Below the pieces are notes generated by a model that had not been told where the DNA came from, did not search any database, and saw nothing but the letters and a program-made list of their open reading frames with translations. The translations under genes were made by a program, and so were the position numbers. Shown here piece by piece: positions 1 through 64,000 of a DNA stretch of 64,000 nucleotides. Origin of the DNA: Cerasicoccus sp. TK19100 (GTDB taxonomy: Bacteria; Verrucomicrobiota; Verrucomicrobiia; Opitutales; Cerasicoccaceae). Position 1 is the stretch's first letter. Each line of letters opens with the position of its first letter. Location of the stretch: positions 620,001 through 684,000 of the forward strand of contig NZ_JAPWDU010000001.1 in assembly GCF_027257155.1 (NCBI RefSeq). Direction: 5' to 3'.

Positions 1-606
1 GTGAATAAATTAGACGATCTAGTCGCGGCGAAAAAAATGCGCAAGGCCGTCGATGTTTGCACGAACGAGGTTCAGCGGCTGGATGGAATTATCTCAAATT
101 TCTTGCAGGCGATTCGGCCACAGGCGCTTGATCTACAGGAGGTCCCCTTGTTGGATATTCTGGATGAAGTGCTGAATTTTCTGGGGTCGGAATTGACGAA
201 TCTCAATGTGAACATCGACGTGACGGTCGATGGCGAATCGCCAGTGGTGCTTGGTGATCGCAACCAGATAAAACAGGTGTTTTTTAACGTCGTCAAAAAC
301 GCCATGGAGGCCATGGATGCCGGCGGCGATCTCCGCATTGCTTCGCGCGAGGATGACGAGTTCGTGTTCCTTTCTTTCGCCGACACGGGCGTGGGCATTG
401 CCCAGGAGGATCTCTCAAAAATCTTCCAGCCTTACCACACAACGAAGTCTTCGGGTAATGGGCTTGGCATGATGATTTGCCGCCGAATCATGCGTGACCA
501 TGGCGGACAAATCGGCCTGGATAGCCGCCCGGACGCGGGCACTGTTGTGACGCTGCAATTCCCGAAAAAGCACCGGCGCATGCGCCTGCTGGAAGCTGCG
601 GATTAA
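1..606 (+). CDS. Sensor histidine kinase, C-terminal part (cut by window edge)
   Basis: This is the dimerisation and catalytic end of a two-component sensor kinase, which autophosphorylates on His and passes the phosphate to a response regulator. The 201 visible residues hold the HATPase_c motifs in order: an N box (NQIKQVFFNVVKNAMEAM, about residues 88-105), a G1 box (DTGVGIAQEDLSKIFQPYHTTK region, about 128-149) and a G2 box (GNGLGM, about 152-157). The segment before residue 40 (TNEVQRLDGIISNFLQAIRP) looks like the second helix of a HisKA domain, so the phospho-accepting His and any sensing domain lie left of the window. The GTG at base 1 is therefore probably not the true start. Its stop codon overlaps the stop codon of the convergent giant gene by two bases. 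Confidence 0.9.
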   Translation: MNKLDDLVAAKKMRKAVDVCTNEVQRLDGIISNFLQAIRPQALDLQEVPLLDILDEVLNFLGSELTNLNVNIDVTVDGESPVVLGDRNQIKQVFFNVVKNAMEAMDAGGDLRIASREDDEFVFLSFADTGVGIAQEDLSKIFQPYHTTKSSGNGLGMMICRRIMRDHGGQIGLDSRPDAGTVVTLQFPKKHRRMRLLEAAD

Positions 607-3600
607 TCCGTAGTTACACGCAAGCGCATGAAGCGGTGGCCAGCCAAGTCGTCTTCGATCGCCGTGGTGTCGCGGAAGGTGCGTATTGCATTGCCGTGGC
701 CATCGGTGGGTACCGGGTTGGCAGTTATTTCCACGACTTCACCTGGATTACTGCTCCACGGCCCGTTGGGGTCGTTGGCGACTTCGACGATGAATTCCAA
801 ATCGGTGGCGTCACTGGCTTCCGTGTAGGTAAGCGTCAGGTAGCGTTTGCCGTCACCGGGGTTGGGCACGCTGACGATTTGTGGAACGTCGATGGCGTCG
901 TTGACCGCTGGGTCCAGCGCGAGCGCGAACTCCAGCAGGTTCTTGATACCATCGAGCTCGTAGTCTTCGCCAAGGCCGGTGCCGGGTTGTCCAGCGTTGA
1001 GGCCAAACATGCGGTAGCGCCAGTCATCGGTCGGCTTATCCTTCAAGGTAAGCGTTGCCGAGTCGGGCGCACCCAGGTTGTAGGCCGGGTCTTCCACGAG
1101 CGTGACCATAATCGTCTCGTCGCCTTCTGCCAAGGTGTCGGTGAGTGGCGTCACGACAACCTGGGTCGCAGTGCTTTGCGCGGGAATGGTCGCGAGATTA
1201 CTCAGTGCATCGTAGTCGGCATCGGGCGTGGCTGTGCCGCCAACGGTATAAATGACATCCAGTGGTTGGCTGACATCGCCACCCGGGCGGGTAATGGTGA
1301 AGGCGCCTGCGATAAGCCCAAATTCCTGAGCGGCAGATCCCGCGGTGATGGTCACACCGTCACTGGCCGGAATGCTGAGTGGATCTGTCGGGTCGCTACC
1401 AGCATTGGCTTCGACACGGTTGGTGAAGGTATCGCCATCGAAGTCGTCGCCGGGGAGAACTTCGGTGAGCAGTTTCAATTCATCCTCGGGGTCGAAATCG
1501 ATGATCAAGTATTCCGGCAGGTCGAGCATGCCGTCGCCATCGCTGTCATTGATCGATAGGCCTTCCTCATAGCTGACGATAAATTTTCGCAGCTCGATGG
1601 GGCTGTTTTCATAAAGGGCGAGCACTTCGATTTCGGGGTTATCCAGTGGTGAAACTTGCACGTCGTAGTAGCGGCCATTCTTGTTGTTGGTTAGTCTGTT
1701 GGGGCCGGCCAGGAGGTTGCCATCCGGATCCGAGAAGGCGTAGTAAATTTCGCTGCCGTTCATGGTTGTGGAGGTCCAGACATAGGCGACGACGGGGTCT
1801 GTCGCGTCGTCGAGATAGTGTGCTTGTAGCTGGCGCGGGACCTCCATTAACACGAAATCATTGTCGCGAATGTAGTTCGTTCCACCGGGTTCCAGCACGT
1901 AACGCAACAGTCCCTGATCAGTGGAATTGGAGATTATGACAAACGTGCCGTCGGGTTCTCCGTAGGCGGTGGCACCCAGATAGGTGTTGTACGTGTTGGT
2001 GACGTTTTGGTCGAAAAGGGTGAGCGCCGAGCCGTCCCAACGATGCGCTTGCACGGCATCCAGCGGGAAGCCGAAGTTGGTGATCACATCGACACGGAAG
2101 ATATCGAGGTAGTCGGGGCCGTTGGGACCGCCCGAAGCAACGGCGAGCAATTCGACTTGGCGTGGCGCGCCGACGGTTTCCACGGACGACCACGCGCCGC
2201 TGCTAAACTCACTGAGGCAGATCTGCTCGGAGCTGTCACTGAAGGGGCCGGGCGTATCGATCCAGATCGCGGTAATCAGGCTGCCAGATTCGTGAATCTG
2301 CAGTTCGCGTGTCTGGCCGTTGAGCGCTGCAATCAGACCGGCGGAGCTGAAGTTCGCGCCGCTGGCATCAGAGATGGCGTATTTTAAATCGGCTTTGGCC
2401 AGTGGGTCGTCGGCATCGGCCATACTAACGCCGGACCACGCGACGAGGATACGGCCATCGGCCAGTTCGTGAATCGTGGACTCGGCGATATATCCTTCAC
2501 GAGCGATTTCGACCGGCGTGTTGTAGCCAAAGTCACCCGAGGGTGTGGAGAGCTTTAAGACGACTTCGCCGGTGGCGGAGTCATATTCCGTGAAGAGGAA
2601 ACTGCCGGTGTTGCCCAGCGCCAGTTCGGCCAAAGGGGTGAACTCATCCATGATCTGCGAGTCGCTGCCCAAGAACTCTGGAATGGGATAGGCGGCGAGA
2701 TCCTGAACCGTGTAGGAGATATCCATCGGGATCATTTGGAATATGTTCTCCGTGCCGAATTGGACATCGAAGGTGACGAGATTCCAGCTCCAGCTTTTCG
2801 TGAAGTTGTGAATGGGCGTATGGACGTAGCCGCCCAGCTCGATGTTAATGCCGCCGCTGATTCGCTTGATCATCGGCCAGTCGCCAAAGTCATTGAACTC
2901 GACGGATGTCGAGGGCAGGCCGGCGCATTCGTTACCGGTCAGGCTGATGCGACCGCTGGCTCCGGCGTTGCCGCCCGCGGCCTCGGCGTCGATGCCGAAG
3001 GCGAAACGGAAGCACAGCAGGTAGGAGTTTTCAATACCGTTGCTTGCGGCTTCAGCGTCGGTTAGCTCACTACCGCCGAGGAAGTGCTGGCGGGGCTGAC
3101 GTTGCTCGGGGTCGGTGGTGCTGCTAAAGGTGTTTTGCGGCTTTAGCGTAGTCCAGGTAAAGGTGTTTTGCACGCCGACTCCGGCCTCGGTGACGCCAAA
3201 GAATTGCAAGGCACCGGTCGCGTCCAAAGCAATGAGCACCGGGCCAGCATATGGAATCTTGCCCAGAACCGGTTGGAGATTCATGCGGAATTGGGAGTCC
3301 ATGTTGAACGTGACGACATTCGTTAAGCGCGCTTCCCATGGTGCCTCGGGGTCGACATTGGCCGACGCCGTGGTCGCGACTGAACCGCTCACGGCAGTGA
3401 TCTCCGCTTCGACGTTAAAATTCTTCATCAAGGCCGGCGTGTAATCGGAGATATCGATGTCCTCCTTGCTCAGGGTACTCTCGACGGTGAAGTCGATTTT
3501 ACGCTCCTTGCCGGGAACGGAGATTTTGCCCTCGGTCTTGAATTCGCCGCCGAGGATGCCCTGAGCGATGCTGGTGGTGTCGCCGCCGGGGGAGTCCTGT

Positions 3601-6600
3601 CCTTCGCGTTGCACGAGCGTGAGCGCATACTCATAGTTAACGTAGTGGTCGTCGTCTTCGTCTTGCGAAATCGTCGCGCTGAACTCGGGGAAGGGGATGA
3701 ACTTGCCGTCTGGCACGTATTCCTTGATCGTGTCCTGCGTTGCGGAAACTCCGGCGGTGAAGCCGATCATATCAAAGGCGAAGCCAAGCCACGGCGGGAT
3801 GGGAATGCCCTGTAGACGCTTTTCCGGCTCGTCGATGTAGGGCACCTCGTAGACGCCGATGGCACCTTGGCGGGTGACGACGACGATGGCCGGATCGAAC
3901 TCGCCCGTGGGGAGCTCCCAGAGTCTGACCTTGCCAACGAACTTCCGGCTCGTTGCGCCATTATCGCCAACGGTGCTTTCGGAAATCTTTTGATACCACT
4001 GGACGGTCGGCGCTTCGCTGCTGGTGGCGGTCGCGCCCAAGCGGTTGAGGTAGCGCCGCATGAGCCAGGGCTCCTGAGCCTCAGGCGTGTAGTTGGAGGC
4101 GGGATCTTCGCTGAAATAATCTCCCGTAAACAGTCGTTGGTCGACGAGGTATGCGGCCACGACTTCATCCTGCAGGTTGATAGTGGTAGGCGTGCCGGGT
4201 GAGCCGTCGAGTTGATCAAAGGCGTTCATCTGGTAACTGTGCGTAGCGGGGGTCGCTTCGATTTCCCATTCCATGGTCAGGACATCTTCAGCGGTAAAGC
4301 CGTCGAACACGCTCTGGTCGCCGGAGCGCTTAATGCCGGGCAGAAACGCGCCGGCGCGGTTAAAGGGGATGCCCGTCGTGTGAACCGTGGGTGAGGGGAG
4401 TGGGGTGAGGGCGAGTGTTTTGTTGAGCCGGTATTCGAGGGAGTTGTCATCAGGAGCCTCCACGGCTTCGGAGGTGAGAAGTCGGTAATTCTGGTTTTCA
4501 AAACCGGGTGCCATTACGTTGGCAAAATAGTCGCCGTATTCGAGCGCGTTAAAGGTGGCGACGCCGTTTTCATCGGTGCTTACGAGATCGTCCAAGGGAG
4601 CGCCGGTCACGGTATAAATGCGGACGGGAACATTGACCAGCGGCTCGGTCGTCACCCCGTTGGTCACCATTAGATTCACCTCGTAGCCCTGCGTCACGAA
4701 CGCCTTATATTCCAGCGACGGTTGATTGCCATTGAGCGTGATGTTGGTGAGCACGGCGTTACGCGTCCACAGCCAGTTATCGCGATTGGCACCGTAGAGT
4801 TTGGTTGGGCGGTGGTTCATCGCCACGTTACTTTGGGTAAAGGGCGTTTCGTATTCCATCTCATCGCCGACCGTGAAACGGACGCCCTCAATTTCCGTAG
4901 CCTGGTCGTTTACATAATAGGCGCGGACATCGAGGTTACTGGTAAATTGCGGCGCGGCGGAAGGCGTGGTGGCGGAGGGACCATTGATGAGGATCACAGA
5001 GCCCGGGCCGACTTCATACCAGTTGCCGCTAATATTTAGCCAACCGCTCCAGTCGGGTGTCGCCAGAGCGCCAGAGTTGTGCGCATAGACGCCGTCGACG
5101 CCGGGGAATATTAAATAGCTCGGATTGGTATCCAGCAGGGTGCCGTACTCTTCGCTGGAGAAGTTATAGTAGCGATAGTGAACGACGGGATCCGTGCTGA
5201 AGTTGGAGGTAACGTCCACATCGAGGTGGAACTTCTGAAATGGCCGAGATTCGTTGAAATTATTTGCGCCGACTTCTAGGTCGAAACCTACGGTATCCGG
5301 CGTGTAGCCGGGGTCTGGCCAGTCATAAAAGTTTAGCGTGCCTTCGGGCGTGAAGGTGTAGTTGGGATGGCTGACCTGGAGCTCGTATCCTTGGCCAGGG
5401 GCTACGCCATCGAAGCGGGCGTAGAGTTGCGAGGAACTGGTCGGGTGGGGGACGATGTCTGCCACATAGCTATTCACGCCGTTGGTGAGCGTGGCGGTGG
5501 TCCCGTTGGCAATAATGGCAGAATACCGCAGTGTCTCCAGAGTGTTGCCAAGAATGTTGGTCGCGAGAATCAGATTTTGGGTGGGATCATTCTGGACGTT
5601 GAAATTTACCTCGACGGTGTGGACTTCTTTCTGGAGCCGCAGCTCCATATCAATGTCTTCACTTGAGTTGATCGGCACGCCTCCCAATTGGAACTCTTCG
5701 ACGATATTGAACTGCTCGGCGAAATATTCATCATAGTCTTTCCAAGCTTCGAAGGTGGGCCAGTTCCAGACTTGGAGGCCAGAATAATAGTAAGTGTTGT
5801 CACCATCGTCTAAAACGGTGACAACGACTTCCTTGCCGTAGTAATCCTCTACGCCATGGACGCGGATGCCATATAAGCCGGGCATGAGTGTGGTGGTAAA
5901 TTGCCCCAATTCATCGGTGGTAACGAAGACACTTTTCTCGCCTTCGGGGAGCAGGTCAGCGCCTTCGCGTTCAACAAATTCAAATGTGGTGTTCGCCAGA
6001 GGTTTATAAAATGGTTCGTCTAGCGGGGTCATTTCATCAGCAGCGACTAGGCGGCCACGGACTTCGGCGGGTAGGATTTCCGCTTCGATAACCGGCGCTG
6101 GCGTGATGGGGCCATACCCGGGCATCACGTCATAGGTGACGGCTCCTTGCAGCTGCATATTGAAACCCGGTGCATAGCCTTCGTAGCCTGGCGCATACTC
6201 AATACCGCTGATTGAGTAAACTGAGCCCGCGTCCACGAGCTCAGTGCGATAGGTTCCGGCAATCAGGTAGGTGTGGGTGTTGCTGAAAGAATCGGGCTCG
6301 AAGCCATAGGCCGACCCTTCAAGGAGATAGCCTTCGGAATTCGAACCCGGAAGCCCGGTCGTAAGCACGCCCGCCGAATAGAGTAAGCCTTCGCGATTGT
6401 AGGGGGTGTCCACACGGACGGTGAGCGAATTGTAATCAATGTTCATGACGCGCTCAACGGTGTCTGCGGAGAAGATGCCGCGAGTGGTCGAGCCGGGATT
6501 GTCGTCATCAAGTTCTCCGGAGTGAATGCCGTAGCGCGTGCTGCGTCCATACTTGCGGTAGCGATACTGGTAGCAAATGCCTGGCAGGCCCTCGAAGGTG

Positions 6601-7454
6601 ACTTCGCCGTTTTCGTCGGTGCGGCCGACCTGTGGCGGCAGGAGGGGAATGTCGTCATGCGGGTCGTAGCCAATGATTTCCACGTAAATATCCTCCAGCG
6701 GGACCTCGGAGAAGGTGTCACCGGTTTTGGGGTCGTTACCCACGGCTCTAAAAGTGAGGCTCTGCGGGATGGGCTTCAGGTAGAGATTGGCCATGTAGGA
6801 CTGGTTGACGAATGTCTTGTCCTGAGCAGTGCCTTCAGTGGTGAAGCTCTCCCAGCCTGCAAAATAGTAGGGCTCACCCGGTTGATTGATCAGAAAGCGA
6901 TAGTAACCTTCGGGCGGGGCAAAGAACTCGACGAAGCCATTGGCGTCGGCGTTGAAGGTCCACTCATGGGTGGGCGTTGAATCCGCCTGATTTTCAAAAC
7001 GCTGGATTGTAACCGGAACAAAGCGCAGACCCCAGTTGGAAACGGCTCCGCGCACCTGAACGTAGAGTGTGTAGAGCTCAGTTCCGATGTAGCCTGCTTT
7101 GCGCTGGAGTTCGTAGCTCTTGCGCAGCGTTTCCATCGAAAGCGGGTTGATGTCCTCCATGACCAGCTCGAAAGCGATATGCTCTACTTTCAGCTCGTAA
7201 GCGCCGGGGGTTATGGATTCAAAGCGGTAAAAACCGAACGGGCCGGACTTCGTTTGGTAGTCGATAACGTCGTCTTCAGTATCGAGGTCGAGCGTCACGA
7301 TAGCGCCTTCAACCGGGAGGTCCGTTGACTCGTCAATAAGTTGACCGCGGATCATCGCGCTTTGTGCCCATGTGACATGAGCAGTGATCAAGGCGGAAAG
7401 GAAAAGTAGCAGCTTTATGTAGGACATGAGGGAAAAAGTCCACTTATGATGCAT
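603..7454 (-). CDS. Giant secreted multidomain protein (carboxypeptidase-regulatory-like and Calx-beta domains)
   Basis: A 2283-residue exported protein of unknown function. A hydrophobic signal segment (YIKLLLFLSALITAHVTWAQS) lies near the N-terminus; translation could start at the first Met or at Met10 (base 7427), and neither has a clear ribosome binding site. Several stretches look like carboxypeptidase-regulatory or CNA-B-like beta-sandwiches, for example IRGQLIDESTDLPVEGAIV after the signal and a second module with the VSTDENGVATFNAL pattern. Near the C-terminus are Asp-rich calcium-type repeats (NDSDGDGMLDLPEY, DDFDGDTFTNRVEA) and then a Calx-beta-like domain at about residues 2034-2139 (motif DTLAEGDETIMVTL). 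No catalytic motif or LPXTG/PEP-CTERM anchor was seen. Such proteins are usually cell-surface or matrix components. The gene is monocistronic and converges on the histidine kinase. Confidence 0.85.
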   Translation of the reverse strand: MHHKWTFSLMSYIKLLLFLSALITAHVTWAQSAMIRGQLIDESTDLPVEGAIVTLDLDTEDDVIDYQTKSGPFGFYRFESITPGAYELKVEHIAFELVMEDINPLSMETLRKSYELQRKAGYIGTELYTLYVQVRGAVSNWGLRFVPVTIQRFENQADSTPTHEWTFNADANGFVEFFAPPEGYYRFLINQPGEPYYFAGWESFTTEGTAQDKTFVNQSYMANLYLKPIPQSLTFRAVGNDPKTGDTFSEVPLEDIYVEIIGYDPHDDIPLLPPQVGRTDENGEVTFEGLPGICYQYRYRKYGRSTRYGIHSGELDDDNPGSTTRGIFSADTVERVMNIDYNSLTVRVDTPYNREGLLYSAGVLTTGLPGSNSEGYLLEGSAYGFEPDSFSNTHTYLIAGTYRTELVDAGSVYSISGIEYAPGYEGYAPGFNMQLQGAVTYDVMPGYGPITPAPVIEAEILPAEVRGRLVAADEMTPLDEPFYKPLANTTFEFVEREGADLLPEGEKSVFVTTDELGQFTTTLMPGLYGIRVHGVEDYYGKEVVVTVLDDGDNTYYYSGLQVWNWPTFEAWKDYDEYFAEQFNIVEEFQLGGVPINSSEDIDMELRLQKEVHTVEVNFNVQNDPTQNLILATNILGNTLETLRYSAIIANGTTATLTNGVNSYVADIVPHPTSSSQLYARFDGVAPGQGYELQVSHPNYTFTPEGTLNFYDWPDPGYTPDTVGFDLEVGANNFNESRPFQKFHLDVDVTSNFSTDPVVHYRYYNFSSEEYGTLLDTNPSYLIFPGVDGVYAHNSGALATPDWSGWLNISGNWYEVGPGSVILINGPSATTPSAAPQFTSNLDVRAYYVNDQATEIEGVRFTVGDEMEYETPFTQSNVAMNHRPTKLYGANRDNWLWTRNAVLTNITLNGNQPSLEYKAFVTQGYEVNLMVTNGVTTEPLVNVPVRIYTVTGAPLDDLVSTDENGVATFNALEYGDYFANVMAPGFENQNYRLLTSEAVEAPDDNSLEYRLNKTLALTPLPSPTVHTTGIPFNRAGAFLPGIKRSGDQSVFDGFTAEDVLTMEWEIEATPATHSYQMNAFDQLDGSPGTPTTINLQDEVVAAYLVDQRLFTGDYFSEDPASNYTPEAQEPWLMRRYLNRLGATATSSEAPTVQWYQKISESTVGDNGATSRKFVGKVRLWELPTGEFDPAIVVVTRQGAIGVYEVPYIDEPEKRLQGIPIPPWLGFAFDMIGFTAGVSATQDTIKEYVPDGKFIPFPEFSATISQDEDDDHYVNYEYALTLVQREGQDSPGGDTTSIAQGILGGEFKTEGKISVPGKERKIDFTVESTLSKEDIDISDYTPALMKNFNVEAEITAVSGSVATTASANVDPEAPWEARLTNVVTFNMDSQFRMNLQPVLGKIPYAGPVLIALDATGALQFFGVTEAGVGVQNTFTWTTLKPQNTFSSTTDPEQRQPRQHFLGGSELTDAEAASNGIENSYLLCFRFAFGIDAEAAGGNAGASGRISLTGNECAGLPSTSVEFNDFGDWPMIKRISGGINIELGGYVHTPIHNFTKSWSWNLVTFDVQFGTENIFQMIPMDISYTVQDLAAYPIPEFLGSDSQIMDEFTPLAELALGNTGSFLFTEYDSATGEVVLKLSTPSGDFGYNTPVEIAREGYIAESTIHELADGRILVAWSGVSMADADDPLAKADLKYAISDASGANFSSAGLIAALNGQTRELQIHESGSLITAIWIDTPGPFSDSSEQICLSEFSSGAWSSVETVGAPRQVELLAVASGGPNGPDYLDIFRVDVITNFGFPLDAVQAHRWDGSALTLFDQNVTNTYNTYLGATAYGEPDGTFVIISNSTDQGLLRYVLEPGGTNYIRDNDFVLMEVPRQLQAHYLDDATDPVVAYVWTSTTMNGSEIYYAFSDPDGNLLAGPNRLTNNKNGRYYDVQVSPLDNPEIEVLALYENSPIELRKFIVSYEEGLSINDSDGDGMLDLPEYLIIDFDPEDELKLLTEVLPGDDFDGDTFTNRVEANAGSDPTDPLSIPASDGVTITAGSAAQEFGLIAGAFTITRPGGDVSQPLDVIYTVGGTATPDADYDALSNLATIPAQSTATQVVVTPLTDTLAEGDETIMVTLVEDPAYNLGAPDSATLTLKDKPTDDWRYRMFGLNAGQPGTGLGEDYELDGIKNLLEFALALDPAVNDAIDVPQIVSVPNPGDGKRYLTLTYTEASDATDLEFIVEVANDPNGPWSSNPGEVVEITANPVPTDGHGNAIRTFRDTTAIEDDLAGHRFMRLRVTTD

Positions 7455-7591
7455 ATTTCGGCGCTAATGACAAACCCGTATCGCCCGCTAGCCCTGATAT
7501 GAAGCGCATCTTCGGCGATTCAAGGGTTTCTAGCCTTGCTATTAGAGGCTTCGGGCCTTGCCGAGGCCCCCGTCGATTGGCCAAATGCGGG

Positions 7592-10561
7592 TTATTTGGG
7601 CCCGTCTTTCGGGCGCTGCATCCGACTGCGGCTCTTAAATGGTGTGCGCGTGGGGAAGGGAGCCGGGGATTCGATCCGCTCCAGTGACGACTTTAGCCGC
7701 TGCCCCAAAATACGTGATAAATTCAAGAAAAGCCGCGAAGACAAAAACGGATTGTAGCGCTGGAGGTTTTCCAGTTCGGACCAGTTCAGACGCAGCAAAC
7801 GCGTGTCGGTCGTGGCCGTGACGTCCGCCGTGCGCTTGATGTCAGAGATCAGCGCCACCTCGCCGAAAACATCGCCCAAGGTCAGGCGGGAGAGGATGAT
7901 GCGGTTGCCGTCGATCTTCTTACTAACCTCCAGTTCGCCGTCGATGATCACATACATCGAGTCGCCCACCTCGCCCTCACGCACGACATATTCGCCGATT
8001 TCGCGCTCCTCGAGATTGGCGAGCAGAATGAGCTTTTTCGCCTGCCATTTGGTGAGGCCTTCGAACATCACGGAGCGCTCAATGAGCGCCTTGCGGAGGT
8101 TAAAGCCCAGCACATCCCACAGGGTAATCAGGCGTGTGGTGGAGAGCAGCACCGGCGTCAAAATAACGTCTGCAATCAACGCCAAAATCATGACGAGTGC
8201 GCTGAGCAGGCCAAACTGCATGACCGGCACAAAGCTCGAAAAGCCAAGGATTACGAAACCGCCGGCGAGGCCCAGCGAGGTCGTAAGGACGGGATAAAAT
8301 TCCGCCTTCACCGATGACAGAATCGCCAGGTGCTCATTTTTCAGGCGCTTGAGCTCCTTGTTGTAGCGCACCATCATGTGCAGGGTGTCGTCCACCGCGA
8401 TACCGATTGTAATAGCCGCGACCATGCACGTGCCGACGTTTAGCGTGACGCCGAAAGCCGCCATGACACCGAACACCATCACCACCGGGAACAGGTTGGA
8501 TAGCACTGCCAGACTCGCCGCGCGGGTGGAAAGGAAGAGCAGCCCCACGATGGCAAAAAGCAGCGCCGTCATACTCGTCAGCGAAATCACTTGCCCGTTG
8601 ATGATCCGATCCACCGCCGAGGCGACCATCACGGATTTGCCGGTGACTTTGTAGCGATGGCTGCCGTATTGGCCGGAGTTCAGTGCCTCACGGATATCCG
8701 CGACGAGTTGGTTCAGCTCGCTGCTATCGCTGATATTGCTGCGCAAAACGACGTTGGCCATGCCGAATTTGTTGGCCACGTAGGGTTGGAGATCCGAGCT
8801 GTGGAAAAAGACCAGATATTGCGCAATCAACGAATCATTCTCGGGGATATTCCGGTTGGCAATGTCGCCGCCGGTCATCGCCTGGTTGACCAAGGCAATG
8901 TAATCCGCCACGGAGGTGACGGTGTCTACGCGCTCATCGGCGCGTAACCAATCGCTCAGCGCGGACAGCTGACGGAGGCTCTGGTGTTTCTTAAATTCAT
9001 TTTCCGAGCCGTAAAACGTGATGTAAATGACCTTGCTGCCACTGAGTTTCTCGGCCACGAGATCGAGTTGCTGCACGATTTCGGAGTCCGGTTTGAGGAA
9101 GCCGATCAAGTCGTTGCTCACGCGGATTTTCGGAATCAGGATCACACAGGGCAGGGCGATGGCGATGAAGGCCAGCAGTACGTTGCGCGGCTGTGGGATT
9201 AGCTTGTGCTCCAAAAAGCGCGCGACTTTGTCGCAGAGGCGGTCTTTGCCTTCGTCGCCCTCCTTGGTTTGCGCGGGCTTGATGAAGCGGCCAAAGATAC
9301 GCAGCCAGGCCGGCAGGAACGTCAGCGAAACGAGGAAGCGCGACAGGATGGCGATCGCGGCGACGATGCCGAACTCCTGCATGATTGCCAGGTCGCTGAT
9401 ACCCGTCACCGCGAAACCCATCGAGGTGGTGACGCCCGTTAAAAACAGCGTGAGGCCGATGTGCTGAGCTATGTAGGCCACCGCGCCTTCGCCAGTCTGG
9501 CCCTCAGCCTTGGCCATGCGGTATTCGTTGAGGATATGGACATCCTCCGTGGCACCGATGATGAGGATCAACGCCGGCACGATGTAAGTCAGCATGCTCA
9601 GCGGCACGCCAAAGTATACCATCATCGCGCCGGTGAAGGCGGTACTGATGATAAAGTTGATCACCGGAATTATCGCGCATTGAACGCTGCGCAGCATTAC
9701 CCCGAGCAAGATGACGAGGATCAGGCAAGCCAGTGGCAGCATGACGCTCATGTCGTCGAAAATATACTGCGCCATCAGCACATGCAGAGCGGGGCTGCCG
9801 ACTTGGAACACGCGGTCAAACTGCGTGCGGTAGTCCAGCGGCTGGATGACGTTGTTGGAGCGCGAGGCGAGAATTTTCTCCTGTAGCGCGGGGTCGAGCT
9901 TTTCTGCGCCGGGCGGAAGCGTTGGTGCGGGGACTTCGTTTTGGCCCAGCAGGATCTCCTGAATGCCGTGGTAGATCAGCTTGTCGTAGTCTCCCTTGTC
10001 GAGCGGTTCTGGCTCTACGCCTGCTTCGCGTGCGGCCTCTTCGCGCTCCTCGACGATCTCTTCGTAGGGCTTCAGGTAGAGCGTGATCAGGGTGGCATTG
10101 CCGTCTTCCGAAATGATCGACCGCAGCATCAGCGGGTTGTCGATCGCCTGGGATTGCTTATCGCCGAGCTTCTCCGGGTGGGAGGGGATCTTGCGCAGTA
10201 GTGGCGAGGTGTCGACCCAGCCGTTGACCGAGCGGATGTCGTTCACGGTAAACAACGACTCGACCCGCTGCACTTGCGGCAGCGCCTTGAGCTGCTTGCT
10301 CAGGTCGCGCAGCGTGGTGAGCTTGGCCTCGGTGAAGAGTTCGTCGTCTTCGACATAAATCAGCGCTAGTTGGTCGGAGCCAAACTCATCGGTCACGCGC
10401 TCATACTCCAGCCGCAGTGGGCTGTCGGCAGGGATCAGCGAGTCCGTGGAGACATTAACGGTCAATTCCTTGGCCTGCCACAGCGAATAGCCGGTCAGCG
10501 CAAGGATCGCCAGGATCACCAGCAGCGCATAGCGGTAGCAGAATTTGAACAGTCGTTGCAC
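7592..10561 (-). CDS. RND/MMPL-family exporter fused to a cyclic-nucleotide-binding domain
   Basis: A 989-residue inner-membrane protein of the RND superfamily (MMPL/hydrophobe exporter type). It has the expected duplicated layout: a first membrane helix near the N-terminus (YALLVILAILALTGYSLW), a large periplasmic loop, a five-helix bundle containing IIGATEDVHILNEY, then a second half with loop and helices containing AVDDTLHMMVRYNKELK. Residues about 843-955 form a cyclic-nucleotide-binding fold with the phosphate-binding cassette pattern FGEVALISDIKRTADVTA, including the conserved Glu and Arg. A short basic tail follows. The start codon is GTG. It lies 89 bp downstream of the LolA-like gene on the same strand, the usual pairing for this exporter class, which suggests lipid or lipoprotein-like cargo. 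The C-terminal sensor domain suggests control by a cyclic nucleotide or a related ligand; that is inference. Confidence 0.88.
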   Translation of the reverse strand: MQRLFKFCYRYALLVILAILALTGYSLWQAKELTVNVSTDSLIPADSPLRLEYERVTDEFGSDQLALIYVEDDELFTEAKLTTLRDLSKQLKALPQVQRVESLFTVNDIRSVNGWVDTSPLLRKIPSHPEKLGDKQSQAIDNPLMLRSIISEDGNATLITLYLKPYEEIVEEREEAAREAGVEPEPLDKGDYDKLIYHGIQEILLGQNEVPAPTLPPGAEKLDPALQEKILASRSNNVIQPLDYRTQFDRVFQVGSPALHVLMAQYIFDDMSVMLPLACLILVILLGVMLRSVQCAIIPVINFIISTAFTGAMMVYFGVPLSMLTYIVPALILIIGATEDVHILNEYRMAKAEGQTGEGAVAYIAQHIGLTLFLTGVTTSMGFAVTGISDLAIMQEFGIVAAIAILSRFLVSLTFLPAWLRIFGRFIKPAQTKEGDEGKDRLCDKVARFLEHKLIPQPRNVLLAFIAIALPCVILIPKIRVSNDLIGFLKPDSEIVQQLDLVAEKLSGSKVIYITFYGSENEFKKHQSLRQLSALSDWLRADERVDTVTSVADYIALVNQAMTGGDIANRNIPENDSLIAQYLVFFHSSDLQPYVANKFGMANVVLRSNISDSSELNQLVADIREALNSGQYGSHRYKVTGKSVMVASAVDRIINGQVISLTSMTALLFAIVGLLFLSTRAASLAVLSNLFPVVMVFGVMAAFGVTLNVGTCMVAAITIGIAVDDTLHMMVRYNKELKRLKNEHLAILSSVKAEFYPVLTTSLGLAGGFVILGFSSFVPVMQFGLLSALVMILALIADVILTPVLLSTTRLITLWDVLGFNLRKALIERSVMFEGLTKWQAKKLILLANLEEREIGEYVVREGEVGDSMYVIIDGELEVSKKIDGNRIILSRLTLGDVFGEVALISDIKRTADVTATTDTRLLRLNWSELENLQRYNPFLSSRLFLNLSRILGQRLKSSLERIESPAPFPTRTPFKSRSRMQRPKDGPK

Positions 10562-10650
10562 AGGCGGAAATACTTTACGCCCCCATCTGGAAGTTCAACA
10601 CCAATGCCACGGCCTCCGTTCAAAAAAGCCGTCTGTGAGATAATTGGGGG

Positions 10651-11514
10651 CTAGCTGCCCGCGTTGAATTGTTCAAGTAGCGGCTCGTCCATCTCCGGAG
10701 TCCAGTTGTTGAGGGACTCGGGGTCGAAAATCTCTTCATCCACCGGCACGTTGAGGCGCGACTTGAGCAGCGTCATGACCGAGTAGGTGTCGTTGGCATA
10801 GTTGTTCATGCGCAGACGGGCAGGGCGGTCAGCGTCCACATCCACTTCGACTTCGGCATACTTATCCGCTTCAAGCACCTTGATCGGCTGGGTGTTGTTC
10901 TCCTCGTAGAACTCGACCTTGAGCACGTTGTAGGTGTCTTTGTCGATGTAGAGCAGGCGGTTGGCGTAGCCGGTAGCGGACTGGATGTCGACATTGGCGG
11001 GTGCAGCCATGACGACATACACGGGCTTGCTGTTAACTTCGTCGTCGTGCAGGCGGTGGTAGCTGTGTTCGGTGGTGTTCTCCTTGCGCAGGTCTTCGAA
11101 AGTGAAGTCTGATCCCATGAAGTAGCCGCTGCGGTTGTCACCAGCGATCTTGCGCGCCTGACCGAGCGCGGGCATGTAGAACCACTGCTCCGGATCGGTG
11201 GAGTTGGCTTCGTTGGTCAGCAGGGTGATGCCTTTGACGTCGGCCGGGGACAGAAAGCGAATCAGGTAACGGGCCTCACCCTTGTCGTTTTTACTGAAAA
11301 CGCTGAGCATTTCGCGGACTTGGGTGTTCCCCTCGTCGTCGACCACTGCCAGCTTGATCAGCTCCAGTTCGGTCTCGGCCTTGTGGCGGTTGACCACCTC
11401 CTTCATGATATCCGGACCGGTTTTGTAGGCTACTTTTTTAAATCCGGATTGGCTGACGACCACTAGAAAGGAAGCCAGTAAACTGAATAATAAAGAAGGG
11501 CAGCGACGCATCAT
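10651..11514 (-). CDS. LolA-like outer-membrane lipoprotein-sorting family protein
   Basis: A 287-residue exported protein with an N-terminal signal sequence (MMRRCPSLLFSLLASFLVVVS). The body matches the outer-membrane lipoprotein-sorting (LolA/LolB-like fold) family that accompanies RND/MMPL exporters: RYLIRFLSPADVKGITLL, a DPEQWFYMPALGQARKI segment, and GSDFTFEDLRKE. In this family a half-barrel is thought to carry acyl or lipid cargo through the periplasm. It is upstream of, and on the same strand as, the RND exporter, and the two are probably co-transcribed. The double Met at the start leaves a one-codon ambiguity. No lipobox is evident, so it is probably soluble in the periplasm. Confidence 0.82.
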   Translation of the reverse strand: MMRRCPSLLFSLLASFLVVVSQSGFKKVAYKTGPDIMKEVVNRHKAETELELIKLAVVDDEGNTQVREMLSVFSKNDKGEARYLIRFLSPADVKGITLLTNEANSTDPEQWFYMPALGQARKIAGDNRSGYFMGSDFTFEDLRKENTTEHSYHRLHDDEVNSKPVYVVMAAPANVDIQSATGYANRLLYIDKDTYNVLKVEFYEENNTQPIKVLEADKYAEVEVDVDADRPARLRMNNYANDTYSVMTLLKSRLNVPVDEEIFDPESLNNWTPEMDEPLLEQFNAGS

Positions 11515-11688
11515 GCAGGACTATATGATCTAAATTGCTCAAAAGCGCAAAAGAAAATATAAATGATTTCTGCACTTTTTCTACATTCCAGACCGCAAGC
11601 ATGCATTGTCTATGCGGTGATTTGGCTTTTTTGGTAATTTCGAGCCGTTTGGGTTGCCAAGTGGTGGAATAGAGCCCATCCTCTACTC

Positions 11689-11934
11689 ATGCAAAAGTTC
11701 CTCACCGCTGCAGCACTGATGGCCCTTGCGCCCAGTGTCGCCCTGGCGCACGCCTCCAATGACCTGAGTCATGGCCACGCGCATTATCTCTTTAGCTGGC
11801 ATCACCTGCTCGGCATTATCGGCCTCGCGGCAGTCGCTGCTGGCCTGATCTGGTATCTCACCCGCCCAATGGGCGAAGAGCCCAAAGAGAAGCCCGTTCG
11901 CGTCGAATCCGACGACGAGTTGCGCCGCCGCTAG
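11689..11934 (+). CDS. Small His-rich membrane protein
   Basis: An 81-residue protein with an N-terminal signal peptide (LTAAALMALAPSVALAHA), a histidine-rich external segment (NDLSHGHAHYLFSWHH), one membrane helix (LLGIIGLAAVAAGLIWYL) and a charged cytoplasmic tail ending in DDELRRR. I do not recognise a named family. It converges on larE, with the two stops 15 bp apart. The clustered His residues could bind a metal, and the neighbours are nickel-cofactor genes, but this link is only positional. Confidence 0.7.
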   Translation: MQKFLTAAALMALAPSVALAHASNDLSHGHAHYLFSWHHLLGIIGLAAVAAGLIWYLTRPMGEEPKEKPVRVESDDELRRR

Positions 11935-11949
11935 GCTCCGCTGCCTTTC

Positions 11950-12762
11950 CTAGGACCGCGCTTTCGCTTGGCCGATGGCGCGGTTTAGTTTGCCCGAAAC
12001 GAGGCCTTCGGCGTCGATTTCCACTTGGGCAAACCCGATGGCCGCCAGCTGTTCGTTGAGCGTTGCGGCGTGTTGCTGCAGCTCGGCTACTTGTCCGGCG
12101 GGTGCCTCAATGCGGGCTAGCTCGCCATAGTGGCGCACGCGGTTGATGGGAAAGCCCAACTCCGCGACGATGGCCTCGGCGCGCTCGATCTGCTTGAGTT
12201 TTTCAAAGGTAATGCGCTCGCCGTAGGGTACGCGACTCGCCAGGCACGGGCTCGCGGGCTTGTCCCAGCATTGGAGGTTAAACTCCGCCGCCAGCGCGCG
12301 GACGCCGTCTTTGTTGATGTGGCAATCGAGCAGCGGGGTGCGGACTTCGAACTCCGCCGCCGCCTTCATGCCGGGGCGGTAATCACCGGCATCGTCGAGA
12401 TTGGCCCCGTTGAGAATCCACCAGCCTGGGTAGCGCGCGCGGATGCCCGCCAGCTCGTCGTAAAGCGTGTGCTTGCAGAAGTAGCAGCGGTTGTCGGGGT
12501 TGTTGAAATAGTTGGGGTTCTCGAGCTCTCCGGTGATGACGACTTCCAGCGGGATGTCGTGCTCGCGGGCGAAATCGCGCGCCAGCTCCAGATCGGACAA
12601 CTTCAGAGCGGGCGAGGCCGACGTCACCGCCAGGCAACGCTCCTTGCCCAGAAACCTGCGCGCCAGAAATGCAACCAGCGAGCTGTCCACGCCGCCCGAA
12701 AACGCCACTAGCGCACCGGGGCAATCGGCGAACCACTGCTTAATCTCTTCTTGAGGTTGCAT
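11950..12762 (-). CDS. larE: LarE, sulfur transferase of nickel-pincer cofactor synthesis
   Basis: LarE is a PP-loop ATP pyrophosphatase that adenylates the carboxylates of pyridinium-3,5-biscarboxylic acid mononucleotide and replaces them with thiocarboxylates. The 270-residue protein carries the PP-loop SGGVDSS at residues 22-28. It has three cysteines in a characteristic arrangement: C93 and C96 (NRCYFCK) and C173 (KPASPCLASRVPYG). C173 corresponds to the sacrificial cysteine of the Lactobacillus enzyme. The extra CxxC pair is the type reported for the Thermotoga LarE, in which three cysteines hold a 4Fe-4S cluster that supplies sulfur catalytically. It is divergent from larC with 72 bp between their chosen starts, which suggests a shared control region. 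Confidence 0.93.
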   Translation of the reverse strand: MQPQEEIKQWFADCPGALVAFSGGVDSSLVAFLARRFLGKERCLAVTSASPALKLSDLELARDFAREHDIPLEVVITGELENPNYFNNPDNRCYFCKHTLYDELAGIRARYPGWWILNGANLDDAGDYRPGMKAAAEFEVRTPLLDCHINKDGVRALAAEFNLQCWDKPASPCLASRVPYGERITFEKLKQIERAEAIVAELGFPINRVRHYGELARIEAPAGQVAELQQHAATLNEQLAAIGFAQVEIDAEGLVSGKLNRAIGQAKARS

Positions 12763-12834
12763 CGTTCGGTCATGTTAGGTTTGCTGTGGCCAATGTCAAC
12801 CGGCGCTCCCGGTTCGGCGAAAAACTATTTTCCC

Positions 12835-14211
12835 ATGCGAACCCTATTCTACCAATGCCCCGCCGGCATCAGCGGCGATATGAACCTCGGCGCGATGGTC
12901 GCCCTCGGCGTCGATCCGACGCAACTCGAAAGCGAACTGCAAAAGCTCGGCCTCGACGGCTGGCAAATCAAGTTCGCGCCCGATGAGCGTGGCGGCGTCA
13001 CCGGCATTCGCTGCGATGTCATCGTCGAAGGCGAGGAGCACGACCACGACCACGCGCACCATCATGAGCATGCCCACGCGCACAGCCACAGCCATTCGCA
13101 TAGCCACAGCCATGGCCACAGGGAACACCATCACGATCATGACCATGACCATTCGCATGCGCACGATCACAGCCACGCGCATCACCACCACCGGACCTTT
13201 CGCGAAATCCGTGAAATGATCACGGCGTCCACGCTCTCGGACAAAGTAAAGACTGACGCGATTGCCGTTTTCGAAGCGCTCGCGATTGCCGAGGGGGGCG
13301 TCCACGGCAAGCCGCCGGAGGACGTGCATTTCCACGAAGTCGGCGCGGTGGATTCGATTATCGATATGGTTGGCGCCGCGATCTGCTGGGAGCTGCTCGG
13401 GGTGGATCAGATTGCCTGCGGCGCGTTGGAGCTCGGCGGCGGCACGGTCATGTGCGCGCACGGCCGGATGCCCGTCCCGGCCCCGGCGACCGCGCGGCTT
13501 GTCACCGGCTTACCCGTCACGCTGGGCGGCACGAACAAAGAGGCGACCACGCCCACCGGCGCCGCGTTGCTCGTGGGCAAGCAGGCCAAGTTTGGCGAAG
13601 CCATTGCCGGCACGCAGACCGCCGTCGGCGTGGGCGTGGGCCAGCGCGATGACCCCAAACTCGCCAACGTCGTTTACGCCGCGATCATCGACACCGAGGC
13701 GGCCGCAGCCGATGAAGACGATGCCGCCGATCCGCAGGATGTCGTGCTCGAACTCGCCGTGAATCTCGACGACATGACCGGCGAAGCGGTGGCCTTCCTT
13801 TGCGAGCAGCTGCTCGAAGCAGGCGCGGTCGACGTCTGGCAAACGGCGGCTACGTTTAAGAAGGGCCGCGTAGGCGTCATCGTCCACGCGCTCGCGCCGT
13901 TGGACAAGGTCGACGAGGTCGAGGAAACCTTTTTTGTGCATAGCTCGACGCTCGGCGTGCGCCGCCGCGAATGGCAGCGCACTATCCTGGAGCGCCAGCT
14001 CTTCGAGGTGGAAACGCAGTGGGGGCCAGTCCGCGTGAAGCAGGCCCTGCGCGGCGGTGAGGTGGTCCGCCTCAAGCCGGAATACGACGACTGCGCCCGC
14101 ATCGCCAAGGAGCAGGGGCTGTCGATCTCAGAGTTTTCCCAGATGCTCGCGGGCGAGATTTTTGACTTCGACGATGACGAAGATGAAGACGAGGAGGGCG
14201 CTCATGGCTGA
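12835..14211 (+). CDS. larC: LarC, nickel insertase for the pincer nucleotide cofactor
   Basis: LarC is the CTP-dependent nickel insertase that completes the nickel-pincer nucleotide. The start is placed at MRTLFYQCPAGISGDMNLG, the conserved N-terminus of the family; the frame stays open to 12751, but those 28 residues look like leader. The 458-residue protein is one uninterrupted reading frame covering both LarC1 and LarC2, unlike Lactobacillus, where a frameshift joins them. Conserved blocks include EDVHFHEVGAVDSIIDMVG and ELAVNLDDMTGEAVAFL. Residues 69-119 are a histidine-rich insert with 29 His in 51 positions (HSHSHSHSH, HDHDHDH types), a plausible nickel store. The gene overlaps larB by 8 bp (ATGGCTGA), so the two are translationally coupled. 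Confidence 0.94.
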   Translation: MRTLFYQCPAGISGDMNLGAMVALGVDPTQLESELQKLGLDGWQIKFAPDERGGVTGIRCDVIVEGEEHDHDHAHHHEHAHAHSHSHSHSHSHGHREHHHDHDHDHSHAHDHSHAHHHHRTFREIREMITASTLSDKVKTDAIAVFEALAIAEGGVHGKPPEDVHFHEVGAVDSIIDMVGAAICWELLGVDQIACGALELGGGTVMCAHGRMPVPAPATARLVTGLPVTLGGTNKEATTPTGAALLVGKQAKFGEAIAGTQTAVGVGVGQRDDPKLANVVYAAIIDTEAAAADEDDAADPQDVVLELAVNLDDMTGEAVAFLCEQLLEAGAVDVWQTAATFKKGRVGVIVHALAPLDKVDEVEETFFVHSSTLGVRRREWQRTILERQLFEVETQWGPVRVKQALRGGEVVRLKPEYDDCARIAKEQGLSISEFSQMLAGEIFDFDDDEDEDEEGAHG

Positions 14212-14938
14212 TCTGCGCGACATCCTCGCCCGCGTGCAAAGCGGCGAACTTTCCACCGACGAAGCCGCCGTGCAACTGCAGGGCTATGAAGACCTCGGCC
14301 ACAGCCGCGTGGACCACCATCGGGCCGCCCGCAACGGCGCACCGGAGGTCATCTTTGGCCAGGGCAAAACGCCGCAGCAGATGGTCGAGATCATGAAGAG
14401 CCTGAGCGCGCGCGGCGCGAACGTGCTCGCCACCCGCGTGCAAGACAACGCCATCGAGCCGATCCTGGCCGCGTTCCCCAATGCGACCCACCACGCGCTG
14501 TCGCGGCTGATTACTTTGCAACACAAAGCTCCCGAGCCGGCGGCGACAAAGATCGCCGTTGTCTGCGCGGGCACGAGTGATCTGCCCGTGGCCGAAGAAG
14601 CGCGCATCACGTGCGAGTTTTACGGCAACCCAACCTTGTCGATCTGTGACGCCGGCGTGGCGGGCCTCCACCGCCTGCTCAACAGCTTGGAAGAGATCCG
14701 CGCCTGCCGCGTGGTGATCGTTGTCGCCGGGATGGAAGGCGCGCTCCCGAGCGTGGTCGGCGGCCAGGTCAGCGCCCCGGTGATCGCGGTCCCGACGAGC
14801 GTCGGCTATGGCGCGAGCTTCGGCGGGGTGGCGGCATTACTGGGTATGCTCAACAGTTGCGCGAGCGGCGTCAGCGTCGTGAATATCGACAACGGCTTCG
14901 GCGCCGGCTTTTTGGCGAACCGGATTAACCGCCTGTGA
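14204..14938 (+). CDS. larB: LarB, pyridinium-3,5-biscarboxylate mononucleotide synthase
   Basis: LarB carboxylates and hydrolyses nicotinic acid adenine dinucleotide to give pyridinium-3,5-biscarboxylic acid mononucleotide, the first step of nickel-pincer cofactor synthesis. The start is the ATG inside the larC stop region, giving MADLRDILARVQSGELSTDE and a 244-residue protein. Family features are the N-terminal helical segment, the GAPEVIFGQGKTPQQM block, and a C-terminal PurE-like domain (VVIVVAGMEGALPSVVGG, VPTSVGYGASFGGVAALLGML). It is the second gene of a larC-larB operon and ends in a terminator-like hairpin. Confidence 0.95.
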   Translation: MADLRDILARVQSGELSTDEAAVQLQGYEDLGHSRVDHHRAARNGAPEVIFGQGKTPQQMVEIMKSLSARGANVLATRVQDNAIEPILAAFPNATHHALSRLITLQHKAPEPAATKIAVVCAGTSDLPVAEEARITCEFYGNPTLSICDAGVAGLHRLLNSLEEIRACRVVIVVAGMEGALPSVVGGQVSAPVIAVPTSVGYGASFGGVAALLGMLNSCASGVSVVNIDNGFGAGFLANRINRL

Positions 14939-14955
14939 GGCAGGCGGGGTTTTAA
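14929..14955 (+). terminator. Rho-independent terminator after larB
   Basis: A seven-base-pair GC stem (CCGCCTG / CAGGCGG) with a five-base loop is followed by GGTTTTAA. The larB stop codon lies in the loop, so transcription would end directly after the operon. Confidence 0.6.
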
Positions 14956-15050
14956 CCGGAAGATCGGGAAGACCGGGAAGTGGTGAGTATCGCATAACCG
15001 CTTAACGTAGCGCCGAAAGAGCTAGCGTTTGCTTAACGGGCTCCATTGGA

Positions 15051-15168
15051 ATGTAGGGCTCGCGCTCGCGCGACGCCGCATTCGCTCAAGCCCATTCCGC
15101 CTATTGCCGCATCCGCTCAGGCCCGCGCCACCACCTATTGCGGCGTCGCGCAAGCGCGAGCCCTACAT
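15051..15168. repeat. REPIN-like inverted-repeat element (30-bp arms)
   Basis: The left arm (15051-15080, beginning ATGTAGGGCTCGCGC) and right arm (15139-15168, ending CGAGCCCTACAT) are reverse complements over 30 bp with a single C/T mismatch, separated by 58 bp. The loop holds a diverged direct repeat (GCCGCATTCGCTCAAGCCC against GCCGCATCCGCTCAGGCCC), so the unit seems built from nested copies. The size and GC-rich arms resemble REP doublets or a small MITE. No target-site duplication was recognised and no second copy was seen in the window. Confidence 0.75.
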
Positions 15169-15207
15169 CGCGACGCAAGCTTGATCTACTGCCACCAAAA
15201 CAGGTCA

Positions 15208-15261
15208 ACCGAAGCAACCGAGCAAACTGAAGCAATGGAACCAACCGAAGCAACTGAGCCA
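15208..15261. repeat. 9-bp degenerate tandem repeat, six units
   Basis: Six consecutive 9-base units of the type ACCGAAGCA (ACCGAAGCA, ACCGAGCAA, ACTGAAGCA, ATGGAACCA, ACCGAAGCA, ACTGAGCCA). Read in one frame they would give Thr-Glu-Ala-like triplets, but no gene can be supported around them. Confidence 0.75.
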
Positions 15262-15269
15262 AAATAGCG

Positions 15270-15475
15270 TTTCCTATACTGTTGTTTTGTAAAAGCCCCA
15301 TGCTGCTTTTCCGAAAAGCCTACTGGGTCTTTTTCAAAAAGCCTTACGCTGTGTTTTCGAAAAGCCCTATGCTATGTTTTGAAAAAGCCACTACTGTTGT
15401 TTCCTCAACAACACCAGTGTTGTTGGAGCAACATAGCCACTGTTGTCGTACCAACATAAGCACTGTTGTTTTTGA
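15270..15475. repeat. 23-bp degenerate tandem array, about eight units
   Basis: Eight units of 22-24 bp start at 15285, 15307, 15330, 15354, 15377, 15400, 15423 and 15446, with a partial unit on either side. The early units follow TTTTCNAAAAGCCNNNNGCTG; the later ones drift to TTNNNNCAACANNNCACTGTTG. Unit 5 (TTTTGAAAAAGCCACTACTGTTG region) is intermediate between the two forms, so the array appears to have diverged progressively. There are no conserved-repeat/unique-spacer blocks, so it is not a CRISPR array. Confidence 0.75.
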
Positions 15476-15750
15476 AGTTCCCCGTCGCGAGATTTCTCAA
15501 TAGCTGAGCGGAGTCGTTTTGAGCAGTCTGTGTTGAAACCCGTATCGCATATATGCTGTTTCTACCGGGAAATAACCATTACGACCTGAAATGAGATGAA
15601 ACACTAAGTAAAATCCATCTCTATTAAGCGGAATCCTTGACGAACAAGCCAATTATGGACACGCTCATGCTCTGAATAAGCGCTAGAGGGCAGTAGTCAC
15701 GCTTCCGGCACTACGTAGCCGAACCGTCATGCTGCAAGTTTACGGTCAAC

Positions 15751-16464
15751 ATGAAACCAACAGAAATTACATTTGAAGGTAAAAGCTTCTGTTTTACTGG
15801 CAAGCTTTCTGACCTTAAAAGGACTCACGCTGAACGCTGCGTTAGAGCTCGTGGAGGATACACCACCGGAAAAACTATTAATGAAAGTTTGGACTATCTT
15901 GTAATCGGTTCGATTCCGTCAATTGGTTGGAAGCACGGAAATTATGGAAACAAAATAGAAAAAGCCTTGAATTTGAAAGCTTTAGGAACTGAAGGGCCAG
16001 AGTTGATCCCGGAAGTAGATTTTATGGAGGCACTTGCATACGTTCCCGAAACATCCTCTGGAGATATTGAAGATAAAATTGTCGTCTGTAATTACAAATT
16101 CTTTGCAAGAGAAGGCCAGTTTGATAAAAAAGCTATTGAAGTATATTTAGACATGCTAAGCGACTCGAGAGGTTGTCATGTTTCTGTCTATACTGATTAC
16201 GCCTCAATTTTTGCGATGCTCTATACCGGTAATTGCGACGATTTCGACGACGAACAGATTTTGGTTCGAATCCGAGTAGTTAAGCAAATTCACATAGATG
16301 AAGACACTCAAGCAACTGTGGATGAAATAGCCATGGCTTTTGAGGCCATTGATGGTGTGGATGGTGATTTGGAGTTTTTCGAGCGCCAAGCAGGTACTGC
16401 TTCGTTTTTGAAGGTATTAAGCGAAATCCCAGAATCACGCAGAATTTCAACAAACAAAGAGTAG
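15751..16464 (+). CDS. BRCT-domain protein
   Basis: A 237-residue protein. Residues about 5-95 form a BRCT domain of the NAD-dependent DNA ligase/replication-factor type: GKSFCFTGKLSDLKR, RARGGYTTGKTINESLDYLVIG, and GNKIEKALNLK. BRCT domains bind phosphopeptides or DNA ends. The remaining 140 residues (VVCNYKFFAREGQFDKKAIE to the end) match nothing I recognise. The coding sequence is markedly AT-richer than the flanking lar and membrane genes, suggesting horizontal acquisition, though no mobility gene is nearby. It is followed 25 bp later by another AT-rich gene on the same strand. Confidence 0.8.
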   Translation: MKPTEITFEGKSFCFTGKLSDLKRTHAERCVRARGGYTTGKTINESLDYLVIGSIPSIGWKHGNYGNKIEKALNLKALGTEGPELIPEVDFMEALAYVPETSSGDIEDKIVVCNYKFFAREGQFDKKAIEVYLDMLSDSRGCHVSVYTDYASIFAMLYTGNCDDFDDEQILVRIRVVKQIHIDEDTQATVDEIAMAFEAIDGVDGDLEFFERQAGTASFLKVLSEIPESRRISTNKE

Positions 16465-16489
16465 ATATATCAAAGTTACCAAAACGGCC

Positions 16490-16810
16490 ATGACTACAAA
16501 AATTTCATTTAAGGATGGATACGCTGATGGTTATGAATTCGCGATTCCGGAAAATTTCAAAGAATCACTTACCCGAGAGAAATTTTCAGTTGGTGATGTG
16601 TTCTATAATGATCGCTCTGCATACGAATCCCCTTGGAATGAAGCTCTTAGAAAATTCACAGTTTGCTTGCAGGTTGTTCAGTCGCTTCCGAATTCCATTA
16701 GATTTAAGGTTTTAAGGCCTAATGGAGAAAAAAATGCTCTCGAAACTTTAGAAATTGATTCTGTCAAGGTAGACAAATTCCATGAAATATTAAAGTCAGG
16801 ATTGAGGTAG
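16490..16810 (+). CDS. Hypothetical protein, AT-rich
   Basis: A 106-residue soluble protein (starts MTTKISFKDGYADGYEFAIP) with no recognised family. It follows the BRCT gene by 25 bp on the same strand and shares its low GC content, so both probably arrived together. No signal peptide or membrane segment is visible. Confidence 0.6.
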   Translation: MTTKISFKDGYADGYEFAIPENFKESLTREKFSVGDVFYNDRSAYESPWNEALRKFTVCLQVVQSLPNSIRFKVLRPNGEKNALETLEIDSVKVDKFHEILKSGLR

Positions 16811-16873
16811 AATAGTCTATTTGCAGGGATATATATTTACGGTCTAGTGTTCCACGCAAGTCCGTGTATCGAG

Positions 16874-17614
16874 TCACCCCTCCTCCCGCCGCATTGCATC
16901 CTCGGCTTCCTGGAGGGCTTTGCGGGCGGTGTGGCCGATGTAGGCGGTGCCGGCGATGGCGAGGGCCAGGCCGGCGTATACCATCAGGTCGTGCAGGCCG
17001 AAGTGGTGCTTGGCGTTGGAGGCGGTCTTGGCCCAGTGGATCGCCGCGTAGCCCAGATACATCGAGGCGAAGGAGACCGGGATCAGGCCCGTGGTCGCAA
17101 TCATGAATTTATCGAAACGCATAGAGCTGACGCCCATCAGGTAGCTGATCGGGGAGGCCGGTACTGGCGCCATGCGGATCAGGAACAGCAGGCGCGCGCC
17201 GCGCAGCTCGATGGCGCGGTTGATGGCCTGCATCTTGGGCTTGTTTTGGATCCAGCGCTCCACCTTGTGTCGGAGCAGGTGGCGGGAGACAACAAAGATC
17301 GCCGCCTGGCTGAGCATCGTCGCCACGACCAGGTAAAGCGCGCCCCAGGCGAGCCCAAAAATCATCCCGGCGGCGATGAACAGCACGTCCATCGGGAAGC
17401 AGAGCAGGCAGAGCACGACGACCAGCAGAATGTAAAATACCGGCGCCCAAACGCCCTGCGCTTGGATCCATCGCTCGGCTTCGGGGAGATGCGGGGCAAT
17501 CTTGTCGAGCAGTAGCACGACGGTCAAAATGACGATTATCGCCGAGCCAATGCGCACTAACGTTTCGCCTGTGGGGCGATTTCTGGGGGATTTGACCGGT
17601 GATTTTATGCCCAT
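16874..17614 (-). CDS. TVP38/TMEM64 (VTT-domain) membrane protein
   Basis: A DedA-superfamily inner-membrane protein of the VTT/SNARE-associated type, members of which are linked to lipid scrambling or small-molecule transport. The start is placed at the Met of MGIKSPVKSPRNRP (246 residues), because the 32 residues upstream (Phe-rich FFFFYTQNK) look like untranslated leader. Visible features are a first helix (IIVILTVVLLLDKIA), the family motif FPMDVLFIAAGMIFGLAWGALY, and the conserved LLFLIRMAPVPASPISYLMGV segment. The terminal helix is VYAGLALAIAGTAYIG. The gene stands alone. Confidence 0.85.
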   Translation of the reverse strand: MGIKSPVKSPRNRPTGETLVRIGSAIIVILTVVLLLDKIAPHLPEAERWIQAQGVWAPVFYILLVVVLCLLCFPMDVLFIAAGMIFGLAWGALYLVVATMLSQAAIFVVSRHLLRHKVERWIQNKPKMQAINRAIELRGARLLFLIRMAPVPASPISYLMGVSSMRFDKFMIATTGLIPVSFASMYLGYAAIHWAKTASNAKHHFGLHDLMVYAGLALAIAGTAYIGHTARKALQEAEDAMRREEG

Positions 17615-17742
17615 AAGACCCGATGGGGTGTTTTTTGATAAGTGTATTTTATTCTGAGTGTAAAAAAAGAAGAAACTTTTACGGTCGTGTGAAGTCTTAG
17701 TTGAAATCAAACGAGTTCGTTACTAACCTGCTTTCAAAAATC

Positions 17743-17937
17743 ATGGGACTCATATTCGAAGTCAAGCAACGCAAGGGTGGTGAATTCACCGCGACTTGCC
17801 ACATGGAAAATATCTACACTCAGGGCGTTGATCTGCAAGAATTGCATTGCAACATCAACACTGCGGTGGATGAGCGTTTCGTGGGCCGGGAGCGTCCGGT
17901 GGCGCGAGAGATCCACTTGCTGATGTCCCAAGAGTAG
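17743..17937 (+). CDS. HicB-like orphan small protein
   Basis: A 64-residue protein beginning MGLIFEVKQRKGGEFTATCH, resembling the partial RNase-H-like fold of HicB-type antitoxins and the widespread small family often misnamed as a 2-oxoisovalerate dehydrogenase subunit (pattern: IFxV, GGxFTA, then a dLQELhxNIntAVdErF helix). Here VDLQELHCNINTAVDERF and the REIHLLM strand fit. There is no adjacent HicA toxin and no C-terminal DNA-binding domain. The frame extends upstream to a TTG at 17701, but the ATG gives the family's usual N-terminus. A strong terminator follows. Confidence 0.65.
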   Translation: MGLIFEVKQRKGGEFTATCHMENIYTQGVDLQELHCNINTAVDERFVGRERPVAREIHLLMSQE

Positions 17938-17965
17938 CCAAAGCACACCAATTTCTAACGCCAAC

Positions 17966-18000
17966 AACGCCGGGTTGCCAAGCCCGGCGTTTTGCGTTTT
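17966..18000 (+). terminator. Rho-independent terminator after the HicB-like gene
   Basis: A nine-base-pair perfect stem (AACGCCGGG / CCCGGCGTT) with an eight-base loop is followed by a T-rich tail, TTGCGTTTT. Confidence 0.85.
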
Positions 18001-18118
18001 GGCATGCGGTGTACGATGCCCGAAGCTTCACGGTGCGGAACGTTGTTCTCCCCCTCGAAGCAGCGCGAGAGAACTGCTTCCCAAGAGGCGTTAATTATTC
18101 TGACTCGTAACGGCGCGA

Positions 18119-18952
18119 TTATGCGCGGTTCTTGAGCCAGCTGATGAGCACCGGGCCCCAAGGGTGGTTTTGGGCGAGGCCGATTCCGTGCGGGCCTTTT
18201 TCGTAGATGTGCAATTCGGCCGGGACGTTGTGTTGGCGCAGGCGCTGGTAAAAGATGATGCTGTGCTCGGGGACGACGCCTTGGTCTTCACTGGTGTGGA
18301 TCAGCAGGCAGGGTGGCGTGCTTTCCGAGACGTGGCGCTCGGGCGAAAGCGCGGCCACGAGCTCCATGTCGTTAGCCTTCTCACCGAGTAAATTCCGGCG
18401 AGAGCCGAGGTGCGCATAGGGCTCGAAAATGGAGGCCACGGGGTAGATCGGCACGGCGAAATCCGGGCGGCAGCTGAGCGCGTCAATGGCGTCACCCGCT
18501 AGTCCTTCGGTGATGGGTGGCAGGGTGGCGGCGCAGGCGGTTAGGTGGCCGCCGGCGGAAAAGCCCAGAATGCCGACTTGGGCCGGATCGAACTCCCATT
18601 CTGCTGCGTGGTGCCGCATCAGGCGGATGGCGCGCTGCGCATCGAGCAGTGGCACGGGGTGGCGGTAGGGGGCGTAGCGATACTCCAGCACCGCGGCGGC
18701 AATGCCGTGGCTGCTCACGTAGCGCGCAATGCGGTGGCCTTCGTGCGCTACGGCATGCATCGCATAGCCGCCGCCCGGGCAGATGACCATGGCCTGTCCG
18801 GTCTTGTAGTCGTGGGCTGGCAGGTAAACGGTGAGCCGGGGGAGGCCGGGCAAATCGTCACCCGCAAACGGTGCGCCATCTTCCCAGAGCGGGATGGTGA
18901 GGGGCAGGCCGGATTTAAGCGTGTCGAGGTGGTTACTTGGGGCCGAACTCAT
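18119..18952 (-). CDS. Alpha/beta hydrolase (BD-FAE/acetyl-esterase type)
   Basis: A serine esterase of the acetyl-xylan-esterase-like or hormone-sensitive-lipase-like group. The start is placed at MSSAPSNHLDTLKSGLPL (277 residues), which overlaps the end of the upstream nucleotidase gene by 20 bp. The catalytic elements are visible: an oxyanion-hole loop CPGGGYAMHA, the nucleophile elbow GFSAGG, the acid in TSEDQGVVPEHS, and the His in KGPHGIGLA. No signal peptide is seen with this start, so the enzyme is probably cytoplasmic; related proteins deacetylate sugars. It is co-transcribed with the bisphosphate nucleotidase, though a functional link is not obvious. Confidence 0.85.
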   Translation of the reverse strand: MSSAPSNHLDTLKSGLPLTIPLWEDGAPFAGDDLPGLPRLTVYLPAHDYKTGQAMVICPGGGYAMHAVAHEGHRIARYVSSHGIAAAVLEYRYAPYRHPVPLLDAQRAIRLMRHHAAEWEFDPAQVGILGFSAGGHLTACAATLPPITEGLAGDAIDALSCRPDFAVPIYPVASIFEPYAHLGSRRNLLGEKANDMELVAALSPERHVSESTPPCLLIHTSEDQGVVPEHSIIFYQRLRQHNVPAELHIYEKGPHGIGLAQNHPWGPVLISWLKNRA

Positions 18953-19934
18953 CTTGGGTCTCCGCAATGGCTTGGATGACGAAATCGTGGATGTGCAAAT
19001 TACTGGCGACGACACCCAGGTTGCCGCTCAAGGTCTGGCCTTGGCCGAAGTCGAGTGGTTTACCGTGGATATCAGTCACCTTGCCACCGGCCTCTTGCAC
19101 GGCGAGCATGCCCGCGGCGTGGTCCCAGATTTTCTCCTGGTAGCCGGGGCGGGTCGGCAGGCGGAGGTAAACCGAGGCGTCTCCGCGTGCGACGGCGGCA
19201 TATTTGCACTGGCTGTCCATGCGGACGGATTCCGTGGTGACGCCGAGCTTCTCCGCAATGGCGGCGGCCCAGTCATGCTTGGAGTGGCCGCTTTCGACGG
19301 ACTCGCAAATGGTCGCCAGAGTCGGGTTGAAATTGTCGTCGACGATCGCGCCGGAGACCATCTTGCCCTCCATGTTGTAGATTTCCGTGCCGTGTCCTTT
19401 CTGGGAAACAAGCAGGCAGCCGACCGGACCCTCGGGGCGGTCGAGCATGTGGGGAAGGGCGGGGCAGCCGAGCACGCTGAAGACGACTTCGCCGTCCTCG
19501 ATCAGGCCCAGGGCGATGGCGTATTGGTCTTTGCGGAGGAAGCCCTTGGTGCCGTCGATGGGATCAAGCGTCCAGAAACGGCCGTCCTTGCCGCCGTAGT
19601 TACCACGGTCGATGGCCTGCATGACGGAGCCTTCGGTGGCGGTCGGGTCGATCAACTGAACTTCGAGCACGACCTTGTTGCGGAGTTCGGTTTGGTCGCT
19701 GCCGGCCAGGTCGGAGGCGTCTTCTTCGGCGACGATGGGATCGTCCGGGAAATGCTTGGCCAGCTCAGCTAAAATAATCGCCTGCGAGCCGTAGTCGGCA
19801 ATGGTGACCGGCGAGCGGTCTTCCTTTTGTGCCGAGTCGCTGTCGGCTAGCTTTTGGCGAACGTGTTCGCAGAGTTTGCTTGCCGCGATGACCGCCTCAA
19901 TCGCGACGGCTTTTTCTTCTTTCCAAGTTTTCAT
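18933..19934 (-). CDS. 3'(2'),5'-bisphosphate nucleotidase (HAL2/inositol-monophosphatase family)
   Basis: A Mg-dependent, lithium-sensitive phosphatase that hydrolyses PAP/PAPS in sulfur assimilation. At 333 residues it fits the eukaryote-like HAL2 group rather than the shorter bacterial CysQ. The metal-binding signatures are present: VAEEDASDL, the central WTLDPIDGTKGF, and the C-terminal IWDHAAGMLAVQEAGG. An N-terminal helical segment precedes the VTIADYGSQAII motif. It is the first gene of a two-gene unit with the overlapping esterase gene. Confidence 0.88.
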   Translation of the reverse strand: MKTWKEEKAVAIEAVIAASKLCEHVRQKLADSDSAQKEDRSPVTIADYGSQAIILAELAKHFPDDPIVAEEDASDLAGSDQTELRNKVVLEVQLIDPTATEGSVMQAIDRGNYGGKDGRFWTLDPIDGTKGFLRKDQYAIALGLIEDGEVVFSVLGCPALPHMLDRPEGPVGCLLVSQKGHGTEIYNMEGKMVSGAIVDDNFNPTLATICESVESGHSKHDWAAAIAEKLGVTTESVRMDSQCKYAAVARGDASVYLRLPTRPGYQEKIWDHAAGMLAVQEAGGKVTDIHGKPLDFGQGQTLSGNLGVVASNLHIHDFVIQAIAETQDEFGPK

Positions 19935-20001
19935 AGCTAGGTTTTGAGCGGCCTACCATAGGTCGAAGCCCTCGGATTGAAAACCTTAAATGGCGGTCTT
20001 T

Positions 20002-21516
20002 TTACTTCGCCGTTTCGACGAAGCGGCTCTCACGAATGACGGTCACCTTGATCGTGCCCGGGTATTGCAGCTCTTCCTCAATGCGGCGGCGGACCTGGCG
20101 CGCGAGGCGGCGGGCCTCCTGGTCGTCCATGCGGTCGGGCTCCACGATGATGCGGATTTCCTTGCCGGCTTGCACCGCGTAAACTTCGGAAACGCCGGCC
20201 ATGTCGCGGGCGATGTCTTCCAGGCTGCGGACGCGCTGCAGGTAGCCTTCCAGAGCGTTGGCGCGGGCACCGGGGCGGCTGGCGGAAAGGGCGTCGGCCA
20301 CGCGGAGGAGGCCGGCATAAACACTGGTTGGGGCGATTTCGTCGTGCGAGGCCGCGACGGCATTAACCACGCGATCGTCCTCGCCGTAGCGCTTGAGCAG
20401 CATGGCGGCGCTGGAGGCGTGGCTGCCTTCGTAGTCGTGGTCGATGGCTTTGCCCAAATCGTGAAACAGGCCGCAGCGTTTGGCGACGTCGGGGTCGAGC
20501 CCCAACTCGGAGGCCAGCAATGAGCAGAAATACGCAACCTCGATGGAGTGCTCCAGCGTGTTTTGGTTATTGGAAAGACGGTAATGGAGCTTGCCCAGCA
20601 GGGAGACGATTTCCGGGTGGACGCCATGCAGGCGCAGCTTGAGCAAGGAGCGTTCGCCAAGCTCGATGACGCTGTCTTTCAGCTCGTCGCGGACCTGGGT
20701 GACGGTGTCTTCGATGGAAACCGGGTGGATGCGGCCGTCCTTGATCAGGCGCTCGAGCGCGATGCGGGCGATCTCGCGGCGGACGGGATCGAACGACGAC
20801 ACGAGCAGGGTGCCGGGCGTTTCATCGATCATCAGGGTGACGCCGGTACACGACTCGATGGCGCGGATGTTGCGGCCCTCGCGTCCGATCAGGCGGCCCT
20901 TCATGTCCTCATTGGGCAGGTCGACAAGGGTTGCGCTGATCTCGTTGGGCGGCGTCGCGGTGATGCGTTGCATGACATCGATGAGGATGCGTTGCGCCTC
21001 GTGGCGGTAGGCCTGCTCGCTTTCGAGTAAAATCTCGCGCTTAATCTCCTGCACGGTTTCGTCATCGCTATTGCGGAGCTCGTCACGCCAGGCGTCTTCG
21101 GCTTCTTGCTTGGACCAACCCTTAATCTTGCGCAGGCGGTGGCGGTAGGCGTCGCGGTAGCGCTTCACGCGGCGCATTTCGTCGGCCAAGCGCTTGCTAG
21201 AGGCGACTTGTCGGTCTTCGCGGTTGATGATCTGTGTCTCTTTTTCGAGGGCGGCAGACTCACGCTGGCGCAGCATTTCCTCACGCTCGTTGACCTCAGC
21301 CTCCAGCTCTTTGCGGCGCTTCTGCTGCTCTTCGAGGAGCTCGAGCTTGGTCAGGCGGGTAGACTCCTCGGCAGAGCGCTGGGCCCGCTCGACTTCTTCT
21401 TTGCGCAGGGCGCTCTCGCGCTTAAGCTTTTGGCTGGCCAAAGCCCAAACGAAGGCAGCAGCAATGAGCGCTCCAATCAGGAACGCGATGATTAAATGCC
21501 AGGAAAATTCAAACAT
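20002..21516 (-). CDS. rny: Ribonuclease Y
   Basis: RNase Y is a membrane-anchored endoribonuclease that starts mRNA decay. The 504-residue protein has the full domain order: an N-terminal membrane anchor (WHLIIAFLIGALIAAAFVWAL), a long charged coiled coil (about residues 30-180), a KH domain (GRLIGREGRNIRAIE with the GRxGRNI loop), and an HD phosphohydrolase domain (HSIEVAYFCSLLA followed by LFHDLGKAIDHDYEGSHA). The length matches the family. It is monocistronic. Confidence 0.95.
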   Translation of the reverse strand: MFEFSWHLIIAFLIGALIAAAFVWALASQKLKRESALRKEEVERAQRSAEESTRLTKLELLEEQQKRRKELEAEVNEREEMLRQRESAALEKETQIINREDRQVASSKRLADEMRRVKRYRDAYRHRLRKIKGWSKQEAEDAWRDELRNSDDETVQEIKREILLESEQAYRHEAQRILIDVMQRITATPPNEISATLVDLPNEDMKGRLIGREGRNIRAIESCTGVTLMIDETPGTLLVSSFDPVRREIARIALERLIKDGRIHPVSIEDTVTQVRDELKDSVIELGERSLLKLRLHGVHPEIVSLLGKLHYRLSNNQNTLEHSIEVAYFCSLLASELGLDPDVAKRCGLFHDLGKAIDHDYEGSHASSAAMLLKRYGEDDRVVNAVAASHDEIAPTSVYAGLLRVADALSASRPGARANALEGYLQRVRSLEDIARDMAGVSEVYAVQAGKEIRIIVEPDRMDDQEARRLARQVRRRIEEELQYPGTIKVTVIRESRFVETAK

Positions 21517-21767
21517 GCCGGTTTGCTACCAAACCTGCGGGGATGGGACGTGCAACGGGGTGAAAAGAAAATTGTGACAATAATTTATCAATAGCAAGCA
21601 CGATTCCTACTGAAGCCAGCACCCGATGAATATGGCTCATGACAGGACCGTGGATTTTCAGAGAGGCTATTAGCTGATGCGTTTGTTTAAATTAGTAATT
21701 GCAATGTTGTTTGGTGGTGTTAGGTTAATCAAACGTATCGATTACTCCAAATATCAAAGAATAGACT

Positions 21768-22622
21768 ATGAAATATTTACTCAGCCTACCAATTGCCGGT
21801 GCCCTTTTAATTTCTCACATCCACGCGGCTGACATTGTCTGGGACGGCGGCGGAGACGGCACATCCTGGAGTGATCCGATCAACTGGGATACCGACACAG
21901 TACCGACAGCCAGTGACTTTTTTAACCCGGCAGGAGCGACGATTACGGTCAGCGTCACAGACGCGACTTACTCAACGTTGATTGCTCCTTCATCCGGATC
22001 GGTTGTTATCGCCAGTGGTGGCATATTGACGGGAACCGGCTCCGACTTTCGTGTCATTCGATACGTGAACTTTACGGCCCAAAACGGCGGGGAATTTCAT
22101 GTGCCATTCGACGCAAACATCCGCAGCGATGTCACCATTGACGACGGTGGACTCTTTACTGGGGCAGACCATATTCAGGATGCTGCAGATTTGTTGGTAA
22201 ATGGCAGTTGGAGTCCTGGAGACAATGTAGATGGAAACAATGTGATTACGTTTCAAAATGCTTCCAGTATCATCCTGGGTGCCACTGGAAACATCACGCT
22301 CGACATTTTCGGCAACGGGGTAAACGAGTATTTTGATTTAGGAACATCCACCAGCACGCTGGACCTTAGCAATGGCAGCATCACGCTATTGTCTCAGGGA
22401 TACACGCCGCAATTGGGTGACCAGTTTAACCTTTGGTATATGCCCGCAGGCGGCACCGTCATTCCCGGCGATGGTAGTAACATCACACTCTCGGGCTTCA
22501 CGCTGGACACGAGCTCTTTCATGACGGATGGCATCGTAACCGTGGTCCCTGAACCCCGCGCCTACGCCATGGTGTTCGCGCTGGTGGTGGGCCTGGGCGT
22601 CTGCCTCAAGCGTCGCTCCTGA
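21768..22622 (+). CDS. PEP-CTERM sorted surface protein
   Basis: A 284-residue exported protein with a signal peptide (KYLLSLPIAGALLISHIHAAD) and the tripartite PEP-CTERM tail: VPEP, a hydrophobic helix (YAMVFALVVGLGVCL) and a basic end (KRRS). The N-terminal mature part (DIVWDGGGDGTSWSDPINWD) is the repeat type found in autotransporter-associated and PEP-CTERM beta-helix proteins. In organisms with this tail an exosortase cleaves it and the protein joins the exopolysaccharide-rich surface. Exosortase itself is not in the window. It converges on carA across a shared hairpin. Confidence 0.88.
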   Translation: MKYLLSLPIAGALLISHIHAADIVWDGGGDGTSWSDPINWDTDTVPTASDFFNPAGATITVSVTDATYSTLIAPSSGSVVIASGGILTGTGSDFRVIRYVNFTAQNGGEFHVPFDANIRSDVTIDDGGLFTGADHIQDAADLLVNGSWSPGDNVDGNNVITFQNASSIILGATGNITLDIFGNGVNEYFDLGTSTSTLDLSNGSITLLSQGYTPQLGDQFNLWYMPAGGTVIPGDGSNITLSGFTLDTSSFMTDGIVTVVPEPRAYAMVFALVVGLGVCLKRRS

Positions 22623-22645
22623 TGCTTTGACCAACTCTGCTGACA

Positions 22646-22681
22646 AAAACGCCCGATGGATTCCATCGGGCGTTTCGTTTT
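22646..22681. terminator. Bidirectional terminator between PEP-CTERM gene and carA
   Basis: An inverted repeat around AAACGCCCGATGG and CCATCGGGCGTTT with a very short loop. It is flanked by T-rich sequence on the right and A-rich sequence on the left, so it can end transcripts from both convergent genes. Confidence 0.8.
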
Positions 22682-22699
22682 AAAACGGTTTAGTCGGGC

Positions 22700-23857
22700 C
22701 TAGCCCTTTGCTTTCGCGACCATCTTGTAGAAGTCGTTGAAGAGCGGGTCGGCATCGTTGGGGCCGGGGGCTGCCTCAGGGTGGTACTGCACGCTGAAGA
22801 CGGGCAAGTCCTTGTGGCGAAGGCCTTCGACGGTGTCATCGTTCAAGTTGATCTCGGTGACAATGGCACCGCGGGCTTCGAGATCCTCGCGCTTGGCTGC
22901 GAAGCCATGGTTTTGCGCGGTGATCGAGACCGCACCTGTCTCGATGTTTTTGACGGGCTGGTTGCCGCCTCGGTGGCCGAACTTCAGCTTGTAGGTGGGA
23001 GCCCCGAGGGCGTGCGTAATCACCTGGTGGCCGAAGCAAATGCCAAAGGTCGGGTATTCCTCAATCACGTCCGCCACGGTTTTGTGAGCGTAGGTGACGG
23101 CAGCCGGGTCACCCGGGCCGTTGCTGAGAAAAAGGCCGTCCGGGTTGAGCTCGCGGATCTGCTCCGGGCTTGCGTCAGCAGGCAGGACCCATACGTCGAA
23201 GCCATGCATGCGCAGTTTGCGGAAGATCGAGCGCTTGGCACCGAAGTCGAGGGCGGCGACCTTGTAAATTTTTTCCGGACTCGGGTCCGGGTAAAGCGTG
23301 GTGCCAGGCACGGTAAAGGGCTTGCGATCGAGACCCGGCTCAAACTGGTAGGCCTCCTTGGCAGTCACAGCCTTAACGTAGTCAACGCCGACCAAGCCGG
23401 ACCATTCGCGGGCGCGTTCCACGGCCTCGCTGTCAGTCAGGCCTTCGGTGGAGATGCAGGCGTTCATGGCACCGGCCACACGGAGGCGCTTGGTGATCGC
23501 GCGGGTGTCCACGCCGGACAGGCCGGGGATGTTGTGGCGCTTCAGGTAATCAGGCAGTGACTCGACGCTGCGCCAATTGCTGACAACCGGGCTCAGGTCC
23601 CGCACCACGAAGCCAGAGACCTTGGGGCCGTCCGATTCCTCGTCATCCGGGTTGATGCCGTAGTTGCCAATTTGCACGGCGGTCATGGTCACGATTTGCG
23701 CGAAGTAGGAGGGATCGGTCAGGATTTCCTGATATCCGGTCATCGACGTGTTGAACACGGCTTCCCCCACGACGGTGCGGGTGGCTCCAAAGGCGCGGCC
23801 CCGGTAGACGGTGCCGTCTTCCAGGGCGAGAACTGCGGGCTGCGGGTCGCTTGACAT
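22700..23857 (-). CDS. carA: Carbamoyl-phosphate synthase small subunit
   Basis: CarA is the glutaminase subunit that delivers ammonia to CarB for carbamoyl phosphate synthesis in pyrimidine and arginine pathways. The start is placed at MSSDPQPAVLALEDGTVYRG (385 residues), because the 27 upstream residues lack family similarity. The N-terminal CarA domain includes GEAVFNTSMTGYQEILTDPSY. The class I amidotransferase domain has the nucleophile Cys in FGICFGHQ and the His/Glu pair in QYHPEAAPGPNDA. No carB or other pyrimidine gene adjoins it. Confidence 0.95.
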   Translation of the reverse strand: MSSDPQPAVLALEDGTVYRGRAFGATRTVVGEAVFNTSMTGYQEILTDPSYFAQIVTMTAVQIGNYGINPDDEESDGPKVSGFVVRDLSPVVSNWRSVESLPDYLKRHNIPGLSGVDTRAITKRLRVAGAMNACISTEGLTDSEAVERAREWSGLVGVDYVKAVTAKEAYQFEPGLDRKPFTVPGTTLYPDPSPEKIYKVAALDFGAKRSIFRKLRMHGFDVWVLPADASPEQIRELNPDGLFLSNGPGDPAAVTYAHKTVADVIEEYPTFGICFGHQVITHALGAPTYKLKFGHRGGNQPVKNIETGAVSITAQNHGFAAKREDLEARGAIVTEINLNDDTVEGLRHKDLPVFSVQYHPEAAPGPNDADPLFNDFYKMVAKAKG

Positions 23858-23990
23858 TAACCGGCAGACAAAAGACCGACCCCGCCGTTCCCGCAAGCGG
23901 AAAAAGCAATTTTGCGCCGGTTCGTTAAAATTTTTCAAAGTGGCGCACCCATTTGACCTTCTTTAGGGGATTAGTTTCCTTAATCTTGAT

Positions 23991-24671
23991 TTGAGCCGAC
24001 TATCTATACAGCCACCCAATGACATTAACCTGGCCCGCCGTTATGACGCCAGCGCGGGCACCGAAGCGCCCTTTCCCAAAAAGAGATATCTGACACCGCC
24101 GCACGACCTCTCGGAAATGCTCGACCGGCTGGAATACAATGGGAGCGAGGACAAGGTGACCATTGCCTCGATGATGGACTCCGTGGGTCGCCGCGGTTTT
24201 GGCCCATTGATGCTGATTCCCGGGCTGATCGCGATGTCCCCGCTGAGCGGTATTCCCACGCTGCCGTCGATTTTGGGCGTGATGGTCGTGCTGATCGCAG
24301 GCCAACTGCTCATTGGCAAAAAAGTATTCTGGCTCCCACGCAAGATTCTCGACCGCTCCGTGGACAAGGAAAAGTTCGACAAGGGCATCGGCGCGGTGCG
24401 TCCGGTGGCGCGCTTTGTGGATAAGCTGATCGGTCCCCGCCTGACATTCCTCACACAGGGGCCGGCGGTATACGCGACGGCGCTGATCTGTGTGGTCGTC
24501 GGTGCCACGATGCCACCACTGGAAATTTTACCCTTTCTGGCCACGACCGCCGGTTCCGTGCTGACAATCTTTTCGCTGTCGCTCATCGCCCGGGATGGCC
24601 TGCTCGCGCTGATCGGCTACACCCTGACCGGTGGCCTGATCTACTTGGTCGTCGCGCAATGGCCGTTTTGA
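23991..24671 (+). CDS. ExoD-family membrane protein
   Basis: A 226-residue inner-membrane protein of the ExoD family, named from a rhizobial exopolysaccharide-synthesis locus but without a known reaction. Family features are LDRLEYNGSEDKVTIASMMDS, the MLIPGLIAMSPLSGIPTLPS motif, and several C-terminal helices (ALICVVVGATMPPLEILPFL and LIGYTLTGGLIYLVVAQW). The open frame starts with TTG at 23991. No good ribosome binding site is seen, so the real start may be further in. Confidence 0.8.
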   Translation: MSRLSIQPPNDINLARRYDASAGTEAPFPKKRYLTPPHDLSEMLDRLEYNGSEDKVTIASMMDSVGRRGFGPLMLIPGLIAMSPLSGIPTLPSILGVMVVLIAGQLLIGKKVFWLPRKILDRSVDKEKFDKGIGAVRPVARFVDKLIGPRLTFLTQGPAVYATALICVVVGATMPPLEILPFLATTAGSVLTIFSLSLIARDGLLALIGYTLTGGLIYLVVAQWPF

Positions 24672-24840
24672 GTGGGGCGATCTTTTTTCGCTACCGCACA
24701 TTGAAATCAATCTGGTGCTTATAGCTCCTTGCTAGTGACAGCGCTCTCTGTTGATTCCGCGAACGGAATTTACTGTTTGCCATGGTTCAAGCTAGTGTAG
24801 ACTAATTCGTGCACGCAGTTCAGTCGCTGTCGATGCCCTC

Positions 24841-25317
24841 ATGATTAGCTCGAGAAAATGGTCCTTCTTACATGCCTTTATTGTGGTTCCGTTCGCTGTC
24901 TTTTTCGCTTCCTGCTCGGTTGAGAAAAGTGTAGAGACAGCCGCCAGCGATGCTCTAGAAGCGATATATGACAATGACCTTAGAGCATTTTATAAAATCA
25001 TTGGCGAAGATCAGCGAGAAAAGGCTTCGGATGATTATGTGAAGGTATTTCTTGAAAAGCACCATGAGTTGTTTGCTTCGAAAGGTAAATTATCCAAATT
25101 CGAAATTGAGATAGATCTAATTAGCGGAGCCTCTGTTGAGGTTTTTGCGCGTCGCTATCAAGAGGGCCTAATTTTTGCGTATGATCCGGAATACAGATTC
25201 TACGATGTGATCTATGTTTATCCTGAAGGTAACTTTTACATTGCTGTATTCTTCCAAGACACGTCAGGAAATTTTCATATGCTGCTACCCTTGATACGTT
25301 TTGGCGATGACTCATGA
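24841..25317 (+). CDS. Putative lipoprotein
   Basis: A 158-residue protein with a lipoprotein signal (FIVVPFAVFFASCS, lipobox Cys at about residue 25). The body (ASDALEAIYDNDLRAFYKII and onward) has no recognised family; its helical N-terminal half followed by strands resembles DUF4878/NTF2-like lipoproteins only loosely. Its base composition is AT-richer than its neighbours. The 170 bp upstream holds no recognised feature. Confidence 0.65.
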   Translation: MISSRKWSFLHAFIVVPFAVFFASCSVEKSVETAASDALEAIYDNDLRAFYKIIGEDQREKASDDYVKVFLEKHHELFASKGKLSKFEIEIDLISGASVEVFARRYQEGLIFAYDPEYRFYDVIYVYPEGNFYIAVFFQDTSGNFHMLLPLIRFGDDS

Positions 25318-25401
25318 ACTGCGACTGACTTCTACTTTAATCTTCTGAAGCAAAAGATTAGGGCGGAACTGAATCTCTTTTCCGTTGTGATATTTGCAGG
25401 G

Positions 25402-26367
25402 ATGACATCTCGCCCGGCTATCGCTCGAAATTTCCGCACGCGCATCGCTTCCTACTTGTCCGTATTCGGCTTTCTGGGGTGCGTTGCGACGGTGCTGGGC
25501 TTCTTCGGTGGAGTGCATAATGTGGTGGCGTTATTGGCGCATTTCCGCGTCCAGTATTTTGCTGGGCTCTTGGTCATCGCGCTGTTGCTCGCGGTTTTGA
25601 GATCGTGGCGATGGGCGGGGGTGTGCCTGGTGTTTTCGCTGATCAATGCCAGCGTCATCGCGCCACTATATTTCGGCAATGAGCCGATCTTGCCATCAGC
25701 GCCAACTATGCGGGCGATGCTGTTCAACGTGAATTCCCAACTTGGCGATCCGAACCAGGTGCGAGCGGTGATTGAAGCGCAAGATCCGGACATTCTCGTG
25801 TTGGAGGAAATCTCCGATGATTGGGTTATGGCGTTGGAGCCAGTGCTCCAGCGGTATCCGCACTCTGTGGTGCGGCCAAGATCGGATAATTTTGGCATCG
25901 GTTTGTATAGCCGGATTCCGCTGGAAAATGTCCAGACACATTACCTGGGCGGCAGTGAGGTGCCGACGCTGACGGCGACCCTGGAAACGCCAAGTGGCGG
26001 GTTGGACATCATTGCCACGCACCCACTGCCTCCAATGTCCAACGACTATGCCGCCGCGCATCGTGCGCAGATGGGCGAGCTCGCGGGCTTGGTCCAGCCG
26101 GGGAGGTCAACTTTGCTCATTGGCGACCTCAATGCGACACCGTGGGATGCTAGTTTCCGGCGTTTGCTCCGGGATTCGGGCTTACGGGACAGCATGCGCG
26201 GGTTTGGCGTGCAGCCCAGCTGGCCATCGCAGATTTGGTTTTTGCGCATTCCGATCGACCACGTCTTGCATTCTGAGCACATTAGCATTGTCGATCGTGA
26301 GGTGCTGGCGGATGCCGGATCGGACCATTTTCCGATCGTTGTTGATTTTGTCTGGTGGCCGCAGTAG
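25402..26367 (+). CDS. Membrane-anchored endonuclease/exonuclease/phosphatase family protein
   Basis: A protein of about 321 residues with three N-terminal membrane helices (FGFLGCVATVLGFFGGV, FAGLLVIALLLAVLRSW, WAGVCLVFSLINASVIAPLYF) and an external EEP hydrolase domain. The EEP motifs are present: LFNVNSQLGD, the catalytic Glu in ILVLEEISDDW, ATHPLPP, IGDLNATPWD and GSDHFPIVVDF. Members act on DNA, sugar phosphates or phospholipids; the topology here places the active site in the periplasm. The start could be this ATG or the GTG at 25387. The psd gene begins 19 bp after the stop, so co-transcription is likely. Confidence 0.85.
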   Translation: MTSRPAIARNFRTRIASYLSVFGFLGCVATVLGFFGGVHNVVALLAHFRVQYFAGLLVIALLLAVLRSWRWAGVCLVFSLINASVIAPLYFGNEPILPSAPTMRAMLFNVNSQLGDPNQVRAVIEAQDPDILVLEEISDDWVMALEPVLQRYPHSVVRPRSDNFGIGLYSRIPLENVQTHYLGGSEVPTLTATLETPSGGLDIIATHPLPPMSNDYAAAHRAQMGELAGLVQPGRSTLLIGDLNATPWDASFRRLLRDSGLRDSMRGFGVQPSWPSQIWFLRIPIDHVLHSEHISIVDREVLADAGSDHFPIVVDFVWWPQ

Positions 26368-26386
26368 CCATGTTCTTTTGCAAAAC

Positions 26387-27292
26387 ATGGAGCCGATTGA
26401 GTTTTATAACCGCTACACGGGGCAGATTGAGACCGAGCAAGTCTTTGGCGAGCAATGGCTTGCGTGGGCCTATGGCACGCCGATGGGGCGGCTGACCGTC
26501 GAACTGGCTGCGAAGCGTGCGTGGTTCTCGCGCTGGTATGGCTGGAAAATGTCCCGCAAGGCCTCGGCGGCGCAGGTGTTTCCGTTTATCAAAGAATACG
26601 GGCTCGATGTGGCGGACTTTTTGAAGCCGCCGGACTATTTTGAGAGCTTTAATGACTTCTTCTCTCGGCAGCTTAAGCCGGAGGCACGGCCTATCGATCC
26701 GGACCCCAATAGCGTGGTTTTTCCGGCTGACGGGCGGCATTTAGGCTGGGCGGATTCGTCCGCGATTGACCGCGTATTCGTCAAAGGACAGAGCTTCGAT
26801 TTGGGCAAACTACTGGGCGATGCGGCCTTGGCGGACCGTTTTCGTGGTGGCGCGTTGGTGCTGTCTCGGCTGTGCCCGACGGACTACCACCGCTTTCATT
26901 TTCCGGCGGCAGGGGTGCCGGACTCGCCACGCCAGACGCCGCGTGAGCTGGCGGGCCCGCTGTATTCGGTGAATCCCGTCGCGCTGCGGCAGCGCATTGA
27001 AATCTTCTGGACGAATAAGCGCGTGGTAACGGTCCTGCAAAGCGAGGAGTTCGGCGATGTTGCCCTGGTCGAGGTCGGCGCAACTTGTGTCGGGACGATT
27101 CTGCAAACGCATGTTTCCGGCCAGTGGACCGAGAAGGGCGGAGAAAAGGGCTATTTTGCATTTGGCGGATCGAGCACGATTACGTTGTTTGAGCCCGGCG
27201 CGGTGACGCTGGCCAGCGACTTGATCGAGCACACTGGTGCGGGCCGCGAGCTCTATGCGCGCATGGGTGACCGCATGGGCGTCAAAAGCTGA
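26387..27292 (+). CDS. psd: Phosphatidylserine decarboxylase
   Basis: The enzyme makes phosphatidylethanolamine by decarboxylating phosphatidylserine at the inner membrane. The start is the ATG of MEPIEFYNRYTGQIETEQ (301 residues); the open frame upstream only overlaps the preceding gene. Family features are FNDFFSRQLKPEARPI, the DYHRFHFPAAG segment, and the C-terminal self-cleavage region FAFGGSSTITLF. The serine that becomes the pyruvoyl group lies in GGSS rather than the E. coli LGST form. Length and the FNDFF motif fit the type II/Clostridium-like group. It follows the membrane EEP protein by 19 bp. Confidence 0.92.
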   Translation: MEPIEFYNRYTGQIETEQVFGEQWLAWAYGTPMGRLTVELAAKRAWFSRWYGWKMSRKASAAQVFPFIKEYGLDVADFLKPPDYFESFNDFFSRQLKPEARPIDPDPNSVVFPADGRHLGWADSSAIDRVFVKGQSFDLGKLLGDAALADRFRGGALVLSRLCPTDYHRFHFPAAGVPDSPRQTPRELAGPLYSVNPVALRQRIEIFWTNKRVVTVLQSEEFGDVALVEVGATCVGTILQTHVSGQWTEKGGEKGYFAFGGSSTITLFEPGAVTLASDLIEHTGAGRELYARMGDRMGVKS

Positions 27293-27374
27293 AATAGAAC
27301 CCCCAGTAGTGTGCTAGGTTAATCACACTATTTTTCCGGGAATAGATTGGCCGGCCTCTGCTTCTTACTGGCAT

Positions 27375-27935
27375 ATGAATAAATATGTCACATTGTCTAC
27401 GCTGCGCCGCGAAATGGAGTTCCACAACCGGCGCGATTGTTGGCGACTGGCCTTAGGCGGCCAAGTGATCGATCGCCCGTTTAGCCTGTCCCTGATTGAG
27501 GAGACCGTCAGTTGGGACCCGGATTCGACGTTTAGCGTTTGCCACGCCGATGAGCCGATCTCGCCCGTTGGGCGCTGGCGGAAGGTGGCCATGCGCAAGG
27601 GCACGATGCCGTCCAAGGGGCACACGACTTTTTTCCGCGTACCCACGCCTCCGACTCCCCCTAAGGCTGAGTCGGAGCTGGCTGAAGAGGCGGCACCCAG
27701 CGAGGTTAATATTGCTACACTTGAGCGTCGTCTCGAAGCCGTGGAAGAGCACTACGCGACGATTGTAGAGTCGATTCAGCGTCTGCAAAACGACATCGCC
27801 GGCATGCGTGGCTTTGCCGAAATGGTCGACGATATGCGCGCCATGAAGCAAGAAATCGAAGACGTGCGTGACGACATCAACCGCAACCAGTTCAGCCTGG
27901 CGGGTGTGCGGATGGAGGTGGCTGGCGTCGCTTGA
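27375..27935 (+). CDS. Hypothetical coiled-coil protein
   Basis: A 186-residue soluble protein of unknown family. The N-terminal 75 residues (YVTLSTLRREMEFHNRRD) form a small globular region, a Pro-rich linker follows (VPTPPTPPKAE), and residues about 110-175 are a strong coiled coil (LERRLEAVEEHYATIVESIQ and MVDDMRAMKQEIEDVRDDI). It is monocistronic with a good terminator. Confidence 0.7.
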   Translation: MNKYVTLSTLRREMEFHNRRDCWRLALGGQVIDRPFSLSLIEETVSWDPDSTFSVCHADEPISPVGRWRKVAMRKGTMPSKGHTTFFRVPTPPTPPKAESELAEEAAPSEVNIATLERRLEAVEEHYATIVESIQRLQNDIAGMRGFAEMVDDMRAMKQEIEDVRDDINRNQFSLAGVRMEVAGVA

Positions 27936-27955
27936 GAGGACGTGTAACCTTTGCG

Positions 27956-27992
27956 GACCGGTTGGCGAAATACGGCCAGCCGGTCTTTTTTA
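27956..27992 (+). terminator. Rho-independent terminator
   Basis: An 11-base-pair stem (GACCGGTTGGC / GCCAGCCGGTC, one G-T pair) with an eight-base loop is followed by TTTTTTATTTT. It serves the coiled-coil gene and lies at the end of the convergent ADP-ribosylglycohydrolase gene. Confidence 0.85.
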
Positions 27993-28940
27993 TTTTCCGG
28001 CCAGCTCGCGTGAGGCCTGGTAAAGCCGCTCGGCGAGACGGATGATTTTCTTACGGTAGAGAATTGTGTCACGCCAGCCGTCGGGGATGCTACTGATGCC
28101 GTAATAGGCACCGGCCAGTTGCCCATAAACGGCGGCGGTGGTGTCGGCGTCCTCGCCCAAATTGACCGCAGCGATGACGCCGTCGGCAAAGTTATCCGTG
28201 CTGGCAAAGGCCCAAAGCGCGGCCTCCATGCAGGAGATCACGTCACCCCGGCCGCGGATGGCGGGCGGCGCTTTTTCCCAGTAGGAGCCGCGGGCGACGT
28301 TTTCGACTTCGCCCGTTAGCGGTTGGCACAGCCACACGCCGCGCACGGGAGAGTAGCCGGGCGCAAGCAACTCGTCTTTGGGCACCCCTTGCACGGCACC
28401 GACGATCAGCGCTCCGTAGTAGCGACAGGCGTCCACACAGAGGCGTGCGGCGTGCGTTAGGCGGCTGCTGTCGCCGGAAAATTGAATGGCGTCCTTGGGC
28501 GATTCCGCATAGTAAAGCGGCACCGGTGCCAGGCGCATGAGCGAGCCGTTGCTGGCGCTGGATTCGGTGGACAGGCCGGAGAAGGGCGCACCCTCGGCCT
28601 CATAATATTCGATGGCGGCCTGCGTTGTCGTGCCGATGCCAAAGGCGATCTCGCGGCAGCTCCAATAGCCGGCGCGCCACCATTGGCGAATGCGGTCCAT
28701 GGCGTCAGGGGCATCGAATCCGTTTTTGGCGACCAGGCTTTCGGCCAAGCACATGGCCAGGGCGGTGTCATCCGTCCACTCGCCGGGCTCGATGTTGTTT
28801 ACGCCGCCGCCGGAAAAATTCGTTACCTTTGGAAACATGCCCGGAGCAAGCCCCTCGACGGGAGCGCCCATGGCGTCGCCAATGGCCAAGCCCAACATGC
28901 TTCCGTAGTAGCGTTCCAGTGGGTCCAATCCGCGCGTCAT
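27990..28940 (-). CDS. ADP-ribosylglycohydrolase family protein
   Basis: A 316-residue DraG/ARH-like hydrolase that removes ADP-ribose from proteins or small molecules with two Mg ions. The metal-binding motifs are complete: GLAIGDAMGAPVEG, the EWTDDTALAM signature at about residues 54-63, and GEDADTTAAVYGQLAGAYYG near the C-terminus. No partner such as an ADP-ribosyltransferase is adjacent, so the substrate cannot be told. It ends convergently with the coiled-coil gene at the shared terminator. Confidence 0.92.
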   Translation of the reverse strand: MTRGLDPLERYYGSMLGLAIGDAMGAPVEGLAPGMFPKVTNFSGGGVNNIEPGEWTDDTALAMCLAESLVAKNGFDAPDAMDRIRQWWRAGYWSCREIAFGIGTTTQAAIEYYEAEGAPFSGLSTESSASNGSLMRLAPVPLYYAESPKDAIQFSGDSSRLTHAARLCVDACRYYGALIVGAVQGVPKDELLAPGYSPVRGVWLCQPLTGEVENVARGSYWEKAPPAIRGRGDVISCMEAALWAFASTDNFADGVIAAVNLGEDADTTAAVYGQLAGAYYGISSIPDGWRDTILYRKKIIRLAERLYQASRELAGK

Positions 28941-29002
28941 AGCTTCATCCTAAGCTAGCGTGGTGCCAATTCAAGCGCAGATATAAAAGAAGCGCGCGCA
29001 GC

Positions 29003-30496
29003 TTATCGCAAGTCCGGGGGCAGGGTGGAGGCGTTGGCGGAGAGACGCTGCTGATAGGCACGGATTTGGGATTCGCTAAACTTTGAGCCTAGTGGGATGC
29101 TACTGGTCTGTGCCGCGGTGGGCGCGATGACCGCAAATTGGCGGTTGACCATTGTGCCGATCAAATCGCCGGTTTGGGAAAATACCAGGTCGCCCTCGCG
29201 CGGGTTGAACTCGCCAAAGAGCTCGCTGAAAATCGAGGTATCCATGTCGAGGTATTCCGGGTGCGCTGCGACGAGCTTAAACCCGACTTCGCCAAACTTC
29301 CCCTGATTGCTCACCAGGACCGCCTTTGGGAATTTAAGCGGGTCGCTGGCCAGACTGAACGCGGCGACGCCCCAGCTGTCGGGAAAATCCGCCGGGAGGC
29401 GCAGGGTGAGAATGCGTGGGTCGGCGGCCAGGACGCCGAGGCTTTCAAAACGGCCTACCCGGTTTCCGTAGCGAATGGTGCCCGTGACGGCGCGCAACCC
29501 GCTTTCGGTGAAGGGGGTCTTGTTGGCCGGAATCAGGGCATAAACGTTACCGTCATCACGCACGAGAATGGTGTCGAGTTGGTATTTCTCGCTCGTGTTG
29601 CCAAACACGCCCGCTTCCGTGGAGTCGAAGTTAATGCGCACGCGATTCTTCTGGAACCGGTCGAAAATGGTGTTCATCGAGAGGGGCTGCGCGCGCTTGA
29701 CTTCCGCGCGAATCTGATCGGTCGATTCCGCCAACTGCCCAACGCCTTCGGCCAGTGTTTGCGTGGTCTCCTGTAGGTTGGCCTTTTCAATGCGGGTGAT
29801 CTCGATGTCGCGCTGGGCGAGGGCCAGTTGTTCGGCTTTGGCGGTGGCTTCGGCCTTGGTGACTTCGAGCTGCGTGGCGAGCGTTTGTTTTTCCAACTCG
29901 GCAGTCTTGACCTCGCTGGCCAAACGCTCGCGCTCGGCGGCGAGTTCGTCCGCGAGCTTGGCCTTGGTTTCGAGTTCTTTCTGCATGGCGCGCAGACGCT
30001 CGGTGGAGGTGGCGGCGGTTTCCTTAACCTCAGCCAAAGATTTAGCCAGCTCGACGCGGTCTTGCTCGGCGGCGGCGAGCTTTTCCTGAGCAGCCTTGGA
30101 TTGTTCGGCGAGTTTGGCGCGCTCGGCTTCGGCCTGAGCCTTCTCGGCCGCGAGTGCGGCGCGTTGCTTTTCCAAACTTTCCTTTTCCGCGGCTAGCTGC
30201 TCAGCGGTTTTCTGGGTTTCCTCAAGTTTGGCCTCGCGCTCGGCTAGTGCCTTTGCCCGTGCCTCGAGCTGCTCCTGGGTTTCGGCCAATACCGTGGAGA
30301 GCTCGTCGCGGTTCTCTTCTTCGGCGTCGAGGGACATCTTGAGCACGTCGATCAAGTCCTGGTTGGCCATAGCGTCCTGCTCAATGGCCTGCTCGGCCTC
30401 AGGCGCGGTCTGGTCCTCGGGCTCGTCAAAACGCGCCAGCGCCAGCAAGCTGAGCAGCAGGAAATCGCAAATGACAAGGAGGAGGGAGCGGTTCAT
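29003..30496 (-). CDS. Membrane-anchored coiled-coil protein with a degenerate trypsin-like domain
   Basis: The start is placed at MNRSLLLVICDFLLLSLLAL (497 residues), a membrane anchor type common in Verrucomicrobiota and Planctomycetes. Residues about 60-255 form a long Ala/Glu/Lys-rich coiled coil (AEREAKLEETQKTAEQLAAE type). The C-terminal 220 residues, from FDRFQKNRVRINFDSTEAG, resemble a trypsin-like fold by the ending REGDLVFSQTGDLIGTMVN. However, the expected catalytic serine of the GxSGxP motif is not there, so it is probably not a protease. The likely role is a periplasmic scaffold or sensor; this is inference. It is alone in its transcription unit. Confidence 0.7.
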   Translation of the reverse strand: MNRSLLLVICDFLLLSLLALARFDEPEDQTAPEAEQAIEQDAMANQDLIDVLKMSLDAEEENRDELSTVLAETQEQLEARAKALAEREAKLEETQKTAEQLAAEKESLEKQRAALAAEKAQAEAERAKLAEQSKAAQEKLAAAEQDRVELAKSLAEVKETAATSTERLRAMQKELETKAKLADELAAERERLASEVKTAELEKQTLATQLEVTKAEATAKAEQLALAQRDIEITRIEKANLQETTQTLAEGVGQLAESTDQIRAEVKRAQPLSMNTIFDRFQKNRVRINFDSTEAGVFGNTSEKYQLDTILVRDDGNVYALIPANKTPFTESGLRAVTGTIRYGNRVGRFESLGVLAADPRILTLRLPADFPDSWGVAAFSLASDPLKFPKAVLVSNQGKFGEVGFKLVAAHPEYLDMDTSIFSELFGEFNPREGDLVFSQTGDLIGTMVNRQFAVIAPTAAQTSSIPLGSKFSESQIRAYQQRLSANASTLPPDLR

Positions 30497-30564
30497 ACAA
30501 TGACCAAGATTTACGTAGCCCTTTCGACAACGCAATCGCGGAATAGGTTTCTTAGAATCTACGA

Positions 30565-31020
30565 CTAAACAACCGGAGTCGGAGTGGTACTCATGCCGAT
30601 GAGTATCCCAAGAATAAAGAACGGGATCATTGTGGCGATGTAGAGCGCGGTTTGTATCAGTTGGATCAGGATGCCTCTCTTGAGGCCGATGGGTAGGCCC
30701 CGGCGAGAGTTTATGAAGCGCGCATTAATCACTGCGGATAAAATGAAGCTGGCGATGAAATAAAGCAAAAGCAGGAGAATATGCAGGAACTCAGGCGTAT
30801 ACATACCGATGAGCCAAAAAACCATTTGAATTGCGGCGACTCCCAAAACAACCTTGATCGAAACGCTGCAAGCATCGATTAGCGGGTAGCGGCGCTTACA
30901 AATGACTTTAATGGAAATTTTGAGGAAGCAGGCATTAATGACCGTTCCGAAGATCAGCCACATCAACATGCTTAACCCAAAGTCTAGACCCATTAAGATT
31001 TCCATGGATATTAATTTCAT
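30565..31020 (-). CDS. Hypothetical four-helix membrane protein
   Basis: A 151-residue protein with about four membrane helices (LSMLMWLIFGTVINACFL, VVLGVAAIQMVFWLIGM, LLLLLYFIASFILSAVI, TMIPFFILGILIGMS). I do not recognise a family. The coding sequence is somewhat AT-rich. It lies 68 bp upstream of the anchored coiled-coil gene on the same strand, so they could share a transcript. Confidence 0.6.
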   Translation of the reverse strand: MKLISMEILMGLDFGLSMLMWLIFGTVINACFLKISIKVICKRRYPLIDACSVSIKVVLGVAAIQMVFWLIGMYTPEFLHILLLLLYFIASFILSAVINARFINSRRGLPIGLKRGILIQLIQTALYIATMIPFFILGILIGMSTTPTPVV

Positions 31021-31172
31021 GTATCATGAAATCCGTAGCAAGCACTTTCTCTCTCATGATTCCGTGGCCTTTTAGCATGTTACAGCGATGCTAATATCGG
31101 GGCGACATCAGCGTTTCTGCTTCACGTGGGCGATGATTAGATGTTTTAATCAAATCTTGGCCGAGGTCATCG

Positions 31173-31202
31173 TTGACATGATCGAAAGAAATCTTTCATA
31201 TT
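31173..31202 (+). promoter_or_regulatory. Putative sigma-70 promoter of mdh
   Basis: A perfect -35 hexamer TTGACA at 31173-31178 is followed after 18 bp by CATATT, a 4-of-6 match to the -10 box. It lies about 80 bp before the chosen malate dehydrogenase start. The assignment rests on sequence only. Confidence 0.4.
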
Positions 31203-31281
31203 CTTTCAAAACCTCTCAACCTGATCCCCGGTCATGAGTTCTTACGTTCTCTACAAAAACAACCCTTATCGCACAAAAAGC

Positions 31282-32271
31282 ATGAGCAAGAAACCCATCC
31301 GTGTCGCCGTTACGGGCGCAGCCGGCAATATCGGCTATGCGCTTCTCTTCCGCATCGCCTCGGGCCAAATGTTTGGTCCGGACCAGCCCGTCGCGCTGAA
31401 CCTCATTGAGATCGAACCCGCGCTCGGCGCACTGAAGGGCGTCGCCATGGAACTGGACGACTGCGCCTTCCCGCTGCTGACCGACATCGTGCAGACGTCC
31501 GACCTCAACGAGGGCTTCAAGGATGTGAACTGGGCGCTGCTCGTGGGCTCCGTGCCGCGCAAGCAGGGCATGGAACGCGCTGACCTGCTCGGTATCAACG
31601 GCAAGATTTTCGTTGGCCAGGGTAAGGCCATCAACGACAACGCTGCGGACGACGTGCGCATCGTAGTCGTGGGTAACCCCTGCAACACCAACTGCCTCAT
31701 CGCACAAAAGCACGCGCCGAAGATTCCGGCTGACCGCTGGTTCGCGATGACCCGCCTCGACGAAAACCGTGCCAAGACTCAGCTTGCGCAAAAGGCTGGC
31801 GTGCTCGTAAAGGACGTTTCCAATCTCTGCGTGTGGGGCAACCACTCGCCGACGATGTTCCCGGATTTCTACAACACCAAGATCAACGGCAAGCCTGCGA
31901 CGGAAGTCATCAACGACGAAGCTTGGCTCAAGGACACTTTTGTGCCGACCGTGGGCAAGCGTGGCGCAGCCATTATCGCCGCGCGTGGCGCTTCCTCCGC
32001 TGCATCCGCCGCCAACGCTGTGGTCGATACCGTGGTCAGCCTGACCACTCCGACTGCGCCGGGCGACTTCCACAGCGTCTGCGTGCTCTCCAATGGTGAA
32101 TACGGTGTGCCGGAAGGTATCATCACCTCGCTGCCGATCAAGAGCGACGGCTCGAAGTGGGAAGTGGTCAAGGGCATCCAGCTCAGCGACTACGCCAAGG
32201 AGCAGATCGCCAAGTCCAACCAGGAGCTTCTCGACGAGAAGGAAATGGCACTCGCCGGCCTCCAGAGCTAA
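31282..32271 (+). CDS. mdh: Malate dehydrogenase
   Basis: NAD(P)-dependent malate dehydrogenase of the cytosolic/chloroplast-like type, interconverting malate and oxaloacetate. The start is placed at [20 protein letters not shown] (329 residues, the usual length); the frame stays open to 31234. Visible motifs are the dinucleotide-binding [12 protein letters not shown], the substrate-loop region [29 protein letters not shown], and [14 protein letters not shown] with the catalytic [13 protein letters not shown] His. A strong terminator follows. It acts at the same oxaloacetate node as the PPi-PEPCK further right. Confidence 0.95.
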
Positions 32272-32294
32272 GCGATCAAGCAACTATTTTAATC

Positions 32295-32326
32295 AAGCCC
32301 GGCCGTTAGTGGTCGGGCTTTTTTTG
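32295..32326 (+). terminator. Rho-independent terminator of mdh
   Basis: A nine-base-pair stem (AGCCCGGCC / GGTCGGGCT, one G-T pair) with a six-base loop is followed by TTTTTTTG. Confidence 0.88.
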
Positions 32327-32392
32327 TATCTTCGCTGCGAAATCGTTTCGGTGTTAAGCACTCGTTAATGCTCGTTCTGGCATGATGGCGGC

Positions 32393-35300
32393 ATGATACG
32401 TTTCCTCTCTGTTATTATGCTCGCCGCCTTGGCGATGGTTGGCACAACGACGCGCTTGTCTGCGGACGAGCTAGAAATCATCATGGTCGAGATCGAGGCC
32501 GCTCCCACTGACGACATCACCTTTGGGCCGATTACTGTGACGGTGGACGACCTGACCTTCACTGAAGACTCCGGTGTTTACTCGGCCAGCGGCACGTCGA
32601 CGATTTCGGTGGAAGACGAGTCTTTCGTGGTCGCTTTTGCCGACGACGGGCTTGTTATCGAGGACGACTCCGGCTCGTGGTCGCTGGTTTCGCTGGAGGC
32701 CTCGGTCTCGTCGGACTTCACCATGCTGGGGCTGGACATCAGCATCGACGAAGACAACCCACTGACTTTTTTCTATGATTCGGACTCGGGCGACTTCAGT
32801 ATTTACGGTGACGCAAGTCTCTCGATCAGCACCGGCTCCGACACGGACTCGGTGGATTTCTCACTTGGCGATTCGGACTCACCGGGGCTTGTGATCAACG
32901 ATGAGGGACTGGAGAGCTTTGACTTCGGCATCTCGGACTCCATCACGCTGGCGGACTTGGAAATTGCCACGACGGGCGACTACCTCGGCGTGAGCTACAA
33001 CTTCGACGATGACACGTTTGAAATCTATGGTGGCCTGAGCGTGACCTTCGATGACCAGACGCTGAGTATCACCGCGGGCGACTCCTCAGACCCCGGGCTG
33101 GTGATGGTGACGAATAACAGCAACCACCTAGAGCTCGATTCACTCGACGCCACGGTCTCGGCCGACTTCACGCTTTACGATATGGAGATCAATCTCGGCG
33201 ATGACGGCCTGACCTTCGTTTATAATTCCGACGACGACCTTTACGAAGTCTATGGCGATATCGACATCACCGTGGATGACCAGGAGCTAGATTGCACGTT
33301 GGGCGACTCCGACACGCCCGGCTTGGAAATTAAAAAGGGCGCCCTCAAATCGCTGAGCATCGGCGTTGCGACAGATATTTCCATTGGGGGCTTTGAATTC
33401 ATTCTGCCGGATGATGACCCGCTGACCATCACTTACTCGGACTCGACTTTCACCGTCTCGGGCGAGGTGGAGCTCGATACGCTTTGGGACGTCTCCGTGA
33501 CTTTGGGGGACAGCGATACGCCGGGCCTGATCATCAGTGGTAACTCCTGGGAAATTGACGACATCTCCATTGAGATCGATAGCATCGATGTCGGCTTCGC
33601 TCAGGTGCAGGAGGTCAAAGTTTCTTTCAGTGAGAGCCATAGTGATGTCTCGGTGGATATCGAGCTGGACCTCTACATTTCGGAGCTTGGCGGCACGTTG
33701 GACACGGAGGTTAGCGTGAACGATGGCGAGATTTCGGAGATCTATGTGGATTACGAAGTCACGGGCACGTCGGAAGGTATCGAGATCCTCGATACCGGCA
33801 TCGATGTGGCCAAGCTTAGCGTGACGCTGGAGAACCTCGATCAGCCAGCGGACCTTATTTTGATGGGCACGATCGGCTTGGAGTTCGGTGGACAATTCAG
33901 CCTCGATGGTGAAACGGTGACGCTCATCTACATTGAAGGCGAAGTTACGATCAGCAGTACCGGATTCACCATGACGGACGCGGTTTACGTTGGTGCCTAC
34001 GAGGATGACGACGAATGGAAGTCCGTCATTTCTACTGGCATTGCTTCAATGGATATCGATTGGGCTAATGGCATTTACTTCATGATGGGCGTTCTGGAGC
34101 TTCCCAGCGATTACGGCATTTTGCTATCCTCCTCACTGTTTATTGACGACGAATACATCGTTTCCGCCTCGAAGGCCGAGGTGCGGGTGCCGAGTTCTAT
34201 CCCGCTCATTGGCGGAGACAATTTGGGTGAGGTCGATGTGGATGTACTCATCGACTTTAACGACACCTCCAGCAGCTTTGCCGCCGGTTGGACGAAGATC
34301 AGCTTTATCTTCTTCTCTGAGGAATTGGGCATCAAATACAAGTTCCACAACAGCGACATCAGCTTGATCGATAGTGGTGATATATCCGACATTAAGGACG
34401 AAATCAGCGATATCGAAAGCTCGTCACTTTTCGCCAGCTCGTTCCTCTTTGCCACGACTACGGATTACACCGAGCAGGTTTACACCTTCGAGGTGCCGGA
34501 AGAGGCCAAAGGGTTTGCGCTCTCGATGGACTGGGGGTTGTATGATCTTACCGACACCGACGCCGACCCGACGACAGTGGAAGAAATGAACGTCATCATC
34601 ACCGGGCCGGTTAGCATCAGCGGTGCCACGATTGAAACGCCGCTCGTCCTACATGAGCAGGCCTTCGACAGCGACACGGGCACCTACTCCTACAGCGCTG
34701 ACGTGACCAATATGGACGACGGTCCGGTGCTGACTTTGGCGGATAGCAGCGGCGGCTTGTTCACCTCGGAGGGGTATCTCTTCACTGAAGACGGCGAGAT
34801 TCAGCAATACGAATTGGCCGGCGGCACTTATACGCTCACGCTTACCTATCCGTCATCCTATGATACGACGGATGCGCAGGTGCAGTTCGACACGCCTTCG
34901 GTTCGCACGTATTATGATTACGACAAGCCCACGATCGCCATTGATTCGTTGACGATCGATTCGACCAATTCACAAACCGTCAATAGCGATACCTACCTGA
35001 TCAGCGGCAAAACCTTGCCCATCAATTTGGAATATTTCTCAACGTCTGAGTTCTCGGATGACGCAACGATTTCGATCTTCGTCGACACGGATTCAGAAGA
35101 CTACGACGGCACCGTGATCGAGTCGCAGCTCAGCTACGATGGCGATGGCTCGGGAGGGACAATCTCGCGCTCGGTTGATTGGACGATTGAAAATATCGGC
35201 GAAGACCAGACCGACGAATATTACATGTATGCGCTGATCGACAACGGCCATCAGCAGATTACTTACTCGCATTACTATGGGCCGTTTAAGGTCTCGCCGT

Positions 35301-36319
35301 CGATTTATGGCAACGTTTACGACAGCATTCAGGGCGATGTGCTCGAAGGCTTCCGCGTTTATTTGGATGTCAACGGCGACTTGGATTACGACGCGGGCGT
35401 GGACCTGGCGGCGATCACCAACTCCAACGGAAATTATATTTTCGACAACGTGCCGGAGGGGGAGGCGACCGTTGGAGTAGTCATTCCCTATGGCTATGAG
35501 TCCAACACCAGTTCGCTCGACTTGATCACCACGACTTACGTGGATGGCGATTCGATCGAAGTCGACTTCGACATCAACTTGCTCGATTCGATCTCAGGTT
35601 ATGTTTACGAAGACACCAACGAAGACGGCATCTTCGACGATGACGAAGTAGGGGTATCCGGGGTAACGCTTTACCTCGATGAAAACGGAAACGGCTCCTA
35701 CGATAAGGGCGTCGATTTGGAAGTAGTGACGAATGCCGATGGGTTCTGGCGCTTTTATAATGTGGACATCGACAGCTCATACACGATCTACATTCTGGCG
35801 TATCCCTCGCAGCTTAGCAGTACTGACGACGCCTTTCTGGTCGTTGAAACCGACACGGAAACGATCCCCGACGACGATGCCAAGGCTTACAATGAATTCA
35901 GTGGTAATGATATTGGCGTGTATTCCGGCGCGACGGAAGAAGTCGGCGACCAGGATTACATGGCCTACATCCTGACTTATTATCCGGAGGGCGATGACGA
36001 ATCGATCTCCAGCACTGCTGACCCCGACAACGATAGCCTGACCAATAAAATCGAGCAGCTCCTCGGCACCGATCCCAATAGCTACAACGGCACGCCGACG
36101 CCTGGCGTCGACTACGGGGAGGCCGACTCGACTGATGTGGTGTTGGTGTCGTTCACTCAGGTATCATCCAATCGCTACATAGTGCAGCTCTCGAACGACT
36201 TGGAAACTTGGGAAACCGTAGAAAGCTTCCGCGCGACATCGACCGAGCCAGTGGTCCTCGAAATCGAGTCCGATCTGGCCTCGGAGAGCGTGTTCGTCCG
36301 GCTGAAAATTCAGGACTAA
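32393..36319 (+). CDS. Secreted Asp-rich repeat protein with SdrD-B-like domains
   Basis: A 1308-residue exported protein (signal: RFLSVIMLAALAMVGTTTRLSA) of unknown function. The N-terminal 420 residues hold about five diverged repeats of 70-75 residues, marked by LGDSDTPGLxI-type blocks (LGDSDSPGLVI, AGDSSDPGLVM, LGDSDTPGLEI, LGDSDTPGLII), suggesting a beta-rich solenoid. Two SdrD-B-like modules follow near the C-terminus (SIYGNVYDSIQGDVLEGFRV and SISGYVYEDTNEDGIFDDDE), then a Ca-type repeat DPDNDSLTNKIEQLLGTDPN and a terminal beta domain. The protein is very acidic. It ends convergently with the autotransporter; the two stop codons are 21 bp apart. Confidence 0.85.
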   Translation: MIRFLSVIMLAALAMVGTTTRLSADELEIIMVEIEAAPTDDITFGPITVTVDDLTFTEDSGVYSASGTSTISVEDESFVVAFADDGLVIEDDSGSWSLVSLEASVSSDFTMLGLDISIDEDNPLTFFYDSDSGDFSIYGDASLSISTGSDTDSVDFSLGDSDSPGLVINDEGLESFDFGISDSITLADLEIATTGDYLGVSYNFDDDTFEIYGGLSVTFDDQTLSITAGDSSDPGLVMVTNNSNHLELDSLDATVSADFTLYDMEINLGDDGLTFVYNSDDDLYEVYGDIDITVDDQELDCTLGDSDTPGLEIKKGALKSLSIGVATDISIGGFEFILPDDDPLTITYSDSTFTVSGEVELDTLWDVSVTLGDSDTPGLIISGNSWEIDDISIEIDSIDVGFAQVQEVKVSFSESHSDVSVDIELDLYISELGGTLDTEVSVNDGEISEIYVDYEVTGTSEGIEILDTGIDVAKLSVTLENLDQPADLILMGTIGLEFGGQFSLDGETVTLIYIEGEVTISSTGFTMTDAVYVGAYEDDDEWKSVISTGIASMDIDWANGIYFMMGVLELPSDYGILLSSSLFIDDEYIVSASKAEVRVPSSIPLIGGDNLGEVDVDVLIDFNDTSSSFAAGWTKISFIFFSEELGIKYKFHNSDISLIDSGDISDIKDEISDIESSSLFASSFLFATTTDYTEQVYTFEVPEEAKGFALSMDWGLYDLTDTDADPTTVEEMNVIITGPVSISGATIETPLVLHEQAFDSDTGTYSYSADVTNMDDGPVLTLADSSGGLFTSEGYLFTEDGEIQQYELAGGTYTLTLTYPSSYDTTDAQVQFDTPSVRTYYDYDKPTIAIDSLTIDSTNSQTVNSDTYLISGKTLPINLEYFSTSEFSDDATISIFVDTDSEDYDGTVIESQLSYDGDGSGGTISRSVDWTIENIGEDQTDEYYMYALIDNGHQQITYSHYYGPFKVSPSIYGNVYDSIQGDVLEGFRVYLDVNGDLDYDAGVDLAAITNSNGNYIFDNVPEGEATVGVVIPYGYESNTSSLDLITTTYVDGDSIEVDFDINLLDSISGYVYEDTNEDGIFDDDEVGVSGVTLYLDENGNGSYDKGVDLEVVTNADGFWRFYNVDIDSSYTIYILAYPSQLSSTDDAFLVVETDTETIPDDDAKAYNEFSGNDIGVYSGATEEVGDQDYMAYILTYYPEGDDESISSTADPDNDSLTNKIEQLLGTDPNSYNGTPTPGVDYGEADSTDVVLVSFTQVSSNRYIVQLSNDLETWETVESFRATSTEPVVLEIESDLASESVFVRLKIQD

Positions 36320-36335
36320 CTTTGCACTGCAAAGT
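36319..36335. promoter_or_regulatory. 17-bp perfect palindrome ACTTTGCACTGCAAAGT
   Basis: A perfect inverted repeat with an eight-base arm on each side of one central base. It fills the gap between the stops of the secreted repeat protein and the autotransporter. Related 17-mers occur at 60343 and 60368 and inside genes at 54051 and 14513. It may be a protein-binding site or part of a terminator hairpin. Confidence 0.5.
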
Positions 36336-36340
36336 AGTTC

Positions 36341-39300
36341 TTAGAACAGCAAGCCAGCGCGGAAGGAGACGGAATTCGCGAGGAAGTTCTGGCCAAAGTC
36401 CAGGTTGTATTGTAGGCGGAACTCGGCGGCATCGGCTTTAATCAGGTCGATGCCGATCTCCACATTGCCGACCCAGTCATCGCCCTCGTAGGAAGTCGTG
36501 AGGGTAGGGCTTCCGGCTGGCGTGGAGGCCAGGCGAGAAGTGATGGTGTGATTGGAGTTCGACCACCATTCAGCACCAAACCGGCCATAGGGGCGCAGCA
36601 CCGAATCGTCGATGTTGATACGTCCGCCGATTTCCACTTCGGGATTCAGGCCTACCTGCGTCAGGTTGCTCTCGTTGAAGTGCATGTTCAGCGCGCCACC
36701 ACCGGATTCAGTGTAGGCGGGGATGTTCATGTGCATCAGATCGATATTGGAGCCGGGGCGGATATACCACATGCCCATATCGAAATTATAGGCACCGCGG
36801 AGTCGTCCCGAGTAAATGTAGTTCTTTTGCGTAGAGGTGGCAGTGCGGAGCGTGCCTCCGGAATTAACGACACGGGAATAATCCATCTCTCCGTAGGTGA
36901 AGCCCATGGAGCCGGACAGCAGCCAATTCTCATCGAGGATTTTCTTCACCACGGCACCACCGGCGTAGTAGTCACCGTTGCCGGATGATGGAACGTTGGT
37001 GGCCGTAACATTGCGGCTGGTGAAGTTGAGGCCGCCGCCGAGATACCAACGATCGTGCAGCTCCTGCTGGCCGCCAAAGTGGAACACGGTGTCGTCCTGG
37101 TCGTAGCCGGAAATCTGTTGGCTGTTGCTATGCTCGAGGTTTGTATAAGTGGTCCGCGCATAAGCACCGCTGGCTTCGGAAAGCTGAGCCGTGTCGCCCA
37201 CGAAGACCGGGATCGAGTGCAGGCTCTTTTGGAAGCTACTGGCACTGTGTGCGGCACTGGCCTGCGTGGCGGTATGGACTTCCGGAGACAGATCTTGCAG
37301 CGCCTTTTGGTATTCGCCGGACGAATTGATGTTCAGCAAATGCGTGATGTGCTCGCCGGTTTCGCCAGTGCTGGCCTGCGTGCTGTGTGCACCAGAGGTG
37401 TTGATGAGCGCATTCAGATAGTTGGCCGATGCGCCGACATTGGGGCGAGAATCGCCAAGGTCTTTTAGCGCCTTGTGCGGATCCACGTTGGCCTTCAGGC
37501 GAACGTCGCTTAAGATCCCGTTGTCTTGCACGATGCTAAAATTCACCATGGAACTCTGGGTTATCTGAATGCCTTCAGTGTTGATGTCCTCCAATAGGCC
37601 GCTCTTGAGGATGGTAAATTCCGAGCCGTTCAGCGTGCTCAAATCGGTGGGCAAGCCGTCTTTGACGAAGTTGGGCTTGATCTTACCCTGCGCTAGTGAA
37701 GTGCTGCCACCGGACACGGTTAACATGTCGTTCTCAGAAGTGCGGCCATTGAGGTCCAGGTTCCACACGCCGGTCTGCGTTTGAGTAAAGCTACCATTGA
37801 GTGTGCTCTTGCCGATGACACCCGGGCCAGCGATATCGAAAATGCCAGCATTATTGAACACTCCACCATTGAGATCAATGGAATCTCCCGGCTGGTAGGA
37901 TGCGTGTTGGTTGTTGTTAAAGGTAATCGCAGAGCTGCTGTCGTTGGTGCGGATGTTGCCAATGATAACGCCGAGGAGGTTATTATTGATGGTAGTCTGT
38001 CCGGTGTTGCTGAGGCTGATGGCGGTGCCGGATTTGGCGCTGAGTGTGCCATGGGAGTAGTTGATGCTGTTGCTGTCATTGCCGCCATCGAGCCAGATGC
38101 CAGCCGCGTCGTGGCCATCGCCGCCCGTGATGGAACCCTTGTGAGTCAACTCGATGCTTCCGTAAGAGTCACTAAAGTCGGAGAACACGGTGCCTTCGCT
38201 GGCCAGGATACCATTCTGTGCAAAAATGCCGACAGCTTGATATCCGGTTGCGGAAATGGTGCCCACCAGATCGATGATGGTATTGCCAGTAGAGCCTCCT
38301 TGCGTATTGCTGCCACGGTACGAGTGGCCGTTGAAATCGTGGATGGTAATGCCGCCTGCCGAGCCAACTGCGCCACCGCCATTGGCCAGATTCTGTGTGT
38401 AGATACCGTGGGCATAATCGCCGGTGGTCTTTATCTGAACCGAGTGGGCGTTTTCATCCGCCATCACGATGGAAAGGTTGCCGGTGCTTGCGTTGCCGCT
38501 GGAACCACCTTCCGGCGCTGCTGCGAGGAATTCTCGGAGCGAGTCAACGGCACCCTCAAAGGCTCCAGTATAGCCACCGCCACCACCAATTGCTTGTGCG
38601 AAAATGCCTACGGCACCTTTGCCGCTGGTTTGAATCGAAGCGCGGTTGCCGAGGTTTATCGTAAGGTAGCCTGCATTGCCGTAGCCCGCGCCGAAGTATC
38701 CGGTCACGGTTTGCTGGGTGTTCGTGCCTACGCCATCGGAGCCAAGGCCACCACCGCCGCCGATGCTTTGCGCAAGAATGCCGAAAGCGTTATCGCCGTG
38801 CGTTGTAATGGCTCCATCGTGGTTGATGATCAGATCGCCACCATCGCCGTTGTTGCTCCAATCACTGCCAAGCTGCAGAGCGATCGTCCCCGTCGCGTTG
38901 TTGAGGCTGTTGATGTAGTCATTCTTTAAGTCATTTAAATCAACGCCATTGTCTGTCAGAATCGTCTCGATTTGCGTTACGAAATTGGGGTCTGTCGCGA
39001 CGCCACTACTGCCGTCGCTATCCGATGGATTCACTAGGAAAAGGCCGCCACCGCCGCCAATCGATTGTGCTACGACGCCATGAGACTCGGAGCCGTAGGT
39101 TTCGATGGAGCTGCTCTTATTCACGTTGACCGTGACTATGTCGCTCTGGGAATGGCTGCCATTGGTACCTGCGCTGCCGAGCTGGCCAGATATATCCAAG
39201 CCGAAGGTGCTGTCGGTTGTGGAGAAGACCGCCACGCCGCCGCCGCCGCCGATGCTTTGAGCAAGGATGCCGAATGAAGAATGTCCGTGAGTGGTGATCT

Positions 39301-42300
39301 CACCAGCGTGGGTAACTGTCACTGCGGCACCATCGCCTTGGGCTCCATCTGTGCCGCCAACGCCGAAGTTGTTGTCAAACGGGTCCGCTGCCGACAGGTC
39401 TTTTTCGAAGGTGGTGCCATCTTGGCCAGCGATGCCGCCTGCGCCACCACCACCGCCAATTGAGTGGGCAAAAATACCGAAGGCTGCATCACCAAAGGTT
39501 TCAATATTCCCCTCGTTGGTCACGGTGACGGTTCCGCCATCGCCACCCGCGCCGCCAGAGCCGCCGATGCCAACATTGAAGCTCATGGAGGGCATGCCAT
39601 CGTCGCCTTCCTCGTCATCCTCACTGTTCAGGTAGTCTTTCAAGTCGTCGGCGACACCGGGCGCGCTGTCTTTGAGCTTGTTGTTCAGTAAGTCCTTGAT
39701 CTTGGAAATGTCTTTGCCGAAGCCGAACTTTTCGCCCACGTAACCTTCGATTTTATCTTGCACGAATTCATGGAGTTCTTCGAAGTCAGCGTCCGCCGTT
39801 TGGGTTCCGCCGACGCCTCCACCACCGCCCACTGATAGCGCGTGAATGCCGTGTGAGCCATCTCCATTGGTAATGATGTTGGCGTTTTTGGTGTTGCTGA
39901 CGGTGACTGCATCGCCATGAGAGCCACTGCCGCCGGAGCCGCCGATATTGAATCCGATATTGATGTTCTGCGCACTGGAGCTGGCCCCGGAAGCGCCTGC
40001 GCCACCACCACCGCCGATACTGTAAGCCAAAATGCCGCGGGAGTCGCTGGCACCGGTGATGATCGTACCGTCATTGGTGGCGTTGACCTTACCACCGTGG
40101 TTCCCGCTGCCGCCCGAGCCACCAATCGAGATATTGGTGTCGATATTGGTGCTATTGGACAGGGAGAGATATTGGATGTCTCCCGCAAACTCGAGCTTGA
40201 TGCTGGGCGTGGTGGTCGAGCTGGAGCCGGTGCCGCCATCGCCACCACCGCCGCCAACGCTGACGGCATGAATGCCATCAGAGGCAAAGCCATTGGTAAT
40301 GATGACACTGTCCGTGTGGACGTGGGCATCCACTTCACCTCCGGTGCCGCCATCGCCACCGTTACCTCCAATGGATACGCCCACGTTTGCCTGCTTGCCG
40401 CCGCCGTAGGTGTTTGTCTGAGTGAGGGCGTTGCCGCCCATGCCGCCACCGCCGCCGATGCTGCTCGCGTAAATGCCGCGTGATTGCATGCCATTGGTGA
40501 CAATCATGCCGTGGGTGTCGACCTGGACTTTGCCGCCGCTTGCGCCGCCGCCGCCGTCGCCGCCAATGCCAATCGTGGCGCTGGCTGAAGGCACATCTGG
40601 CAGGCTTAGCACCGAAGAGAGGGCAGAGGCCTGGCCGCCTTTGCCGCCGCCCCCACCAATACTCACAGCGACGATGCCGCTGGAGTCCGAGCTCTCGGTG
40701 GTGATGTCGGAGTGGTAGTCGATGGTCACGGATCCGGCATTGTTGCCATCACCGCCGGCACCGCCTTTACCGATGTTGACTCCGAGTCCGAGGGTGTAGT
40801 CATTGGTCGAAGCCGCACCGCCCATGCCTCCCGAACCGCCGATGCTGAAGGCCTCGATGCCGGAGGAGGATACGCCAGACGTTACGATAGGGGCTTGGTA
40901 AAATTGTTTTTTATCCGCGTTGATCACATCAGAAATAGTGACATCACCGCCTTTTCCTCCCTGGGAACCGCTACCGGCATCGCCAACGGTAACGATGATG
41001 CCCGATGTTTGGTCGTCGCCTCCTTGCCCGCCGCCGCCGCCGAGACTCTGCGCCAGAATCGCTGGAGCGTTGGAGCCGCCAGTGGTGATTGCGTTGTTAT
41101 TTTGAATGGATACTTTTGAGCCATCGCCACCCGTGCCGCCGTCTCCACCTTGGCTGAAGAACCAACCGCTGGGGCTTCCCCCTGATGCGCCGGAACCACT
41201 GTCCTGAGCTGCATTATTCGCCACTTGGAGCGCGCCTGATGCGTTGCCCCCACCGATGCTCTGGGCAATGATGCCGATGGCGTTGTCGCCTTGAGTCGAA
41301 ATGGATCCGGTGATGCCTGTGGTTGAGCCAGTAATGGTTACCGTCCCCGCTTTGGCGGATTGACCACCATCGCCACCATGGAAAATGCCGTCGCCACCGC
41401 TTCCGCCCGTGCCGCCTACGCTTTGCAATACAACGCCAAATGAGTGGTCGCCCGTGGTTGAGATGCTACCTTCATTGGTGAAGGTGATGTCGCCGCCGTT
41501 ACCGCCTATGCCGCCGTAATCGTTAGAGCTTCCCCCGGAACCGTCACCTCCGTCGCCGCCAATTGACTCTAAGGTTACGGTTGGCGCTACATCTCCGTCA
41601 GTAGAAATATGGCCGGAATTGGTGAAGCTAACGCTGCCGCCGTTGCCGCCTGCGCTGCCCCAAGTGCCCGTTTCGCCGCTGCCGGCACTGCCGGCACTGC
41701 CGCCATTGGCTTGAGCGATGATCGCTGGGACACCGTCGCTTGAAAGTTTTACGATCGCCTTTTTGCCGATGTCCACGGTCACTTTGCCGCCACTTCCAGC
41801 AGGGGCGGAGTCACCGGCGACTCCCGTTCCTTCGGCCGTGTCATCGCCACCATTGCCTCCATCGCCACCGCTGGCGGATATGGTGACGCCGGTGACGCTG
41901 GGGGAAAGGTTTTCTCCGGTTAGTGAGCCATTGATGGTCAGGTGGGCGTCGCCTCCATTGCCGCCGATATCGCCGGTGCCAGGGTAGTCATTGTCCTCCC
42001 AGAAGTGGCTGTTTTTGCTGGCGCCATGGCCGCCATCGCCGCCGTCAGCTTGCATCGAAATGCCCGCGGTGAGGGGGCCAGCAAACTGAAGACTGCCATT
42101 TTCCGCGATGGTTAAAGCCAGGTAGCCGCCATTGCCACCGACGGTGGTTATGGGGGTAATGTTTTCCATGGCGTAACCATCCGAGAAATTACCGCCTCCG
42201 GTGTCGCCACCGGATGCAGAGAGCGTCACTGCCGGTCGTAGCACGATTTCTTGATCGAGGGCAGTGTCGATGGTGATATCCAAGTTGCCGCCGTTGCCAC

Positions 42301-42595
42301 CGCTGCCATCCTTGGCGTCACGATTACCATTTCCACCAACGCCCCCGTCGCTAATGATCGTGATAGGCAAGTTTTGGGGCAGTTCTGACTGGATTTCGCT
42401 CGTTTTGAATGTCGCGTCACCTCCATTTGTGCCGCTAGTTCCCGAAGTGCCAGGATCATCGGTGCTTCCGTAAGAGCCATCGCTGCCTGCGGAACCGGAG
42501 AGGTCCAGTTGATAAGCGGGGGTGACGTCAGCCCATAGCGATGGCAAAGCACTTGTGATGATGCTGGAAGTTAACAGTAGAGTTATTCCCTTCAT
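36341..42595 (-). CDS. Gly-rich autotransporter with C-terminal beta-barrel
   Basis: A 2084-residue type Va-like autotransporter. It has a signal peptide (KGITLLLTSSIITSALPSLWA), a long passenger of Gly/Ser-rich repeats, a beta-helix linker (INLGNRASIQTSG to about residue 1750), and a C-terminal outer-membrane barrel of roughly 270 residues ending in the typical aromatic-terminated strand (SVSFRAGLLF). The passenger contains about 14 copies of a SIGGGGGxGG-type motif at roughly 60-100-residue spacing, usually preceded by a GIxAxS strand. This resembles large adhesins of the autotransporter-barrel family. A surface adhesion role is inference. Translation would start in a leader shared in part with the gene at 51190. 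Confidence 0.9.
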   Translation of the reverse strand: MKGITLLLTSSIITSALPSLWADVTPAYQLDLSGSAGSDGSYGSTDDPGTSGTSGTNGGDATFKTSEIQSELPQNLPITIISDGGVGGNGNRDAKDGSGGNGGNLDITIDTALDQEIVLRPAVTLSASGGDTGGGNFSDGYAMENITPITTVGGNGGYLALTIAENGSLQFAGPLTAGISMQADGGDGGHGASKNSHFWEDNDYPGTGDIGGNGGDAHLTINGSLTGENLSPSVTGVTISASGGDGGNGGDDTAEGTGVAGDSAPAGSGGKVTVDIGKKAIVKLSSDGVPAIIAQANGGSAGSAGSGETGTWGSAGGNGGSVSFTNSGHISTDGDVAPTVTLESIGGDGGDGSGGSSNDYGGIGGNGGDITFTNEGSISTTGDHSFGVVLQSVGGTGGSGGDGIFHGGDGGQSAKAGTVTITGSTTGITGSISTQGDNAIGIIAQSIGGGNASGALQVANNAAQDSGSGASGGSPSGWFFSQGGDGGTGGDGSKVSIQNNNAITTGGSNAPAILAQSLGGGGGQGGDDQTSGIIVTVGDAGSGSQGGKGGDVTISDVINADKKQFYQAPIVTSGVSSSGIEAFSIGGSGGMGGAASTNDYTLGLGVNIGKGGAGGDGNNAGSVTIDYHSDITTESSDSSGIVAVSIGGGGGKGGQASALSSVLSLPDVPSASATIGIGGDGGGGASGGKVQVDTHGMIVTNGMQSRGIYASSIGGGGGMGGNALTQTNTYGGGKQANVGVSIGGNGGDGGTGGEVDAHVHTDSVIITNGFASDGIHAVSVGGGGGDGGTGSSSTTTPSIKLEFAGDIQYLSLSNSTNIDTNISIGGSGGSGNHGGKVNATNDGTIITGASDSRGILAYSIGGGGGAGASGASSSAQNINIGFNIGGSGGSGSHGDAVTVSNTKNANIITNGDGSHGIHALSVGGGGGVGGTQTADADFEELHEFVQDKIEGYVGEKFGFGKDISKIKDLLNNKLKDSAPGVADDLKDYLNSEDDEEGDDGMPSMSFNVGIGGSGGAGGDGGTVTVTNEGNIETFGDAAFGIFAHSIGGGGGAGGIAGQDGTTFEKDLSAADPFDNNFGVGGTDGAQGDGAAVTVTHAGEITTHGHSSFGILAQSIGGGGGVAVFSTTDSTFGLDISGQLGSAGTNGSHSQSDIVTVNVNKSSSIETYGSESHGVVAQSIGGGGGLFLVNPSDSDGSSGVATDPNFVTQIETILTDNGVDLNDLKNDYINSLNNATGTIALQLGSDWSNNGDGGDLIINHDGAITTHGDNAFGILAQSIGGGGGLGSDGVGTNTQQTVTGYFGAGYGNAGYLTINLGNRASIQTSGKGAVGIFAQAIGGGGGYTGAFEGAVDSLREFLAAAPEGGSSGNASTGNLSIVMADENAHSVQIKTTGDYAHGIYTQNLANGGGAVGSAGGITIHDFNGHSYRGSNTQGGSTGNTIIDLVGTISATGYQAVGIFAQNGILASEGTVFSDFSDSYGSIELTHKGSITGGDGHDAAGIWLDGGNDSNSINYSHGTLSAKSGTAISLSNTGQTTINNNLLGVIIGNIRTNDSSSAITFNNNQHASYQPGDSIDLNGGVFNNAGIFDIAGPGVIGKSTLNGSFTQTQTGVWNLDLNGRTSENDMLTVSGGSTSLAQGKIKPNFVKDGLPTDLSTLNGSEFTILKSGLLEDINTEGIQITQSSMVNFSIVQDNGILSDVRLKANVDPHKALKDLGDSRPNVGASANYLNALINTSGAHSTQASTGETGEHITHLLNINSSGEYQKALQDLSPEVHTATQASAAHSASSFQKSLHSIPVFVGDTAQLSEASGAYARTTYTNLEHSNSQQISGYDQDDTVFHFGGQQELHDRWYLGGGLNFTSRNVTATNVPSSGNGDYYAGGAVVKKILDENWLLSGSMGFTYGEMDYSRVVNSGGTLRTATSTQKNYIYSGRLRGAYNFDMGMWYIRPGSNIDLMHMNIPAYTESGGGALNMHFNESNLTQVGLNPEVEIGGRINIDDSVLRPYGRFGAEWWSNSNHTITSRLASTPAGSPTLTTSYEGDDWVGNVEIGIDLIKADAAEFRLQYNLDFGQNFLANSVSFRAGLLF

Positions 42596-42831
42596 GATTG
42601 TGCAGTAGTACAGACCTTATTTGGGTCGTTTTATTTTTCTGAGCGGTGATTAATTAGGGCCATTTGCGCCTGATATTGTCAATTTTAATACTTTTGCCTG
42701 TGTGATTTCACCGAGGTTTAGGTATAATCATTCATGTTGAGAGTTTGAGTAAGGCGCTTTGAATATATTCCACATGGTTTCAATCTTTTGGGGATGAAGC
42801 ATGGCACTCGCGTTGTTGAGAGTGTGATGGC

Positions 42832-42866
42832 ACAAAAAAACAGCGCCGGAATGTTCCGACGCTGTT
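42832..42866 (-). terminator. Rho-independent terminator of rpoD
   Basis: On the minus strand the sequence reads AACAGCGTCGGAA, a short loop, TTCCGGCGCTGTT and then a run of T. It lies 22 bp beyond the rpoD stop and would end the dnaG-rpoD transcript. Confidence 0.85.
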
Positions 42867-42887
42867 GATGAAAGAGTTTGCGAAGCC

Positions 42888-44750
<1,863 letters not shown>

Positions 44751-44771
44751 GTTTTTGCTGGGTGTGTCTAC

Positions 44772-46613
44772 TTAGTTGGGCAATTCAATGGTGGGAGGCT
44801 GAAGCTTGAGGCGGCGAAGGCGGATGCGCTCCTGGTGAAGCTTCCGCATTTCCTCAGGCGGGACAGATTGAGCGTTTAGAATACGCTCTTCCAGATCTTG
44901 CTGGGCGCGTTTGATGTATTGTTCGAATAAGCGGCGAATGCATTCATTAACGGCTTGGATCGGGTCTTCAAAAGTAAGTTCGCGCGTGAGCAATTGGTAA
45001 ATATAGTTCCGTTCGTCCTCATTTTCAAGAAGGGGTTCCAGTGTTTCCGCGCCGTCCCATTGATCAATCTCGGCTTCTGCTAGGACAAGGCCAAGCAGCC
45101 TCCCGTCTCGTTGGGAGGTGTCAAGCCATTCATGGTCAATGGTTTGTGCATAATGCTGGGCCAGATCTGGCCGATGTAAAGCGGTGAATAATAAGACTGA
45201 CTCCGCGCTTGTCAATTTTTCAGTGTTACCGTTCTGCTGGGCGGGCTGGGGCGCAGGTTGGCCCTGAGCGCGCTGGTCGCGCTGGCGGTGGCGGCGGAAG
45301 TCCGTCTCCAAAGCCGAGCGGTCAGTGCGCGTAAGATGCGCCAGTTCGTCCAAATATTCCCCTCGTACAACGGCGCTATCGCAGCCGGCTAAAGTGGTAA
45401 ACATCGTTTCCAGCACCGCCGCCTTGTCTCGCGGAGTCGACTGGCCGGGTTTAGGCAGTAGCGCATTGACGGCAAAACGGACGGCGCTCAGGCGCTTGGC
45501 GCGGAGCTCTTCTAAGGCATTGGCTCCCTGATCGCGGAGCAGGTCGTCCGGATCCATGCCTTCGGGTAGGGGGAGAAAATGCACCTCCAGACCGGCGGCG
45601 AGGGCCAGTGGGAGCATCCGCATGGCCGCCTTTTGTCCGGCGCGGTCGCCATCGAGCAGCACCTCGATTTTGGGCGTGTATTTACGCAGCAGGGAAAGCT
45701 GGTTTTCGGTGATTGCCGTGCCCTGCGGGGCAACGGCCTCATGGACGCCTTGCTGAAAGCAGCGCAAGCAGTCGAGCTGGCCCTCGACCAGGACAAAGGC
45801 CTTGGTCTCGTCGATGTGCTTACGAGCGTGGTCGAGGCCGAAGAGCACGTTGCTTTTCGTAAAGAGTGGCGTCTCGGGCGAGTTAACGTATTTTGCTTCC
45901 TTGGAGTTGTCGTCCTCGGGCACGAGGTCGGTGGTGCGTGCGGTGAACGCAATGACGCGGCCCTGGATGTCGCGGATGGGAATCATCAACCGGCCGCGGA
46001 AGCGGGGCCGGGCCCGGGAGGCGTCCCGCGCGTTGTCGTAAATGTAAAGCAAGCCGCAGGCCTTGAGCGCCTCAATGGAGAAGCCCTTACCTGCCATGTA
46101 TTTCACAAAGCCTTCGCCGGAGGAGGGGGCCAGGCCGATTTTGTATTCGTCGGCCATTTCGAGCGGAAACTGGCGCTTTTCGGTCCAGTATTCGCGGATA
46201 AACTCAGCCTCAGGGTGGTCGGCGTGGAAGGCGCGGTGGTAGTAGTCCGTCGCGACTTCGTGGATCTGGAACAGCTCTTTGCGCAGTGATGCGCGCTCCG
46301 GTGTCATGCCGTCGCTGTCGTATTCCAGCGGCACGTTGTAGCGCTCGGCGAGGAATTCCACGGCCTCGGGGAAGCTGAGGTTTTCCTTGAGCATGACAAA
46401 GCGGAAGAGGTTCCCCGCGTTGCCGCTGGAGTAGTCGTGGAAGACGTTTTTCTCCGGGTGGACGTAAAAGCTGGGCGTTTTCTCGCTGCCAAATGGCGAT
46501 AAGCCCCGCCACTGGGCTCCTGCGCGCTTCATTTGCGTGTATAATCCCGCAACGTCCACCAGGCTAACTTGCTGGTTGATGGTATCGAGGCAGCTTTGCG
46601 CAATTAAGGGCAT
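44772..46613 (-). CDS. dnaG: DNA primase DnaG, zinc ligands replaced
   Basis: Primase synthesises RNA primers at the replication fork. The start is placed at MPLIAQSCLDTINQQVSLVD (613 residues), giving the usual N-terminus. The catalytic core is normal: WTEKRQFPLEMADEYKIG, the basic FRGRLMIPIRDIQGRVIAF segment, and a TOPRIM domain with VLVEGQLD and LLDGDRAGQKAA. The N-terminal zinc-ribbon fold is recognisable (GLSPFGSEKTPSFYVHPEKN), but all four zinc ligands are changed: Ser39, Gly42, Asp60 and Ser63 stand where CxxH and CxxC are expected. A helicase-binding-like C-terminal region follows a Gln/Pro-rich linker. It is the first gene of the dnaG-rpoD pair. Confidence 0.93.
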   Translation of the reverse strand: MPLIAQSCLDTINQQVSLVDVAGLYTQMKRAGAQWRGLSPFGSEKTPSFYVHPEKNVFHDYSSGNAGNLFRFVMLKENLSFPEAVEFLAERYNVPLEYDSDGMTPERASLRKELFQIHEVATDYYHRAFHADHPEAEFIREYWTEKRQFPLEMADEYKIGLAPSSGEGFVKYMAGKGFSIEALKACGLLYIYDNARDASRARPRFRGRLMIPIRDIQGRVIAFTARTTDLVPEDDNSKEAKYVNSPETPLFTKSNVLFGLDHARKHIDETKAFVLVEGQLDCLRCFQQGVHEAVAPQGTAITENQLSLLRKYTPKIEVLLDGDRAGQKAAMRMLPLALAAGLEVHFLPLPEGMDPDDLLRDQGANALEELRAKRLSAVRFAVNALLPKPGQSTPRDKAAVLETMFTTLAGCDSAVVRGEYLDELAHLTRTDRSALETDFRRHRQRDQRAQGQPAPQPAQQNGNTEKLTSAESVLLFTALHRPDLAQHYAQTIDHEWLDTSQRDGRLLGLVLAEAEIDQWDGAETLEPLLENEDERNYIYQLLTRELTFEDPIQAVNECIRRLFEQYIKRAQQDLEERILNAQSVPPEEMRKLHQERIRLRRLKLQPPTIELPN

Positions 46614-46784
46614 AACGTATGAATCTGGCAGATATCCCCTCCAAGGCCAAGCGCGCACGGAAGTTTTTTTATAGAGGTCGCCCGCAATCTAATTTGCAGT
46701 TGAGAATGTATCAGCTAAGAATCTTTTGGCCCTGACTGCAATTACACTTGATTTGCAAGATGGTAGGGTTATTAATTGCTGGAT

Positions 46785-47384
46785 ATGGGTATTATACGCT
46801 ACATTCTGCCACTGGTCTTAGTAACTAACCTGAATGCAATGTTGATCTTTTCATTGCAGGATGTCGGATCGGATTTGGTCCTTACCGCGACTGGGTCCGT
46901 GAATAGTATCACGGGCTTGAACGTCGCTTTAATCAACCAGCCTGGGGGCAACTCTAACATGAATGCCTCGGCTGGACTGTTCGTTGCTGGAACTGGCACC
47001 AGTTTTAATCAGTATAATAACCTAAGTGGTCCGTTGTCGATCGGCTCAGGTGGCGGTTTTGGTATTGCAACAGGTGGTTCGTCAGGTCCATTTGCGGGAA
47101 TTAACGGCTCAGGTGGGAGCCTCTACACGGAAGGAAATTATGTGTTGGGCACGCCGATTAACAGCACTTCCTTTTGGACGGGGGCGTCGCTGGCTTCCTA
47201 CGGCATCACGCCTGGGGTCTACACGTGGACTTGGGGTGGCGGTTCGGGTGACTCAGCTGTGCTCTACGCAGGTGTGACTCCGATCCCCGAGCCGACAACT
47301 TACATTGCGTTGGCGGGCTTTGTTGGGCTCTGGCTGTTTGTGTGGCACCGGCGTTGGGTGAAGGCGCATCAGTCAGCGGAATAG
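46785..47384 (+). CDS. PEP-CTERM sorted surface protein
   Basis: A 199-residue exported protein starting MGIIRYILPLVLVTNLNAML (a TTG three codons upstream is also open). The mature part is Gly/Ser-rich with no known fold. The C-terminus is a complete PEP-CTERM signal: IPEP, helix TYIALAGFVGLWLFVW, then HRRWVK. It is expected to be processed by an exosortase and displayed in the surface matrix. It is divergent from dnaG and independent of it. Confidence 0.85.
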   Translation: MGIIRYILPLVLVTNLNAMLIFSLQDVGSDLVLTATGSVNSITGLNVALINQPGGNSNMNASAGLFVAGTGTSFNQYNNLSGPLSIGSGGGFGIATGGSSGPFAGINGSGGSLYTEGNYVLGTPINSTSFWTGASLASYGITPGVYTWTWGGGSGDSAVLYAGVTPIPEPTTYIALAGFVGLWLFVWHRRWVKAHQSAE

Positions 47385-47474
47385 CCGCTAGTGTCGCAGC
47401 TTCTACCGCCAAGCTCGGTTTGCGGGAGTAGACGGATGGGATTCTGTGGCGAAAGGTTTAACTCAATTCCGCCA

Positions 47475-47804
47475 ATGAATCTCGACTCCATCCGTCCGCT
47501 ACGTCCCGTTTTCCTGATCTTCGCCATCCTTGGCTTTTGCGTGATCAACGGTCCGTTCCTCTATATCGCACTCGCTGATCAGGCGACGTATGATGCCGGC
47601 ATGAGCAACGGCTTGGCCCAGGTCTTCATGGCCGAGGCCTTCCTACTGATGTTTTTCTTCGCCTTCCTGATCGCCAAGCTCGGCCTGAAGAAGCCCGGCT
47701 GGGGGTTCTTTATTTGCATGTCCTTACTCGGCAGCATGGCCTTCAGTATCCCGCTGCAGCTGTATCTGTGGCTTGGGCGGAGAGATGGACTGAAGGAGAA
47801 TTAG
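47475..47804 (+). CDS. Small three-helix membrane protein
   Basis: A 109-residue protein from the ATG of MNLDSIRPLRPVFLIFAILG. It has three membrane helices (VFLIFAILGFCVINGPFLYIAL, VFMAEAFLLMFFFAFLIA, FFICMSLLGSMAFSIPLQLYLW). The arrangement resembles DUF2834-type proteins, but I cannot confirm this. It follows the PEP-CTERM gene by 90 bp on the same strand. Confidence 0.6.
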   Translation: MNLDSIRPLRPVFLIFAILGFCVINGPFLYIALADQATYDAGMSNGLAQVFMAEAFLLMFFFAFLIAKLGLKKPGWGFFICMSLLGSMAFSIPLQLYLWLGRRDGLKEN

Positions 47805-47823
47805 CCTTCATCTCTGGCTTACC

Positions 47824-47907
47824 GGAGGGCAACATTCTATTGTTGCCACCCTCTGGAACAAACAGCGTGAGCGGGCAAAGGGTGGCAACAACGGAGTATT
47901 GCCCTCC
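47824..47907. repeat. Inverted-repeat element (28-bp arms)
   Basis: The arms 47824-47851 (GGAGGGCAACATTC and onward) and 47880-47907 (ending TATTGCCCTCC) are reverse complements at 24 of 28 positions, with a 28-bp loop. It lies between the small membrane gene and the UDG-like gene and would fold into a long hairpin. It differs in sequence from the element at 15051. Confidence 0.65.
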
Positions 47908-48011
47908 AGCACATCTCAAACGAACCGCTCGGTCAGGGGATTCATACCTCAATCTACGCCATCCGCGCCTTTTTCCTTTAATCTTTTTCCTTTAATCTTT
48001 TTCCTCTCCTC

Positions 48012-49055
48012 ATGCGCGCTCAGTTGGAAGCAGTTGTCGAGGAACTCAAGCGTTGGCGAGATGCCGGGCAGGGCTCGGTTTACCTGGAGCCAGGGACGCT
48101 GGATGCTCTGCGCGCCAAAGTCGGTGAGATCCGTGCGGCTGCGCCAGCGGGTTCGTTGCCTGATCCGGAGGCAAGCTCGGGACAGGGCCGCAAGGTCGAG
48201 CCCGCGTTCGAGGCCCAGCATCAGCATGGTCAATCGCGCCGTCCGCGCATTAAGCAGGATGCGGACGTGATTAAGGATTTCATTGCCAATGCCGAAAAGC
48301 CGCAGTCTGCCTCTAAGCCTTCGACACGTTCAGGCCAGGGAGTGGCGGCCAAGAAAGCCGCGCAAAAGGGGCAGGGCTTGCCGGAGGGCGTGAAGGAGAT
48401 TCCCGCGCCCACGCCGTTCGAGCTTCCAGAGGGCGACAAGCAGGCGCAGTGGGACTGGCTCCGCGAAAAGGTCCTGACCGACGAAGTCTGCAACGAGCAC
48501 CTGCGCCCGGGCAAGCAGGTCGTATTTGGCGTCGGCAATCTCGATGCGGACATTTTCTTCTGCGGCGAAGCGCCGGGCGAAGATGAGGAAATCCAGGGCG
48601 AGCCGTTTGTCGGCAAGGCTGGTCAGCTGCTCGACAAGATCATCGGCGCCATGGGCGTGAAGCGCGAGCAGGTCTACATCGGCAATATCATGAACTGGCG
48701 GCCCGAGCACGATAAGCCCTTTGGCAACCGCGCCCCCGTCGAGGCCGAGATTAATTACTGCCTGCCGTATTTGATCGGCCAACTGGAAATCGTAAAGCCC
48801 AAGGTGATTGTGGCTCTCGGCTTAACGGCGGCCAACGGACTGCTCGGCTACGACCCCGACCGCCGCATGGGCAAAGTCCGCGGGCAGTGGTTGGAGTTTT
48901 CCGGCGTGCCCCTGATCATCACCTACCACCCGAGCTACCTGCTCCGCAACCAGACCAACCAAGCCAAGCGCCTCGTGTGGGAGGATATGCTCCTGGCGAT
49001 GGAAAAGGTCGGCCTGCCGATCTCGGAAAAGCAGCGCGGGTTCTTTCAGGGCTAG
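48012..49055 (+). CDS. Uracil-DNA glycosylase family 4-like protein with degraded Fe-S site
   Basis: A base-excision-repair enzyme of the UDG superfamily. The 347-residue protein has a 150-residue low-complexity N-terminal extension and a C-terminal UDG domain. Motif A is [20 protein letters not shown], motif B is [11 protein letters not shown], and the family-4 [15 protein letters not shown] block is present. Family 4 enzymes use four cysteines to hold a 4Fe-4S cluster; here the corresponding positions read Cys160, His163, Trp229 (NWRP instead of KCRP) and Cys250, so a normal cluster is unlikely. Uracil excision is probable but not certain. It appears monocistronic. Confidence 0.88.
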
Positions 49056-49103
49056 CGGGTGTTGGAAAAGGTGGCACCCGGTGTCCCTCTATTTGAGCGC
49101 CTC

Positions 49104-49667
49104 CTAGAGTGGTTCGTTGGTTTCCAGATTCCAGCCCATGGAAAATGAATCGCCTGCTTCGCCAGTTTTGGGATCAACAGTCTTCGTTTCGATCGTGATC
49201 TTTAAATAAGCAATGTCGACTGAGAACACGCCGCGGTCGCCGTCCGCGCCTTGGAGGTCAACGGAGGCAATATAGCAATCTTCCAGGGTGATTTTGAGGA
49301 ATTCAATTTTCCCCGATGGGCCGGTCAAGTTAACACCGGTTAAAATAATTTCTTCAGTTTTGGCGCCATTGGCGGCGAGCAGAAAGAGATCCGGGATGGC
49401 CTTTGAGTCGGTTTCGATGATCGCATTGAGCGCACTCCAGCTGGATGTGCCAGACGAGATGCCTCCCGAGTTAACGACGAGGTTGTTGCTGACGCCCAAA
49501 CTGTAGGACAAGAGCTCAATCTGATTTTCATAGCCCACAATTTGGCTGCCGCCTTCGATTGCCGGACCGTTTATGGACATGAAATAGTTAACCTGTTGGC
49601 CGAGCAGGCTGGACGGCAAGAGGGCGAGAGCTATCGACGCGAGGAAACGCAGTAAGTGATTTTTCAT
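49104..49667 (-). CDS. Exported Hcp-like (type VI tube-family) protein
   Basis: A 187-residue protein with a Sec signal peptide (LRFLASIALALLPSSLLGQ) followed by an Hcp1-family domain: YFMSINGPAIEGGSQIVGYE, IELLSYSLGVSN, IPDLFLLAANGAKTEEIILT, FLKITLEDCYIASV, and the C-terminal GWNLETNE. In type VI secretion Hcp lacks a signal peptide and stacks into the tube; no T6SS gene is present here. The gene follows the 500-residue secreted protein by 20 bp on the same strand. The signal peptide implies it works in the periplasm or outside the cell, for an unknown purpose. Confidence 0.8.
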   Translation of the reverse strand: MKNHLLRFLASIALALLPSSLLGQQVNYFMSINGPAIEGGSQIVGYENQIELLSYSLGVSNNLVVNSGGISSGTSSWSALNAIIETDSKAIPDLFLLAANGAKTEEIILTGVNLTGPSGKIEFLKITLEDCYIASVDLQGADGDRGVFSVDIAYLKITIETKTVDPKTGEAGDSFSMGWNLETNEPL

Positions 49668-49687
49668 AATAAGCGTGGAATCTTGGT

Positions 49688-51190
49688 TTAAAGGGGAATG
49701 GGCGGAAGGTATTCGATCACAATGCGGCCAAAGCGACTGGGGCCAGGTTCGGGATCGTCGATGGCGAAGACTGCGCGGTCTTGCCCGGAATTATCGTAAA
49801 GAAAAGCGCCGATGTTGGAGACGCGATCCCACTCAACCATGTCGTCGGAAAACTCCGCATGGTAGAGCAGGGGAACGCCGGTGCGGGCGCCAAATGCAAT
49901 GCGCAGGTTGCCGCTGCTGAGGAAGCCATTCGGCGCAAAAGCGTAGTCCTGCGGCTCGCGGTCGGCGACGGTTGGGTCGTGGCCGAAGGCGAACTCTTCA
50001 ATCAGCGTTAGGCCGTCGCCGTCGAGGTCACTGTTCATGGCCGCGTTCTCGCCGTAGAATCCCATTGCGGAAAGGTAGTCCAGGTAGGGCAGGCGTTGAA
50101 TGTGATTGATGCGGACGCTCAGCGGGCCGCCAGCTGCGGTGGGCACGCTCTTGGAGAAAAAGATGTAGCGCGCGCCAGTGGGCATGGAGATAAAGGTGTT
50201 GGTGCTGATGAGAAAGTCCTGCGCGATGTTCGTGGGCGTGGCGAATGCGGCGTCCTGACCCCGAACCTCGTTTGTGTAAACGGACCTACCCGCCTTCACG
50301 GGGGCGGGGATGCGTTGGAACTCGTTGCCGGCAAGTAGTTCATTGGTTCCCATGAACACGCCGAGCAAGTGGTTGGCCTTGCCATTGCTAAAGGATGCGC
50401 CGTTGCGTTGAAAGAGCAGGATGTCGCCCGCGCGCATCAAGGGAAACGCGCTGAAGAGATCGATACAATTGTCGTGATCCTCGGAGGCCTGATCCGTCGC
50501 GGGGATGACGTTGACGGCGCCCAGACCGCGGTGGAGATAGGTGTCCGTCGGGGAAATCTCCAGGTCCACATAGCTGTCAATCGGCAGCTCGGGTAGGGGC
50601 GGTAGCTCTGGTTTCAACTGGAATTCCAGGTCGCCGATGTAGAATGGGACGCGCACTTTCGAAGCTTCATCAACCGCGTAAATGAGGACCAGGAAGAGCT
50701 CGGATTTCGGGTCAATGCCGCCGACGTAAACCGGGCCGCCGTCGCTGATGACATTGGTGCGGTAGACGAATTGGTAAGACGGACTGAAGAACTCAATGAC
50801 GAAGCGGGTCTTGGCCGGCGTTTCGGGTTCCATGACAGCGCCAAACCCCTGCACGCCTTTGGACAGGTTAAGCTGAAAACTGCTCTCCGGGCCGCATGTG
50901 GCGTACACGCCAGGCATGGCGGTGTCGTCACGCTGGACGATCTGCGGCGTGTTGCCGTTATTTGCTGAAACACTGAGCGTTAGCTCGGAAGAAAAGCCGC
51001 TGATAGTTGTGCCCAGCGGAACTTCCTGGCTGGGCGGCGAGGTAAGCAGGTCGTTCCAAAAGAGCGTCGCGGAATTCCAGAGATTGTTCCGTTTATCGAC
51101 GGTGAATGGCGCGGCGAAACCTGAGCTGGGCAGAGCCAAGGCAATAAATACCAGGATGATGCGCTGCCAGAAAATGCGGCCTAACGTCAT
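49688..51190 (-). CDS. Secreted protein of unknown function
   Basis: A 500-residue exported protein (signal: IILVFIALALPSSGFAAP). The N-terminal 185 residues are strand-rich; the middle contains a repeated-looking DLEISPTDTYLHRGLGAVNV / LIRTNxF-type region. The C-terminal part has a Ca-type motif (DLDGDGLTLIEEFAFGHDP) and a terminal beta domain often seen in secreted Verrucomicrobiota proteins. No enzyme motif was found. It is the first gene of a two-gene unit with the exported Hcp-like protein. Its leader shares a 13-bp element with that of the autotransporter. Confidence 0.75.
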   Translation of the reverse strand: MTLGRIFWQRIILVFIALALPSSGFAAPFTVDKRNNLWNSATLFWNDLLTSPPSQEVPLGTTISGFSSELTLSVSANNGNTPQIVQRDDTAMPGVYATCGPESSFQLNLSKGVQGFGAVMEPETPAKTRFVIEFFSPSYQFVYRTNVISDGGPVYVGGIDPKSELFLVLIYAVDEASKVRVPFYIGDLEFQLKPELPPLPELPIDSYVDLEISPTDTYLHRGLGAVNVIPATDQASEDHDNCIDLFSAFPLMRAGDILLFQRNGASFSNGKANHLLGVFMGTNELLAGNEFQRIPAPVKAGRSVYTNEVRGQDAAFATPTNIAQDFLISTNTFISMPTGARYIFFSKSVPTAAGGPLSVRINHIQRLPYLDYLSAMGFYGENAAMNSDLDGDGLTLIEEFAFGHDPTVADREPQDYAFAPNGFLSSGNLRIAFGARTGVPLLYHAEFSDDMVEWDRVSNIGAFLYDNSGQDRAVFAIDDPEPGPSRFGRIVIEYLPPIPL

Positions 51191-51357
51191 TGTGCAGTAG
51201 TGGAAATTGAAATAGTAGTGACCTTATACCATAGCAGCTGTTTCCTTAATAGCCAGCATTAGTTAGGATTTATCAGTGGTTGGTTAAAAATCTAGCGGGC
51301 ATGAAGCCATCCGTGAGGGTTGACAAATTAGCAGTTAATCCACCATCGTAGTCTAAC

Positions 51358-52278
51358 ATGATATTCCCCCGATTGCTTTTAGTCTTCTTGCTGTCTTCCT
51401 TATTCGCTTCGGCTGCCCAGCCGTTCAAACGCTCCGATGTGGAGACTGAGGTTAGCGCGCAAGGTTGTCAGGTGGATCGTTTCACAATGCACTCGCCGTC
51501 GATGGACCGCGACATCAAGGTGGTCGTCGTGCTGCCGCCGGCCTATGCCCAAGACTCGCAGGAGACCTTTCCCATTCTCTACACGCTGCACGGCTACGGC
51601 GCCCCCTACGATACTTGGGCCTCGATGCCCAAGCTCCAGCAGCAACTGACGAAGACGCCCTTCATCTATACCTGTTTCGATGGCGACATAGGCTCATACT
51701 ACATAGATTCATTTTATCCAGTGAAGACCGAGCGGGACAAAGAACTGCGTGAGTCCGAGGAGCCGAAGACTTCGAAGTTCATGACTTTCTTTTTCGACGA
51801 GTTCATACCGGCCATCGACGAATGGTACCGCGTGAATCCTGAAAAGCGCGCGGTGACGGGCTTCTCGATGGGTGGCAGCGGCGCGCTGACTTACGGGCTG
51901 GCGCACCCGGAAATGTTCTCATCGATCAGCGGCCTTTCGTCGGCCTTTATGGATTTCTCCGGCTCCGAATCCAAGGCCAGCGAGCGGATACAGAATTACC
52001 TCGGCCCGAAGGACGAGTATCCCGAGCGTTACGAGTCGCTGGATCACTACAAGCTCATCGAGAAGCACATGGCCGACGGCGTGAAGTTGCCGCCGATTTA
52101 TCAGCACATCGGTACGGAAGATTTCCTCCTGGACGAAAACCACAAGTTTCAACAGTTCGCGCAGGAGAAGGGCCTCGACCTGACCTACGAAGAATCAGCC
52201 GGCGGCCACAACTGGAAGTTCTGGCACCCGGCCAGCGTGGGCGTGGCGGAGTTCCACTGGCAGCACTGGCAGGAGTAG
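51358..52278 (+). CDS. Secreted esterase (esterase-D/tributyrin-esterase family)
   Basis: A 306-residue alpha/beta hydrolase with a signal peptide (PRLLLVFLLSSLFASAAQ). The family features are VVVLPPAYAQDSQETFPILY, LHGYGAPYDTWAS (oxyanion region), the nucleophile in TGFSMGGSGALTYGLAHPE, the acid in GTEDFLLDEN, and the His in SAGGHNWKFW. Enzymes of this family act on short acyl esters, S-formylglutathione or acetylated sugars. The export signal suggests a periplasmic or secreted substrate. Confidence 0.88.
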   Translation: MIFPRLLLVFLLSSLFASAAQPFKRSDVETEVSAQGCQVDRFTMHSPSMDRDIKVVVVLPPAYAQDSQETFPILYTLHGYGAPYDTWASMPKLQQQLTKTPFIYTCFDGDIGSYYIDSFYPVKTERDKELRESEEPKTSKFMTFFFDEFIPAIDEWYRVNPEKRAVTGFSMGGSGALTYGLAHPEMFSSISGLSSAFMDFSGSESKASERIQNYLGPKDEYPERYESLDHYKLIEKHMADGVKLPPIYQHIGTEDFLLDENHKFQQFAQEKGLDLTYEESAGGHNWKFWHPASVGVAEFHWQHWQE

Positions 52279-52281
52279 GGC

Positions 52282-52845
52282 TCAATAATACAAGCTGAGA
52301 AGACGCGGGCTGTCGTCGGTGGGGTGGTCGCCGTCGTTCCATTCGACTTTGGCAAAGAAATCGGCGTTGGCTTCGACCCATTGAATGATCATGGATTCCT
52401 CGTCATGGCCGCCGTCGTGGCCGCGGTAGATGAGGATTGAAATCAAGCCACCGGGGGCGAGAAGCTTCTTGCAGACGTGGAGCGCCGCGTGGGTGGAGTC
52501 CGCGCTGGTGTTGACGGATTTATCCGAGCCTGGCAGGTAGCCGAGGTTGAAGACAATGGCTTTGACGCCGTGTATCCAGGGCGTCGGCGCGTAGTCGAGC
52601 ATGTCAGCGTGGCTGCCTTGGATCAGGATTGCCTGTTTGCGGAGGCCTTCGTCGATCAGCCGTTTATCGGTGTTGATCAGCGCCTGCAATTGCTTGTCGA
52701 TCGCCATGACTTTGCCCGCCTTACCCACGAGCTTGGCGAGAAAGGCGGTGTCGTGCCCGTTGCCCGCAGTGGCATCGATGGTGAAGCTGCCCGGTTGGAC
52801 AACGGCGGCTAACTGATCGTGGGCGACTTGGGTTAAGCGGGGCAT
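52282..52845 (-). CDS. YtqB/MnmM-like SAM-dependent methyltransferase
   Basis: A 187-residue class I methyltransferase of the rRNA_methylase/YtqB family. Motif I is IDATAGNGHDTAFLA, the acidic ligand is in VMAIDKQ, and the catalytic-region block is FNLGYLPGSDKSVNTSADST followed by ISILIYRGHDGGHDEE. The Bacillus YtqB protein was renamed MnmM for converting 5-aminomethyl to 5-methylaminomethyl uridine at tRNA position 34; the same job here is inference from family. It ends four bases after the stop of the convergent esterase gene. Confidence 0.88.
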   Translation of the reverse strand: MPRLTQVAHDQLAAVVQPGSFTIDATAGNGHDTAFLAKLVGKAGKVMAIDKQLQALINTDKRLIDEGLRKQAILIQGSHADMLDYAPTPWIHGVKAIVFNLGYLPGSDKSVNTSADSTHAALHVCKKLLAPGGLISILIYRGHDGGHDEESMIIQWVEANADFFAKVEWNDGDHPTDDSPRLLSLYY

Positions 52846-52925
52846 GGTGTTGGTGCGTGTTAATCAGGTGGGAACAATGAATGTTCGGTGTTTACTTAAC
52901 TCGGTGAAAACTGTTAAATAAAATT

Positions 52926-53471
52926 ATGATGAAATCTCTACTCCTTATCCTCGTGTCGTTGGCCGCTGGTTTGGTCACTGCTGAATCTAATTTTTCATAC
53001 GCCTTTGAAGGGGACGCTGCCAAGCGCGAACGGCTTGCTGGTTTGCAGGACTCGTCTACGCCGCCGCCATTTGAAGTCACCGATTGGGAGAACTCTGCGC
53101 CTCTGAAACTGTCTGAGCTGAAGGGCAAAGTTGTGGTCCTTGATTTTTGGGCGACTTGGTGTGGACCCTGCGTCCGCAGCATTCCACACAATAATGAGTT
53201 GGCGCAGAAGTATGCGGATGACGTTGTGTTTATCGCGATCACGCACCCCAAAGGCTCGGAGAAAACTCAAGCGATGATCAAGGAGAAGGGCATTGCTTAC
53301 CCCGTAGCGATCGACAGTGAAGGCAAGACGGCAAAGGCTTATAAAGTGAACGGCTACCCTGACTACTTTATCATTGATCGTGAGGGAAATATTATTGTGG
53401 CGGACTGCCAGAATAGCAAAGTCGACGAGGTGTTGGCCGAACTCATTCCCGAGCCAGGCAACAAAGGCTAA
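52926..53471 (+). CDS. Thioredoxin-like protein (TlpA/ResA type)
   Basis: A 181-residue exported thiol-disulfide oxidoreductase. It has a signal peptide (KSLLLILVSLAAGLVTAES) and a TlpA-like fold with the active site FWATWCGPCVRSIPHNNEL and the cis-Pro region NGYPDYFIIDREGNI. It probably reduces periplasmic disulfides, for example in cytochrome maturation. It converges on the FAD oxidoreductase gene. Confidence 0.88.
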   Translation: MMKSLLLILVSLAAGLVTAESNFSYAFEGDAAKRERLAGLQDSSTPPPFEVTDWENSAPLKLSELKGKVVVLDFWATWCGPCVRSIPHNNELAQKYADDVVFIAITHPKGSEKTQAMIKEKGIAYPVAIDSEGKTAKAYKVNGYPDYFIIDREGNIIVADCQNSKVDEVLAELIPEPGNKG

Positions 53472-53481
53472 AGCGTTTGCC

Positions 53482-54543
53482 TCAGGCTCGTTTCTTGCGG
53501 GGAGGACGTGCACGAAAATCACAATCTTCAGGTAGCGGAGCGCCGGTTAGCAGATGCTCCGTCAGGTGTTGAGCCAGCCAGGGGATGAATACGTTACCCT
53601 TCGAGCCGAAGCCGTTGAACACGCCGATGCGGGGGTGGTCTGGATGAAACCCCGCGCGTGGAATGTGGTCGCCCGTTGCACAGCGAACACCGACACGCTG
53701 GCCGACCACACTCAAGGTATGCGTGGGCAAAGTGGCGGCGACTTTGGCAAGGATTTCTGCGCAGCCTTCGTTGGTCGCCTCAAAGTCGGTTTGGCCACGG
53801 CCATAGGTGGAGCCGCACCAAGCGGTGCCGTCGGGTTGGGGAATGATCCACTTGCTGCGGTTGATCGGGTAGTCCGGGAAAGCGTGGTTGGAGGCGATGG
53901 TGAGAATCTCGCCTTTGTTGGGCTGGAAATTGAAGTCCGCAAACCACGGGTTTTGCAGGATGCGGAAGCCTTCGGCGAAGATGACCCGCTCGGCGGAAAT
54001 GTCGCGCCACTGGACATGGCTGTCGTCGACGGTGAGCTCGTCGTGTTGAAACTCTGCGTTGCAAAGTATGCCTTGGTCGGTGAAGTAATCGCGCAGGCAA
54101 TCGAGCAGCGGATTGGTTTCGACGTAGCCGCTGTGGTTGATTTGCAGGCCCCCGAACTCGTCGTTGAGCGGTGAGTTGGAGCCAGCGGGTTCGAAGTTGC
54201 CAAGGTAGGGGCGAAAGCGTTCGTCGTCTCGGCGTTGCTCCAGGTAGTCGCGCTCTTTGTCGTTGTCGATCAGGCGGAGAATGGGGGCCGTGTGGAAAAA
54301 CCGCCGTCCGAACTTTGCCTCCATTTCGCGAAAGAAATCTTGAGCAACCGGGAGGCAGTCTTCGATGCGCCAGGCGAGGTTAAGACGCTGGCCTTGCACG
54401 GGGTTGACCATGCCCGCGGCAACACGCGATGAGCTGGTGCGGTGCCCGTCATCGATCACGCGAACCTGATGCCCACGCTGGTGGAGCATCCACGCCAAAA
54501 CACTGCCAGCCATGCCTTGGCCGACGATGAGGGTTGGGGTCAT
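53482..54543 (-). CDS. FAD-dependent oxidoreductase (DAO family)
   Basis: A 353-residue flavoenzyme of the D-amino-acid-oxidase/glycine-oxidase group, with the N-terminal FAD-binding motif IVGQGMAGSVLAWMLHQRGH and the C-terminal GVFNGFGSKGNVFIPWLAQHL. It ends with a basic tail (PRKKRA). The substrate cannot be inferred from the neighbours; some relatives act in tRNA modification or thiamine synthesis. An internal 17-mer at 54051 matches the palindrome family seen elsewhere in the window. Confidence 0.82.
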   Translation of the reverse strand: MTPTLIVGQGMAGSVLAWMLHQRGHQVRVIDDGHRTSSSRVAAGMVNPVQGQRLNLAWRIEDCLPVAQDFFREMEAKFGRRFFHTAPILRLIDNDKERDYLEQRRDDERFRPYLGNFEPAGSNSPLNDEFGGLQINHSGYVETNPLLDCLRDYFTDQGILCNAEFQHDELTVDDSHVQWRDISAERVIFAEGFRILQNPWFADFNFQPNKGEILTIASNHAFPDYPINRSKWIIPQPDGTAWCGSTYGRGQTDFEATNEGCAEILAKVAATLPTHTLSVVGQRVGVRCATGDHIPRAGFHPDHPRIGVFNGFGSKGNVFIPWLAQHLTEHLLTGAPLPEDCDFRARPPRKKRA

Positions 54544-54563
54544 TGGGATTATTTAAAAGAAGA

Positions 54564-54596
54564 CAGCCCGGGTTGATAGCGTTTCAACCCGGGCTG
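54564..54596 (-). terminator. Rho-independent terminator of the PEPCK gene
   Basis: A 13-base-pair perfect stem (CAGCCCGGGTTGA / TCAACCCGGGCTG) with a seven-base loop. On the minus strand it is followed by TCTTCTTTT. It lies just beyond the stop of the large carboxykinase gene. Confidence 0.85.
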
Positions 54597-54608
54597 GCGT
54601 TAAGCTGT

Positions 54609-57600
54609 TTATTGATAGAGGTAAGGGTCGGTTCCCAGGGTGCCCTCCAGTTGTTTCACGCGGCCGTCGGCGCGGAAGACACCGAGGGTTTCGATAGCGT
54701 GCTGCAGGCGGGCGTTGAGCTCCTGCGTCTCGTCCGAATATTTCCCGTCCGTGAGCTTCGCAATCGCTTCGTTGAGGTAAGTCTCGTGGCGCTCCCAGAG
54801 CTTTACCTCGACGTCCTGGCGCTGCTTCAGGCGAGCCTGATACCAGTCACTGGCCATCATTTTCTTGCGGCAGAACAGGTCGCGGATCTCGGCGTCGGCG
54901 AGCGTCTTGCCCTCGTAGGAGCCGTCCTTCATGATGTGAAGCAGGGCCTTGAGAGGAGGACAGGCACCCTCGATGGAGCCGTCCTCAAAGTAGAGCGCGG
55001 CGACGCGTTCGTGCACGCCCAGAATGTTGTCCATGCCGTCGGCGTAAACGTCGAGCCCCTGGAGTTCCGGCTTGAGCATTTCTTCGCTCAATACGGCGGC
55101 CGGGTTACCGAAAACGCGGCCGAAGTAGTGGCGCACGAACTTGTCGGTGATGCGGTAGCCGAGGATGCTGGACTTGACCGTTTTGCCTTCGAATTCGACA
55201 TCCGGCACTGGCTCGAGCATGCCATCGGCGATGAGCACTTCTGGGTCGCGTTCGCGTGGCTTCATGCGGCTCCAGACTTCGGGCACGAGGAGGGAAATGT
55301 CGTGGTCGACGCGGTTCTTTGGGCCGACGTAACCGGCGGCGGTGATGAACGGCTGGTAGCCAGTGAGGATGAACGACACTAGGGCGTTGTTCAGATCGAC
55401 AATGGGCGGCAGGCAGTTGAATGGACCCTTGGTCAGCGCGCCTTCCGAGCCGGCACCGGTGGTCGACGGACTCTTGCCAGTCATTGAGGAAATGACCTCC
55501 ATGAAGAACTCCGGCAGCGGCAGGAAGTGGATCGGGTTGAAGACCGCCAGTGAGCGGATGCCCTTTTCCGGCGGGTTGTTGCGGCGGCCCGGCAGTACGG
55601 CGTTGACCGGCATGGGCACGGGCTTGCCTTCGCCGATGCGGCGGAACAAACGCACGCCCATCTCGCCCAGGTAGTAGTTGCGCGGGTTGACGAGGTCGTC
55701 GCGGTCCTGGAGGTAGCGCGGGTTCTTGGTCGGCTTACCGTCGACGAGGCGCGGGTTGGAGTTGACCACCATGTATTTGCTGCGCTCATCGGCGAGGAAT
55801 TCCTTCATCGCGGTCTGCATCGGCTCGGTGAATTGCTCGAAGCGGATGGAGTCCTCGGTCATGTCCTGCACGAAGTCACGGTCGAGTGCCTCGTAGTTGG
55901 CGAAGATGTTGCCCGCCTTGGACATGTCTTCTTCGGTGCGCTTGTCGTAGCCGCGGGTGATGGCGTCGTCCGGGCGTTGGAAAAGGCGGAACTCGCAGTT
56001 TTCGATGAACTTGATCGACGCGTTGCTGTAGCGCTTGTTGAGGTTCTCGATTTTGTCCGACGGCATGACGACGGCGGCGGAAATATCGTCCTCGGTTTGG
56101 AGCTTGGCTGCCGGGTGGAAGTCCTTGCGCAGACCAAAGATACGCCATGAGCCATCGGCATTGTAGCCGACGCGCAGGTACTGGGTGATCAGGCGCATGT
56201 CCTTATACTTGAGCCAGTTGCCGGACGAGCCGTTGACGGTGTCCACGCTGAAGCGGCTGCGCCATTCGCCCTGCCAGTCTTCTTTATAGAAGCGTTTGAC
56301 GATGAAGACGAGCTCCTTGATGTAGAAGGGAATTTCGCGCAGCCACTCGTTGTATTCGTCGGTGTATTCCGGCGCGGGAGTCAGCAGCTTAATCACGGAG
56401 CCGAGCGTGCGGGCCTGGCCGAGGATCGGGCGGCCGTGCTCGCGGTTCTTGGAGTCGTCCTTGAAGCGCATGCCGTATTCCTTATCAAGGATTTCGCCAA
56501 CGCGGTCGAAGTCTGCCTCGAAGTCCGCCGTGATAACCGGCGCGTAGATAATGGCGTCGGAGATTGACTTGGAAATCTCGGACTTGCCTCCGCCGGAAAC
56601 GGTGCAGGGCTTGTGGCAGAAGGTGCCTTCTGCCGTGGTGCCCACGAGACGCCAGCGACGACCTTCCGTGGCCGGGCGGAGCATCTCGATCTTGTAGCCC
56701 GACGGCAGCACGTAGGTGACGTGCGGCTTGAGGCGCATGCAGACGCGGGCGTCGCCCTTACCCCAGCAAACGGTTTGCTCGGCGAGGGAAATCTCGGTAT
56801 CGGCCGGAACGTAGTGGATGTCCGGGTATTTGTTGTCGATGGCGTAACCCTCAGGCTGGCGGGTGGCGCTGTCTCCGATGATCTTCATCGCACTCTCGAA
56901 GGAGTGGTCCAGCTCAGGGATAAACTGCGCAAGGCGGAATTCTTCACCCAGGTCATAGCTGGGGAAGGCGATGGCACCGCCGGCGTGTTCTTCTTCGGCG
57001 AGGCCGTAAAGATTCGCGGCGAAGCTGATCTGGGTTTTCACCTCCTTCTTGCAGTAGCCGAAGTAGTTGTCAGCGATGATGGTAATGACCACGCCCGAGG
57101 CGTCGCGGCAGGTGAGCTTGAAGGCTCCGCCGTCGTTGTAGAGCTCGTCTTCCTTTTCCCAGCACATACCGTCGCGCCTTTGGAGGTCGGTGGCCTCGTC
57201 GATATGGGGCAGGCCAAGCTCGCGCTTGGTCAGGGTGATCAGGTGGGGGGCCAGAATTACGCAGCCAGTGTGACCAGTCCAATGTCGCACATCGAGAGCG
57301 GCGTCGTTTTCCGGGAGGAAGGGGTCGCCGGCGTTGCCGAAAATGGATTCCACAAAGTCGAGGTTGGCGACCATGTTACCCGGCGCAAAGAAGCGGACTT
57401 CGTAGCGTTTTTCGGAGATGATGCCTTCCACGCCGGGGCAAACGACCGGGCGCATGAGCAGGGAGGTCCAGACTTCAGCGGGCTTGTCGAGCGTCGAAGT
57501 GAAGGGCAGCTCCTTGAGGGACGACGGCGGCTTGAGCGCGGCGTCGAGCATGCGGGCAAAGGTGACCTTGGGGACCGACTTCTTGTCGGCCGGAATCGGC

Positions 57601-58073
57601 AGGCCGCCTTCGGTGACGTGGAAGACGCCCTTGGTGGTGCGGCGGTCGTTCTTCGGATTGTGCAGCACGCCATTGTGGACGCGGTAGCTATTGATGATGT
57701 CCGAAGAAAAGTCTTCCTGGTCCGGCGGAAGGGAGAGCACGCGGGCGAGGCCGTGGCGGTCCAGGCAAAGGGTGTTGGAGGGCAGGCGCGGGCGCGGCTC
57801 TTCCTTGGGCAGGTCGGCCAAATATTTGTCGATGAAGTCCTGCGCGCGTTGGTCGACCGGGCTCAGGTGATCGGCAAGCAGGCGCGATTGCTCCTGATAC
57901 TCAGCCAGAATGCCCTTGGCTAGGCGCATGAACGGATAGTTGGACAAGTCGCCGACAATCGGCTGCTTGAGCGCTGCCAGCTTCAAGTTGGCGTATTCGA
58001 TCAAGAATGGGTCGCGCGAGACGGCGCGGCGTTCTTCGTTTGGCAAAAGTCCGATAGCGGTTTCCAAGTTCAT
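54609..58073 (-). CDS. Pyrophosphate-dependent phosphoenolpyruvate carboxykinase
   Basis: PPi-type PEPCK (EC 4.1.1.38) interconverts oxaloacetate and PPi with PEP, phosphate and CO2, unlike the ATP and GTP enzymes. The 1154-residue length matches the family (about 1100-1200 residues). Conserved blocks recalled from the Propionibacterium and Entamoeba enzymes are present: ASLLMRP-like WTSLLMRPVVCPGVEG, FGNAGDPFLPENDAALD, WTGHTGCVILAPHL, NYFGYCKKEVKTQIS, the SGGGKSEISKSISDA phosphate loop, and LGSVIKLLTPAPEY. The gene is alone, faces a divergent GbsR-type regulator across 246 bp, and has a strong terminator. With malate dehydrogenase it controls the C3-C4 node. Confidence 0.92.
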   Translation of the reverse strand: MNLETAIGLLPNEERRAVSRDPFLIEYANLKLAALKQPIVGDLSNYPFMRLAKGILAEYQEQSRLLADHLSPVDQRAQDFIDKYLADLPKEEPRPRLPSNTLCLDRHGLARVLSLPPDQEDFSSDIINSYRVHNGVLHNPKNDRRTTKGVFHVTEGGLPIPADKKSVPKVTFARMLDAALKPPSSLKELPFTSTLDKPAEVWTSLLMRPVVCPGVEGIISEKRYEVRFFAPGNMVANLDFVESIFGNAGDPFLPENDAALDVRHWTGHTGCVILAPHLITLTKRELGLPHIDEATDLQRRDGMCWEKEDELYNDGGAFKLTCRDASGVVITIIADNYFGYCKKEVKTQISFAANLYGLAEEEHAGGAIAFPSYDLGEEFRLAQFIPELDHSFESAMKIIGDSATRQPEGYAIDNKYPDIHYVPADTEISLAEQTVCWGKGDARVCMRLKPHVTYVLPSGYKIEMLRPATEGRRWRLVGTTAEGTFCHKPCTVSGGGKSEISKSISDAIIYAPVITADFEADFDRVGEILDKEYGMRFKDDSKNREHGRPILGQARTLGSVIKLLTPAPEYTDEYNEWLREIPFYIKELVFIVKRFYKEDWQGEWRSRFSVDTVNGSSGNWLKYKDMRLITQYLRVGYNADGSWRIFGLRKDFHPAAKLQTEDDISAAVVMPSDKIENLNKRYSNASIKFIENCEFRLFQRPDDAITRGYDKRTEEDMSKAGNIFANYEALDRDFVQDMTEDSIRFEQFTEPMQTAMKEFLADERSKYMVVNSNPRLVDGKPTKNPRYLQDRDDLVNPRNYYLGEMGVRLFRRIGEGKPVPMPVNAVLPGRRNNPPEKGIRSLAVFNPIHFLPLPEFFMEVISSMTGKSPSTTGAGSEGALTKGPFNCLPPIVDLNNALVSFILTGYQPFITAAGYVGPKNRVDHDISLLVPEVWSRMKPRERDPEVLIADGMLEPVPDVEFEGKTVKSSILGYRITDKFVRHYFGRVFGNPAAVLSEEMLKPELQGLDVYADGMDNILGVHERVAALYFEDGSIEGACPPLKALLHIMKDGSYEGKTLADAEIRDLFCRKKMMASDWYQARLKQRQDVEVKLWERHETYLNEAIAKLTDGKYSDETQELNARLQHAIETLGVFRADGRVKQLEGTLGTDPYLYQ

Positions 58074-58319
58074 ATGGCTGTGGTTTCGAGTTTGTATGAC
58101 TAACCAGCAGTCAGCAAAAACAGGGCCAAGTGACGGCTCAACGTTTTTCGCTCCAGCGGCTTTGTGATTTTTATGTTAACAATAGTAAAGCTTATCGTTG
58201 GTATTGTTTGTATAAGTAAATGTTGAGCTATCAATAGAAAAACGACTCAAGCAGCAAAATTTCTTTGGAATGTGAAAATATGCTTGCGAAATCTGTATTT
58301 TCAGAAATTATCGAAAGTA
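58074..58319. promoter_or_regulatory. Divergent control region between PEPCK and GbsR-type genes
   Basis: A 246-bp AT-rich region that must hold promoters for both genes. A seven-base inverted repeat (AACAATA ... TATTGTT, about 58174-58209) is the only symmetric feature noted. No clear promoter could be assigned. Confidence 0.4.
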
Positions 58320-58853
58320 ATGATGGAAGCGAACCCCACAACACTTACTGAACTGGAACAGGCCCGCGAAGATTTTATCCGCCAGTGGGGCGCGATGGGC
58401 AGCGCTTGGGGAATCAACCGCACAATGGCGATGATTCATGCGGCGCTAATGACGAACCCCACGCCGATGAACACAGACCAGATCATGGAGATGCTGGAGA
58501 TTAGCCGCGGTAACGCTAACGCTAACCTCCGCGAGTTGGTAGGGTGGGGGCTCCTGCGGCCGACAGCCGTCAAGGGCGAGCGTAAGGACTACTACGAGGC
58601 CGAGAAAGACGTCTGGAAAATGTTTTGCGTGATCACCCGTGAGCGTAAGCGTCGCGAGATTGAGCCCGCCATGGCGGTGCTCGACGACTGCGCCGCGCGC
58701 ACGGAAAAGCTGAAGGGTGCCGAGGCCAAGGAGTTTAACCAGATGATGAAAGACTTGGGCGAGTTCGTGTCGGTAGCGTCCTCCGTGATGGACCGCATCT
58801 CTCGATCTGAGCGAAGCAAAGTCGTCCCCACCGCCCTTAAGCTCTTCGGCTAA
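58320..58853 (+). CDS. GbsR/MarR-family transcriptional regulator
   Basis: A winged-helix regulator of the GbsR (COG1510) type. The start is placed at MMEANPTTLTELEQAREDF (177 residues); the open frame upstream is AT-rich leader. The helix-turn-helix region is AALMTNPTPMNTDQIMEML followed by EISRGNANANLRELVGWGLL and the wing VKGERKDYYEAE. It is divergent from the PPi-PEPCK gene and upstream of four small genes on the same strand, so it could control either side; no operator could be assigned. Confidence 0.87.
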   Translation: MMEANPTTLTELEQAREDFIRQWGAMGSAWGINRTMAMIHAALMTNPTPMNTDQIMEMLEISRGNANANLRELVGWGLLRPTAVKGERKDYYEAEKDVWKMFCVITRERKRREIEPAMAVLDDCAARTEKLKGAEAKEFNQMMKDLGEFVSVASSVMDRISRSERSKVVPTALKLFG

Positions 58854-58895
58854 GGGCAGAATTAGGAAGCAATTCAACCAAGAAAGATTTAAGTT

Positions 58896-59072
58896 ATGAA
58901 CGCAATTTTCACAAATACTCGAAAATACGAAAACAACCTGCACGCGCACAAGCCAACTGTAGGCCACCAGGTGGTTCATGGCCGCAAACCTCGCCGACGC
59001 CTGGGGCACGCCCTGGGATTTTTCAATGGCGGCAATGTGCTGACCTTTTATTTGAACCTGATTTTCAAATAA
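58896..59072 (+). CDS. Small 58-residue protein (hypothetical)
   Basis: A short open frame (starts MNAIFTNTRKYENNLHAHKP) between the GbsR-type gene and the next membrane gene, with an AGAAAGA stretch about ten bases before the ATG. The middle is basic (HGRKPRRRLGHALG) and the end hydrophobic (NVLTFYLNLIFK). Nothing similar is known to me. Its location in a same-strand gene run supports translation only weakly. Confidence 0.4.
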   Translation: MNAIFTNTRKYENNLHAHKPTVGHQVVHGRKPRRRLGHALGFFNGGNVLTFYLNLIFK

Positions 59073-59112
59073 TCCTGAAAGTATGAAATTAAAGATTTTG
59101 GAGGACAAGAAG

Positions 59113-59544
59113 ATGAATGACTATTTTTACATGCTGGACCTGCGGGTCCGCCGTATCGCGCTGACCATGGCGATTGCCAACACCATACTGGGAGTTGCCG
59201 CGGCTTTCTATGCGCTCTATCTGGTGGCGACGATCGTGCTAGCGGTGGTGCCACTGATGGGGTATTGGATGCTGGTCGATTATTGGCGTCGTTTTATTAA
59301 TAAAGGGGCACCGCGCGACTGGCTCTGGGTAAACACCATCTGGTTTAATCTGATCCCGCTCATTCTGCCATTACTTGCACCGGAAACACTGGGAGAGCCC
59401 TGGTTCTATGTCGTGCTCGGTTGGAATGCGCTCATGGTCGCCGGTGCGGCCTTCGCCAAAAAGTGGGACGCTAAACTGGCCACCATGCTGACTGCGCCCA
59501 AGGGCGGATGGTTGGCGCATGTTGAGGAGGAGCTGCCAGCGTAG
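59113..59544 (+). CDS. Hypothetical four-helix membrane protein
   Basis: A 143-residue protein. The ATG at 59113 is chosen because GGAGG lies eight bases upstream; the frame is open to 59083. It has about four helices (LTMAIANTILGVAAAFYALY, LVATIVLAVVPLMGYWML, LWVNTIWFNLIPLILPLL, PWFYVVLGWNALMVAGAAF). No family is recognised. It is part of the run of genes following the GbsR-type regulator. Confidence 0.75.
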   Translation: MNDYFYMLDLRVRRIALTMAIANTILGVAAAFYALYLVATIVLAVVPLMGYWMLVDYWRRFINKGAPRDWLWVNTIWFNLIPLILPLLAPETLGEPWFYVVLGWNALMVAGAAFAKKWDAKLATMLTAPKGGWLAHVEEELPA

Positions 59545-59577
59545 GCACTTCTCGAAACGCCTAACTAACTCAACGCC

Positions 59578-60342
59578 ATGCTACTGAAACTGACCAAACC
59601 ACCTCGCCGCAACCCTCCTCCGCAAGAGCGAGCGGCGGAAACCATTAACGCCGAAGGCGGCCCTCTACTAAGGGCTGCCTGGCGCGATGCGCTGATGGTG
59701 CACTTCATCATCGAGCCGAAGGAGCTTCAGCCCCACACGCCGTTTCTTCTGGATTTGTTCGAGGGAAAAGCCGTGGTCACGCTGGTGTTCTTTCGCATGA
59801 CGGATCTGCGATTCGAGACTTGGCCAGGGGGGCCGCACTGGATGCTCAAGCCGGGCGAGCACGCCTTTCTCAATGTGCGCACCTATGTCGTTGTTGATGG
59901 CGAGCCGGGCATTCATTTCCTACGCGAATATGTGCCCAAGCTGCTGGCACGGATCGTTGGCCCACTGACCTACGGTTTGCCTTACCATTTTACCCGGATG
60001 CATTACGAGCACGCCCCGCGCAATCGGCGCTTTGTGGGTGAACTGGCCGGGGGCAGGGTAGCCGTTGATGCCGAATACGCCTTCGCACCGGAGCCGGGAG
60101 ATGCCTTTAACGAATTTGTCCTTGAGCGCTACAACGCCTTCAATCGCAGGCTTCGCCAGACGCTCCGCTTCCGCGTGGCGCATCCACCCTGGCAAATGAA
60201 ACGAGCGAGTATTCGTGAATGGAACGATGAGCTGCTCCGCGATCAGTTGCCCTTTTGGGAGAAGGCGCAGTTTGCCCACGCCCACTTCACCGAGGGCTTT
60301 AACGATGTCGCCATGGGGGCTCCGGCTCCAGTCGCTGCTTAA
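59578..60342 (+). CDS. DUF2071 (YqjF-like) family protein
   Basis: A 254-residue protein of the DUF2071/YqjF acetoacetate-decarboxylase-like superfamily, whose reaction is not established. Family blocks are LRAAWRDALMVHFIIEPKEL, LVFFRMTDLRFE, EHAFLNVRTYVVVDGEPGIHFL and LPYHFTRMHYEH. It follows the membrane protein by 33 bp and precedes another membrane gene, so it is likely in one operon with them. Confidence 0.8.
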   Translation: MLLKLTKPPRRNPPPQERAAETINAEGGPLLRAAWRDALMVHFIIEPKELQPHTPFLLDLFEGKAVVTLVFFRMTDLRFETWPGGPHWMLKPGEHAFLNVRTYVVVDGEPGIHFLREYVPKLLARIVGPLTYGLPYHFTRMHYEHAPRNRRFVGELAGGRVAVDAEYAFAPEPGDAFNEFVLERYNAFNRRLRQTLRFRVAHPPWQMKRASIREWNDELLRDQLPFWEKAQFAHAHFTEGFNDVAMGAPAPVAA

Positions 60343-60384
60343 ACTCTGTGCCGCAAAGTAACGAATAACTCTGTCCTACAAAGT
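60343..60384. promoter_or_regulatory. Two tandem copies of the 17-bp ACTYTG...CAAAGT element
   Basis: ACTCTGTGCCGCAAAGT (60343-60359) and ACTCTGTCCTACAAAGT (60368-60384) lie in the same orientation 25 bp apart. They fill the gap between the DUF2071 stop and the next start, which begins four bases after the second copy. They are imperfect versions of the palindrome at 36319. This placement would suit an operator or mRNA hairpins. Confidence 0.5.
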
Positions 60385-60387
60385 AAA

Positions 60388-60822
60388 ATGAACATCACAC
60401 TCAATACCGCCATGCTCTACGCCGCCGGCGCGGGGCAAATCTTCATTGCGCTGATTTACGAATGGGTGCGCCGCATACTGGATTGGGATGCCGGCGTTGC
60501 GGCGATGCCGAAGCGTCTGAACCGGCAAATAACGCACACCTACAGCCGCTACATTCAGGGGCTCAATTTCGCCTTTGGCTTGATCACGATTCTGCTCGCG
60601 GATGCTTTCGTTGAGGAGCCCCGCTTGGGGGCCGCGCTGGCGGGCTTGCTGACGGTCTATTGGGGCGTGCGCACGGTGATCGCATTGACCTACTACGACA
60701 TCGGGCCGGTTGTTCAAAAGCGCGCGCTGTTCCGCTATGGCAATTACGGTTTCAGCCTGCTCTTTGCGCTCATGGCTGGGGTCTACGCCTGGACGACATT
60801 TCGGGCCTTAAATGGAGGTTAA
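60388..60822 (+). CDS. Hypothetical four-helix membrane protein
   Basis: A 144-residue membrane protein (AMLYAAGAGQIFIALIYEWV, YIQGLNFAFGLITILLADAF, LGAALAGLLTVYWGVRTVIAL, YGFSLLFALMAGVYAWTTF). The family is not recognised. It is the last gene of the run after the GbsR-type regulator, and its start is immediately preceded by two tandem 17-bp elements. Confidence 0.75.
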   Translation: MNITLNTAMLYAAGAGQIFIALIYEWVRRILDWDAGVAAMPKRLNRQITHTYSRYIQGLNFAFGLITILLADAFVEEPRLGAALAGLLTVYWGVRTVIALTYYDIGPVVQKRALFRYGNYGFSLLFALMAGVYAWTTFRALNGG

Positions 60823-60885
60823 TCGATGGATTTCCCAATCGGGTCTATAGTTACCAGTTGCCATATGGTGAAATGACTCTAGATT

Positions 60886-62304
60886 ATGCGCCAAGTTTCT
60901 ATGCTCGATCGTCGTTCCCAAGGGTTGTTGACGTTGCATGGCTGTGTGGTCATCGCGGCGCTTAATGCGCTGTTTGTGTTGCAGGCAGTCGTGGGGGTGG
61001 AGCTAACACATCGCTACGACTACGATCTGATTAATTTCCCGCTCTACCTGATGGGCATCTCGGCGAGCGGCATCATCTTTTTCCACTTTTACCCGCTGCT
61101 CTCACCGGGGATGTTTCGCCGCCACAGTGCGCGGATTTTTCAGGTGACGAACCTCCAAACTGCGATCCTGCTGCTGATGCTGTTTGGCATTATCTTCGCG
61201 ACGAAGGACAAGGGCATTTCGCGTATCTTTGTGGGCACGTATTTGATCCTGAGCTACCTGATGCTGTTCTCGATCAACTCCACGCTACCGCGCGGCATTT
61301 CCCGTTTGATGTTCAAGGGTGGGAACATGCGGCGCTGCCTGGCCATTGGTAAGAAGGCGGCCTATGACAACATGAGCGAGTGGATCGACAGCCGCAAATC
61401 GTTGGGCATGGAACTGATCGGCTTGGTGGACACCGAGTTTGACGCCAATGCCGAGGTCGGCAGTGACTACATTGGCAACGTCGCCAAGCTCGAGGAACTC
61501 GTTTCCAAGCATTATGTAAACCAGCTCATTTTGCTGGAGACCCGTCAGTCCAAGCGCTGGGTCCAGCAGATTATGAGTGTCGCGGAAGAGCAGGGGTGCC
61601 AGGTGATGATTTATAACCCCTGGGCAGAGTTTTTCGAGCAGCCGCTAACTTCGCTGAAGGACGGCCCGCACACCTTTTTTGTCCCCCGCGAGGAGCCGCT
61701 GGAAAATCCCTTTAACCGCCTGATCAAGCGTGTTGTGGACCTGTTGATCGCGACCCCGGTCATTCTGTTTCTCCTGCCGCCACTGATTCTCTGGGTGAAG
61801 GCGAAGCAGGCCAGTCAGTCACCCGGTTCGGTGTTTTTCAAGCAGAAGCGGCGCGGCTACAACAAGTCGATTTTCACGATATACAAGTTCCGCAGTATGC
61901 ACGTGAACAACGACGACGAGGCGCGCCAGGCCAGTAAAAACGATTCGCGCGTGTTTGAGTTCGGGCAGTTCCTGCGTCGCACGAGTTTGGACGAGCTCCC
62001 GCAGTTTTGGAACGTCTTTAAGGGCGACATGAGCGTCGTCGGCCCGCGCCCGCATTTACCCGAGCACGACAAGTTATTTGGCGAAACGGTGCGCATCTAC
62101 CCGCAGCGCCATTTCGTGAAGCCCGGCATCACGGGTCTGGCGCAGTGCAATGGCTTTCGTGGGGAAATCACCGAGCCAGCCATGATCCGGTCCCGTGTGC
62201 AATACGACCTCGAATACATCACGGAGTGGTCGCTCTGGCTGGACCTTGAGATCATGGCCCGCACAGGCATGATTCTGGTGCGTCCGCAAGCCAGCGCCTA
62301 CTAG
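60886..62304 (+). CDS. Polyprenyl glycosylphosphotransferase (WcaJ/PssY type)
   Basis: The enzyme starts exopolysaccharide repeat units by moving a sugar-1-phosphate onto undecaprenyl phosphate. The 472-residue protein has four N-terminal helices, a CoA-binding-like Rossmann region (RRCLAIGKKAAYDNMSEW), a fifth helix (VVDLLIATPVILFLLPPLI), and the catalytic sugar-transferase domain. That domain shows SVFFKQKRRGYNKSIFTIYK, FRRTSLDELPQFWNVFKGDM, SVVGPRPHLPEHD and the FVKPGITGLAQCNGFRGE motif. With the SLBB export gene to the right it marks the edge of an EPS locus. Confidence 0.93.
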   Translation: MRQVSMLDRRSQGLLTLHGCVVIAALNALFVLQAVVGVELTHRYDYDLINFPLYLMGISASGIIFFHFYPLLSPGMFRRHSARIFQVTNLQTAILLLMLFGIIFATKDKGISRIFVGTYLILSYLMLFSINSTLPRGISRLMFKGGNMRRCLAIGKKAAYDNMSEWIDSRKSLGMELIGLVDTEFDANAEVGSDYIGNVAKLEELVSKHYVNQLILLETRQSKRWVQQIMSVAEEQGCQVMIYNPWAEFFEQPLTSLKDGPHTFFVPREEPLENPFNRLIKRVVDLLIATPVILFLLPPLILWVKAKQASQSPGSVFFKQKRRGYNKSIFTIYKFRSMHVNNDDEARQASKNDSRVFEFGQFLRRTSLDELPQFWNVFKGDMSVVGPRPHLPEHDKLFGETVRIYPQRHFVKPGITGLAQCNGFRGEITEPAMIRSRVQYDLEYITEWSLWLDLEIMARTGMILVRPQASAY

Positions 62305-62356
62305 ATTGTTCTTCGGTGAATTCATTTCTCAGAATCCACTTTATACAGTGAGGCAA

Positions 62357-62393
62357 AACTCTAGCTGCGTGTCCGGAACTAGCAGCTAGAGTT
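62357..62393. terminator. Hairpin between the EPS transferase and tautomerase genes
   Basis: A perfect 12-base-pair stem (AACTCTAGCTGC / GCAGCTAGAGTT) with a 13-base loop. On the minus strand it is followed by TTTTGCC, so it may terminate the tautomerase transcript; the forward side has no T run. Confidence 0.6.
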
Positions 62394-62414
62394 CGTAAGA
62401 ATGGATTCAGAAGC

Positions 62415-62849
62415 TTAGACGTTGGCTAGGCTGGCGGCAGCCGATATTTGTTGGCCCAACTCTTCATTCGTGTAGGCCTTTCCGCTGATCCCCCAGAAGC
62501 CGTCGACCGCGTAGACCATATTTACCCAGATGTTGTCGATTGGAAGATTACCACCAGTTGCTTCGTGAACCAGCCGAGTCGCCTCGGCCGTAAAGCGTTC
62601 CCGTAGCTCAGCCGTCGCTAGCACAAAAGATGGTGCTCTTAGTTCGACGATTGCAATTTGCTGCGCTACAGATCCCGCGAAGCTGAATCCCTCAGGGATG
62701 AAGCTCACTTCGCCAATAACATTGGGACGCATGAAGGCGTTTTGTTCAAGTCCATGAACCTCCAACAGTAGCTTGCTAAGCGAAGAATGGAGTTGTTGAG
62801 CAGACTCTTTGTCTAAGAGCCCTTCCGTTATGATTACCTCAATTGGCAT
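62415..62849 (-). CDS. Tautomerase-superfamily protein
   Basis: A 144-residue protein of the 4-oxalocrotonate tautomerase fold, with the catalytic N-terminal proline after Met removal (MPIEVIITEGLLDKE). The length equals two fused beta-alpha-beta units; the second begins near APSFVLATAELRERFT and includes NIWVNMVYAVDGFW. Relatives isomerise or dehalogenate small acids. It is divergent from a TetR-type regulator that probably controls it. Confidence 0.82.
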   Translation of the reverse strand: MPIEVIITEGLLDKESAQQLHSSLSKLLLEVHGLEQNAFMRPNVIGEVSFIPEGFSFAGSVAQQIAIVELRAPSFVLATAELRERFTAEATRLVHEATGGNLPIDNIWVNMVYAVDGFWGISGKAYTNEELGQQISAAASLANV

Positions 62850-62912
62850 TGTGTTCCTTGTTTATGTTTCGCGTCGACCAAACCCGGTCAATCACGTTGG
62901 TGGCCACTTTTT

Positions 62913-62957
62913 ATAACGATCGCTATATGGTCAAACTCAAAATATAGTGATCGTTAT
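62913..62957. promoter_or_regulatory. Paired TetR-type operators between tautomerase and TetR genes
   Basis: Two near-palindromic 14-mers, ATAACGATCGCTAT (62913-62926) and ATAGTGATCGTTAT (62944-62957), each with the ATAAC/GTTAT half-sites of TetR-family operators. Extended by two bases each, they form a 16-bp inverted repeat with one mismatch. They lie between the divergent starts at 62849 and 63018, so the regulator could repress both genes. Confidence 0.8.
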
Positions 62958-63017
62958 ATTTTTGCTTTGCTAACCTGACAGGGCGGTCTACACTCAGGCT
63001 CAGTATTCCCAGCTATT

Positions 63018-63578
63018 ATGGAACAAAAACTGTCTAAGAAGGAGAAAACCCGGCTTCGTATCCTTGAGTCTGTGCATAAAGGATTTCGTCGACACGGATT
63101 TGCTGCTGCTGGAGTCGACGGCCTCGCTAAAGAGGCAGGTGTCACCTCAGGAGCATTCTACGCTCATCTGGGCTCGAAAAACGCGGCTTTCCGTGAAACG
63201 ATCGCTGATTCGATCGATACATTCCTCGCCGCAGTTCTATCGTATCAGGAACAATATGGAGCGAACTGGCTTTCGGAGTTTGCAGACTTTTACTTGAACG
63301 AGAAGCGCAACTGCCCACTCGGTCAAAGCTGTGGTCTGCAAAGTCTTTCGGCCGACGTATCCCGTAGTGACGATGAAACCAAGTCGTTGTTTGAGAATAA
63401 GCTAGTGCAAGTGCGTGATGCCGTAGCGGATCCAGATGTGGACTCAGCCTCCGTTGAAAAAGCCTGGTGCTATCTCGCGATGCTGATTGGCGGCGTTACG
63501 CTTGCCAGAGCCGTAGAAAAGCCAGAAACCGCAGATGAAATTGCTAACGCCGTAAATGGTTGCATCGACAAGTTCTAG
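63018..63578 (+). CDS. TetR/AcrR-family regulator
   Basis: A 186-residue repressor with an N-terminal helix-turn-helix (ILESVHKGFRRHGFAAAGVDG then LAKEAGVTSGAFYAHLGSK) and a C-terminal ligand domain containing FYLNEKRNCPLGQSC, typical of the group with a conserved Cys near a ligand pocket. It is divergent from the tautomerase, with two operator-like palindromes between them. The inducer is unknown. Confidence 0.9.
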   Translation: MEQKLSKKEKTRLRILESVHKGFRRHGFAAAGVDGLAKEAGVTSGAFYAHLGSKNAAFRETIADSIDTFLAAVLSYQEQYGANWLSEFADFYLNEKRNCPLGQSCGLQSLSADVSRSDDETKSLFENKLVQVRDAVADPDVDSASVEKAWCYLAMLIGGVTLARAVEKPETADEIANAVNGCIDKF

Positions 63579-63697
63579 AACAAGCCTATACTTTAGATAA
63601 AGCTATGTGGAGTTGGCATATAGCTTATGCACTTTCACCACACTCATTCCATCGGCAGCAGCATTTGAAAATGCTCTGAGTTTATTCTACCCTTGGC

Positions 63698-64000
63698 TTA
63701 AATCCAGCGCTCGCTCACAAAGATGGAGTCACCGTTTTTGATGATGATATCGTTGGAGGCGGGATCTTCGAGAATGTCATCGAAGTAGTGGATCGTGACC
63801 GTCTTTTTGCCATCGGCGTCAGTGCGGGTGAGCTGAATTTTATCACTGGCCAGCCGAGTCATGCTGCCCGCAGCACTGATTACTTGCGAGAGCGTCATGT
63901 TTTCCTCGGGCGGTATCACGACTGGGCCTGGAGTATTGACTTGGCCGTGCACGTAAACGCGTTGTTCCGTGTAGGACATCAACTCAAGTGAAATTTGCGG
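63698..64000 (-). CDS. Polysaccharide export protein, SLBB-domain end (cut by window edge)
   Basis: The C-terminal part of a Wza-type outer-membrane export protein. Visible residues form an SLBB domain (VYVHGQVNTPGPVVIPPEEN, MTLSQVISAAGSMTRLASDK) and a final strand (NDIIIKNGDSIFVSERWI). The frame remains open to the right edge (codons for PQISLEL precede the first Met), so the gene begins outside the window. With the glycosylphosphotransferase it belongs to an EPS locus. Confidence 0.85.
   Translation of the reverse strand, partial: PQISLELMSYTEQRVYVHGQVNTPGPVVIPPEENMTLSQVISAAGSMTRLASDKIQLTRTDADGKKTVTIHYFDDILEDPASNDIIIKNGDSIFVSERWI

Follow-up and report, generated by a model that had tools for sequence, protein, structure and literature searches.

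The DnaG primase encoded in the stretch of Cerasicoccus sp. TK19100 DNA analysed here (64,000 nucleotides, hereafter the window) lacks all four zinc ligands of its N-terminal zinc ribbon, a domain that is usually described as zinc-binding and as needed for template recognition. We consider it likely that this protein is a normal, essential replicative primase whose zinc ribbon has taken on a metal-free form, the loss of the ligands indicating that the window ribbon would hold no metal. The four ligands have given way to a fixed set of replacements, the surrounding ribbon is under strong constraint, and the same replacements recur in separate bacterial lineages and in phages.

The window dnaG and its ribbon

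Apart from the zinc ligands, all features tested place the window dnaG in the DnaG family (Table 1). The product passes the curated whole-protein score of the TIGR01391 dnaG model (358 bits against a cut-off of 283.6), contains the Pfam domains Zn_ribbon_DnaG (PF01807), DNAG_N, Toprim and DnaB_bind, and is 86-87% identical to the DnaG proteins of Cerasicoccus maritimus and C. frondis. A longer form starting from a GTG at 46658 is possible; relatives use the ATG position. The DnaB_bind match (PF10410, 22.8 bits against a cut-off of 20.6) covers residues 379-432, just ahead of the C-terminal region, and the final helicase-interaction domain of the window DnaG gave no Pfam match. Directly downstream, on the same strand and after a gap of 21 bp, lies rpoD. 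The adjacency of dnaG and rpoD is the classical setting of the housekeeping primase, and the window dnaG is therefore assigned to this role. Just upstream of dnaG, on the opposite strand, a frame at 46776-47384 (+) ends in a PEP-CTERM-like sorting signal (PIPEPTTYIALAGFVGLWLFVWHRRW).

Table 1. Position of dnaG, its domains and zinc-ligand sites, and the neighbouring rpoD in the window
Feature	Coordinates	Strand	Basis or state
rpoD, principal sigma factor	42888..44750	-	NCBIfam RpoD PRK05658, 592 bits vs 555; RpoD_Cterm, 388 vs 354
dnaG, DNA primase	44772..46613	-	613 aa, ATG at 46613; translation, TIGR01391, four Pfam domains
C-terminal region, residues 441-613, putative helicase-binding	44775..45293	-	Assigned by position alone, after residue 440
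TOPRIM catalytic core, residues 273-359	45537..45797	-	Pfam Toprim_2; motif counts; alignment
N-terminal zinc-ribbon domain without zinc ligands, residues 1-100	46314..46613	-	PF01807, 81.8 bits vs 24.9
Ser63, zinc ligand 4 position (E. coli Cys64)	46425..46427	-	Ser/Thr in 84/84 zinc-free sequences
Ser62, in place of Gly between ligands 3 and 4	46428..46430	-	All 84 zinc-free sequences have Ser, all 93 CHCC sequences Gly
Asp60, zinc ligand 3 position (E. coli Cys61)	46434..46436	-	Cys in 67, Asp in 17 of 84 zinc-free sequences
Gly42, zinc ligand 2 position (E. coli His43)	46488..46490	-	N/T/S/K/G/Q/A among zinc-free sequences
Ser39, zinc ligand 1 position (E. coli Cys40)	46497..46499	-	Ser in 84/84 zinc-free sequences

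Within the catalytic core, the acidic residues E277-G-x-x-D281, D321-x-D323 and D354-P-D-D are invariant across 38 aligned, diverse DnaG proteins, in agreement with a preliminary description of this DNA that had reported the TOPRIM core to be intact. The polymerase domain of a structural model matches those of the DnaG proteins of S. aureus (4edg, Z 36.2) and Aquifex (2au3, Z 34.2). A C-x-x-C pair (C282/C285 in EGQLDCLRC, about 45759-45770) stands straight after the EGxxD motif and is kept in all ten family members; C285 is common across the whole order, and C282 is not.

The window genome (5.07 Mb, 97% complete) contains one match to PF01807 and one to DNAG_N, both of which are the window dnaG. 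The search of the whole genome with these two models found no second dnaG, canonical or otherwise, and neither a Prim-Pol nor a PriS-type (archaeal-type) primase was found in it. The window gene is thus the sole DnaG found in the genome, as expected of the single-copy primase that had been proposed. Second, mobile-element-type TOPRIM primases with the Cys-His-Cys-Cys (CHCC) ligands intact are present in sister species of the window genome (L043, G104:C27; L044, G054:C14). Elsewhere in the order, one single-contig genome (G081, 95% complete) gave zero matches to the DnaG ribbon, although such a match exists in sister species from the same genus. The dnaG of Cerasicoccus arenae (L047, NZ_BMXG01000025.1) is interrupted within its catalytic domain by a frameshift, located at a stretch of 16 G, which is either a draft error or real.

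The ribbon of the window DnaG reads WRGLSPFGSEKTPSFYVHPEKNVFHDYSSGNAG. When this is aligned with E. coli DnaG, the ligands C40, H43, C61 and C64 of the latter fall on S39, G42, D60 and S63, and the four-ligand CHCC feature of PF01807 is absent. The alignment confirms the claim of the preliminary description that all four zinc ligands are replaced; the interval that it gave, 46429-46500, is right for three of the ligand codons, and that of S63 falls just outside. In the nine other genomes collected for the window's family, the four positions are S-[NG]-D-S, and this agreement of all ten family genomes, together with the low dN/dS given below, rules out a sequencing error, chance or a pseudogene. 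Residues 1-110 contain one Cys (C8) and two His (H52 and H59). C8 or H59 is missing in relatives of the same family, several members of which lack Cys altogether over residues 1-110, and neither the family nor the wider zinc-free set has a conserved set of spare Cys/His within the ribbon. No other conserved Cys/His was found there to serve as zinc ligands, and the reported loss stands in this respect also.

An AlphaFold2 model of residues 1-440 has a mean pLDDT of 91.1. In a comparison of structures, its N-terminal 100 residues matched the ribbon of the zinc-bearing B. stearothermophilus DnaG (1d0q_A) with a Z score of 15.0 and an rmsd of 2.3 Å over 100 residues. In order to lessen the pull of zinc-bearing homologues, a second model, of residues 1-103, was derived from four zinc-free sequences alone. 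This model has a pLDDT of 85.4, with a less confident loop at about residues 41-50 (65), and matches 1d0q with a Z score of 12.9 and a TM-score of 0.77. The ribbon fold is predicted to persist without the ligands, with the proviso that AlphaFold can draw a zinc ribbon whether or not the metal is needed. The preliminary description had spoken of a primase without its ribbon, and in this it was mistaken: the domain is kept, strongly conserved and predicted to adopt the 1d0q fold. The metal site alone is replaced, and a loss of start-site reading does not follow from this.

Replacement code and distribution of the zinc-free form

The ligand positions were read in 277 loci, with certain genes represented more than once, and the states observed are bimodal: either CHCC or S-[N/T/S/G/K/Q/A]-[C/D]-[S/T]. 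The sole other states are one unaligned row and two ribbons interrupted by insertions. The latter belong to alphaproteobacterial DnaG frames of 993 and 720 aa (L276, G395:C19; L277, G536:C246), in which about 300 residues are inserted into the zinc ribbon immediately behind 'HCF'/'HCL'; a LAGLIDADG domain is present in the insert of L276, and the insertion is probably an intein in the zinc site.

For a closer comparison, 84 zinc-free sequences from two phyla, which are related and do not represent 84 independent events, were set against 93 CHCC sequences. All 84 have Ser at positions 39 and 62 and Ser or Thr at position 63, while C39, G62 and C63 are found in each of the 93. A Cys is kept at the ligand 3 position in 82% of the compared Verrucomicrobiota zinc-free sequences. 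On the template side, E44, P47, S48, F49 and G67 are identical in the two classes. Between Cerasicoccus species, a simple pairwise estimate for close species with dS near 1 gives the ribbon a dN/dS of 0.03-0.04; the catalytic domain has 0.05-0.07 and the C-terminal region 0.06-0.17, and by this measure the ribbon is the slowest-evolving part of dnaG. The pairs L035-L036 and L037-L039, in each of which one sequence had been taken from the wrong strand, are left out of these figures. The combination of a fixed code with strong constraint is what would be expected of a part that has been rebuilt and still works, and not of one in decay. In the catalytic domain, no compensating changes common to both phyla stood out as clearly as those in the ribbon.

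In the window's order, all sampled families are zinc-free with the exception of family f14, which is CHCC. Outside the order, families f30 and f34 of the same class are zinc-free, the other families of the class are CHCC, and so is the remainder of the Verrucomicrobiota sample. The loss had been suggested to be lineage-wide in this phylum; it is indeed lineage-wide, comprising the order minus f14 and a second clade of the class, but it is not phylum-wide. Asp occupies the ligand 3 position in all ten genomes of the window family and in most of the read members of family f8; most other zinc-free families keep Cys there.

The loss is not peculiar to Verrucomicrobiota either, since the same replacement is found in Alphaproteobacteria and in phages. 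Among 240 alphaproteobacterial genomes searched, loci were read at the best- and worst-scoring ends alone, so that the resulting figure of at least 11 genomes with a zinc-free DnaG is a count and not a frequency; one of these loci (L262) reads exactly S-G-D-S. The dnaG of Methylobacterium bullatum reads S-N-C-S and has an rpoD-like frame after it, and Methylorubrum extorquens AM1 has a megaplasmid primase (L371, NC_012811.1, 906595-910873) that reads S-Q-C-S with its catalytic motifs intact. The zinc-free code is furthermore present in Flavobacterium phages laban6-1 and 2A, Cellulophaga phage Ingeline_1 and Caulobacter phage Sansa (L357-L360), and in phage primases of uncultivated viral contigs from IMG/VR (L306-L309, L311 and L312). 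The hosts of the Flavobacterium and Cellulophaga phages are Bacteroidota. The copies examined from Sinorhizobium meliloti pSymB, Tistrella, Sphingomonas, Halomonas, Bacteroides and Prevotella are CHCC, and the idea that Rhizobiaceae are zinc-free thus does not hold for S. meliloti, as judged by its pSymB copy. None of the genomes examined was observed to have the housekeeping dnaG in both forms.

Origins, alternative readings and mechanism

In a tree of the catalytic domain, Alphaproteobacteria and Verrucomicrobiota stand apart, and in a tree of the ribbon alone, from which the ligand columns had been removed, the alphaproteobacterial ribbons form one branch (support 99) separate from Verrucomicrobiota. 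This separation of the phyla in the ribbon tree implies that the shared code arose independently, by convergence. The occurrence of one code in Verrucomicrobiota, Alphaproteobacteria and phages, the last being possible carriers, could also be taken to mean that a zinc-free ribbon was moved between phyla by horizontal transfer and not by repeated independent change; we regard this as decidedly unlikely, because the ribbons without their ligand columns, and likewise the catalytic domains, group by their own phylum. Within the class, families f30 and f34 group with the CHCC families and away from the order in both the catalytic and the RpoB trees, which indicates a second loss event in the class, and the RpoB tree is compatible with two such losses. 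The catalytic tree nests the CHCC family f14 inside the zinc-free families. A position of f14 outside them was not rejected by the AU test (p = 0.33), and in the RpoB tree the zinc-free families of the order form one branch against f14 plus the outgroup (support 75/82, which is not strong). As these two results permit a simpler history, we do not claim a regain of zinc by f14. The distribution and the trees together suggest that the zinc ligands were lost at least three times.

With its ligands lost, the ribbon might be a relic that is merely structural, so that start sites would be chosen by the DnaB helicase and the polymerase domain without its help, and the helicase is known to alter the start-site preference of primase (PMC5204125). 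However, the ribbon evolves more slowly than any other part of dnaG, its E-K-T-P-S-F motif is the same in zinc and zinc-free forms, and removal of the domain in B. subtilis abolishes stable template binding (PMC5429622), all of which makes a relic unlikely. It is very doubtful that the ribbon still binds zinc or another metal through other ligands, for which H52, H59, D60, C8, E44 or the C282-x-x-C285 pair might be considered. H52 is conserved in all ten family members, C282/C285 are kept in the family too, and most Verrucomicrobiota zinc-free sequences have the above-mentioned Cys at the ligand 3 position; yet H52, the sole family-conserved candidate in the ribbon, varies across the wider zinc-free set, residues 1-110 are without any Cys in several family members, and a lone side chain is no substitute for a four-ligand site. 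The TOPRIM C-x-x-C, for its part, is in a different domain, and C282 is missing from most other zinc-free primases. Finally, the extra mobile-element-type primases of sister species, with CHCC intact, might hint that another primase does the essential work and that dnaG is free to decay. This is scarcely credible for the window genome, in which (at 97% completeness) neither a further match to PF01807 or DNAG_N nor a Prim-Pol or PriS was found, and in which dnaG is under purifying selection and adjoins rpoD.

The preferred reading therefore remains a working ribbon without metal. In other primases two knuckles clamp the zinc. In the metal-free ribbon, Ser/Thr/Asp side chains may instead hydrogen-bond the two knuckles while neighbouring aromatics pack, by which the shape of the ribbon would be kept. 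Since the template-facing residues E44-K-T-P-S-F49 and G67 are unchanged, the ribbon most likely still handles the template, and it would position and select it for the TOPRIM polymerase domain as the ribbon of zinc-bearing primases does. In B. subtilis, stable template binding requires the zinc domain of DnaG, which is linked to the polymerase domain by a tether (PMC5429622), and in C. difficile a single Lys/His next to the ribbon determines the start trinucleotide (PMC5204125). When placed by way of the printed Aquifex sequence, the C. difficile residue would correspond to H59 of the window protein, just before ligand 3.

A likely path to the window form is one in which the three other ligands were lost first and a Cys was kept at position 3, the last step being the change of this Cys to Asp that the window DnaG would have reached. 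Candidate drivers are zinc sparing or an escape from an oxidation-prone thiol/metal site. Zinc is unlikely to be shunned altogether, given that the zinc site of RNA polymerase is retained in the same genomes: the N-terminal RpoC site CxC...CxxC is intact in the window genome (L302) and in those loci of relatives that reach the rpoC start, with the pattern not seen in one full-length locus (L285) and two loci ending too early. On a wider scale, we lean towards the view that the pattern S-P-F-x-x-E-K-[TS]-P-S-F ... [CD]-[FY]-S-[ST]-G is a second, metal-free solution to the ribbon, one at which bacteria arrived on three or more occasions through the same replacements, in a full replicative primase that reads its start sites without zinc.

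Significance and comparison with known systems

No description of a ligand-free bacterial DnaG was found in the open literature, the coverage of which does not extend to subscription papers. Zinc-free forms of essential zinc proteins are already known. Natural, ligand-free replicative primases separate 'zinc' from 'ribbon', so that the role of the metal beyond the fold, and the choice of start sites, become testable. The replacement code, drawn from separate lineages, provides a ready recipe for building a metal-free primase into laboratory strains, and Methylobacterium bullatum is a tractable relative with a zinc-free dnaG. Furthermore, an inhibitor directed at the zinc site would not find the same target in bacteria with a zinc-free DnaG.

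The closest known system is the CHC2-type bacterial DnaG (PF01807/TIGR01391; 1d0q, 2au3), with which the window protein shares its domain order, predicted ribbon fold, template-side motif, TOPRIM residues and adjacency to rpoD, and from which it differs in having a fixed metal-free set at the four ligands and the intervening glycine. The NrS-1 phage primase-polymerase is likewise a priming enzyme without the zinc motif, in place of which it has a loop (PMC8718748). It belongs to the archaeo-eukaryotic primase superfamily, unrelated to DnaG, and has this loop rather than a rebuilt ribbon. In the N-terminal primase-like domain of animal mitochondrial TWINKLE and the insect mtDNA helicase, which is of the same ribbon family, the homologous zinc site has become an iron-sulphur cluster in Drosophila and has been lost in human TWINKLE (PMC8688847). 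Animal TWINKLE is active as a helicase only (PMC3610141), whereas the window DnaG has intact catalytic residues and is the only primase found in its cell. Ribosomal protein S4, which exists in zinc (C+) and zinc-free (C-) forms (PMC3087516), is similar in that it is an essential core protein whose two forms are scattered over bacterial phyla. The S4 forms, however, spread by gene transfer, some genomes holding both, while the DnaG ribbon trees favour independent replacement. With DnaG, an essential replication protein joins the core proteins that have zinc and zinc-free forms.
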